Shown here: piece by piece, positions 1-40,218 of the stretch
Numbering within the stretch: position 1 is the stretch's first letter
How the letters are laid out: each line of letters begins with the position of its first letter
Assembly: GCA_024654505.1 (NCBI GenBank)
Contig: JANLHN010000012.1
Span: 1-40,218 of the forward strand
Direction of reading: 5' to 3'
Length of the DNA stretch: 40,218 nt
Origin: Nanobdellota archaeon
Lineage (GTDB): Archaea; Nanobdellota; Nanobdellia; Pacearchaeales; GW2011-AR1
Program-made: the position numbers and the translations under genes
Notes under the pieces: generated by a model
Database searches by the model: none
What the model was told of the DNA's origin: nothing
The model's input: only the letters and a program-made list of their open reading frames with translations

Positions 1-63
1 AAGAGAACCCATATTTACCTTGAAGTAAGAGATAAAAGTAAATTAATAAGGAAGAAAAAATAA
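1..63 (+). CDS. rpl22: Ribosomal protein uL22, C-terminal fragment (gene starts outside window)
   Basis: Open frame from base 1 to TAA at 61-63, KRTHIYLEVRDKSKLIRKKK; resembles archaeal L22 C-terminus and precedes uS3 as expected. Confidence 0.7.
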   Translation, partial: KRTHIYLEVRDKSKLIRKKK

Positions 64-64
64 A

Positions 65-754
65 ATGGAAGAAAAGAAATTTGTTGAAGTGAGAAAGGAT
101 GAGTTTAATATTCGTCAATTTGTGAAAAGAATGTTTGGAAAGGGGAAGGTTTCCCGAGTTCGAATTGAATATACTCCTGTTGGTGAAAAAATTGTTGTGT
201 CTACCCATAAACCTGGATGGATTATTGGAAAACGGGGGGAAAAGATTAATCAGCTAACAGATATTTTGAAGAAAAAGTTTAGGATGGAAAACCCTCACGT
301 GGATATTGAAGAAATTACTCACCCAGAGTTTGATGCTCAATTGGTTGCTGATGATATTGCTTTAACTCTTGAGAGGTTTGGGGCATTAAAGTATAAATCA
401 TCGAGTTATAGGGCCTTAGCTAGCATTAAAAATTCTGGTGCCCTTGGTGCCGAGTTAAGAATTTCTGGAAAACTTCCTAGCGATAGAGCAAGGTCTTGGA
501 GATTTGCATTTGGTTACTTGAAGAAAACTGGAGACGCTGCAAGTGTTGTGGATAGGGCATTTTCTATTGCTGAAACAAAACAAGGTGTTGTGGGAATAAA
601 GGTTGCTATTTTGGCTCCAGGTGTTAAGGTTCATGATCAAATAGTAATTGATGAAGATTTTATGAATGAAGTTAAGAAGAATGCTACCTTAAAAGAAGTT
701 GAAGAAACAGTAAAAAAAGTGAAGAAAAAAAGAAAGGGAGAAGGTAAAAAATAA
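65..754 (+). CDS. rps3: Ribosomal protein uS3
   Basis: KH-domain motif GWIIGKRGEKI; operon position. Confidence 0.96.
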   Translation: MEEKKFVEVRKDEFNIRQFVKRMFGKGKVSRVRIEYTPVGEKIVVSTHKPGWIIGKRGEKINQLTDILKKKFRMENPHVDIEEITHPEFDAQLVADDIALTLERFGALKYKSSSYRALASIKNSGALGAELRISGKLPSDRARSWRFAFGYLKKTGDAASVVDRAFSIAETKQGVVGIKVAILAPGVKVHDQIVIDEDFMNEVKKNATLKEVEETVKKVKKKRKGEGKK

Positions 755-951
755 TGGTAAAAAAGAAGATAGAAGCTGAAAATATTGAAGGGAAGATTAT
801 TGAGTTAAAAATTGAGTTACTGAAACAGCCGCAGAAAGGGAAAAGCATTAAAAGAGAAATTGCACGACTACTCACTATGAGAAAACAAAATGAGACTAAA
901 TTGGAAGGAAATTCTCCAAAAATTTCCCAAAGTACTGGAGGTAAGAAATAA
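754..951 (+). CDS. rpl29: Ribosomal protein uL29
   Basis: Small basic helical protein between uS3 and SUI1; ATG overlaps the uS3 stop. Confidence 0.85.
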   Translation: MVKKKIEAENIEGKIIELKIELLKQPQKGKSIKREIARLLTMRKQNETKLEGNSPKISQSTGGKK

Positions 952-952
952 A

Positions 953-1252
953 GTGGATATTTGTCCTAAATGTGGTTTGCCTGTTCCGGCTTGTGTTTGT
1001 GGAGAAATTGCCAAGACACAACAAAAAATAGATGTTCAGACGGAAAAAAGGCGTTTTGGAAAAGTATCTACGCTAATAAGTGGTTTTGATGATGGTGTTG
1101 ACATAAAAGAGATAGCAAAAACTCTAAAGGCTAAAAGGGCTTGTGGCGGCACAGTAAAAAACAAGAAAATTGAACTTCAGGGGAACCATGTAGGGTTTAT
1201 AAAACCAATATTGGTTTCAATTGGGTTCAATGAAGAACAAATTAATGAATAA
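953..1252 (+). CDS. Translation initiation factor eIF1/SUI1 family, probable GTG start
   Basis: Zinc-knuckle CPKCGLPVPACVC, then TEKRRFGKVSTLISGFD and LKAKRACGGTVKNKKIELQGNH. The ORF track start at 890 lies inside uL29; GTG 953 abuts uL29's stop. Confidence 0.88.
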   Translation: MDICPKCGLPVPACVCGEIAKTQQKIDVQTEKRRFGKVSTLISGFDDGVDIKEIAKTLKAKRACGGTVKNKKIELQGNHVGFIKPILVSIGFNEEQINE

Positions 1253-1253
1253 A

Positions 1254-1625
1254 ATGGTAAAAAAAATGGTAAAAAAAGTAGAGAAGGAATCTAAAGATAC
1301 TTTGGAGTGTAAGGACAAGCTCTGTCCAATTCATGGAGAAAGAAAACTGAAAATGAGGGGGCGAACCTTTGATGGAGTTATAATAAAGAAGTTACCTGGG
1401 AGGGTTACAATTCAATTTGAAAGAATGATTAAGGTTCCGAAATATGAGCGTTATGAAAAAAGGCGAACAAAAATCCATGCAAGACTCCCAGATTGTATAA
1501 TTGCTGGGGTTGGGGATTTAGTCCAGGTTGCTGAGACAAGACCTATCAGCAAAATGATTCATTTTGTTGTTAGTAATGTTATTAAGAAATCAATGGAGGC
1601 TAGTTCTAATGAAAGTAAATCTTAG
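1254..1625 (+). CDS. rps17: Ribosomal protein uS17
   Basis: GRTFDGVIIKKLPGRVTIQFERM...YEKRRTKIHARLPDCI; ATG 1254 preferred over 1221. Confidence 0.93.
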   Translation: MVKKMVKKVEKESKDTLECKDKLCPIHGERKLKMRGRTFDGVIIKKLPGRVTIQFERMIKVPKYERYEKRRTKIHARLPDCIIAGVGDLVQVAETRPISKMIHFVVSNVIKKSMEASSNESKS

Positions 1626-1664
1626 ATTTTCGACCATAAAAATTCTCCTTGGAGGTAAATTTTT

Positions 1665-2066
1665 ATGAAAGCAATTAGTGGTCGGGCAACAAGAGGGTTG
1701 AATATTGGGAGTATGGTTGAAGCTTGTGATAATAGTGGGGCAAGAATAGTAAGAATTGTTTCTGTTAAGCATGGAAAAACCTCGAAGGGCCGTCAGGGGT
1801 ACGCAAAAATTGCAGACTGGGTTAAAATTTCTGTTAGAAAGGGAGACCCAAAAATGAAGGGAGAGGTTTTTGATGCAGTTGTTGTTAGACAGAAGAAACC
1901 TTGGAAGAGGAATACTGGAGAGAGAGTTTGTTTTAGCGATAATGCGGTTGTTCTTTTAAAGGATGAAAAAGGAAACCCTAAGGGAACACAAATTAAGGGA
2001 GCAATTGCAAGAGAAGTTCAGGAAAGATGGAAGGAGGTCTCTAAGTTAGCGAGTACAATTTATTAA
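1665..2066 (+). CDS. rpl14: Ribosomal protein uL14
   Basis: GSMVEACDNSGARIVRIVSV; Shine-Dalgarno-like GGAGG just upstream. Confidence 0.96.
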   Translation: MKAISGRATRGLNIGSMVEACDNSGARIVRIVSVKHGKTSKGRQGYAKIADWVKISVRKGDPKMKGEVFDAVVVRQKKPWKRNTGERVCFSDNAVVLLKDEKGNPKGTQIKGAIAREVQERWKEVSKLASTIY

Positions 2067-2067
2067 A

Positions 2068-2511
2068 ATGAAATCAAAATTTAACAAAAAGTGGAATTCA
2101 AGTAAACAACCTAGAAAGCAGGTGAAATTTAGAGCCATGGCTCCAACACATATTAAAAGAAAATTGATGGCTTCTATATTAGACAAACCTCTTAGAGTTA
2201 AATATGGGAAAAGAAACTTGGGAATCCGAAGAGGGGATGAGGTTAAGATTATGAGGGGCAAATTTAAAGGTAAACAAGGAAAGGTGGGAAAAGTAGATCC
2301 AAAAAATAATCGTCTTCAAGTTGAAGGGGTTCAGAGAGCTAAAAAAGGTGGAGAGAAAGTAGAAACCTGGTTTAGCCCATCAAAGGTGAAAATTATGTTA
2401 TTAAATACTGACGATTCAAAAAGGATGAAAAAACTGAAGGTCGTAGTTAATAGTCCTGCTGAAGTCCAAAAGACGGAAACTAAAGAACTAATGGAGAAAA
2501 AGAAAAAGTAA
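2068..2511 (+). CDS. rpl24: Ribosomal protein uL24
   Basis: KOW motif RRGDEVKIMRGKFKGKQGKVGKVD. Confidence 0.95.
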   Translation: MKSKFNKKWNSSKQPRKQVKFRAMAPTHIKRKLMASILDKPLRVKYGKRNLGIRRGDEVKIMRGKFKGKQGKVGKVDPKNNRLQVEGVQRAKKGGEKVETWFSPSKVKIMLLNTDDSKRMKKLKVVVNSPAEVQKTETKELMEKKKK

Positions 2512-2556
2512 TATGAGGACATGTTTCATGTTTTCATTATGCAATCAAAATAAAAA

Positions 2557-3207
2557 ATGCACTTAAAGAAAAATAAAATGCCAAAAACGTGGCCAGTTCC
2601 ACGAAAAGGAAACGTGTACTCGGCAGTGCCTAGCCATGCGACCTCAAGGGGAATCTCAGTATTATGCTTAATTAGAGATATTTTGAAAATTGCTAAAACA
2701 AAGAAGGAAGTAAGAGTAATGACTTTGGGCGGAGATATTAAGGTGAACAATATAATTCGGAAAAATGAGAACTTTCCAGTACAGGTCTTTGATGTTGTAA
2801 GTTTAGATAAGGCTAAATTGCATTATCGCCTAGAGATTGTCAATAGGAAATTTAATTTAGTTAAGATTTCTGCTGGAGATGCTGAAAAAAAGATTGTGAA
2901 AATTTCTGGAAAGACAATACTTGGGAAGGATTTGGTTCAAATGAATTTAGATGATGGTCAGAACTTTGTTTCTAAAATCAAATTCTCTGTAGGAGACTCT
3001 GTAATAGTGAACACTAAAGAGAACAAGATAGAAAAAGTTTTACCATTAAAAGAAGGTGCAAAAGTAGAAATTATTCTTGGGAAACATGCGGGAGAAAAGG
3101 GAAAATTGATTAGTTTTGAGGAGCTCTCTCGTGGTAAAAGTTACCTTATTAAATTAAAGGAGAAGGAAGTAAGTTTGCCTTTTAAGACACTCTTAGTAAT
3201 TGAATAA
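2557..3207 (+). CDS. rps4e: Ribosomal protein eS4
   Basis: MHLKKNKMPKTWPVPRKGN; C-terminal KOW-like EIILGKHAGEKGKL. Confidence 0.94.
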   Translation: MHLKKNKMPKTWPVPRKGNVYSAVPSHATSRGISVLCLIRDILKIAKTKKEVRVMTLGGDIKVNNIIRKNENFPVQVFDVVSLDKAKLHYRLEIVNRKFNLVKISAGDAEKKIVKISGKTILGKDLVQMNLDDGQNFVSKIKFSVGDSVIVNTKENKIEKVLPLKEGAKVEIILGKHAGEKGKLISFEELSRGKSYLIKLKEKEVSLPFKTLLVIE

Positions 3208-3740
3208 TGGAGAATAAGATGAGAGAGATTCGGCTTGAGAAAGTTATATTGAACATTGGAGGAACTAGTGAGAAGCTTGAGAAAGGAGTTATTTTACTTC
3301 AGAAGATTAGTGGTAAGAAGGCTATTAAGGTAAAGGCTACTAAAAGAATCCCTACATGGTCTGTTCGTCCGGGATTGGAAGTCGGGACAAAAGTTACTCT
3401 TCGTGGAAAAGAGGCTATGGAAATATTAAAAAAACTTCTCCCAGCTATTGATAACACATTAAAAGAAAGACAAATACAAGATAATTTCTTTTCTTTTGGA
3501 ATACATGAGTATATTGAGATTCCAGGAATGGAATATATAAGAGAGGTAGGGATTATGGGTTTTGAAGTTACAGGCGTTTTTTCTCGAGCAGGAAAGTCTG
3601 TTGAAATGAAGAAAATTAAAAGAGGAAAGGCAAAAAGGCTAGTGGTTACTCAAAAAGAAATTGAGGATTATTTAATAGATAAATTTGGAACAGAAATCTT
3701 GCGAAAGAAGATCCAGGGAGAAGAAGATGACAGCGAGTGA
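3207..3740 (+). CDS. rpl5: Ribosomal protein uL5
   Basis: MREIRLEKVILNIGGT, FGIHEYIEIPG, GIMGFEVTGVFSRAG. Confidence 0.95.
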   Translation: MENKMREIRLEKVILNIGGTSEKLEKGVILLQKISGKKAIKVKATKRIPTWSVRPGLEVGTKVTLRGKEAMEILKKLLPAIDNTLKERQIQDNFFSFGIHEYIEIPGMEYIREVGIMGFEVTGVFSRAGKSVEMKKIKRGKAKRLVVTQKEIEDYLIDKFGTEILRKKIQGEEDDSE

Positions 3741-3957
3741 TTGGAGGAAAATTACCAAGCAGTTAAAAAGTAAGCCAACTATCTTAAAGAAATTTTTAAA
3801 ACACAATAAACCAAAACCAAGAAAGTTTGGTGTTGCTGCCCAGAAGTGTGAAGTCTGTGGAAGACATGGAGCCCATATTTCATCTTATAATCTAAATTTG
3901 TGTCGACACTGTTTCAGAGAGTTGGCGGTTGAGCTGGGTTTCAAGAAATACAGTTAG
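3727..3957 (+). CDS. rps14: Ribosomal protein uS14 (zinc-binding)
   Basis: CEVCGRHGAHISSYNLNLCRHCFRELA; ATG 3727 overlaps the uL5 end. Confidence 0.93.
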   Translation: MTASDWRKITKQLKSKPTILKKFLKHNKPKPRKFGVAAQKCEVCGRHGAHISSYNLNLCRHCFRELAVELGFKKYS

Positions 3958-3965
3958 GAGAAAAA

Positions 3966-4343
3966 ATGAGTCAAGATATAGTTAGTGATGGATTAAACCA
4001 AATAATGAATGCGAAAAGATTGGAAAAGAAGGAACTTGAGATTAGAAAGTACTCTAAGGTTTTGATTAATCTATTCAAATTAATGAAAGAAAAAGGTCAT
4101 ATTGATTATGAAGTTAATGAAGAAACTAAGGTTGTGAAAGTCCATATTCTCAGACTAAATGAATGCCGGGCAGTTAAACCAAGATATTATGTTAGTTCTG
4201 ATGGAATCGATAGATATCTTAGAAGATTTTTACCTTCGAGAAATTTTGGAAGTTTGATAATATCTACAAACAAAGGACTTTTGAATTATAAAGAAGCTAT
4301 TAAAAATAAAATTGGGGGAAGTGTAATTGCTTACTTCTATTAA
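3966..4343 (+). CDS. rps8: Ribosomal protein uS8
   Basis: DGLNQIMNAKR start, RRFLPSRNFGSLIISTNKGLL; upstream SD-like taggag. Confidence 0.94.
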   Translation: MSQDIVSDGLNQIMNAKRLEKKELEIRKYSKVLINLFKLMKEKGHIDYEVNEETKVVKVHILRLNECRAVKPRYYVSSDGIDRYLRRFLPSRNFGSLIISTNKGLLNYKEAIKNKIGGSVIAYFY

Positions 4344-4344
4344 A

Positions 4345-4887
4345 ATGAAAAAGATATTAGAACGAATAATTGAAATTCCAGAGGGTATAGAAATAACTGT
4401 TAAAGATAAGACTTTTGTTGTTAAGGGAAAGGGAAAAGAAATCTCCAAAAGTTTTGACATGGGAAAGATAACTGTCTCTATTAAAGACAAAAAGGTTAAT
4501 ATTAGCGCAAAGAAGTTTACACGGAGAGAATCTAAAATGGTGGGAACTATCTGGGCTCATTTAAAAAATATGATTAAGGGAATTGAGGAAGATTTTGTTT
4601 ATAAATTGGAAATTTGTAATGTTCATTTTCCTATGAACGTTAAAGTTGATGGAGATAAGGTTATTATCAAATCTTTCTTGGGAGAAACAACTCAGAGGGT
4701 TTCTCGAATAATGCCTAACTCAAAGATTGATATAAAGGGTAATGAGATAACTATAAGTTCTCCAGATATAGAAGCTGCCGGACAAACTGCTGCAAACCTT
4801 GAAAAGGCGACAAAATTAGTTGGGAAAGATAGAAGGATATTCCAAGATGGAATTTATATTACTGAAAAATGTGGGAGGGAAATTTAA
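4345..4887 (+). CDS. rpl6: Ribosomal protein uL6
   Basis: IPEGIEITVKDKTFVVKGKGKE; C-terminal RRIFQDGIYITEK. ATG 4345 preferred over 4327. Confidence 0.94.
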   Translation: MKKILERIIEIPEGIEITVKDKTFVVKGKGKEISKSFDMGKITVSIKDKKVNISAKKFTRRESKMVGTIWAHLKNMIKGIEEDFVYKLEICNVHFPMNVKVDGDKVIIKSFLGETTQRVSRIMPNSKIDIKGNEITISSPDIEAAGQTAANLEKATKLVGKDRRIFQDGIYITEKCGREI

Positions 4888-4932
4888 AGCATGTTCAAAG
4901 AACATACATGTTTTTATCTATAAAAATAAAAA

Positions 4933-5316
4933 ATGGTAGTTGAGAGAAAAAAACCAAAATTTTTGAGAAAAGATTGGCATAAGAAGATTAAACTTGGGAG
5001 TACTGTTAAGAAAAATAGAAAATGGCGTGGAGCGAAAGGAAGGCATAATAAGATTAGGTTAAGTAGAAAGGGTAATGCTCAAAGACCGAAGATAGGGTGG
5101 GGTGCGGAAAAAACGACTAGAGGATTTGTAGGGGGATTGAATGTCATGGGGGTTAGTAATCTCAAAGAAATGGACAATGTAGGGAAGGGGCAGGGAATTG
5201 TCATCGGAAAAGTTGGTTTGAGAAAAAGAAAAGAAATAATTGCTGAAGCAAATAAAAGAAAAGTCAAAATATTAAATAAATACAAACTGGGTGAAAGTAA
5301 AAATGCAACTAACTAA
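4933..5316 (+). CDS. rpl32e: Ribosomal protein eL32
   Basis: PKFLRKDWHKKIKLGSTVKKNRKWRGAKGRHNKIR. Confidence 0.93.
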   Translation: MVVERKKPKFLRKDWHKKIKLGSTVKKNRKWRGAKGRHNKIRLSRKGNAQRPKIGWGAEKTTRGFVGGLNVMGVSNLKEMDNVGKGQGIVIGKVGLRKRKEIIAEANKRKVKILNKYKLGESKNATN

Positions 5317-5704
5317 AAAGAAAGAATTAGCAGCCAAGGTTTTGGGTGTTGGAAAGAGTAGAATCCTTTTTGTAGATTCTCATCTCCCAGAGATTAAGGA
5401 AGCTATTACTCGCCAAGATATCCGAGATCTTGCCAGTTTAGGAGCTATTAAAATTAAAGAAGTTAGTGGTAGGAAGAAAGTTGTTAAGAGAAAACACCGA
5501 AGGAGAACTGGAAAGGTTAAAAAGAAGGTCAATAAAAGTAAAAAAGAGTACGTAATCATCACTCGAAAGCTTAGAACCTTTGTTAGACACCTTCTAAAAA
5601 CAGGGGCAGTTGACAAAGAAAAACATAGAGAAGTTAGAAAGATGATTCGGGCGAGAAGATTCAAAAGTAAAAGACATTTAAAGGAGAGTTTAAAGGATTT
5701 ATAA
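5303..5704 (+). CDS. rpl19e: Ribosomal protein eL19
   Basis: MQLTKKKELAAKVLGVGKSRI; basic RRRTGKVKKK region; ATG 5303 overlaps eL32. Confidence 0.93.
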   Translation: MQLTKKKELAAKVLGVGKSRILFVDSHLPEIKEAITRQDIRDLASLGAIKIKEVSGRKKVVKRKHRRRTGKVKKKVNKSKKEYVIITRKLRTFVRHLLKTGAVDKEKHREVRKMIRARRFKSKRHLKESLKDL

Positions 5705-6198
5705 TGGCAAGAAGTAAAAGGACTATTAAGCGAAGGAGAAGGGAAAATAAGACAGATTATAAGCTAAGAAAAAGTTTATTGAAGTCAAGTCTCCCACGTA
5801 TAGTTATTAGAAGAACAAATAAGTTTTTTATCATACAGGTTGTTGAAAGTTTTGAAGCACAAGATAAGGTTATTTTGGGAGTAACCTCAAAAGACCTTCT
5901 AAAAAAAGGGTGGAATGTTAAGATGCAGGGGAGTTTAAAATCTATTCCTGCAGGATACCTCTCTGGAATTCTCTTAGCAAAAAAGATTGGGAAAGGTAAA
6001 AAGAAGTTTATTGTGGATTTGGGGATGGCTAGGACCTTGAAGGGTTCAAGAGTTTTTGCAGTTGTAAAAGGTTTGGTGGATGGTGGTCTTGATTTAAATG
6101 TAAATGAAAAAGTTTTTCCTTCAGAGGATAGACTCCTCGGAAAACATTTAAAAGAAGATGTAAAAAAAATGATTGGAGAGGTTAAATCAAAATTATAA
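5704..6198 (+). CDS. rpl18: Ribosomal protein uL18
   Basis: RRRRENKTDYKLRKSLLKSSLPRIVIRRTNKFFIIQ. Confidence 0.92.
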   Translation: MARSKRTIKRRRRENKTDYKLRKSLLKSSLPRIVIRRTNKFFIIQVVESFEAQDKVILGVTSKDLLKKGWNVKMQGSLKSIPAGYLSGILLAKKIGKGKKKFIVDLGMARTLKGSRVFAVVKGLVDGGLDLNVNEKVFPSEDRLLGKHLKEDVKKMIGEVKSKL

Positions 6199-6199
6199 A

Positions 6200-7030
6200 A
6201 TGGTAAAGACAAAAGAATTAGCCCCAGAAGAACAGTTAGAAGAAATGGATGAAATTCTAGAGGCTAAAAAAAAGCTAGAAGAAGAAAGAATTTCTAAAGA
6301 AGTTGAAGAACAATTTCGAAGAGAAGAAGGTCGTGGGGAATACAAAAGAGAGTCTAGGGAAGAAAGATTTTCTAGAGAGGCTCAAGAGAAGTTAGATCGG
6401 TGGGTACCACAGACCCAATTAGGGAGGGTTGTTCGTGCTGGTAAAGTTAAAGATATTGATGAAATCCTTGTTGCAGGAACTAAGATAATGGAGTCAGAAA
6501 TTGTAGATCTTCTACTTCCTGGACTTCAAACAGAGGTTTTATTTATTGGCCAAGCAAAGGGTAAGTATGGTGGTGGAAAAAGAAGAGCTTTTAGACAAAC
6601 TCAGAAAAAAACAAAAGAGGGTAATGTTTTAACTTTTGGAGTTATGGCGGTTGTTGGAGATGGTAGAGGTCATGTTGGAATAGGTTATGGACGGGCCTCT
6701 GAAACATTGCCAGCAAAAGAAAAGGCTATAAGAAAGGCAAAGTTGAACATAACTAAAATACCTCGAGGATGTGCGAGTTATAATTGTTCTTGTGAAAATC
6801 CTCATAGTATCCCTATTACTGTTGAAGGAAAATGCTCTTCGGTCAAAGTTAAACTTATACCTGCACCACAAGGAACAGGTTTAGTTATTAGTGATGAAAT
6901 GAAAAAGATTCTGAGGGCTGTTGGAATAAAAGATGTTTATAGTTCTTGTTCAGGGAAAGTGAGGACAACCTTTAATGCGGCAAAGGCTTGTATGGCTGCA
7001 CTAAATAAACTAGGAGAAATGAAAATATGA
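6200..7030 (+). CDS. rps5: Ribosomal protein uS5 with long charged N-terminal extension
   Basis: Core WVPQTQLGRVVRAGKV, RRAFRQTQ, GDGRGHVGIGYGRA; ATG 6200 preferred over 6173. Confidence 0.94.
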   Translation: MVKTKELAPEEQLEEMDEILEAKKKLEEERISKEVEEQFRREEGRGEYKRESREERFSREAQEKLDRWVPQTQLGRVVRAGKVKDIDEILVAGTKIMESEIVDLLLPGLQTEVLFIGQAKGKYGGGKRRAFRQTQKKTKEGNVLTFGVMAVVGDGRGHVGIGYGRASETLPAKEKAIRKAKLNITKIPRGCASYNCSCENPHSIPITVEGKCSSVKVKLIPAPQGTGLVISDEMKKILRAVGIKDVYSSCSGKVRTTFNAAKACMAALNKLGEMKI

Positions 7031-7371
7031 TACTTGTTTTGAGGATTGCGGGAAGAGCAGCAAAAAAGAAGAAGGACATTGAGACTCTTAATAGACTTAA
7101 TCTTTATAGAAAATTTAATTGTATTCTGGTTGATGAAAAAGATGAAGTGAGAAAGGGAATGGTTCTGGCGGTTAAACACATGGTTGCTTATGGAACTGTT
7201 GGAGAAGATTTTATTAAGGAACTCAAAAAGAAAAGACCCAGTAAGGACGATAAAACATATAATTTACACCCTCCTATTGGTGGGTTCAAAAAAAGTTCGA
7301 GAGTTGCAACCCCAAAAGGAATCTTAGGATTCCATGAAGATATTACTAAACTTGTTGGGAGAATGTTATGA
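7027..7371 (+). CDS. rpl30: Ribosomal protein uL30 (short)
   Basis: MILVLRIAGRA...LNRLNLYRKFNCILVDE...NLHPPIGGFKKS; position between uS5 and uL15. Confidence 0.85.
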   Translation: MILVLRIAGRAAKKKKDIETLNRLNLYRKFNCILVDEKDEVRKGMVLAVKHMVAYGTVGEDFIKELKKKRPSKDDKTYNLHPPIGGFKKSSRVATPKGILGFHEDITKLVGRML

Positions 7372-7844
7372 GAGTACATAAGAGAAAAAAGGCTAGCCGA
7401 ATAAGAGGAGCTAAGACTTGTGGATGGGGGTTTAGGCAGAAGCATAAAGGACATGGAAATAAGGGTGGGACTGGAATGGCTGGAGCTGGAAAAAGAGCAG
7501 ATCATAAGAAACAGGTTGCTTTGGAGTCAGATCCGAAAAAGCAATATTTTGGAAAGCAGGGGGCTACTTCTAGAGGTACTGCAAGAAAAAAGTATGAAAA
7601 AATTAATTTAAAAGATATACGGGCAAACTTTAAGGAAAATAAAATTGATTTATCAAAGCATAAAATCCTTGGTGAGGGTGAGGGATTTAAGGCAGAGATA
7701 ACCGCAAAGGCAGCGACGAAAGGTGCAATTGAAAAGATGGAAAAGGCTGGTGGGAAGATTATTTTGCCTGTTAAGAAGAAATCTGTTAAACAGTATGTTG
7801 TCAAGGAAAAAAAGGTTGAAAAAGAAGCAGAGAGCGAAGAGTAA
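7368..7844 (+). CDS. rpl15: Ribosomal protein uL15
   Basis: RIRGAKTCGWGFRQKHKGHGNKGGTGMAGAGKRADHKK. Confidence 0.95.
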   Translation: MRVHKRKKASRIRGAKTCGWGFRQKHKGHGNKGGTGMAGAGKRADHKKQVALESDPKKQYFGKQGATSRGTARKKYEKINLKDIRANFKENKIDLSKHKILGEGEGFKAEITAKAATKGAIEKMEKAGGKIILPVKKKSVKQYVVKEKKVEKEAESEE

Positions 7845-7865
7845 CTATCTAAGAAAATTTTGAAG

Positions 7866-7966
7866 GAACATCAAGGACATTCTATATCTAAAAGTTTCTT
7901 AGGAAACTTTATAAAGCAACATCAAAGATGTTCCGTGCCTAAAGTTTCTTAGGAAACTTTATAAAC
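7866..7966 (+). repeat. Tandem duplication of a ~50-bp palindrome/TATA unit upstream of secY
   Basis: AAAGTTTCTTAGGAAACTTTATAAA occurs at 7891-7915 and exactly 50 bp later at 7941-7965; preceding sequence aacatcaaggacattc / aacatcaaagatgttcc is also duplicated. Confidence 0.9.
7957..7965 (+). promoter_or_regulatory. Archaeal TATA box for secY
   Basis: CTTTATAAA centred ~26 nt before ATG 7987. Confidence 0.65.
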
Positions 7967-7986
7967 AAATTTTCTAACTATAACTT

Positions 7987-9351
7987 ATGGCTTTAAGAGA
8001 CCTTTTCCATTATCTCCCTGAAGTTAGGGGACCAACTGAAAAGAAAGTTAGTTTTGGTGTTAAGTTTAAGTGGACCCTTATAATTGTCATTGCCTACTTT
8101 ATTTTATCTAATATTTCTCTTTTTGGTATGAGTGAGAGTTCTCTTTCTAGGTTTGAATATTTAGCTATCTTGCTTGGAACTTCCTTTGGTTCTTTAATTT
8201 CTTTAGGTATTGGTCCAATTGTTATGTCGTCTATTATTCTGCAGTTACTTCAAGGTGCGGGCATATTAAATATAGACACAAATACTCCTGAAGGGAAAAA
8301 GTTTTTTCAAGGAATGCAAAAACTACTTGCTTTTGCTTTTGTAATCTTTGAAGCGTTGGTTTATGTTTTAATGAAAGGTATACAAGCTGATCCAGGTTTT
8401 ACTGGGATTGTAATTTTTCAATTATGTCTTGGGGGTATATTAATTATATTTATGGATGATGTTATTCAGAAGTGGGGTTTTGGTAGTGGAGTTTCATTAT
8501 TCATTGCGGCAGGTATTGGTTGGAGATTATTTGCACAACTCTTCCAATTCATTGGCCCTCAAGGAGAATTAGAGGCTAGTGGAAAGATTTTGGCGTTAAT
8601 TGCCTCAGTCATATCGGGGGATGGAACTGGAGCTGTTAGAGCAATCGCACCAGTACTTGTTACTGCAGCCCTATTTTTGGTTGTTGTTTTTGCTCAGAGT
8701 CTAAAGGTTGAAATTCCCCTAGCATTTGATAGAATTCGGGGACATTCGGTTAAGTGGCCATTGCAGTTCTTTTATGCAGGAGTCTTGCCCGTAATCTTCG
8801 TTTCTGCCTTGGCTGCGAATATACAGCTATTTGGTTCATTATTACAAAATTGGATTGGAAGTGCAACCTTCTTGGGAGGGTTTTCTGGAGGGCAACCAGT
8901 TTCGGGTCTCGCTTATTGGATTAATTCAACACCTGTCTTAGAAACAATTGTAACTGGGAGTTTTAGGTGGGTTTATGCAGTTCAAGCCTTCTTTCATATT
9001 TTATTCTATACATTCTTTTCGATTATCTTCGCATGGTTCTGGGTTAGTACATCTCAAATGGACGCAAGAAGCCAAGCAAATAAAATTGTCCATTCTGGCA
9101 TGAGTATGCCAGGTTTTAGAAAGGATGAGCGAGTTCTTGAATCTATACTAAAGCGATATGTTGGACCTCTAACTATTATGGGTGGTGCTGCAATAGGATT
9201 GTTAGCCTCCATTGCAGATTTATTTGGTGCTTTGGTTGGTGGAACGGCTATCCTTCTAGCCATTATGATTATTTATCAATTGTATCAGAATATTGCACAA
9301 CAACATGCCGTCGATATGAACCCGGCATTAAAAGGATTCTTTGGGGCCTAA
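7987..9351 (+). CDS. secY: Protein translocase subunit SecY/Sec61alpha
   Basis: Multi-TM protein after uL15; LGTSFGSLISLGIGPIVMSSIILQLL; FAWFWVSTSQMDARSQANKI. Confidence 0.96.
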   Translation: MALRDLFHYLPEVRGPTEKKVSFGVKFKWTLIIVIAYFILSNISLFGMSESSLSRFEYLAILLGTSFGSLISLGIGPIVMSSIILQLLQGAGILNIDTNTPEGKKFFQGMQKLLAFAFVIFEALVYVLMKGIQADPGFTGIVIFQLCLGGILIIFMDDVIQKWGFGSGVSLFIAAGIGWRLFAQLFQFIGPQGELEASGKILALIASVISGDGTGAVRAIAPVLVTAALFLVVVFAQSLKVEIPLAFDRIRGHSVKWPLQFFYAGVLPVIFVSALAANIQLFGSLLQNWIGSATFLGGFSGGQPVSGLAYWINSTPVLETIVTGSFRWVYAVQAFFHILFYTFFSIIFAWFWVSTSQMDARSQANKIVHSGMSMPGFRKDERVLESILKRYVGPLTIMGGAAIGLLASIADLFGALVGGTAILLAIMIIYQLYQNIAQQHAVDMNPALKGFFGA

Positions 9352-9395
9352 TCCTTTTTAATCACCTTTAAAAAGGAAGTTATTCTAAATGAAAT

Positions 9396-9794
9396 ATGAT
9401 ATTAGTAGAGTTGATGAAGGCAAATCCTAAAATTTCTTTACTTATCGTATCTGTTCTTGTTACCCTTATCTCGACGCTTGCTCATAAATGGTTAACAAAT
9501 CAGGCTCATCTAAAAAGTTTAAAAGAAAGACAAAAGGAAATTCAGAAAGAGTTAAAGGGATGTAAAGACACGGATGTTATGAAAGAGTTGAATGCAGAGA
9601 TGTTGAAAATTACCGGCCTAATGTTTAAATCAAGTTTTAAACCCATGTTTATTACAATTATTCCTTTCCTAATTTTATTTGCTTGGCTGAGAGGAATTTA
9701 CCAACCTTTAATGGGAAGTGGTTGGATTTGGTATTATATTGGATTTAGTGTTGTTTCTAGTATTTTTCTAAGAAAGATATTTAAGGTGGTTTAA
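9396..9794 (+). CDS. DUF106 / EMC3-like membrane protein (YidC/Oxa1 superfamily)
   Basis: TM, charged coiled segment, two TMs; located directly after secY. Confidence 0.75.
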   Translation: MILVELMKANPKISLLIVSVLVTLISTLAHKWLTNQAHLKSLKERQKEIQKELKGCKDTDVMKELNAEMLKITGLMFKSSFKPMFITIIPFLILFAWLRGIYQPLMGSGWIWYYIGFSVVSSIFLRKIFKVV

Positions 9795-9819
9795 TCAAAT
9801 TTATTATGGAAGATAACCC

Positions 9820-10158
9820 TTGAAAGAATGTGGTATTTGTTGTAAATATATTGCAATTGAAATAGATAAACCAGAAGAGAAAAATGATTTTGATTAAATC
9901 AAGTGGTTCTTGATTCATAAAGAGGTTTTGGTTTTTATAGACAATGATGATTCTTGGAATGTTCAGTTTAATACTATCTGTGAAAATTTGAATAAAGGTT
10001 TATGTTCTGTTTATGAGAAAAGACCCCCGATTTGTAGAGAATACTCTCCTTTAGAGTGTGAGAATTTGGGGAAGGGAAAATCTTATAAATTTTTATGGGA
10101 AAATGTTGATGAATTTGAAGAGTGGTTTAAGAAGTCTGAGTATTTAAAATTTGTTTAA
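9820..10158 (+). pseudogene. YkgJ-like CxxCC zinc/iron-chelating family protein interrupted by an in-frame TAA
   Basis: From TTG 9820: LKECGICCKYIAIEIDKPEEKNDFD*IKWFLIHKEVLVFID...CSVYEKRPPICREYSPLECE. TAA at 9895-9897; the nearest ATG (9807) is in another frame. Confidence 0.65.
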
Positions 10159-10978
10159 GGTTTTCTTTGGCTTCTTTAACAAATTGTTTTGGAGATAAGA
10201 TTCCCAACTCAGATATAATTCCTGAGAGAAGTTTTATCTTTGTTTTATCAAATGAGGGATTGATAATTTCTATATTCTTGTTATATTGGTTCCAAACTTC
10301 GCGGCTTGGCCTCATCTCTAGTTTTACTTTTTTTGTGAATTTTAATGAAACTCCGCAAGAATATCGGGGAATCTTATGAAACTTGGCTAAATCGACCAAA
10401 TTAGAGGTTCCAATTTTATTTACTATATATTTTCTTGTAAAGGCATCTGCTCCAAATAAAAACAAATCGCACTTGACTAGTGCTGCTTCTGCATTTAAAT
10501 CGGGGCTGAGAAATACCTTTATACCTGCTTTTGACAAATCTTTAGCAGTCATACGACCTTGAAGTAGGGGTTCAACTTCGGTAGTATAAACAACAAAATT
10601 CTTTTTTCTTTTTTTCTTTGCGTATTTTAAAATGTCTATTACTGATGACGAATGACAATGCACATAGATATTCATATTGTTTTTGATTAAAGCTGCCCCC
10701 TTTATTACTATTGTTTCGTGTGCCTTTTTTAATTCGTTTAAGAATTTTCTAGCAACTTTTTCCTTGTTTTTTGATTTTCTTAACAAATAAATTGCGTTTT
10801 GAAGAAGAGGTTCTGTAGGCCTTGCAGATAATATTTTTTTTATAGATTTTTTATCAGGTTGTAATGCGTAGGCCTTTATTCCTGCCCTTGCAATATTTTC
10901 TGCCCCTTGGATTTTTACTGATTTTATATCTCTAATAATCCTCTCAAAGCTAAAAGACTCTTTCACTCCTTTTTTCAT
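10127..10978 (-). CDS. eIF2B-alpha/ribose-1,5-bisphosphate isomerase family protein
   Basis: NMNIYVHCHSSSVIDILKYAKKKRKKNFVVYTTEVEPLLQGRMTAKDLSKAGI and DLFLFGADAF. Confidence 0.85.
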   Translation of the reverse strand: MKKGVKESFSFERIIRDIKSVKIQGAENIARAGIKAYALQPDKKSIKKILSARPTEPLLQNAIYLLRKSKNKEKVARKFLNELKKAHETIVIKGAALIKNNMNIYVHCHSSSVIDILKYAKKKRKKNFVVYTTEVEPLLQGRMTAKDLSKAGIKVFLSPDLNAEAALVKCDLFLFGADAFTRKYIVNKIGTSNLVDLAKFHKIPRYSCGVSLKFTKKVKLEMRPSREVWNQYNKNIEIINPSFDKTKIKLLSGIISELGILSPKQFVKEAKENLKQILNTQTS

Positions 10979-10998
10979 AAATAATCTTAGTTAGGGGG

Positions 10999-11008
10999 AT
11001 ATAAAAAA
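10999..11008 (-). promoter_or_regulatory. TATA box for the eIF2B-like gene
   Basis: Plus-strand gatataaaaa ~25 nt from start codon at 10978. Confidence 0.5.
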
Positions 11009-11111
11009 CTTCGTTTAGAGAAAGTTTAAATATAATGTTCTAGATAAATCATAGAGATGAGAAAATGAAAACAAATTATAGGTTTTCGTTCGTTCCTCTG
11101 GAGATTTAAAA

Positions 11112-11969
11112 ATGATTGAAATGTTGATAAGACCAAGAAGGGCAGAAAGAAGGCCTTGGGAAATGTTTTTTGTGGGATTATTCTATGCCTCTGTTTCTTT
11201 TCTTTTGGTCTCTTTGGTCTTTGGGAAAGATTCTATATTAAAACAGGGCTCTGGTATGCTTATAGTAATTTTTACAGTTATTTGTTGTTTACCTTTCATG
11301 TATTATATTATTAAACTTGAGGAGAGGAAAGATGTAGAAATTAATGAGTCTGGGAAGTTGATAAAGGAACATTATAGGGCTATTAGTGCATTGATGTGGT
11401 TGTTTTTTGGATTTGTTGTAGCATTTTCCTTTTGGTATATTGTAATGCCAGATTATGCTGGTCAAAGTTTTAATTTTCAAATAAAAACTTTTTGTGCAAT
11501 TAATAGCGCGACCAATTATGATTACTGTCTAGAAGAACATGGGGTTGTCCCTCTTGTAACAGGGGGAGCGACTAGTGGGACTGCAGTTATGGGGATATTT
11601 GCAAATAATATTTATGTTTTGATCTTTACTATTTTATTCTCTTTAGCGCTGGGTGCAGGGGCAATTTTTATCCTCGTTTGGAATGCGACGGTGATCTCTG
11701 CGGCAATAGGAATTTTTGCCAAGGAAAGTTTGAGTGGTTTGCCCATAGGTATTTTGAGATACATCATTCATGGTATTCCTGAAATTGGTGCCTATTTTGT
11801 AGGGGCTTTAGCAGGAGGAATAGTTTCTGTTGCTGTTATACGAAAGGATCTTCGAGGAGAAGGTTTATGGAGAATTTTGCAAGATGCCTTATTTATGATT
11901 ATTATAGCTATTATGATTCTTATTGTTGCTGCGTTAATGGAAGTTTACCTTACTCCATTGTTCTTTTAG
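11112..11969 (+). CDS. Stage II sporulation protein M (SpoIIM/DUF95)-like membrane protein
   Basis: Multi-TM; IFANNIYVLIFTILFSLALGAGAIFILVWNATVISAAIG...HGIPEIGAYFVGALAGG. Confidence 0.8.
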   Translation: MIEMLIRPRRAERRPWEMFFVGLFYASVSFLLVSLVFGKDSILKQGSGMLIVIFTVICCLPFMYYIIKLEERKDVEINESGKLIKEHYRAISALMWLFFGFVVAFSFWYIVMPDYAGQSFNFQIKTFCAINSATNYDYCLEEHGVVPLVTGGATSGTAVMGIFANNIYVLIFTILFSLALGAGAIFILVWNATVISAAIGIFAKESLSGLPIGILRYIIHGIPEIGAYFVGALAGGIVSVAVIRKDLRGEGLWRILQDALFMIIIAIMILIVAALMEVYLTPLFF

Positions 11970-12118
11970 ATAACCTTCCTGGAACCCAAATTTCTAAAGA
12001 AATTGTTTAATAGAAGTTTACCTTCCTTTTTTGTTTTATTTATTTTGTTAATATTCAGTACTGATAAGGAGTTAATTTTACAGGGAAACTTTTTAAGAGG
12101 TCTTTTGTAGATTAATAT

Positions 12119-13111
12119 ATGAACTATTTGCTATTAATCTCAATTTTAATCAGTTTCTTTTTAACTGTGTTTATCTTGCCCAAGTGGATTCAACAATGTC
12201 GTAAAATTGGACTTTTGTGGGAAGATATGAACAAGGTTGGACATCCTCGGACAGTGGCCTCCTCTGGAGGAATTGTAGTGGTGATGGCCTTTATCTTAGG
12301 AGTTTTATCTTATGTTGCATTAAAGACTTTTATCTTTGGAGGACTAACTGGTTCATTGGAAATCTTTTCTCTTTTGAGTGTTGTATTAATATTGGGTATT
12401 GTGGGGTTAACGGATGATTTATTAGGGTGGAAGAGAGAAGGATTACCAACAAGGTTTAGACTTCTCTTAGCTTTTATGGCCTCTATTCCTTTGGTAGTGA
12501 TTAATGCTGGAACACCCTCTATGGTTCTTCCTTTTTGGGGTTCTGTTAATCTTGGGCTTCTTTATCCACTAATACTAGTTCCTATAGGTGTTGCCGGAGC
12601 CACTACGACTTTTAATTTTCTTGCAGGATTTAATGGTCTTGAGGCTGGACAGGGAATTTTGATTGTTTCTTTCTTGTCTTTCGTTGCTTATGTTACAGGT
12701 TCTCCTTGGTTAGCTATTGTTGGACTTTGTATGGTGGCCTCTTTAATTGGATTTTATGTATATAATCGGTTTCCTGCAAAAGTTTTTCCAGGAGATATTT
12801 TGACTTACTCTGTTGGAGCTTTAATTGCTGGAATGGCAATTATAGGTAATTTTGAAAGGATTGCTATTGTTGTTTTTATCCCATATATATTAGAAGTAAT
12901 TTTAAAAGTAAGAGGAAAATTGAAAAAACATTCTTTTGGAGTTCCGTTAAATAATGGGACACTCGGTTTACCCTATGATAAAATATACGGTTTGGAACAC
13001 CTAGCAATATATCTCTTGAATAAATTTGGAAGAGCTACAGAAAGAAAGGTAACCTACCTTATTTTTGCGTTCCAGGTGTTGTTTATTTTGATAGGGTTAT
13101 TGATGTTATAA
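12119..13111 (+). CDS. Polyprenyl-phosphate GlcNAc-1-phosphate transferase family (GPT/AglH-like)
   Basis: HPRTVASSGGIVVV, LTDDLLGWK, NFLAGFNGLEAGQG, KVFPGDILTYSVGA. Confidence 0.88.
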   Translation: MNYLLLISILISFFLTVFILPKWIQQCRKIGLLWEDMNKVGHPRTVASSGGIVVVMAFILGVLSYVALKTFIFGGLTGSLEIFSLLSVVLILGIVGLTDDLLGWKREGLPTRFRLLLAFMASIPLVVINAGTPSMVLPFWGSVNLGLLYPLILVPIGVAGATTTFNFLAGFNGLEAGQGILIVSFLSFVAYVTGSPWLAIVGLCMVASLIGFYVYNRFPAKVFPGDILTYSVGALIAGMAIIGNFERIAIVVFIPYILEVILKVRGKLKKHSFGVPLNNGTLGLPYDKIYGLEHLAIYLLNKFGRATERKVTYLIFAFQVLFILIGLLML

Positions 13112-13155
13112 TTCCCTTCAACAAGTTTTTTAAATGAGTCAATACATAAATCTCT

Positions 13156-15807
13156 ATGGAAAAAAATGAAATTGTTGGTATCTTAAAAGATAAAAGAATT
13201 CAGTGGGGAATAGTTATAGTCTTGCTGTTGATTGCCTTGTTCTGGAGTTCTTCTATTAGACTTTCAAATTGGGATTTGTTAACTGACCAGACTACTGGGG
13301 AAAAAATTCCCATAGCATTAGACCCTTTTTACTTTTTAAGAGTTAGTGAAACGATTATAAAAAATGGTGGGTCTTTACCAAGTACAGATGTCATGAGGTA
13401 TCCTGCTGCGAATGTGGAATTCAGCCCAGAAATTTTATCAAAAACTATTGTTTTGTTATTTAATGTTGCTAATATCTTTGGAGAATATAGTATCCAAGAG
13501 GTAGATATCTTTTCGCCAGTTGCCTTTTATTTTGTTGGTTTGATTTTTTTCTTTTTTTTAGTTTATACCCTTACTAAATCAAAATCTTCTTCTTTAATCA
13601 GTAGTGTTTTTCTTGCATTTATCCCCTCCTATCTTTATAGGACCCTGGCAGGTTTTTCTGATCATGATTCTATTGGTACTATGTCTTTCTTTATTGCGGC
13701 CCTAGCATTTATATTAACATTGAGTTATATAGAAAAAAATAAGGGAATAAAATCTGCTGGTTTGTGTGGCCTCATTGCCGCTTTCTTTTCAACATTTGCT
13801 TTAGTCAGTTGGGGAGGTATTGCAAATTTTGTTTTTATGATTTTCCCATTTAGCTTCTTTATCCTTTGGTTATTCAAAATTAAAAAAGAAAGAGATTTTC
13901 TTGGAAGAGGACTTTTATTTTACTTTATTTGGGTTCTATTCACAGCCTTATTTGGGATTGTTTTTTCTTACAGTCCCCTCAGTATTTTTACTAGATTCTT
14001 TTTAAGTACTAGTGGCCTAATTAGCCTTTTTGTGTTGGGGTATGTCTTTATTGATTATTTAATGATAAAATACCAAAAAAAAATAAAATTTTTGGCTGGA
14101 AAAAATAGAGAGTTATGCAACTTAGTTGTTGTTGTTATTGTTGGAATATTAGGACTAACATTTCTGGGGAAGAATGTCTTTGAAATTCTCTCAGAGATTT
14201 GGATAAAGCTGTTCCACCCTTGGGGTCTTGGGAGAGTGGGTTTAACAGTTGCAGAGAATGCGCAACCTTATCTTCCTGATTGGATTAGTGCTAGTGGGCC
14301 AGTTCTTTTTTGGATATTCTTTGGAGGGATGTTGTTGTTTGGATGGGAGGTAATCTCCAGAATTTCTAGTTTAAAAAGGAAAATTGCTGGAGGGTTTTGT
14401 TGGATTTTGTTATTGTGTAGCCTTCTTTTTAGTAGAATCTCTCCTTCATCAATTATGAATGGGACAAATTTTGTCAGCCAGTTGTTCTATATAGGAGGAC
14501 TGCTAATCTTTGTGGGTTTTTTTATCTGGATTTACTTTAAAGAAGATTTTAGTTTAGATGCAAGGCAAATATTTATTTTTTCTTGGATGCTATTCACTCT
14601 TATTGCATCCAGGGCAGCTATTAGAATGTTTTTTGCAATCACTCCCCTCGTTTGTTTTTTTGCAGGATACGTCTTCTTTAGAATTTTGGTTCATATTAAA
14701 GAAACCAAAGAGGAGACATTAAAAAGAATCTTAATAGTTTTGCTTGTTTTGTTAGTTATTGTTTGTGCTAGCAGAGTCTATTCTTATAAAGAAGTTATAA
14801 CTTCTCAGGCAGCTGGGACCGGGCCATCCGCAAATTATCAGTGGCAAGAAGCTATGTCTTGGGTAAGGGATAACACTCCAGAAAATTCTATATTTATACA
14901 TTGGTGGGATTATGGTTATTGGGTGGAGTATCTGGGCGAAAGACCGGCAGTCACAGATGGGGGCCACGCAATTGGTTATTGGGACCATTTAATTGGGAGG
15001 TACCTTCTAACAACCCAAGACCCTGAAACGGCCTATAGTTTAATGAAGACGTATAATGTTTCCTATTTATTAATTGATCAAACGGACCTTGGGAAGTATG
15101 GAGCCTATAGTAAAATCGGGAGCGACACTATTGGAGAAGACAGGTACTCTGCAATCCCTGTTATGGCCCTAGATCCAAGGCAAACGACAGAAACAGCAAA
15201 CAAGACGATAAGATTCTATCCCGGAGGGATTTTTGTTGATGAGGATATAAGTTATAGTGTTAATGAACAACAAGTTTTTTTGCCCTCACAAAAGTCTGGT
15301 ATGTTGGGTGTCTTTTGGGAAATGGAGAATTCTGGAGGTAGTCAAACAGCTAAACAACCAATTGGAGTTTATTCTTATAATAATAAGAGATATGATATCC
15401 CCATAAGATATGTTTATTTTAATGGGAAAATAGAAGATTTTGGGGGAGGAATTGAAGCGGTTGTGAAGGTAATCCCTTATTTTGATGGGAGCCAATTTGA
15501 TAATTTGGGCGCATTAATTTATCTTTCTCCAAAGGTGTCTAAAGGACTATTTGCCCAAGTATATTTGCTCAATGATATCTTTGGGAATTATAAAGATATT
15601 AAGTTAGTGCATAGTGAGGACGATATTGTGGTAAGTAGTCTTAAAAGCCAGGGGGCTCCCCTTGATGACTTCATCTTTTATCAGGGGTTCAGAGGACCAA
15701 TAAAAATATGGGAAGTTAATTATCCAGAGAATACTCTTGAAAGGGAAGAGTTTCTTAGGACTGACGGCGATTGGGCAGAATTTGATAATTTGGAGTTTGT
15801 GAAGTAA
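13156..15807 (+). CDS. aglB: Oligosaccharyltransferase STT3/AglB family
   Basis: Multi-TM N-terminus plus catalytic HWWDYGYWVEYLGERPAVTDGG. Confidence 0.94.
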   Translation: MEKNEIVGILKDKRIQWGIVIVLLLIALFWSSSIRLSNWDLLTDQTTGEKIPIALDPFYFLRVSETIIKNGGSLPSTDVMRYPAANVEFSPEILSKTIVLLFNVANIFGEYSIQEVDIFSPVAFYFVGLIFFFFLVYTLTKSKSSSLISSVFLAFIPSYLYRTLAGFSDHDSIGTMSFFIAALAFILTLSYIEKNKGIKSAGLCGLIAAFFSTFALVSWGGIANFVFMIFPFSFFILWLFKIKKERDFLGRGLLFYFIWVLFTALFGIVFSYSPLSIFTRFFLSTSGLISLFVLGYVFIDYLMIKYQKKIKFLAGKNRELCNLVVVVIVGILGLTFLGKNVFEILSEIWIKLFHPWGLGRVGLTVAENAQPYLPDWISASGPVLFWIFFGGMLLFGWEVISRISSLKRKIAGGFCWILLLCSLLFSRISPSSIMNGTNFVSQLFYIGGLLIFVGFFIWIYFKEDFSLDARQIFIFSWMLFTLIASRAAIRMFFAITPLVCFFAGYVFFRILVHIKETKEETLKRILIVLLVLLVIVCASRVYSYKEVITSQAAGTGPSANYQWQEAMSWVRDNTPENSIFIHWWDYGYWVEYLGERPAVTDGGHAIGYWDHLIGRYLLTTQDPETAYSLMKTYNVSYLLIDQTDLGKYGAYSKIGSDTIGEDRYSAIPVMALDPRQTTETANKTIRFYPGGIFVDEDISYSVNEQQVFLPSQKSGMLGVFWEMENSGGSQTAKQPIGVYSYNNKRYDIPIRYVYFNGKIEDFGGGIEAVVKVIPYFDGSQFDNLGALIYLSPKVSKGLFAQVYLLNDIFGNYKDIKLVHSEDDIVVSSLKSQGAPLDDFIFYQGFRGPIKIWEVNYPENTLEREEFLRTDGDWAEFDNLEFVK

Positions 15808-15808
15808 A

Positions 15809-16933
15809 ATGAATTTAAAAGATGTGGCTACGATTGCCATTGTTATTGGAACAAGAGCGGAATTGATTAAAACGTTCCCAGTGATGCTGGAGTTACAGCA
15901 AAGGAAGGTGCCATATTATTTTATTCACACGGGACAGCATAATCTGGGGGGTTTGTGCAAACTCTTTTCGGTCAAGGTTCCCGACGCTATCCTGACTAAT
16001 GAGCCCAAAAAAAGTTCAAAATTTAATTCTAAACAGATTAAGGCGATGTTATGGACTTTTGGGATTATTAAGAGAATTAGAAAAGAATTGAAAGAATTGA
16101 AGAGTTTGAAATATGTTATTTACCATGGAGATACTATGACTACTGCTTCCGCGGCTGTTGCTTCGTCAAAATTTTTAAATCCTTTCAAGAAATATAAAAA
16201 TATCCATCTTGAAGCAGGACTTAGGAGCTGGGATAATATGGAACCATTCCCAGAAGAAATTTCTAGAAGAATTGCTGGAAGATTTTCTGATATTCTTTTT
16301 GCTCCATCTATAGGGGCGGGAGAAAACCTAAGGAGATTAAAAAATAAAAAAGTATTGATTTTTGGAAATACGATTGTGGACTCTGCAGATTACGCTTTAA
16401 ATTTAGCTAAAAAAAGAAAAACTAAACCCTTAAAGGAGGGACGTTTTGCTGTAGTCACAATTCATAGACATGAGAATTTAAAGAATAAAGAAAGAATGAA
16501 AAAGATTATCGAAGTTTTATCGTCTATAAATATTCCTACATATTTCTTTGTGCATGACAATACCTTGAATAAATTAAATGAGTTCGGTTTGTTAAATGAA
16601 CTAAAAAATATAAAAAACTTTTATTTAAAAAGACCTTCTGATTATGTAGAATTTATTTACCAATTGAGTAAATGTTCTTTGGTTGTTTGTGATGGGGGGA
16701 GTATGCAGGAGGAGAGTTTAATCTTTGGAAAGCCTTGTGTTCTCCTTAGGAAATCTACCGAAAGGCCAGAAGGACTGGAAACAAATTTTCAATTTTTATC
16801 AAAATTAGACGTACCTAAAGCAAAAGAGAAAATAGGGGAATATCTATCCAAAGATTTTAAGATTAAAAAATATAAAAACCCCTATGGGGAGAAAGGTTTA
16901 AGTAAAAAGATTGTGGACTTTTTAGTAAAATGA
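15809..16933 (+). CDS. UDP-N-acetylglucosamine 2-epimerase (WecB-like)
   Basis: IGTRAELIKTFPVM, HTGQHN, HLEAGLRS, EEISRRIAG, VTIHRHEN, CDGGSMQEES. Confidence 0.88.
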   Translation: MNLKDVATIAIVIGTRAELIKTFPVMLELQQRKVPYYFIHTGQHNLGGLCKLFSVKVPDAILTNEPKKSSKFNSKQIKAMLWTFGIIKRIRKELKELKSLKYVIYHGDTMTTASAAVASSKFLNPFKKYKNIHLEAGLRSWDNMEPFPEEISRRIAGRFSDILFAPSIGAGENLRRLKNKKVLIFGNTIVDSADYALNLAKKRKTKPLKEGRFAVVTIHRHENLKNKERMKKIIEVLSSINIPTYFFVHDNTLNKLNEFGLLNELKNIKNFYLKRPSDYVEFIYQLSKCSLVVCDGGSMQEESLIFGKPCVLLRKSTERPEGLETNFQFLSKLDVPKAKEKIGEYLSKDFKIKKYKNPYGEKGLSKKIVDFLVK

Positions 16934-17454
16934 AGCTACATTTAGGTTGTGGGAATGATAAGAAAGAAGGGTATCTAAATTGTGATGTTTCTTCAAGAGT
17001 CAATCCAGACAAAATAGTAGACTTAGAAAAAAAGCTTCCTTTTAAAAATGATTCCGTAGAGGAGGTTGTCGCAAATCATGTTTTTGAACATATTAGTAAT
17101 TTTGTCCCTTTAATGCATGAAATCTATAGGGTTTGTATAAATGGTGCTAAAATCAAGATTAAAACGCCTTTTTATTCTGCTTGGGGACAATTTAACGATC
17201 CAACTCATGTAAGATTTTTTTCCCCCTTCACATTTGACTATTTTAAAAAAGGAAATTACTCTCATGAAGTTGGGGTTAAAAATGATATGTTTGGCGTTGA
17301 TAAAGTTAAAATTAATTTTGGAATAGGGAAAACAAAATTATTCAATTTTCTATTTAATCCCCTCTTGAACTTAAGCCATAAATTTTATTGTAGATTTTTT
17401 GCCTGGATTTTTCCAGCAGCAGAAATAGAATATGAATTAAGAGTATTAAAATGA
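16930..17454 (+). CDS. SAM-dependent class I methyltransferase
   Basis: LHLGCGNDKKEGYLNCD...HVFEHI. Confidence 0.8.
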   Translation: MKLHLGCGNDKKEGYLNCDVSSRVNPDKIVDLEKKLPFKNDSVEEVVANHVFEHISNFVPLMHEIYRVCINGAKIKIKTPFYSAWGQFNDPTHVRFFSPFTFDYFKKGNYSHEVGVKNDMFGVDKVKINFGIGKTKLFNFLFNPLLNLSHKFYCRFFAWIFPAAEIEYELRVLK

Positions 17455-18557
17455 ATAAAATAAAAGTTTATATCCAATACCCTTGGAAAGTTTCTGATTC
17501 TCAATATTATAAGTCTATGATTGAGAATCCTCCAAGAGGAATAGAGTACTTACCTAAAGGTCAGAAAGCTGGGATAATTGTAAATAGAAGGAAATTAGCT
17601 GTTGCAAATTTCTTAAAGGGTTGGCCAAGGAAACTTTTAGAGATTTCAAGATTACCCCTACCAAATTCCCATAAAACTTCCTACGAGGGAGATTATGACT
17701 TAATTCATTGTGCTCATTGTTTAAGTAAGGAAAATACAATTAAACCATGGGTTGTGGATCTTGAAGATGCATGGCAGATGTGGATCTCTGGGAGAGATAC
17801 TAAAATAGGAATTGAAAAAGTAAGGAAGATAATAAAAGGGCCAAATTGCAAAAAGATTCTTGCTTGGACTCCTTCTGCTAAAGAAGACATTTTGAAGAGA
17901 TATCCTGAAATTGAGAAAAAGGTAGAAGTAGTTGGTTTTGGCCAGCCCATTCAAAAATTTAAAAAATCAAAAAAAAATAATATTAGACTTCTTTTTATTG
18001 GGAGATATTTCAGGTGGAAGGGAGGGTACCATGCTGTAGAAGCAATGGATAGATTAATTAAAAAATATGATTATGTTGATGCTGTGATCATTTCTAGAAC
18101 ACCAAAAAGTGTATTAAAAAAATATTCTAAAAATAAAAAGATACAATTTTTCGAATTGATGCCCCATAAAGAGATTATAGGAAAGATTTTCCCCTCTTCA
18201 GATATATTAATTTATCCAGGATATAGTGATACTTTTGGGTTTATTTTTCCAGAAGCTCTTTCTTTTGGAATTCCAGTTGTTACTGTGGATGGATTTGCTA
18301 GAAATGATATGATTAAAGATGGAAAAACTGGAAAAATTATTCTTCTTAATAAAAAGATGGGTTCTCAAGAGATGGGTTCAATAAAATCTATTGTGATTGA
18401 TGAACTGGTTCTCGAAACTTCTAAGTTGATTGAAAATGAAAAGTTAAGAACTAAAATGTCTGAAAATTGTTTAGAGGAAGTTGAGAAAGGGGTTTTCTCT
18501 ATTGAGAGAAGAAATAGAAAACTAAAAAGAATTTACGAGGAGATTGTTAAGAGATAA
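17451..18557 (+). CDS. Glycosyltransferase family 4-like (GT-B)
   Basis: LLFIGRYFRWKGGYHAVEAM and PSSDILIYPGYSDTFGFIFPEALSFGIPVV. Confidence 0.85.
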   Translation: MNKIKVYIQYPWKVSDSQYYKSMIENPPRGIEYLPKGQKAGIIVNRRKLAVANFLKGWPRKLLEISRLPLPNSHKTSYEGDYDLIHCAHCLSKENTIKPWVVDLEDAWQMWISGRDTKIGIEKVRKIIKGPNCKKILAWTPSAKEDILKRYPEIEKKVEVVGFGQPIQKFKKSKKNNIRLLFIGRYFRWKGGYHAVEAMDRLIKKYDYVDAVIISRTPKSVLKKYSKNKKIQFFELMPHKEIIGKIFPSSDILIYPGYSDTFGFIFPEALSFGIPVVTVDGFARNDMIKDGKTGKIILLNKKMGSQEMGSIKSIVIDELVLETSKLIENEKLRTKMSENCLEEVEKGVFSIERRNRKLKRIYEEIVKR

Positions 18558-18560
18558 TTA

Positions 18561-18570
18561 AATTTATAAA
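18561..18570 (+). promoter_or_regulatory. TATA box for 18592 CDS
   Basis: AATTTATAAA, centre ~26 nt before ATG 18592. Confidence 0.55.
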
Positions 18571-18591
18571 CAGAGAGTTTATCTAGTTTTT

Positions 18592-19842
18592 ATGTCAGTT
18601 GAAATAAAAAATTGTAGGTCTTGTGATTCTAATAATCTTATTCCCATTTTATCTCTCGGGAATCAATGTGTTACAAATTTTGTTGAATCTAGTTCTGGAG
18701 ATGAAGTAAGATGTCCTTTAGATCTTGTTCTTTGTGATAATTGTAAATTACTTCAGATGTTACACAATTCCCCTCCCGAAGCTATGTGGGGGGACCAATA
18801 TTGGTATAAGTCTGGTATAAGCACAACGATAAAGAATGATCTAAATGATATTGTGAATAAGTCTAAGAAGTTAGTTTCATTAGAAAAAGGGGATATTGTA
18901 GTAGACATTGGTTGTAATGATGGAACTTTATTAGGATTTTATAATATCTCTGGGCTTCGAACGGTTGGTTTTGAACCTTCGGGCAATGTTGCAAGAGAAG
19001 CTTCTGAAAAAGGTTTTGAGGTGATAAACAATTTCTTTAATGCAGAAAACTTCAAGGAAAAATTTGGTGATAAAAAGGCAAAAATAATCACTGCAATCTC
19101 AATGTTTTACGATCTTGAAAACCCTAACCAATTTTTGAAAGATATAAAAGAGTGTTTAGATAAAGATGGACTTTTTGTAATCCAGCAGAACTACTTAGTT
19201 ACTATGCTTGAACAAAACGCTTTTGATAATATCTGTCATGAGCATAGAGAGTACTATTCTTTTACTTCCTTGAAAAAAATTCTTGAGAAACATAGTTTAG
19301 AAATTTTTGATATTAGTCAAAGTGATATTAATGGAGGGAGTATTAGGACTTATATTCGATTTAAAGAAAATGTAAATCTAAGGGGTTTTGAAGGTTCTGA
19401 AGCAAGACTTTCTGAAATTGAAGAATACGAATCTGGTTTGGGATTGGACACCTTGAAGCCATATAAAGAATTTGCAGACAGAATTAATGGGATAAAGGAA
19501 AGGCTGATGACTTTTTTAAAACGGGAAAAAGAAAAGGGAAAGAGAATTTACCTCTATGGGGCTTCTACACGGGGGAATGTTGTTCTCCAATACTTTGGTC
19601 TTAACCCAGACCTTGTTACAGCCATAGCAGATATGAACCCTGATAAGTGGGGGAAAAAGACTGTGGGAACAATGATTCCTATAATTTCCCCCGAGGAACT
19701 AAGAAAAGAAAATCCTGACTATCTCTTAGTTATGGTTTGGCATTTTTTTGATGAAATAAAAAGACAAGAGGATGATTGGTTTCAAAAAGGCGGAAAGTTT
19801 ATTGTTGCACTTCCAGAGTTTAAGGTTGTTGAGAAAGATTAG
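18592..19842 (+). CDS. Sugar C-methyltransferase-like protein (zinc-binding N-term + SAM domain + C-methyltransferase C-term)
   Basis: CRSCDSNNLIPILSLGNQ..., VVDIGCNDGTLLGFY, QQNYLVTMLEQNAFDNICHEHREYYSF, YLYGASTRGNVVLQYFGL. Confidence 0.83.
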   Translation: MSVEIKNCRSCDSNNLIPILSLGNQCVTNFVESSSGDEVRCPLDLVLCDNCKLLQMLHNSPPEAMWGDQYWYKSGISTTIKNDLNDIVNKSKKLVSLEKGDIVVDIGCNDGTLLGFYNISGLRTVGFEPSGNVAREASEKGFEVINNFFNAENFKEKFGDKKAKIITAISMFYDLENPNQFLKDIKECLDKDGLFVIQQNYLVTMLEQNAFDNICHEHREYYSFTSLKKILEKHSLEIFDISQSDINGGSIRTYIRFKENVNLRGFEGSEARLSEIEEYESGLGLDTLKPYKEFADRINGIKERLMTFLKREKEKGKRIYLYGASTRGNVVLQYFGLNPDLVTAIADMNPDKWGKKTVGTMIPIISPEELRKENPDYLLVMVWHFFDEIKRQEDDWFQKGGKFIVALPEFKVVEKD

Positions 19843-20677
19843 CTTCCAGAACCTGTTTTCTTAGTTCTTCCATACCCTCTTTTAATGAGTGCATTTTCAT
19901 CCCCATTTTAAGAATTTTAGAGTTATTTAATGTAGAGAGGTTTGGGATTTTAACTGGTGCTTGTCCTTCTGGAGGTAAAAAGGATATCTTGGTTTTTTCT
20001 CTAAATGCTTTTTCTAATTCTTTTAAAAAATTAAAATAAGAAATTTTATCACCCCCTGTTAAATGAAATATGCCTTTTTCTCCTTTTTTTGATAAAAATT
20101 CAATTGTTCTTGCAACATCGTCGACAAAAACTGGGGTTCTTTGTTGTTTTAAATCTCTTATAATTATTTCCTCTCTAGAGAGAATTATTCCAAAAACTCC
20201 ATTAGGGAAATTGTATCCATTAAAACCATACATTATATCTACCCTCAAGATTAGGTAGTCCTCTAACTGATTCATTATCTCTTTCTCTGCTATAATTTTT
20301 GTTCTCCCATATTCATTAATCGCGACTGGTTCATCTTCTTCAGAGTAATTTCCTTTTATTCCATCAAAAAGATATGTTGAAGAAATAAAAACCATCTTTG
20401 CATTGTTTTCCTTACAAGCTCCTGCAATGTTTTTTGCAGTGAGGTAGTTTAGTTTTTCTGCTAAATCTGGATATTTTTCACAAGCTACTGAGCTAGTTAG
20501 AGCTACTGTGTCAATGACTATATCTGGTTTGTTTTCTGAAATGAACTTTTTAACTTGTTCTAAATTTGTTGCATCTAATTCTTCTTTGCCAACACCAATT
20601 ACTTCATTTGTTCTTGATAAAAGAGAAACAATTCTTCTTCCGAGAAATCCTTTTGCCCCAATTACTATTATCTTCAT
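19820..20677 (-). CDS. SDR / dTDP-4-dehydrorhamnose reductase (RmlD)-like
   Basis: MKIIVIGAKGFLGRRIVSLL; DIVIDTVALTSSVACEKYP; FISSTYLFDG; YGRTKIIAE. Confidence 0.82.
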   Translation of the reverse strand: MKIIVIGAKGFLGRRIVSLLSRTNEVIGVGKEELDATNLEQVKKFISENKPDIVIDTVALTSSVACEKYPDLAEKLNYLTAKNIAGACKENNAKMVFISSTYLFDGIKGNYSEEDEPVAINEYGRTKIIAEKEIMNQLEDYLILRVDIMYGFNGYNFPNGVFGIILSREEIIIRDLKQQRTPVFVDDVARTIEFLSKKGEKGIFHLTGGDKISYFNFLKELEKAFREKTKISFLPPEGQAPVKIPNLSTLNNSKILKMGMKMHSLKEGMEELRKQVLEANLSQQP

Positions 20678-21771
20678 TTTAGGCCAGAATAAATCTTTTT
20701 ATATTTCTTACCAATTACTGAAAGACCATTCTCTTTAAGATATCTTTCAGATTCTTTAACCATCTTTTTATAATTTTGTGGTTTCATAGCTTCTTTGATT
20801 ATGTTAGGGTAGTTAGAATCTTTCTTTGCTGTTCTTAGACATCCATAGTTTTTTGAAATTTCATTAAAATATTGTATGTTACTGGCAATTACTGGGATTT
20901 TTGCTGCTATGGAATGCGCGAAGATTCCACTCCCAATTCCTCCACGATAGGGGAGGAGAACTAAATCAGATGCAACAAAGTATTTCCACCATTGAGGGTT
21001 TTTGTCGTTTATATCACTTATATCAAACCTTACAAATTTAAATAATTTATTTTTTAGAACATAATCTTGATTTTGTTCTAAGTAATTTCTAGTCCTATCG
21101 CTATTCCTATCATTTACAGAACCAGGATTGGCTACAACAAGAATTGTTTTCCCTATTTTGTCTGCCTGATTAATTATAATATCATGGCCATGGTCTGGAA
21201 TCATACTCCCTATAAACAAATATACTGGTCCAGAAAGACCAAGTTCTTTTTTTATTATGTTTTTATTATATTTTGGGATGTCTTCTATTATCCCTTGGGG
21301 AATAATTACTATCTTTCTTTTGCTAACCTTGTACTCTTCGCTTAGAATTTTTTTGAAAAAATCTGCGTGTAAAATTACTCTTTCTGAGACATTTCCAATA
21401 ACTCTATTTTGTATTTGGTATAGGACCTTCCTTAGAAATGTTTTTATTGGTCCAGACTTGAATTTTTCTCTTTGAGATAGAACTGTGTGCATAGTAGTTA
21501 TTGTTTTTATTTTGTTTATCCAAAGATAGAAATATAAAATAAAAAATGGTAGTCCGAATCCTCCAAGGAGATTATATTCATGTTGAATATGGACAATATC
21601 ATACTTTTTTAATTGAGATATTTTGCTAAATAATGTTTTGGAATTACCCGCCTCATAAGTAAAATCGTCAATCTCTTGTCCTGCCTTCCTTATGTTTTCT
21701 GTTAAGGTAACTGAATATCCAGATATGGCTTTCTCTGATTCTCTTGTAGGGAATATCATTGCTGCTTTCAT
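20674..21771 (-). CDS. Glycosyltransferase family 4-like
   Basis: DIVHIQHEYNLLGGFGLPF; VIIPQGI; GPVYLFIGSMIPDHGHDI; DLVLLPYRGGIGSGIFAHSIAAKIPVIAS. Confidence 0.82.
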   Translation of the reverse strand: MKAAMIFPTRESEKAISGYSVTLTENIRKAGQEIDDFTYEAGNSKTLFSKISQLKKYDIVHIQHEYNLLGGFGLPFFILYFYLWINKIKTITTMHTVLSQREKFKSGPIKTFLRKVLYQIQNRVIGNVSERVILHADFFKKILSEEYKVSKRKIVIIPQGIIEDIPKYNKNIIKKELGLSGPVYLFIGSMIPDHGHDIIINQADKIGKTILVVANPGSVNDRNSDRTRNYLEQNQDYVLKNKLFKFVRFDISDINDKNPQWWKYFVASDLVLLPYRGGIGSGIFAHSIAAKIPVIASNIQYFNEISKNYGCLRTAKKDSNYPNIIKEAMKPQNYKKMVKESERYLKENGLSVIGKKYKKIYSGLK

Positions 21772-21810
21772 TTTATTAAAATGGTTGAGAAGTATATAAG
21801 GATTTTGTGA

Positions 21811-22404
21811 TTATCCCCTTAACATTGGAATTGCTTTGTCTATTGCTTTCTGGATATAGGGGTGTAGTGTACTCCTAAATTCTGGAGTATACATCTCCTT
21901 AGTAACAATTACTGGCTTTTTATGGAGAGAGTTTAGTTTTAATTCTCCCTCTCCCTCTCCATAAAACAAAAAGATTGAATCATCTACCCCCTCAGGGAGG
22001 TTATTTATATTTTTATTTGGAGTGGTCTTCCACATCATTCTTGCAAGTCCAACAAGAACTATTGACTCTTCATTCAGATTAAGACCGCACTCTTCATGAA
22101 CTTTAGTTATAATTGAATCCTTAGTGGAAACTCCCTTTGAATAGCCCCCACCGATGACCCACAACTTCCCGTTAGCTGGTTCTTCCTTCCTCTCAATTAG
22201 CAGAATCCCTTTTTTTCCCTCTTTGTTTTTGCAGGCTACTAAAATATCGTGGCAATTCCTAACCATGACTTGTCTTCCATTCATATAAACTGGCTCTCCT
22301 CGTCCAGGATATTCTAACTTTTGTGTGTCTGTGCCGGGTTCAATGTATTCGAAAAAAGCTATGTCTTTTGAACATTTTATTTTTTCTTCGGGTTTTTTTT
22401 CCAT
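21811..22404 (-). CDS. NUDIX hydrolase domain protein
   Basis: LWVIGGGYSKGVSTKDSIITKVHEECGLNLNEES resembles a divergent Nudix box. Confidence 0.65.
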   Translation of the reverse strand: MEKKPEEKIKCSKDIAFFEYIEPGTDTQKLEYPGRGEPVYMNGRQVMVRNCHDILVACKNKEGKKGILLIERKEEPANGKLWVIGGGYSKGVSTKDSIITKVHEECGLNLNEESIVLVGLARMMWKTTPNKNINNLPEGVDDSIFLFYGEGEGELKLNSLHKKPVIVTKEMYTPEFRSTLHPYIQKAIDKAIPMLRG

Positions 22405-22423
22405 AAGTTATGAAGAATTTGGC

Positions 22424-22434
22424 GATTTAAAAAC
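22424..22434 (-). promoter_or_regulatory. TATA box for NUDIX gene
   Basis: Plus-strand gatttaaaaac ~25 nt from start at 22404. Confidence 0.5.
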
Positions 22435-22470
22435 GTTTATCTTTGGAGAGTCTTCGAGAATATAGACAAA

Positions 22471-22478
22471 TTTATAAA
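22471..22478 (+). promoter_or_regulatory. TATA box for 22500 CDS
   Basis: TTTATAAA ~26 nt before ATG 22500. Confidence 0.55.
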
Positions 22479-22499
22479 GTAATTAAATCTTCCAAAAAC

Positions 22500-23474
22500 A
22501 TGAAGGTATTGATAACAGGAATCACTGGATTCATAGGTGCTGAATTGGCTAAAAGACTTGTTAGAGAGGGCCATGAGGTTTATGGGATGGTTAGGCATGT
22601 TGTTGGGCGAACTGATGAATCTTTAGAAGATGTGGAGGAGAGGATAAAATTTGTAACTTGTGATATTACCGACTATTTCTCTGTTAGAGCCACTATCAAA
22701 AAGGTGGAGCCAGAAATAGTTTTTCACTTGGCGGCCTTATCTCCTGTCAGATTGAGTTTCGACCATCCTTTTGATTACCAAAAGTCTGTTTATTTTGGGA
22801 CTATCAATATTGCCGAGGCCCTTAGAGACCTTTATGGACCTGAAAAGGTTAGGATGATTATTGCCTCAACGGCAGAAGTTTATGGAATGCAAGGGTCTAC
22901 ACCTTTTGTTGAGGATTTGAGGTTGGAGCCTTCGAGCCCTTACGCCGTTGCTAAAGCTTCTATGGATATGTATATCCGAATGTTAATTGAAGTTTATAAT
23001 TTTAATGCTGTTTTATTAAGAAATGCTAACACTTTTGGAAGGAAATATGATAATAGTTTTTTTACAGAGTATTTGATTACTGAAATGTTAAATGGAAAAG
23101 AAATTTATATTGGTGCTCCAGATTCTATAAGAGATTATATGTATGTTGATGATCATGTTAATTCCTATATCTTGGCTATGACTACTCCCGAAGCAAGGGG
23201 GAATGTTTTTAACATTGCTGGAGGAAAGGGGTACACCAATAAGGAGTGGACTTTGAAAGTGGCAGATGCAATTGATTTTCCTAGGGAAAAGATACATTTT
23301 GGAAAATATCCTCTTGGATATCCTACTAGACCTCTTAAATCTGACCAACCATACCTTGTTTTAGATAGTTCTAAGGCACAGAAGATTCTTGGGTGGAAAC
23401 AGACTGTGACTCCGGAAGAAGGTTTGAAGAAGACAATGATTTATTGGAAAGATAGATTAACAAAAAAAGGATAG
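22500..23474 (+). CDS. NAD-dependent epimerase/dehydratase (SDR; GDP-mannose 4,6-dehydratase/UDP-sugar type)
   Basis: MKVLITGITGFIGAELAKRL; YAVAKASMD; RDYMYVDDHVNSY. ATG 22500 is 26 nt past the TATA box, so 22443 is unlikely. Confidence 0.87.
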   Translation: MKVLITGITGFIGAELAKRLVREGHEVYGMVRHVVGRTDESLEDVEERIKFVTCDITDYFSVRATIKKVEPEIVFHLAALSPVRLSFDHPFDYQKSVYFGTINIAEALRDLYGPEKVRMIIASTAEVYGMQGSTPFVEDLRLEPSSPYAVAKASMDMYIRMLIEVYNFNAVLLRNANTFGRKYDNSFFTEYLITEMLNGKEIYIGAPDSIRDYMYVDDHVNSYILAMTTPEARGNVFNIAGGKGYTNKEWTLKVADAIDFPREKIHFGKYPLGYPTRPLKSDQPYLVLDSSKAQKILGWKQTVTPEEGLKKTMIYWKDRLTKKG

Positions 23475-23510
23475 GAGTCTCTTTTCCAATTTTAATAGAA
23501 ACGCACATAA

Positions 23511-23520
23511 ACTTTTAAAC
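23511..23520 (+). promoter_or_regulatory. TATA box for nucleotidyltransferase gene
   Basis: ACTTTTAAAC ~25 nt before ATG 23541. Confidence 0.55.
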
Positions 23521-23540
23521 GTAGATTTATTCAAAATTTA

Positions 23541-24254
23541 ATGAGATTGAAAACTGCAGTTATTATCGCTGGAGGGAAAGGTTCTCGTTTAGAAGAACAT
23601 ACAGAGGATTTGCCAAAACCTCTTGTTCCGGTGGGGGGGAAACCAATTTTGGAAAGGATTCTTGAGTGGTTAAAAAAGAATGGTGTTGAGAATGTTGTTA
23701 TTGGCGTTGCTTACAAAAAAGAAATGGTCATGAGTTATTTTGGAGATGGAAGCGAATTTGGATTAAATATAAAATATATTGAACATGACATGAATGGTGG
23801 GACTGAAGATGCTTTTAAAACAGATATTGAAAAGGCAGGAATTGAAGAAGAAGATTTCTTTGCAATGAATGGAGACCAGGTTACTAATTTAGATTTGGGG
23901 GCTGCAGCAGATTCTCATTTAGCAAGCGGAGCAGTTGCAACTCTTGTTACTGTAAGTCTTAAAACTAATTTTGGAGTTGTAGATATAAACGAAAAAAACC
24001 AAATTGTCCATTTCCAGGAAAAGGGAGAAGTAAAAGATAAAAGAATGAATTCTGGGATTTATGTTTTTAATAAGAAGATAAAGGATTATTTATCTGGAGG
24101 AAATATAGAAGAAAACACTTTTAGGAAGCTTTGCGAGGAGAGAGCTCTTAATTCATTCTATCATGACGGAATCTGGTTTACAGTTAATGACAAGAAGGAA
24201 TTAAAAAAAGCCGAAGAATTTTTAAATGAGAATGGAGAAAGTATATTAGATTAA
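23541..24254 (+). CDS. Sugar-phosphate nucleotidyltransferase
   Basis: AVIIAGGKGSRLEEHTEDLPKPLVPVGGKPILERILEWL. Confidence 0.88.
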   Translation: MRLKTAVIIAGGKGSRLEEHTEDLPKPLVPVGGKPILERILEWLKKNGVENVVIGVAYKKEMVMSYFGDGSEFGLNIKYIEHDMNGGTEDAFKTDIEKAGIEEEDFFAMNGDQVTNLDLGAAADSHLASGAVATLVTVSLKTNFGVVDINEKNQIVHFQEKGEVKDKRMNSGIYVFNKKIKDYLSGGNIEENTFRKLCEERALNSFYHDGIWFTVNDKKELKKAEEFLNENGESILD

Positions 24255-24255
24255 C

Positions 24256-24687
24256 ATGAAAATTCTTATAGTCTATCGAAAAAAAGGGGATGAGGTTGAA
24301 AAGTTTGTAAATGTTATTAAGAAACAATTAATAAAAAGGAGTGATAAAGTGAGTGTGTTTTCTAGGGAAGACGATTTGAACATGCCGGATCTTTCAAGTT
24401 CTATGGGGGGATTAAAGGATTTTGTTAGAAAAAAAGATGAAGAGGAGAAATATGATAGGATTTATACTTTTGATTGGAGTATTGCTTTTCCCCTCCTTTT
24501 CCCAACAAAGATTCTAAAGGAAAAACACTTCTGTTTTTTTTATGATGTTGAGCCTAACGGGGGGAAATCTAAAGTTTTACAAAAAATCACGGCAGGAATG
24601 TTGGGAAATCATTTATTTGTAAGGACTGGGGAGCTTAAAAAGAGGTTTTCGAAAGCTAAATTGTTTGAAGATAAGACCTTTGATTGA
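24256..24687 (+). CDS. Small protein resembling an isolated GT-B N-terminal (acceptor) domain
   Basis: MKILIVYRKKGDEVEKFVNVIKKQLIKRSDKVSVFS...YDRIYTFDWSIAFPLLF; 2 nt after the upstream stop. Confidence 0.45.
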   Translation: MKILIVYRKKGDEVEKFVNVIKKQLIKRSDKVSVFSREDDLNMPDLSSSMGGLKDFVRKKDEEEKYDRIYTFDWSIAFPLLFPTKILKEKHFCFFYDVEPNGGKSKVLQKITAGMLGNHLFVRTGELKKRFSKAKLFEDKTFD

Positions 24688-24709
24688 ATTATTCTTAGGT
24701 CAATAAATA

Positions 24710-25876
24710 ATGAAAAAAAGAACCCCTATACCTACAATCTCTATCTGTATTCCAACATTCCAACGGAAAGAGGCATTAAGAAGGACATTACAAAAACTTA
24801 TTGAGTCCGAAAGGTTAGTCGTGGGGAAAATAGAGGTCTGTATTTCTGACAATGCTTCGAGCGATGGGACATTTAAAATGCTCCAAGATTATGCAAAAAG
24901 ATATCCTTTTATTCACATTAGAAAAAATTCGAAAAATATTGGGTTTGATTCTAATTTATTAGCAAGTTTTAAGATGGCCCATGGGAGATATTGTTGGGGG
25001 GTTGGGGACGACGACACTATTGTCCCAAGAGGGGTGGGGGCGTTGGTTATGTTACTTAATAAGAAAGAATCTTTTTTAATGGGCCTTGCGGGAGCAATGG
25101 CTTACAAAAGAGATTTGAAGTTGGTTGCAAAACATTTTCAAGAACAAGAATACTCTAACAAAGAATTTATTAGTTGTTTGATTTCTGCAATGAGAGATTC
25201 AAGTAAAATTACCAGGTCTCATCAAGATATTACTATTTTAGGATTTCTACCCTGTTATTTTTTTAATAATAAAATATTAAAACAGTCTTTTAGGAATCTA
25301 GAGGGGGAAAGATATGGGTGGTATCATTTGGCCCTCTTATTCCACATTATTTCAAATTTTAAAGGGACAATACTTGTCAATAAAAAAACCTCATTGAAAC
25401 ATGGGCAGGTTATAAAACTTAAAAAGGATAGTATTTTGCTTCCAGGGGGAGATTTTGACCTTTTTGTAACTAAGAGAATTGAAACCTTGTCTAAGATTGT
25501 TGTGGATACAAGACTTCGTAAGGCTTTTTATAGCTGGTTGAATGTACGTGGAAATTATTTTTATGCGAAAAGTTTGGTTGAATTAGTGGTGCTTTCTAAA
25601 ATGGTTAGTAAACCAGAGTACGTTTCTATTAAACGAAGAGTTTACGGGCATAAAAATATGTTGAAAAGACCTTTTTTTGTTTGGTTAGGAACTACCTTTT
25701 TCCAAATTCTGGAGCCGCTCTCCTTATTTAGAGGTTTTGTTTCGGCTTTGTACTCTAAAGTTCACTATATATACATAAAGCAGTTAGAAGACTATCTTAA
25801 GGGCCGCCTACAAACCCATGATGAAAGGGAGGGAAGGGTTCCTACTAAGGAAAAGGCTATAAACTGTATTTTTTAA
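24710..25876 (+). CDS. Glycosyltransferase family 2
   Basis: PTISICIPTFQRKEALRRTLQKLIES; CISDNASSDGT; RYCWGVGDDDTI. Confidence 0.9.
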   Translation: MKKRTPIPTISICIPTFQRKEALRRTLQKLIESERLVVGKIEVCISDNASSDGTFKMLQDYAKRYPFIHIRKNSKNIGFDSNLLASFKMAHGRYCWGVGDDDTIVPRGVGALVMLLNKKESFLMGLAGAMAYKRDLKLVAKHFQEQEYSNKEFISCLISAMRDSSKITRSHQDITILGFLPCYFFNNKILKQSFRNLEGERYGWYHLALLFHIISNFKGTILVNKKTSLKHGQVIKLKKDSILLPGGDFDLFVTKRIETLSKIVVDTRLRKAFYSWLNVRGNYFYAKSLVELVVLSKMVSKPEYVSIKRRVYGHKNMLKRPFFVWLGTTFFQILEPLSLFRGFVSALYSKVHYIYIKQLEDYLKGRLQTHDEREGRVPTKEKAINCIF

Positions 25877-25884
25877 GTATTAAT

Positions 25885-26688
25885 ATGAAATGTGTGATTC
25901 TTTGTGGGGGGAAGGGAACTAGGATGAAGGAAGAAACAGAGTTTAAACCAAAACCAATGGTAAAGATAGGCAAAATGCCAATTTTGTGGCATATAATGAA
26001 GATATATGCCCATTATGGGGTAAAAGAGTTTATCCTGTGCTTAGGTTATAAGGGGGAGATGATAAAGGACTACTTTTTGAAGCACCAAGAGCTCAAAAAT
26101 AATTTTACCATAGATTTTTCTCTTAGTGGAGAGAGAGCAATAATAAGGCATTGTAATCCTAAGAAGATTGATGATTGGAAGATAACTTTTGTAGATACGG
26201 GGGAAGAAAATATGACAGGGTCCAGAGTTGCTCAAATCGAAGAGTACCTCGGAGATGATGAAGATTTTTTTTTAACTTATGGTGATGGCCTTTCTGATAT
26301 TAATATCTTTGAATTGTATAGGTTCCACAAATTGAATGGTAAGATTGCTACACTTACTGCGGTCCAGCCAAACTCATACTTTGGGATAATAAAAATAGAA
26401 AATGGTTTGGTTAAGTCATTTCAAGAAAAACCGGTACTAGAAGATACAATAAGTGGAGGGTTCTTCGTTTGTAATAGGAAAATATTTGATTATTTAGATA
26501 AAGATCCCTCTTGTGTTTTTGAGCATGAACCACTTAAAAATTTGACAGAAGATGGAGAGCTTGCAGCTTTTATTCATAAGAAATTTTGGTTTGCAATGGA
26601 TACACATAAACATGTAGAAACACTGAATGATATGTTAAACTCTGGTAATGCCCCTTGGATGATTTGGGAGGTGCTCCGGGATGAATAA
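25885..26688 (+). CDS. rfbF: Glucose-1-phosphate cytidylyltransferase (RfbF)
   Basis: MKCVILCGGKGTRMKEETEFKPKPMVKIGKMPILWHIMKIYAHYG; YGDGLSDINIFEL; W-AMDTHKHVETLN. Confidence 0.93.
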   Translation: MKCVILCGGKGTRMKEETEFKPKPMVKIGKMPILWHIMKIYAHYGVKEFILCLGYKGEMIKDYFLKHQELKNNFTIDFSLSGERAIIRHCNPKKIDDWKITFVDTGEENMTGSRVAQIEEYLGDDEDFFLTYGDGLSDINIFELYRFHKLNGKIATLTAVQPNSYFGIIKIENGLVKSFQEKPVLEDTISGGFFVCNRKIFDYLDKDPSCVFEHEPLKNLTEDGELAAFIHKKFWFAMDTHKHVETLNDMLNSGNAPWMIWEVLRDE

Positions 26689-27736
26689 ATCATTTTGGAA
26701 AGACAAAAGAGTCCTAATTACAGGGCATACAGGCTTTAAAGGCACGTGGCTGACTATTTGGCTCCATAAGTTGGGTGCCAAAGTTATTGGATATTCTTTA
26801 GAAGAATACCCAAATGATATATTTTTTAACGAGTCAAAGATCTCTAAAGAGATTATCGATGTTAGGGGGGATGTTACTGATTTTCATAATCTAAAGGGAA
26901 CGTTTGAGAAGCATGCTCCCGAGATAGTTTTTCACCTCGCAGCCCAACCTCTGGTTCGAAAATCTTTTGATGAGCCGGTGGATACATTGAAAACCAATAT
27001 TATAGGGTCAACAAATGTCTTAGAATGTATAAGATTGACTGATAGTGTTAAGGGGGGCGTAATTATAACCTCAGATAAATGTTATAAAAATGTGGAGCAG
27101 GTTTATGGATATAAAGAAATTGATGTAATGGGGGGTTATGATCTCTATAGTTGCAGCAAGGGTTGTGTTGAGCTTATCGTTGATGCTTATAGGAATTCTT
27201 TTTTTAAGAAACAAAAGAAATTTGTTGCCAGTGCTAGGGCCGGGAACGTGATAGGAGGAGGTGATTGGTCTGAAGATAGACTAATACCAGATTGTATTAA
27301 GGCATTAACGAAGAACATTCCTATAAAAATTAGAAATCCAAAACATACGCGTCCATGGCAACACGTTCTTGAACCCCTTTCAGGGTATATGGTGTTGGCA
27401 GAAAAAATGATTGAAGAAGAAAAATATGACGAGGCGTGGAATTTTGGACCAAACCTTCAGTCTATAAAACCCGTTGGAGAAATAGTTAGTTCTTTAGTTA
27501 ATCGGTGGGGAAATGGTGAGTGGGTAGATTGTTCAAGGCCAGATGATAAGCACGAAGCCGCTCTTTTAAGTCTTGATATTTCAAAGGCATATTTTATATT
27601 GGATTGGAAACCAAAAATGGATATAAGAAAGACCCTAAGTTACACAATTGACTGGTATAAGCGAGCAGAAAAAGAAAATGTTTATGATTTATGTATACAA
27701 CAGATCCAGGAGTATGACCTTGAATTGGGAATTTAG
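26681..27736 (+). CDS. rfbG: CDP-glucose 4,6-dehydratase (RfbG)
   Basis: FWKDKRVLITGHTGFKGTWLTIWLHKLGAKVIGYSL; FHLAAQPLVRKSFDEPVDTLKTN; SARAGNVIGGGDWSEDRLIPDCI. Confidence 0.95.
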   Translation: MNKSFWKDKRVLITGHTGFKGTWLTIWLHKLGAKVIGYSLEEYPNDIFFNESKISKEIIDVRGDVTDFHNLKGTFEKHAPEIVFHLAAQPLVRKSFDEPVDTLKTNIIGSTNVLECIRLTDSVKGGVIITSDKCYKNVEQVYGYKEIDVMGGYDLYSCSKGCVELIVDAYRNSFFKKQKKFVASARAGNVIGGGDWSEDRLIPDCIKALTKNIPIKIRNPKHTRPWQHVLEPLSGYMVLAEKMIEEEKYDEAWNFGPNLQSIKPVGEIVSSLVNRWGNGEWVDCSRPDDKHEAALLSLDISKAYFILDWKPKMDIRKTLSYTIDWYKRAEKENVYDLCIQQIQEYDLELGI

Positions 27737-27759
27737 TCAAAATAAAATTTATTTAAAAA

Positions 27760-28644
27760 ATGGAAGACAAAATTAAAATATTGTTAACAGGAGGAAGTGG
27801 ATTTATAGGAAAAAATCTTGTAGAATACTTATCAAAGAAATATGATTTGTTGGCACCATCCCATTCAGAACTAGATCTGACTGATAAAGGAGGGGTTGAT
27901 GAATATTTTAAAAAAAATAAGATAGATGTTGTCGTTCATGCCGCAGCAATTGGGGTGAAAAGGAACGCCAAAAATATTGAGAATTCTGTTAAAGACAATT
28001 TAAAAATGTTTTTTAATATAATCGAAAACAAAGATAGAGTTCAAAAGATAATTTTTATTGGGAGTGGAGCTGAGTATGATAACACAAGAGACCTAATAAA
28101 TATTAAAGAGTCTGAATTTGGAAAGATAATACCTGGAGGAGATTATGGGTTCTATAAATATGTCTGTTCAAAATATATCGAAAATTCTGACAAGATTATA
28201 AATTTACGAATATTTGGCTTATTTGGTAAACATGAAGATTATAACCTTCGGTTTATCTCTAATATTATTTGTAGAGAGTTATATAATTTGCCTATAGAAA
28301 TAAACCAAAACAGGGTCATGGATTATATGTACATAGAAGATTTCTTTAAAATAATAGAAAATTTTATTCGTAATGAACCTAAAAGAAAATTTTATAATGT
28401 TGGTGGGGAAAAATGTGATTTATTATCCTTGGCAGAAAAAATAAAGAAGATATCGGGGAGTGATTTTGAGATAATTTTGAAAAAAGAGGGTCTTTCTAAA
28501 GAATATACTGGTAACAACACAAATTTACTTAGCGAGTTAAAAGACTTCAAATTTACTGATATAGACACTGCATTAAAAGAGCTTTATGATTGGTATTCTT
28601 TAAATAAATCAAAGATAAATAAGGAAGAACTATTAAAATCATAA
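27760..28644 (+). CDS. NAD-dependent epimerase/reductase (SDR), probable CDP-sugar tailoring
   Basis: ILLTGGSGFIGKNLVEYL; YGFYK (YxxxK); MDYMYIEDFFKIIE. Confidence 0.82.
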   Translation: MEDKIKILLTGGSGFIGKNLVEYLSKKYDLLAPSHSELDLTDKGGVDEYFKKNKIDVVVHAAAIGVKRNAKNIENSVKDNLKMFFNIIENKDRVQKIIFIGSGAEYDNTRDLINIKESEFGKIIPGGDYGFYKYVCSKYIENSDKIINLRIFGLFGKHEDYNLRFISNIICRELYNLPIEINQNRVMDYMYIEDFFKIIENFIRNEPKRKFYNVGGEKCDLLSLAEKIKKISGSDFEIILKKEGLSKEYTGNNTNLLSELKDFKFTDIDTALKELYDWYSLNKSKINKEELLKS

Positions 28645-28645
28645 A

Positions 28646-29428
28646 ATGGAAAAGGGCAAACTATTGGAAAAGGCAAAAGAAATAAGAAGAAATTGCTTAA
28701 TACAAGTATCTTCTGCAAAATCTTCACATATAGGAAGTATGTTATCTATTGCAGACATTTTAGCATATCTATTTTATGAAGAAATAAAAGAGGGGGGACG
28801 ATTTGTATTAAGTAAGGGTCATGCTTCCCTAGCCCTTTATTCAGTACTTTATGACAAAAAATACATTTCAAAAGAAGAATTAAAAACTTACTGTAAAAAT
28901 GGAAGTCTTTTGATAGGGCATCTGAGTTATCGGGTTCCTGGTGTAGATATATCTACTGGCTCGCTAGGACATGGACTTTCCATGGCAGCGGGAATGGCTC
29001 TTGCAAATAAGATTAACGGAAAAGGAGACAAAGTATATTGTCTCTTAGGAGACGGAGAATGTCAAGAGGGTTCGATTTGGGAGGCATTAATATTTGCATC
29101 AACTAATAATTTAAAAAATCTTATAATACTTGTTGATGCAAATAAACTCCAAGGATATGATTATTGTGAAAAAATATTTTCTGAAAAACGGCTGATTGAG
29201 ATGCTTAAGGCAACAGGACATAATTTTTATGAGATAGACGGACATAATTTTTCAGAAATGGGGAATGCTTTTTTTAAAATTAAGGAAGAGAAAAATTGTA
29301 AGGCATCAATAATTTTTTGTCACACAATAAAGGGGAGGGGAATCTCTTTTATGGAAAATAAACTTGAATGGCATTATAAAAGTCCAAACGAAGATCAATT
29401 AAAAAGTGCACTTTTGGAATTAGAATGA
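28646..29428 (+). CDS. Transketolase, N-terminal (ThDP-binding) subunit
   Basis: LSKGHASLALY; ISTGSLGHGLSMAAGMALANK; LLGDGECQEGSIWEALIFASTNNLKNLIILVDANKLQG. Confidence 0.92.
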   Translation: MEKGKLLEKAKEIRRNCLIQVSSAKSSHIGSMLSIADILAYLFYEEIKEGGRFVLSKGHASLALYSVLYDKKYISKEELKTYCKNGSLLIGHLSYRVPGVDISTGSLGHGLSMAAGMALANKINGKGDKVYCLLGDGECQEGSIWEALIFASTNNLKNLIILVDANKLQGYDYCEKIFSEKRLIEMLKATGHNFYEIDGHNFSEMGNAFFKIKEEKNCKASIIFCHTIKGRGISFMENKLEWHYKSPNEDQLKSALLELE

Positions 29429-30336
29429 GAAATGCTTTTATAAGGGCTCTTGAAGAAGAGGCTGAAAAGAATGAAGATATAGTCCTTTTGACTGGAGATC
29501 TCGGTTTTTCAGTATTTGAATCTTTTCAAAAAAAGTTTCCAAACAGATTTTTTAATTGTGGAATTGCGGAGCAAAATATGATAGGGGTGGCTGCAGGACT
29601 TTCCTTATTAGGGAAGACTGTTTTTGTATATTCTATAATCCCCTTTGTAACTTTTCGTTGCCTCGAACAAATAAGAAACGACCTATGCTATCATGACCTA
29701 AATGTAATAATTGTGGGTGTTGGGTCTGGTTTGTCTTATGGGGCCTCAGGGTTTAGTCATCACGCAAATGAAGATATAGGGTGCCTTAAAAGCATACCAA
29801 ACTTAACAATCCTTTCTCCTTCAGACCCTCGCGAGGTTTCTGCTTTTGTAAAAGAATGTGTATCACACAAACACCCTATTTATTTAAGGTTAGGTAAAAA
29901 TAATGAAAAAATATTTAATAATTCTAGTGATATAAGAATTGGAGAGTTGTATCCAATAACTAATGGGAGTGAAGTTGCATTAATAACTCATGGGAATATA
30001 ATCGAAGAAGTAATGGGAGTTTATGAAATGTTAAAGAGAGGGGGTGTTTCCGTTTCTGTAATTTCAAGCCCTACAATAAAACCTATTAATCAGGGAAATT
30101 TTGGACCCATCTTTAAAAAACATGAAAAGGTCTTTGTAATAGAAGAGCATAACTCTATCGGGGGTCTTGGAGATTCGGTGGTTTCTTTAAATCTTGGAGA
30201 GACTATAAAAATTGCAGTTAAAGACCATTTTATTTGTGAGGCTGGAGACGCAAAATACTTAAGAATTAAAGAGGGGTTAGATTCTGAGTCATTATTTAGG
30301 AGGATAATGAAAAATATTAAAAAAAATGAAAACTAA
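29425..30336 (+). CDS. Transketolase, C-terminal (Pyr + C domain) subunit
   Basis: RFFNCGIAEQNMIGVAAGLSLLGKTVFVYSIIPFVTFR; HHANEDIGCLKSIPNLTILSPSDPREV. Confidence 0.92.
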   Translation: MRNAFIRALEEEAEKNEDIVLLTGDLGFSVFESFQKKFPNRFFNCGIAEQNMIGVAAGLSLLGKTVFVYSIIPFVTFRCLEQIRNDLCYHDLNVIIVGVGSGLSYGASGFSHHANEDIGCLKSIPNLTILSPSDPREVSAFVKECVSHKHPIYLRLGKNNEKIFNNSSDIRIGELYPITNGSEVALITHGNIIEEVMGVYEMLKRGGVSVSVISSPTIKPINQGNFGPIFKKHEKVFVIEEHNSIGGLGDSVVSLNLGETIKIAVKDHFICEAGDAKYLRIKEGLDSESLFRRIMKNIKKNEN

Positions 30337-31630
30337 AGAAGAAATAAAAAAAGAGATTTATTCCCAGATAAAAGAGTATTATAATTTATATCTTTCTTCA
30401 AAAAGAGATGGCGTCCCGGTCTCTGGGAAGAAGTATGATGAGGAAGAGATTATGTCTATAATTGATGCTGCCCTGGATGGTTGGTGGACTGAGGGGAGAG
30501 TAACTGAAGAATTTGAAAAAAGGTTTAATGAATATCTTGGAACAAAATATACTATTGTTGTAAATTCTGGTTCCTCAGCGAATCTTCTAGCATTAAAGGT
30601 ATTAACATCACCAAAACTAAAAGAAAAAAGACTAAAACCGGGAGATGAGATAATCGCCGTAGCAGCTGCGTTCCCCACAACAGTTAATCCAATAATAGAA
30701 TGCGGATGTATTCCGGTCTTTTGTGATGTAGATATGGAAACATATAACATAAATATTGAGCAGTTCAAGAAAGCAATTACCCCCAAGACAAGGGCTGTTT
30801 TCTTGGCACATACTTTAGGAAATCCATTTAATATAGAAGAAATAAAAAAAGAATGTGAAAAACATGGGCTCTGGTTTATTGAAGATTCCTGTGATGCTTT
30901 GGGTTCAAAATATAATGGGAAGAGAATAGGAACTTTTGGAGATATAAGCACCTTTAGTTTTTATCCAGCACACCAGATAACTATGGGAGAGGGTGGTGCT
31001 TTGTGTACTAATAATCCTCTTCTTTCAAAAATTGCAAAAAGTATAAGAGATTGGGGGAGAGATTGTTGGTGTGGCACTGGCCAGGATAATACTTGTAAAA
31101 TGAGGTTTAAGTGGAAGCTTGGAGACCTGCCTTATGGCTACGACCACAAATATATCTATTCAGAAATAGGATATAACCTCAAGAATACTGATCTAAATGT
31201 TGCGATTGGGCTTTCACAACTTGATAAACTTGAAGAGTTTGTTAGAATAAGAAAAGAAAATTTTAATTTATTATCTGAAAAATTATGTAAGTTTGATAAA
31301 TATTTTTATCTCCCAAGGGCTGAAGAAAATTCAGACCCATCATGGTTTGGATTTTTGATTACATTAAAAGAAAATTGTAATTTTAATAGGGAAGAACTAA
31401 TAGAGTATCTTAACGAAAACAAAATTGGGACAAGGCTCTTGTTTAGTGGCAATGTAACAAAACAACCATATTTTATAGATAATAAAATAAACTATCGTGT
31501 TGTTGATAATCTAACCAATACTGACAAGATAATGAAGGACACTTTTTGGATAGGAGTATGTCCTCTAATATCTAGAAAAGATGTAGAATATGTAGTAGAA
31601 AAAATTGGGTCTTTTATTAAAGAGCATTGA
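30326..31630 (+). CDS. rfbH: CDP-4-dehydro-6-deoxyglucose 3-dehydrase, E1 (RfbH/AscC type)
   Basis: PLP-fold aminotransferase homologue with His instead of Lys (FSFYPAHQITMGEGGA) and Fe-S cysteine region RDWGRDCWCGTGQDNTCKMRF. Confidence 0.95.
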   Translation: MKTKEEIKKEIYSQIKEYYNLYLSSKRDGVPVSGKKYDEEEIMSIIDAALDGWWTEGRVTEEFEKRFNEYLGTKYTIVVNSGSSANLLALKVLTSPKLKEKRLKPGDEIIAVAAAFPTTVNPIIECGCIPVFCDVDMETYNINIEQFKKAITPKTRAVFLAHTLGNPFNIEEIKKECEKHGLWFIEDSCDALGSKYNGKRIGTFGDISTFSFYPAHQITMGEGGALCTNNPLLSKIAKSIRDWGRDCWCGTGQDNTCKMRFKWKLGDLPYGYDHKYIYSEIGYNLKNTDLNVAIGLSQLDKLEEFVRIRKENFNLLSEKLCKFDKYFYLPRAEENSDPSWFGFLITLKENCNFNREELIEYLNENKIGTRLLFSGNVTKQPYFIDNKINYRVVDNLTNTDKIMKDTFWIGVCPLISRKDVEYVVEKIGSFIKEH

Positions 31631-31710
31631 GAATATTGTTTTGGAGAGAGTTTAAGTATGCTAATTTAGGGGGGTTTGGTTTTTGGGAAATGTCTTCCAA
31701 GACAGGAAAT

Positions 31711-31719
31711 CTTATAAAT
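31711..31719 (+). promoter_or_regulatory. TATA box for methyltransferase gene
   Basis: CTTATAAAT ~26 nt before ATG 31740. Confidence 0.55.
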
Positions 31720-31739
31720 GATTTTTTCGTGCTTCCTTA

Positions 31740-32429
31740 ATGAAAACAAAGCGGTGGGGAAATGTTTGGGAAGAAAAAGTAAAACATCAAGGAGAGGTAG
31801 GGATTATCCACGGTACAAATTCTAATATGGGAAGAGTTCTTAAACAATTAGAGAAAGATATGGAATTTATTTCTTCATGGGCATTACCCTCAATACCTCT
31901 TGGAGGGAATATTCTTGATTGTGGAACTGGACCCATGGCAAGATATGCTGTTGGTTTCTCAAAACTTGGTTATAAGGTGACGGGGGTAGATGTTTCCCCA
32001 ACAACAATTAAACTTGCAAGGGGGTGGGCACAGAAAGCGGGACAAAAGATAGATTTTGTCAATGCAAATTTAGTTGACCTTTCAAAAATTTCTGGGAAAT
32101 TTGATTTCCTATTTTGTATTGAAACTTTTGGTCATATCCCATCTTATTTGTCCCTTAAAACATTAGAACAATTTAATAAAAAGTTGAAAATGGGAGGGCA
32201 TGGTTTTATCCAGTTTTGGGTAGATAAAGAAAAGCCGTTTATGAGGCTCCTATATGAATTCTTATACTTCAGTGCTCTCAAAATTAAAAAGATGTTTACT
32301 CCTGTTTTTCACGTTAATGTTTCTTCTTACACATCTGAAGAAATAGAGGATATGTGTAAGTCAACTGGGTTTGAAATTCTTAAGAATGAAAGGGGATACT
32401 ACCTCCTTAAAAAAATTAGAAATATTTAG
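31740..32429 (+). CDS. SAM-dependent class I methyltransferase
   Basis: ILDCGTGPMARYAVGFSKLGYKVTGVDVSPTTI. Confidence 0.85.
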   Translation: MKTKRWGNVWEEKVKHQGEVGIIHGTNSNMGRVLKQLEKDMEFISSWALPSIPLGGNILDCGTGPMARYAVGFSKLGYKVTGVDVSPTTIKLARGWAQKAGQKIDFVNANLVDLSKISGKFDFLFCIETFGHIPSYLSLKTLEQFNKKLKMGGHGFIQFWVDKEKPFMRLLYEFLYFSALKIKKMFTPVFHVNVSSYTSEEIEDMCKSTGFEILKNERGYYLLKKIRNI

Positions 32430-33784
32430 TTTCTACTTTTTGTAATCCCAATTCCAACTAAATAGACTATTTTACTCAAGATTGTTGCGTAACATGCCCC
32501 TTCTACTGCTGCAAGCATCCCTATCCTCAACCCATGAGTAATAAATAAATAATTAAGAATTATATTTAAAATTGTTGTTGAAATTAAGAGAACTGCAACA
32601 ACCCGTGTTCTTTCTTGAGACATATAGTAGGTATTGTAAAGAGATATTATTGGTTCGGTTATCAAAATAATGGAAAATAACCTTAATAGATAAATTGCAG
32701 GAGAATATTCTATACCATAGAGTATCAATATCAAAGGTTTTGCGATAAAGAAGAGGATAATTGCCCCAAGGAGAGAAAATAAAATAACTATCCTTCTTGA
32801 TTTCCTGAATCCTTCATCAAGCCGAGTTTTACTTAATCTACTAAAAATTGGAAAAAGAGAGATTGCGGAGAATCCAAGGAGTACTCCTGCAGAGGCGGCT
32901 AGGTTAAAAGCTATGCTATAATATGCAATAAATTCTGCCCCCACAAAATGCCCTAACATAATAATGTCTATATATCCAAAAAGAATTCCAGAAAGGGACA
33001 TTGCAAAAATAGGGATAAGGAATTTCTTGAGACGTTGTTTGTCTTGGAAGTTAAGTTTTTTCTCTCTTGAATTGAGAAATGTTGAATGTTTTTTTAGATA
33101 AAAATAAATATAAAAAATTACTAAAATGTTTACAATGGTAAGTAAGGCAAAGATTGGGGCTAGTATTCCTTCGCTAGATAAGGTCGTTTTCATGAGTAAA
33201 ATAACAAAAATAGGTACGCCGACTAGACGTAATAGTTGAAATATTATTTCTTTTTTGTTGATCATCTTAAATTTGTTTTCTGAAACTAAGACGAATTCTA
33301 AGAAATTCATTATAGAGGCTGCTGCAACATAAAATGCTCCTATAACTAATGCATAAAAAATAGGTTTTCCATAATAAACAACTGAAATAAAATATGCAGA
33401 GGCTAAAATAATAATAGTAGAGAGAAGGGTTAGATAAGTTTTAATTTTGAAAAGATTTAAGAAATATCCTTTTGCTTTTGAATAGTCTCCTTTTCCAATC
33501 TCTTTGGAAATAAAATTCACCAAGGCATTAGAGATGCCAAGATCTGATATGAGAGAGAGAAAAACGAGTGTGGAAAAAGTTAAGCTATAAAGCCCAAAAA
33601 GCTCGGGTAACAAAACTCTTGCTAAGATCACTGTGAATATAATAGATCCTATCTTAGAAATGAAAGTTTTTGAAAAAGTATAGCTAGAATTCTTCACTGC
33701 CTGGCCGGTATTCCCACTAAAATCCCTTTTTTTTAATCTTTTAAAGATTTCATTTATATCTTTTGTTTCTTCTTTTAGTTCCAT
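32426..33784 (-). CDS. Polysaccharide flippase (MATE/MVF superfamily, Wzx-like)
   Basis: Multi-TM; LARVLLPELFGLYSLTFSTLVFLSLISDLGISNALV is typical of Wzx N-termini. Confidence 0.87.
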   Translation of the reverse strand: MELKEETKDINEIFKRLKKRDFSGNTGQAVKNSSYTFSKTFISKIGSIIFTVILARVLLPELFGLYSLTFSTLVFLSLISDLGISNALVNFISKEIGKGDYSKAKGYFLNLFKIKTYLTLLSTIIILASAYFISVVYYGKPIFYALVIGAFYVAAASIMNFLEFVLVSENKFKMINKKEIIFQLLRLVGVPIFVILLMKTTLSSEGILAPIFALLTIVNILVIFYIYFYLKKHSTFLNSREKKLNFQDKQRLKKFLIPIFAMSLSGILFGYIDIIMLGHFVGAEFIAYYSIAFNLAASAGVLLGFSAISLFPIFSRLSKTRLDEGFRKSRRIVILFSLLGAIILFFIAKPLILILYGIEYSPAIYLLRLFSIILITEPIISLYNTYYMSQERTRVVAVLLISTTILNIILNYLFITHGLRIGMLAAVEGACYATILSKIVYLVGIGITKSRN

Positions 33785-34245
33785 AGTTCCTTAAGAGGTT
33801 TCTTGTTTTTATTTCTTTTTAAGACATATAATAAACAGATTTTGTTATAAATTGGCTCTTCTCTTTCTAATAGGTCTATGAAATCTAAAATCATGTGGAT
33901 CCCCACACCAACTAAAATTCCAAAAAAGATTTTATTCACATATCCTCCAAGCACCGCTAAAATTATCCAGAAGAAGAGACTATGAAAAATGTAGACCCCA
34001 CTTTGATATTTTTCCCTTTCTTTTTTGGTTATGGCTCTCCATCTTTTTACGGCTTCTGGATATTTTCTTAGTGCCTCTATTGGGCTCCATTTGCCAATGT
34101 ATAGAACATACCAAGGATAATGATCTATATCTACCATCCAAGAGGAAAGAAAAATTACCAAGCCCAATGTGGGGGGAAGATCAAATGCAAGGGTAATAAT
34201 TATTGAAGAGATGAAACCCACTAACAAATGCCATTTTAGTTGCAT
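33775..34245 (-). CDS. Membrane protein, possible DUF457/YdjM-like metal-dependent hydrolase
   Basis: FLSSWMVDIDHYPWYV and GVGIHMILDFIDLL with TM segments. Confidence 0.5.
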   Translation of the reverse strand: MQLKWHLLVGFISSIIITLAFDLPPTLGLVIFLSSWMVDIDHYPWYVLYIGKWSPIEALRKYPEAVKRWRAITKKEREKYQSGVYIFHSLFFWIILAVLGGYVNKIFFGILVGVGIHMILDFIDLLEREEPIYNKICLLYVLKRNKNKKPLKELWN

Positions 34246-34250
34246 TATTT

Positions 34251-35798
34251 TTAGTTATCTCCTTCTAATTGTCTTGCAATATCTGCGAATGCTGGTCTTG
34301 ATATTAAAATCCCTGAGGTAATTCCAATCAAACTTGTAACTGCAAAACCCTTTAAGAGTCCAGCTGATGCTGCACCTATCCCCATAAATCCTAAAAGGCC
34401 GGTTAAAGGAAGGAGTGCCACAAAGGTTGTTGTGAATGCTGTTACAATAATAAATAATGCTTTCTTTATCCTTGCCTTAATAGAATCCTGCCGGTCTCTA
34501 GATTCATCTAAGATTATTAATTGAGAATCTATACCTGTTCCAATTGCTGCAATTATCCCTGCGATTGAAGGTAAATCAAGATTCCACCCTATCATTGCTG
34601 CAACCCCTAAAATAATTACTACCTCTGACATAGAAACAATAATCAGAGCTAAAGAAATCTTTATCCGTCTATATCTTAGGAAAACGACTATTGAAACGGC
34701 AAGAATAGCAAAAATTCCTGCAATTAATATCTTCTTAGTAAATTTTTCTCCTAATGTGGGAGAAATCTGGTCTAATTTTACTATTTCAAGTTTGTATGGA
34801 AGAGAACCAGTTATGAGGATTGTTTGTAATTTCTTCATTTCGAGTTTTGCATTCTCAAGTGCTTCTTGTCGGGTAATTCCCGCACCTGAACCAGAGATTT
34901 GAATCCTAGTTGCAATGTTCCCTTTGAGATCCTTACCAATGTTAAGAGAAGTTGTTAATATGTCATCAATAAAGAAGTCTAATTTTTTACTTAGATATGA
35001 ACCATTGATAGTTAGATTGTTTGTTATATCTGCGTGCCTTTGTGCTGCTTCTTCACTTAGGAAAATAGTAAATTGAAAATTACATGCTTCTCCTCCCTCT
35101 ACTGCAAAGCATTCTGATATAAATGCGTCCTGTCCTGTTCTCCCCACATGGGTTACGTCCCTTTCCCCTCCAATAAATACTGTGTCATTCCCAATTTTTG
35201 CCTCAAATTTTCCTTGTTTAGAGATTAATTCTTCTAAGTCCTCCGGAGAAGCACCCGCAATTTCGACACCCATTAAATTATCGTGAGAAGAGGTAGTTAC
35301 CCTAAATAGTTTAACATCCGAAAGGCCATAGACATTTAGTCTTTGTTCAGAAACAGAAATTAGATCGTTCAATTCATCTTCAGAAAGAGGAGTATCTGCC
35401 TTAACAAAGGCCCTAGACCCTCCTTGTAAGTCTAAGCCTGTTTTTAGCCTCGTTGAAGGAATATCTCTAACTGAAACGTCTTGGATAAGAGATTTCGAAA
35501 ATAGATTAATAATTTCTAATTCTTTTGTTTTTATTATGACTTTTGTTGTTTCATTGTCACTAAGGTTGTTAAGATGATTTAGGGCGTCTGAATAATCTTG
35601 TAGAGACCCTATAATATTCCCATCTATTTCTTCTACTACCATTCCCTTACGAAGACCATCAGAGAAAATTGTAGTATTTTGTTTTACAGAGGTAACCTCT
35701 ACCCCCTTTTCAAAAATCATTGGAGGAATTGAAAAAATTGCAACTAAAGAGAGAACTACAAAAGCTATAAGTATCCACATTCTAAAAGTTATTTTCAT
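34251..35798 (-). CDS. secD: Protein translocase subunit SecD
   Basis: TGLDLQGGSRAFVKA; IAGIIAAIGTGIDSQLIILDESRD. Confidence 0.93.
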   Translation of the reverse strand: MKITFRMWILIAFVVLSLVAIFSIPPMIFEKGVEVTSVKQNTTIFSDGLRKGMVVEEIDGNIIGSLQDYSDALNHLNNLSDNETTKVIIKTKELEIINLFSKSLIQDVSVRDIPSTRLKTGLDLQGGSRAFVKADTPLSEDELNDLISVSEQRLNVYGLSDVKLFRVTTSSHDNLMGVEIAGASPEDLEELISKQGKFEAKIGNDTVFIGGERDVTHVGRTGQDAFISECFAVEGGEACNFQFTIFLSEEAAQRHADITNNLTINGSYLSKKLDFFIDDILTTSLNIGKDLKGNIATRIQISGSGAGITRQEALENAKLEMKKLQTILITGSLPYKLEIVKLDQISPTLGEKFTKKILIAGIFAILAVSIVVFLRYRRIKISLALIIVSMSEVVIILGVAAMIGWNLDLPSIAGIIAAIGTGIDSQLIILDESRDRQDSIKARIKKALFIIVTAFTTTFVALLPLTGLLGFMGIGAASAGLLKGFAVTSLIGITSGILISRPAFADIARQLEGDN

Positions 35799-36808
35799 TC
35801 TTTCTTATCCACATACCATTTAATTATGCTGGCGTTTGTAATCCAAGTATTGAAAAGGTCAAAGCAAAGTCCAATAATCAAAATTGTTAAAATTTGATTT
35901 AAGACTGATCCAAAGGAATAAACCGCTATTAATGCTGTGGTGACTGCAACGATAGAGGTCAAAGTCATTGTGGTCCCTGTTTTAAATGCCCCCAATAGAG
36001 ACTGATTTGTGTTCTGATTCTTCTTTAGAAGTCTTGTTGTCAAAAGTATATCTGTGTCAACAGAATAACCAATAAGCATCAAGAAAGCAACAATACCTGC
36101 AATTGAAAGTTTTGTGCCAATAAGGTTTACTACTGCCAGAGTCATTACAATGTCTGCAAATGCAGCTAGCATTACTGCAAAAGCAGGAACAGAATTCTTG
36201 ATATAAGTATATATTAAATAACTAGCAAAAAGAAGAAAGATAAACCAAGAGAATATAGGAGGTAGACTAAATAAATAATTCCCTAGAAAGAATCCAAATA
36301 AGATGTTTACAACAATTACTTTGAATTTAGGGCCTTTTCCCTTAGAGAATATGATAAAAACGACTGCTGCCATCCAGAAAAAGGCAAGAATTATTGCTAC
36401 AATTAATTGTTTGTAGAAATCTTGAGAAAGGGAGGCGCTTGTAGTTTCTCTAGAGGAGTTTTCTGAGGTGAGTTTGTATCCTAAAAAATTTTCTAAAGTG
36501 GTCTCTAACGTTTTGGTGTTCTCTTCTCCAACAGTGATAATTACTTCTAATTGTCTCCCCGTATTGTCTTCTAGAGAGTGTATAGAAAAATCAGAGAGCT
36601 CTAGATTTAGAGCGGTTTCTATTTCTTGTACAGGGATTTCTGTAAAGACAGAGATTGTTGAGCCCCCAGTAAGGGAGATGTCTTTAGAGATTATATCCCC
36701 TGTTTGGACGGTGAAGAGGATTAAGTATATTATAGATGCTACAAGAACTACTGCAGGAATTATCAGTAATTTCTTATAATTTTTATCGTACCAAGGACCG
36801 AATTTCAT
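35795..36808 (-). CDS. secF: Protein translocase subunit SecF
   Basis: DISLTGGSTISVFTE; LMLIGYSVDTDILLTTRLL; adjacent to SecD. Confidence 0.92.
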   Translation of the reverse strand: MKFGPWYDKNYKKLLIIPAVVLVASIIYLILFTVQTGDIISKDISLTGGSTISVFTEIPVQEIETALNLELSDFSIHSLEDNTGRQLEVIITVGEENTKTLETTLENFLGYKLTSENSSRETTSASLSQDFYKQLIVAIILAFFWMAAVVFIIFSKGKGPKFKVIVVNILFGFFLGNYLFSLPPIFSWFIFLLFASYLIYTYIKNSVPAFAVMLAAFADIVMTLAVVNLIGTKLSIAGIVAFLMLIGYSVDTDILLTTRLLKKNQNTNQSLLGAFKTGTTMTLTSIVAVTTALIAVYSFGSVLNQILTILIIGLCFDLFNTWITNASIIKWYVDKKE

Positions 36809-36828
36809 AATATATTTAGATTTGAGGT

Positions 36829-36839
36829 GGTTTTAAAGT
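36829..36839 (-). promoter_or_regulatory. TATA box for secF
   Basis: Plus-strand ggttttaaagt ~26 nt from start at 36808. Confidence 0.5.
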
Positions 36840-36860
36840 TTATGGGGTGGGAACAATAAA

Positions 36861-36869
36861 CTTTAAAAC
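36861..36869 (+). promoter_or_regulatory. TATA box aligned to the decoy 5' copy of tRNA-Gly
   Basis: CTTTAAAAC centred 28 nt before 36893 (decoy) and 85 nt before 36950 (intact tRNA). Confidence 0.5.
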
Positions 36870-36890
36870 TCTAAATTAGGTCACTATTCT

Positions 36891-36906
36891 ATGCGTGGGT
36901 AGTTTA
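36891..36906 (+). repeat. Partial copy of the tRNA-Gly 5' end
   Basis: ATGCGTGGGTAGTTTA identical to 36948-36963. Confidence 0.9.
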
Positions 36907-36949
36907 AAGTAGCAAACAAGTTGCTTCGAGAAAACTACTCATTCAAAAT

Positions 36950-37020
36950 GCGTGGGTAGTTTAGTGGTAGAATTTTTGGCTTCCAACCAAATGACCGGGG
37001 TTCGAGTCCCCGCCCGCGCA
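36950..37020 (+). tRNA. tRNA-Gly (TCC)
   Basis: Acceptor GCGTGGG/CCCGCGC, anticodon arm TTTGG-CTTCCAA-CCAAA, T arm CGGGG-TTCGAGT-CCCCG; no encoded CCA. Confidence 0.95.
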
Positions 37021-37085
37021 TATTTTTTTGAACGAGAACCTTGTGTGAGTGTTGCCTCGAAGAGGTAGGCAGTTAACTACCTCGA

Positions 37086-37096
37086 CGCCCGCGCAT
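37086..37096 (+). repeat. Partial copy of the tRNA-Gly 3' end
   Basis: CGCCCGCGCAT identical to 37011-37021. Confidence 0.75.
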
Positions 37097-37118
37097 GTTT
37101 CCTTTTTGTCTTTTTATA

Positions 37119-37192
37119 CGCCCCCACGAGGATTTGAACCTCGGTTACAAGCTCCGCAAGCTCGCGTTCTATCCGGGCTGAACTATAGGGGC
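37119..37192 (-). tRNA. tRNA-Arg (GCG)
   Basis: GCCCCTA/TGGGGGC acceptor, GTTC/GAAC D stem, CGAGC-TTGCGGA-GCTTG, CGAGG-TTCAAAT-CCTCG. Confidence 0.93.
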
Positions 37193-37211
37193 TACGCCCG
37201 AGGCAGGACTT
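37190..37211 (-). repeat. 22-nt copy of the tRNA-Arg(CCT) 3' end and flank
   Basis: ggctacgcccgaggcaggactt identical to 37287-37308, offset 97. Confidence 0.92.
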
Positions 37212-37291
37212 AGAGTCGCATCGAAGATGCTCACTGATTGCTCGCAAGCTCGCAACCAAACCGCCGGTTCAAGTCATCTACTTCATGGCTA

Positions 37292-37367
37292 CGCCCGAGG
37301 CAGGACTTGAACCTGCGACCCCCGCATTAGGAGTGCGGTGCTCTAATCCAAACTGAGCTACCCGGGC
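37292..37367 (-). tRNA. tRNA-Arg (CCT)
   Basis: GCCCGGG/CTCGGGC acceptor, GCTC/GAGC, CCGCA-CTCCTAA-TGCGG, GCAGG-TTCAAGT-CCTGC. Confidence 0.95.
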
Positions 37368-37377
37368 ATGTTTAAAG

Positions 37378-37884
37378 TTAGATTTTAGGGATATAAAAGT
37401 CTTCTGTGGGCTTCGCTAATCGGAGGATATTATAGAAAGGATCTGCTTTGAAAATGATTCTTCCAATTTTTATAAGATAATATTGGTGTATAAATCCGAA
37501 TAGGCTCATTTGAGTTTTTCTCTTTAAATCTTCCTTTGAAAACTGGCCAGTGTTTACTAAAAGAGTAATCAAAACCAAACTTTGAATATGACATGGGAGA
37601 AACTGTTTTTTTCCAATCAACCGAGTAATTCTTCTGTAAAAGTGTTTATGTAAAAGAATTAGTAGAAATGGTCTTTCACTAGAATATGTTTTTTGAACAT
37701 AATTAAAAACGTTCTTTAAAGTTTCTTCTTTGTTCCTTCCCCTAAGCTTTTTTGCAATGAGAGAAAGTTTTGGGCTTTTTTCTATTTCCCTTTTACCAAT
37801 AAACCCTGGTAAAAGTATAAGAGGGAGTACAAAAAATAAGAAAAAATAGAAAACTAAAAATATTAATATCCAGAGCAAGACCAT
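37378..37884 (-). CDS. Hypothetical protein with N-terminal TM segment
   Basis: 168-aa ORF with TATA (plus-strand cttataaag 37906-37914) ~26 nt upstream. Confidence 0.65.
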   Translation of the reverse strand: MVLLWILIFLVFYFFLFFVLPLILLPGFIGKREIEKSPKLSLIAKKLRGRNKEETLKNVFNYVQKTYSSERPFLLILLHKHFYRRITRLIGKKQFLPCHIQSLVLITLLVNTGQFSKEDLKRKTQMSLFGFIHQYYLIKIGRIIFKADPFYNILRLAKPTEDFYIPKI

Positions 37885-37905
37885 GTTTGATTATGTTTAG
37901 TGTTT

Positions 37906-37914
37906 CTTATAAAG
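37906..37914 (-). promoter_or_regulatory. TATA box for 37884 CDS
   Basis: cttataaag ~26 nt from start codon. Confidence 0.5.
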
Positions 37915-38020
37915 ATTGTCTTATTGGAAAATGAGGAGATGGAGTCGCATTAGCCAAGTAGGTCCAGAGGAAAATCCTCGCTCGTTGTTTATTACATTCA
38001 CAACGAAGGAATCGAACATA

Positions 38021-38099
38021 GGGTTCGAATGAGGGGAAGTAACTTTCTTTGAAAGTTTCACTTCCTCACTCGCTTTGCTCATGAGGGGAGGAGGATTCG
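38021..38099. repeat. Two partial copies of tRNA-Leu 3' end and flank
   Basis: gggttcgaatgagggga 38021-38037 = 38165-38181; atgaggggaggaggattcg 38081-38099 = 38173-38191. Confidence 0.9.
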
Positions 38100-38173
38100 G
38101 CTTCGTGTCAAAGACACTCGCTGACATCGGTCTCGCTTCGCTCACTGCGTTGTCAAACCCTAAAGGGTTCGAA

Positions 38174-38256
38174 TGAGGGGAGGAGGATTCGAACCCCCGC
38201 AGGTATAAACCAATACGGCCTTAACGTATCCCGTTTGACCACTCCGGCATCCCCTC
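38174..38256 (-). tRNA. tRNA-Leu, apparent anticodon AAG
   Basis: GAGGGGA/TCCCCTC acceptor; ATACG-TTAAGGC-CGTAT anticodon arm; class II variable arm; GGGGG-TTCGAAT-CCTCC T arm; aligns base-for-base in length with tRNA-Leu(CAA). Confidence 0.85.
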
Positions 38257-38356
38257 ACATAAAGGTATGTGCTTCTTAGAATAAAAAGATTAGCTTTTTA
38301 TCCAAATGGGGAAGTAACTTTCTTCGAATGTTTTGTACTTCCTTCTTCTTGAAAAA

Positions 38357-38439
38357 TGAGGAGAGGAGGATTCGAACCCCCGTAGGCATAAGCCAGCAGA
38401 TTTTGAGTCTGCCCCGTTTGACCACTCCGGCATCTCCTC
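38357..38439 (-). tRNA. tRNA-Leu (CAA)
   Basis: GAGGAGA/TCTCCTC acceptor; GCAGA-CTCAAAA-TCTGC; class II variable arm TGGCTTATGCCTAC. Confidence 0.95.
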
Positions 38440-38446
38440 GAATTTA

Positions 38447-38462
38447 GGTCAAACGTTTGACC
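38447..38462. repeat. Perfect 16-bp palindrome made of the Leu D-arm sequence
   Basis: GGTCAAACGTTTGACC; each half equals the tRNA-Leu D-loop segment GGTCAAAC or its complement. Confidence 0.9.
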
Positions 38463-38523
38463 GAGCAGTTAGCTTTGAGAAAGCTAAACGCTTACATCCT
38501 TTCGAAATGCTGGCTGTGAGCAG

Positions 38524-38537
38524 CTCCGGCATCTCCT
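38524..38537 (-). repeat. Partial copy of the tRNA-Leu(CAA) 5' end
   Basis: ctccggcatctcct identical to 38425-38438. Confidence 0.85.
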
Positions 38538-38561
38538 TGGATAAATTTAGGGGTGAATATT

Positions 38562-38573
38562 GATATAAAAAAC
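38562..38573 (-). promoter_or_regulatory. TATA box aligned to the decoy 5' copy of tRNA-Leu
   Basis: Plus-strand gatataaaaaac, ~28 nt from the decoy 5' end (~38539) but ~128 nt from the intact tRNA start. Confidence 0.5.
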
Positions 38574-38594
38574 TATGGATTAAATCCTATAAAT

Positions 38595-38604
38595 GCTTTT
38601 ATAG
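38595..38604 (+). promoter_or_regulatory. TATA box for NUDIX gene at 38625
   Basis: gcttttatag ~25 nt before ATG 38625. Confidence 0.5.
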
Positions 38605-38624
38605 ACTGAGACTTTTTCAAAAAG

Positions 38625-39107
38625 ATGGTTGAAGAAAAGAGAAGGAAACAGATGACTGTTGCAATTTATTATAATTCCGGAGGAATTCTTCTTGGTTTAA
38701 AAAAAAGGGGTTTTGGAGAGGGGCGATGGAATGGATATGGAGGGAAAGTAAAACCGGGAGAGACTATTAATGGAGCCACTCGACGAGAAGTGTTTGAAGA
38801 AGCAGGAATAGTGGTTGGAGGATTAAAAAATATTGGCCTTATTGATTTTGAATTTGTAGACAAGCCGGGAGAGGTTCTTGAAGTTCATTTCTTAAGAATT
38901 TTAGACTATTATGGGGAACCAAGAGAAACAGAAGAAATGAGTCCGGGGTGGTTTGATTTAGATAAAATCCCCTATGATAAAATGTGGCCAGATGATATTT
39001 ATTGGATGCCTATGTTTTTGAGAGGGGAAAAATTTGGAGGAAGAATTCTTTTTAAGGACCAGGACACTATTCTTGAAAATGATATTCGACCGGTGAATTT
39101 TGCTTAA
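38625..39107 (+). CDS. NUDIX hydrolase, MutT/MTH1-like
   Basis: GRWNGYGGKVKPGETINGATRREVFEEAGIVV (Nudix box). Confidence 0.93.
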   Translation: MVEEKRRKQMTVAIYYNSGGILLGLKKRGFGEGRWNGYGGKVKPGETINGATRREVFEEAGIVVGGLKNIGLIDFEFVDKPGEVLEVHFLRILDYYGEPRETEEMSPGWFDLDKIPYDKMWPDDIYWMPMFLRGEKFGGRILFKDQDTILENDIRPVNFA

Positions 39108-39193
39108 TCATTAAGTTTAAAAGTTGGTTCAAAGAACCATCATGTTTAAAGTGGGGTTACGCAAGCTTTAAAAACCAAAAATTCTCAAGAATA

Positions 39194-39304
39194 CTAGACG
39201 GCCATAATGGTTTGGTTACACCTGATCCCATTCCGAACTCAGAAGTTAAGCTTACCATGTTCGTGCTTGTACTGTCTCTGATGGGAACGCACGAAGCTGT
39301 CTAC
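39194..39304 (+). rRNA. rrf: 5S ribosomal RNA
   Basis: ctagacggccataatggtttgg...cctgatcccattccgaactcagaagttaagcttacca...gatgggaacgc...gctgtcta; terminal stem tagacggc/gctgtcta; TATA-like ctttaaaaa ~26 nt upstream. Confidence 0.9.
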
Positions 39305-39332
39305 CTTTTATTTTGGGTGGTTGGGAGAAATC

Positions 39333-39341
39333 ATTATAAAC
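39333..39341 (+). promoter_or_regulatory. TATA box for 39363 CDS
   Basis: attataaac ~26 nt before ATG 39363. Confidence 0.5.
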
Positions 39342-39362
39342 GCTTTTTAGTTATTAAATAAA

Positions 39363-39767
39363 ATGATATTAACTAAATTACTATTTCATCCAATATTTCT
39401 CTCTGTCCTATTCGCATACATTTTGTCCCAGTCTATAAAGATGTTTATTTTGGTATGTCATGAAAAGGAATTCTCAATAAAACTTATTTTTAGAAGAAGG
39501 AATATGCCTTCTTCACACTCGGCCACGGTTGCTGCTTTAACTGTCTCTTCTTTTTTATACGAGGGAGTAACTCCTTTAACAATAGCTATTTTCTTTTTCT
39601 CCATAATTGTTTTAAGAGATTCGTTAGGGGCTAATTATGGAATGCCAAAAAAAGGAAAGGAGATTATAGTTAGGGGAGTAGGAAGAATACACTCTTTATT
39701 AGAGGTTGTTGTAGGTGTTGGAATCGGGGCCGTAATAGGAGGTATTATATTCTTAATAGGGCCTTGA
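39363..39767 (+). CDS. Divergent PAP2-family / DUF212-like membrane protein
   Basis: RRRNMPSSHSATVAAL; LRDSLGANYGM; RIHSLLEVVVGVGIGAVIG. Confidence 0.8.
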   Translation: MILTKLLFHPIFLSVLFAYILSQSIKMFILVCHEKEFSIKLIFRRRNMPSSHSATVAALTVSSFLYEGVTPLTIAIFFFSIIVLRDSLGANYGMPKKGKEIIVRGVGRIHSLLEVVVGVGIGAVIGGIIFLIGP

Positions 39768-39774
39768 CTTGTTT

Positions 39775-39972
39775 TTAATACTTCTTAAACTTATTAATCA
39801 GTTCAAGGGTATCTGTTTGTCCTAAGATTTGTGCTCTGCAGCAGTATCTTTTTAGGCCAACTTCGTCTAGAGCTTCTTTATTTGTCTTCCCAGAGGTTAT
39901 AAGCTCCTTATACTTAACATAGAGGTGTGCAATTGGCTTTCCACAACTAAAACACCTTATTGGAATTATCAT
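39775..39972 (-). CDS. rpoN: DNA-directed RNA polymerase subunit N (Rpb10)
   Basis: MIIPIRCFSCGKPIAHLY...LDEVGLKRYCCRAQIL. Confidence 0.95.
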   Translation of the reverse strand: MIIPIRCFSCGKPIAHLYVKYKELITSGKTNKEALDEVGLKRYCCRAQILGQTDTLELINKFKKY

Positions 39973-39993
39973 ATTTGATTAGCGAAATTTGGC

Positions 39994-40005
39994 TATTTAA
40001 ATATA
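39994..40005 (-). promoter_or_regulatory. TATA box for rpoN
   Basis: tatttaaatata ~27 nt from start at 39972. Confidence 0.5.
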
Positions 40006-40053
40006 ACTATCTCAAGGGAAGATACTTGTAGGAAACTGTTAGTTTCCTCGAAT

Positions 40054-40218
40054 TTAAAGTTTCTTGTTGGAGGTATTCTTTTCTAAGACCTTTAAAGAGT
40101 CATCTCTCCAAACCTCTTTAGTCCTTGCATGTATACTTTGGGAGTTATCTATCAGAATAGAAATCCCTTCAAGGATTAAATTAAGTTTTTCTTCATTATC
40201 CTTTGCCACGTCTTTATT
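40054..40218 (-). CDS. C-terminal part of an unknown CDS running off the window
   Basis: Reverse frame NKDVAKDNEEKLNLILEGISILIDNSQSIHARTKEVWRDDSLKVLEKNTSNKKL* open to the window edge. Confidence 0.5.
   Translation of the reverse strand, partial: NKDVAKDNEEKLNLILEGISILIDNSQSIHARTKEVWRDDSLKVLEKNTSNKKL

Follow-up and report, generated by a model that had tools for sequence, protein, structure and literature searches.

We found that the copies of tRNA gene ends flanking a tRNA-Gly(TCC) gene in a Pacearchaeota-like archaeon are probably duplicated arms belonging to small mobile hairpins, non-coding elements that insert at the ends of genes. Such hairpins appear to represent a type of miniature mobile element that has not been described. 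A shared hairpin core, copies of the target sequence, empty sites in relatives, and tandem and nested copies together point to insertion of small elements. In the part of the freely accessible journal literature that we covered, there is no description of such elements.

The window (the whole stretch of DNA analyzed, 40,218 nt) belongs to a metagenome-assembled genome (MAG; G000) of 620 kb in 13 contigs that is 82% complete, and all genomes compared with it are also MAGs. Proteins encoded in the window match those of Pacearchaeota and other Nanoarchaeota MAGs, which assigns the window to this group, and its gene neighborhood, with a tRNA cluster, a 5S rRNA, and minus-strand secD and secF, gives the same placement. 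The tRNA-Gly(TCC) gene is intact (69.6 bits; Table 1). A 16-nt exact direct repeat (ATGCGTGGGTAGTTTA) lies at 36891-36906 and 36948-36963, with a spacing of 57 nt, and a copy of the gene's 3' end (CGCCCGCGCAT) at 37086-37096 extends to a 15-nt match at 93%, 75 nt from 37011-37025. An earlier note on this DNA had described both copies, and both are present. The same note had placed the TATA box nearer to the 5' copy than to the gene; the box starts about 32 nt before the copy, and directly upstream of the intact gene there is no TATA box comparable to CTTTAAAAC. The T-run that it had placed at 37022-37028 does follow the gene, but at 37023-37029. Absent from its description is an inverted copy of the 5' end (F'), which follows the direct copy (F1), pairs with it, and could also pair with the gene's own 5' end. 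The module at 36893-36950 matches a covariance model of the upstream module (R1) with 65.7 bits. A 14-nt perfect inverted repeat (GTTTTAAAGTTTAT / ATAAACTTTAAAAC; 36830-36869) forms mirror-image TATA boxes for secF on the minus strand and tRNA-Gly on the plus strand.

Table 1. Features of the window, with positions counted from its first nucleotide. R1 and R3 are covariance models of the upstream module and of its core alone.
Feature	Position	Strand	Basis or remark
Weak core match before the ribosomal protein S4e start codon (2557)	2504-2532	+	19.7 bits, E 0.37; Pfam PF00900
secY upstream-type module, no tRNA nearby	7900-7963	+	R1/R3 matches, repeat anatomy
TATA box CTTTAAAAC	36861-36869	+	tRNA-Gly transcription unit; starts ~32 nt before the 5' copy
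F1, direct copy of tRNA-Gly 5' end (AT + nt 1-14)	36891-36906	+	Repeat comparison
Conserved hairpin core TAAAGTAGCAAACAAGTTGCTTCGAGAA	36905-36932	+	R3 33.9 bits, E 1e-4; alignment A4
F', inverted copy of tRNA-Gly 5' end AAACTACTCAT	36932-36942	+	Sequence, fold, covariation
Spacer s, F' to intact tRNA-Gly	36943-36949	+	Sequence
tRNA-Gly(TCC), intact	36950-37020	+	tRNA gene scan
tRNA-Gly(TCC) downstream module	37021-37096	+	Same type at tRNA-Gly(GCC) and (CCC)
tRNA-Arg(CCT) downstream module: inverted T-arm, hairpin, 3'-end copy (37194-37211)	37194-37290	-	
tRNA-Leu(AAG) downstream module, 19-nt copy of 3' end	38081-38172	-	
tRNA-Leu(CAA) 5'-end copy (38524-38537, -) and D-type hairpin body (38462-38520, +)	38462-38537	.	

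Such copies recur throughout the genome, which the earlier note had likewise missed, and the tRNA-Gly locus is one of dozens of module sites in this genome and in sister species. In stretches spanning the entire 620 kb we located 42 tRNA genes, about 18 of which have a direct copy of their 5' end (usually nt 1-14) 45-140 nt upstream, and about 24 of which have a copy of their last 10-22 nt, sometimes in tandem, 45-180 nt downstream. A stricter count, requiring a match of at least 11 nt (5') or at least 10 nt (3') within the gene's own 300-nt flank, gives 17/42 genes with 5' copies and 25/42 with 3' copies, one of the 25 (Leu(CAA)) stemming from a neighboring Leu gene. When flanks were exchanged between tRNAs, the means were 0.1 (5') and 0.08 (3'), ruling out chance or a tandem remnant as the origin of the copies. 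Residual tandem duplication had been one of the earlier note's suggestions, and in its plain version it leaves the shared core unexplained. Several contigs and independent MAGs show the same pattern, which also disposes of the concern that a single locus had been misassembled.

The upstream module consists of F1 (tRNA nt 1-14), a hairpin core of about 26 nt (AAAGUAAC..GUUUCAUGA), F' (the inverse of F1), a spacer, and the intact gene. Twelve modules of this genome align readily, with a core of the form TAAAGTAACnnn..nnnGTTTCRWGAA and an A-rich spacer before the gene. Among them, 13 of 18 base pairs have changed on both sides, and their covariation score is 0.555, versus 0.200 in shuffled controls and at most 0.145 in slid controls. 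R1 recovers the 12 sites and has matches in 12 of the 16 genomes of the genus, with E-values that, as for all of our home-made covariance models, are rough. No match to the full model occurs among 55 other genomes of the family, drawn as one genome per genus with G035 alone representing the window's genus. Comparison with related genomes, as the earlier note had proposed, shows covariation in the module helices over 13 species of the genus: 26 distinct congener modules score 0.476 versus 0.167 when shuffled, on an alignment that was fitted to the model and is biased towards it. Of the 24 congener loci matched by R1, 23 have a tRNA gene immediately downstream (for Gln, Arg, Asp, Ser, Val, Glu, Gly, or Ala), to which their arms are matched. 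Modules also occur in tandem, with four copies at tRNA-Gln(CTG) of G060 and two each at Gly(GCC), Thr(CGT), and Lys(CTT).

The two arms differ in fidelity. F1 is an exact copy of the native gene end (F) in 23/32 tRNA modules, including positions that F' mispairs. In the same 32 modules, whose arms were aligned by hand, positions 6-8 and 10-13 pair well, positions 3-5 are often mispaired, and the base opposite A9 is mispaired in 23, usually being A. F' in tRNA modules is thus not a plain reverse complement, so that part of it is inherited or selected rather than copied anew. In the Gln modules of G075 and G077 both arms have drifted, which is what decaying insertions should look like. By similarity, core sequences cluster with neither genome (permutation p ~0.36) nor tRNA (p ~0.34).

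Comparisons with known RNAs and elements were negative. Eight module loci gave no match to a non-coding RNA family in Rfam 15 beyond tRNA and rRNA and one sub-threshold match over a tRNA, inspection by eye revealed no box motifs of H/ACA or C/D guide RNAs, and the exact core pattern, as a test of a virus-borne element, is absent from viral contigs. Loss of RNase P, for which N. equitans is a precedent, was rejected as the reason for the modules: RNaseP_arch is present in 8/10 congeners, and the explanation is also unneeded. The window's genome gave no RNaseP_arch match, which at its level of completeness does not establish a loss.

The modules displace promoters. Of 16 module-bearing tRNA genes, 15 have a TATA-like box about 31 nt ahead of the first 5' copy and only 2 have one before the gene itself, versus 22/26 module-free genes. 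Three relatives (L072, L073, and L102 (G035)) have the same promoter directly before tRNA-Gly(TCC), with no module and no copy, as anticipated by the suggestion that something had inserted between promoter and gene. The loci in the window and in congener G073 carry 54-57 extra nt, exactly one module. Given the module-free promoter of the relatives, the window's tRNA-Gly is a filled site, at a locus where species differ in whether a module is present or absent. At secY, at least eight congeners have the bare promoter and start codon only, and these too are empty sites. In a separate observation, tRNA-Gly(TCC) of relatives (L072 1537-1626, L073 4467-4555, and L191 1403-1495) contains a short anticodon-loop intron that the window's gene lacks, and a single-locus ARAGORN scan miscalls two of these three genes as Phe and Trp.

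The core also occurs away from tRNA genes. The core-only model R3 finds 25 sites in this genome at E<0.003, of which 15 are not at tRNA genes (about 9 of these belonged to its training set), and the same sequence at unrelated loci of one genome, like the empty sites at tRNA-Gly(TCC) and the secY promoter, is a mark of small mobile elements. Three sites outside the training set (L047:10525, L062:11714, and L058:11011) have direct repeats of 10-24 nt and inverted copies, and a congener match (L209) and several weak matches in this genome show the F1-core-F'-s-F anatomy with no tRNA nearby. Two common features of mobile elements are missing: the direct repeats, 10-24 nt long and limited by the gene end, are not target-site duplications of fixed length, and the outer inverted repeat derives from the target instead of being the element's own terminal repeat for recognition by a transposase. 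In the secY module, F1 (TAGGAAACTTTATA) spans 7900-7913, the core 7912-7939, F' 7940-7948, and native F 7950-7963; this F holds the TATA box of secY, whose ATG lies at 7987. It belongs to a class (aIF2-gamma, nitroreductase, secY, FKBP, and others) in which F contains a TATA box and 33-51 nt, mostly 47-51 nt, separate the end of the core from the start codon. In a second class (Cu-ATPase, NrdD, and AlaRS), F spans the start codon, and at start-codon sites in congeners (L234, L218, L237, L233, and L231) the spacer often contains a Shine-Dalgarno-like sequence and F' covers the start codon. In tRNA-Thr(GGT) of two congeners, the core lies within an insert that resembles an intron and interrupts the anticodon region, and a similar sequence is present in a third (L238, L240, and L222, from G063, G073, and G035, around locus position 1501); the corresponding gene of the window's genome has no insert. 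Across the order, 16/185 genomes have core matches at E<=1e-4, comprising 11 in the genus and 5 with single matches elsewhere in the family. Three of these single matches were inspected: the core is clear in L281 and could not be located by pattern in L279 and L280. Congeners G061, G062, and G076 have no core match at E<=0.01, and matches in G035 and G064 are few or weak.

The downstream copies belong to a second, independent set of hairpin modules, built around the T-arm and also dispersed. These have several types of hairpin body, the commonest of which (D-type; model R2) combines tandem G-A mismatches with covarying stems. R2 finds 16 sites in the window's genome, 9 in G035, 21 in G006, 47 in G037, and 4 in G031, these being 5/56 genomes of the family. 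At tRNAs the gene is followed by a short spacer, an inverted T-arm, the sense strand of the T-stem, a body replacing the T-loop, and the sense 3' end, an arrangement seen most clearly at tRNA-Thr(TGT) of G035 and tRNA-Ile(GAT) of the window's genome. Many D-type bodies lie away from tRNAs, at start codons, ribosome-binding sites, and other places, and one is nested inside another body at tRNA-Gln(CTG). Downstream of the window's tRNA-Gly, the body is not R2 but a type common to the three tRNA-Gly genes, with an inverted T-arm remnant at 37030-37040 and a GAGGTAG/CTACCTC hairpin at 37062-37083 ahead of the direct copy. Nearby, the 3'-end copy of the tRNA-Arg(CCT) module abuts tRNA-Arg(GCG), and at tRNA-Leu(CAA) a D-type body (42.9 bits, E 1e-7) lies between copy and gene in the opposite orientation.

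Several loci encountered in this survey merit separate mention. At about 1430-1620 of L152 (G035), the D-arm/anticodon region of a second tRNA-Ser sequence is split by a D-type body; this sequence is possibly a pseudogene or has an unusual intron. In L266 (G037:C5:152617-153079), a start codon is closely followed by a D-type body, which may be translated in frame, a possibility known from Rickettsia palindromic elements. L128 (G031:C33 27444-30498) has two tandem D-type bodies beside an apparent 3' part of secF, near tRNA-Gly(TCC). L117 (G035:C6:132255-132329) is a bacterial-looking tRNA-SeC(TCA), perhaps on a contaminating segment of the G035 MAG.

We propose that insertion would turn a target F, the 10-21 nt ending at the insertion point, into F1-core-F'-s-F and leave the target itself untouched. 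In tRNA genes, F would run from nt 1 to about nt 14, in the D-arm, so that the entire gene would survive downstream and its promoter would drive transcription from the 5' copy. TATA boxes and start codons would serve as further targets of the upstream type, and the downstream type would reflect the same kind of insertion around the T-arm with other hairpin bodies. The inverted arm is best accounted for if, at insertion, the new arm were copied by fold-back (template switching) before synthesis resumed upstream of F. Because F' could trap the real 5' end, mismatches that weaken this pairing may be favored and kept in tRNAs; for part of the mismatch pattern, descent from an ancestral module is an alternative explanation. 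A more specific version, which we offer tentatively and would not expect to hold in full, is that this Pacearchaeota-like genus harbors a new class of mobile element that matches its own arms to each target, with direct and inverted copies of a tRNA end, TATA box, or start codon, that possibly moves through an RNA or fold-back intermediate, and that is partly exapted as a bistable leader switch of tRNA and translation genes.

The main rival, which we consider unlikely, is that the module is a cis-acting switch RNA: the core would be a receptor for a ligand or protein, F1:F' its closing stem, and the alternative pairing of F' with native F (a tRNA 5' end or a start codon) would toggle tRNA maturation or translation on and off. 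F' is indeed complementary to both F1 and F, and the congener start-codon sites, with a Shine-Dalgarno-like spacer and F' over the start codon, fit such a switch. The structure covaries, core nucleotides are conserved genus-wide, and compensatory changes also fit selection for RNA function; several targets besides tRNAs are translation genes (aIF2-gamma, S4e, S2, and AlaRS). However, judged by the start site that the native promoter implies, transcripts at TATA-box sites, secY among them, would begin downstream of the core and so not contain it. Moreover, the exactness of F1 in tRNA modules goes beyond what pairing demands, the targets are mixed (Cu-ATPase, nitroreductase, and NrdD), presence is patchy, and four tandem copies would be odd for a switch.

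Polymerase template switching at quasi-palindromic gene ends, case by case and with no mobile element, is improbable. It would account for the F1-F'-F geometry, the product of a double template switch, and for F'-s-F forming hairpins with short loops such as TTAG, TTCG, and TTGC, but it cannot explain why unrelated loci in 13 species have one and the same ~26-nt core, or why five genomes have D-type bodies in common.

The reading put forward in the earlier note, a "tRNA within a tRNA" whose outer acceptor-like stem, formed between the 5' and 3' copies, would frame or process the tRNA, is very improbable. The naive minimum-energy fold of the full 204 nt (36893-37096) does join the copies, but F1 covaries with the F' of its own module. 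Both upstream and downstream copies occur in 10/42 tRNA genes, with 10.7 expected (Fisher p=0.75), and tRNAs of congener G035 have downstream modules without upstream ones; an outer stem is therefore not what maintains the copies. In addition, tRNA-Gly(GCC) has two upstream modules but one downstream, and a T-run follows tRNA-Gly(TCC). The copies are thus neither peculiar to tRNA-Gly nor a paired device. Ordinary att-site duplication by a tyrosine integrase, leaving an integrative element or its remnant in tRNA genes, is just as hard to credit: the downstream copies do restore a tRNA 3' end in the manner of att sites, but the inserts are only 45-150 nt, carry no genes and hence no integrase, also target 5' ends, TATA boxes, and start codons, and include inverted copies.

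If insertion of mobile hairpins is the right explanation, such hairpins have invaded the tRNA genes in this archaeon's minimal genome, at the 5' end in nearly half and at the 3' end in more than half of them. This would be selfish DNA living in the most essential genes without killing them, with each gene left whole, and the insertion itself would make RNA stems matched to the target. Covariation could then arise by copying rather than by selection, which is a warning for its interpretation. The family, with its core model, empty sites, and two target classes, would be testable for how tiny elements move, and would offer a model for tRNA maturation near decoy ends and for whether insertions become regulators.

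Small palindromic or hairpin mobile elements include Rickettsia palindromic elements, MITEs, mitochondrial GC clusters, and double-hairpin elements. In general character, the modules resemble these elements in being short, non-coding, hairpin-forming, dispersed, and patchy between relatives, and in lying within or beside RNA and protein genes, sometimes nested. They differ in that their outer arms match each target, as direct plus inverted copies of 10-21 nt, in a core of only about 26 nt, and in using tRNA ends, TATA boxes, and start codons as targets. Yeast mitochondria provide an example of small hairpin mobile elements (PMC4478555). With riboswitch-type leaders the modules share a conserved hairpin core, an F1:F' closing stem, and an F' complementary to a downstream expression sequence; unlike them, they have an F1 exact beyond the need for pairing, lie upstream of promoters and tRNAs as well, and have no single regulon and no Rfam match. 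As at att sites in tRNA genes, the downstream 3'-end copy leaves the gene intact, but there are no element genes, the inserts are tiny, 5' ends are used too, and copies are inverted. Nanoarchaeum equitans, of the same broad archaeal group, has split tRNAs and dicistronic tRNA-C/D sRNA precursors, and so likewise has small RNAs beside tRNA genes (PMC3491384). In contrast to that system, the modules described here have no Rfam sRNA match and are not tRNA halves, the lineage has RNase P RNA, and the tRNA remains intact.
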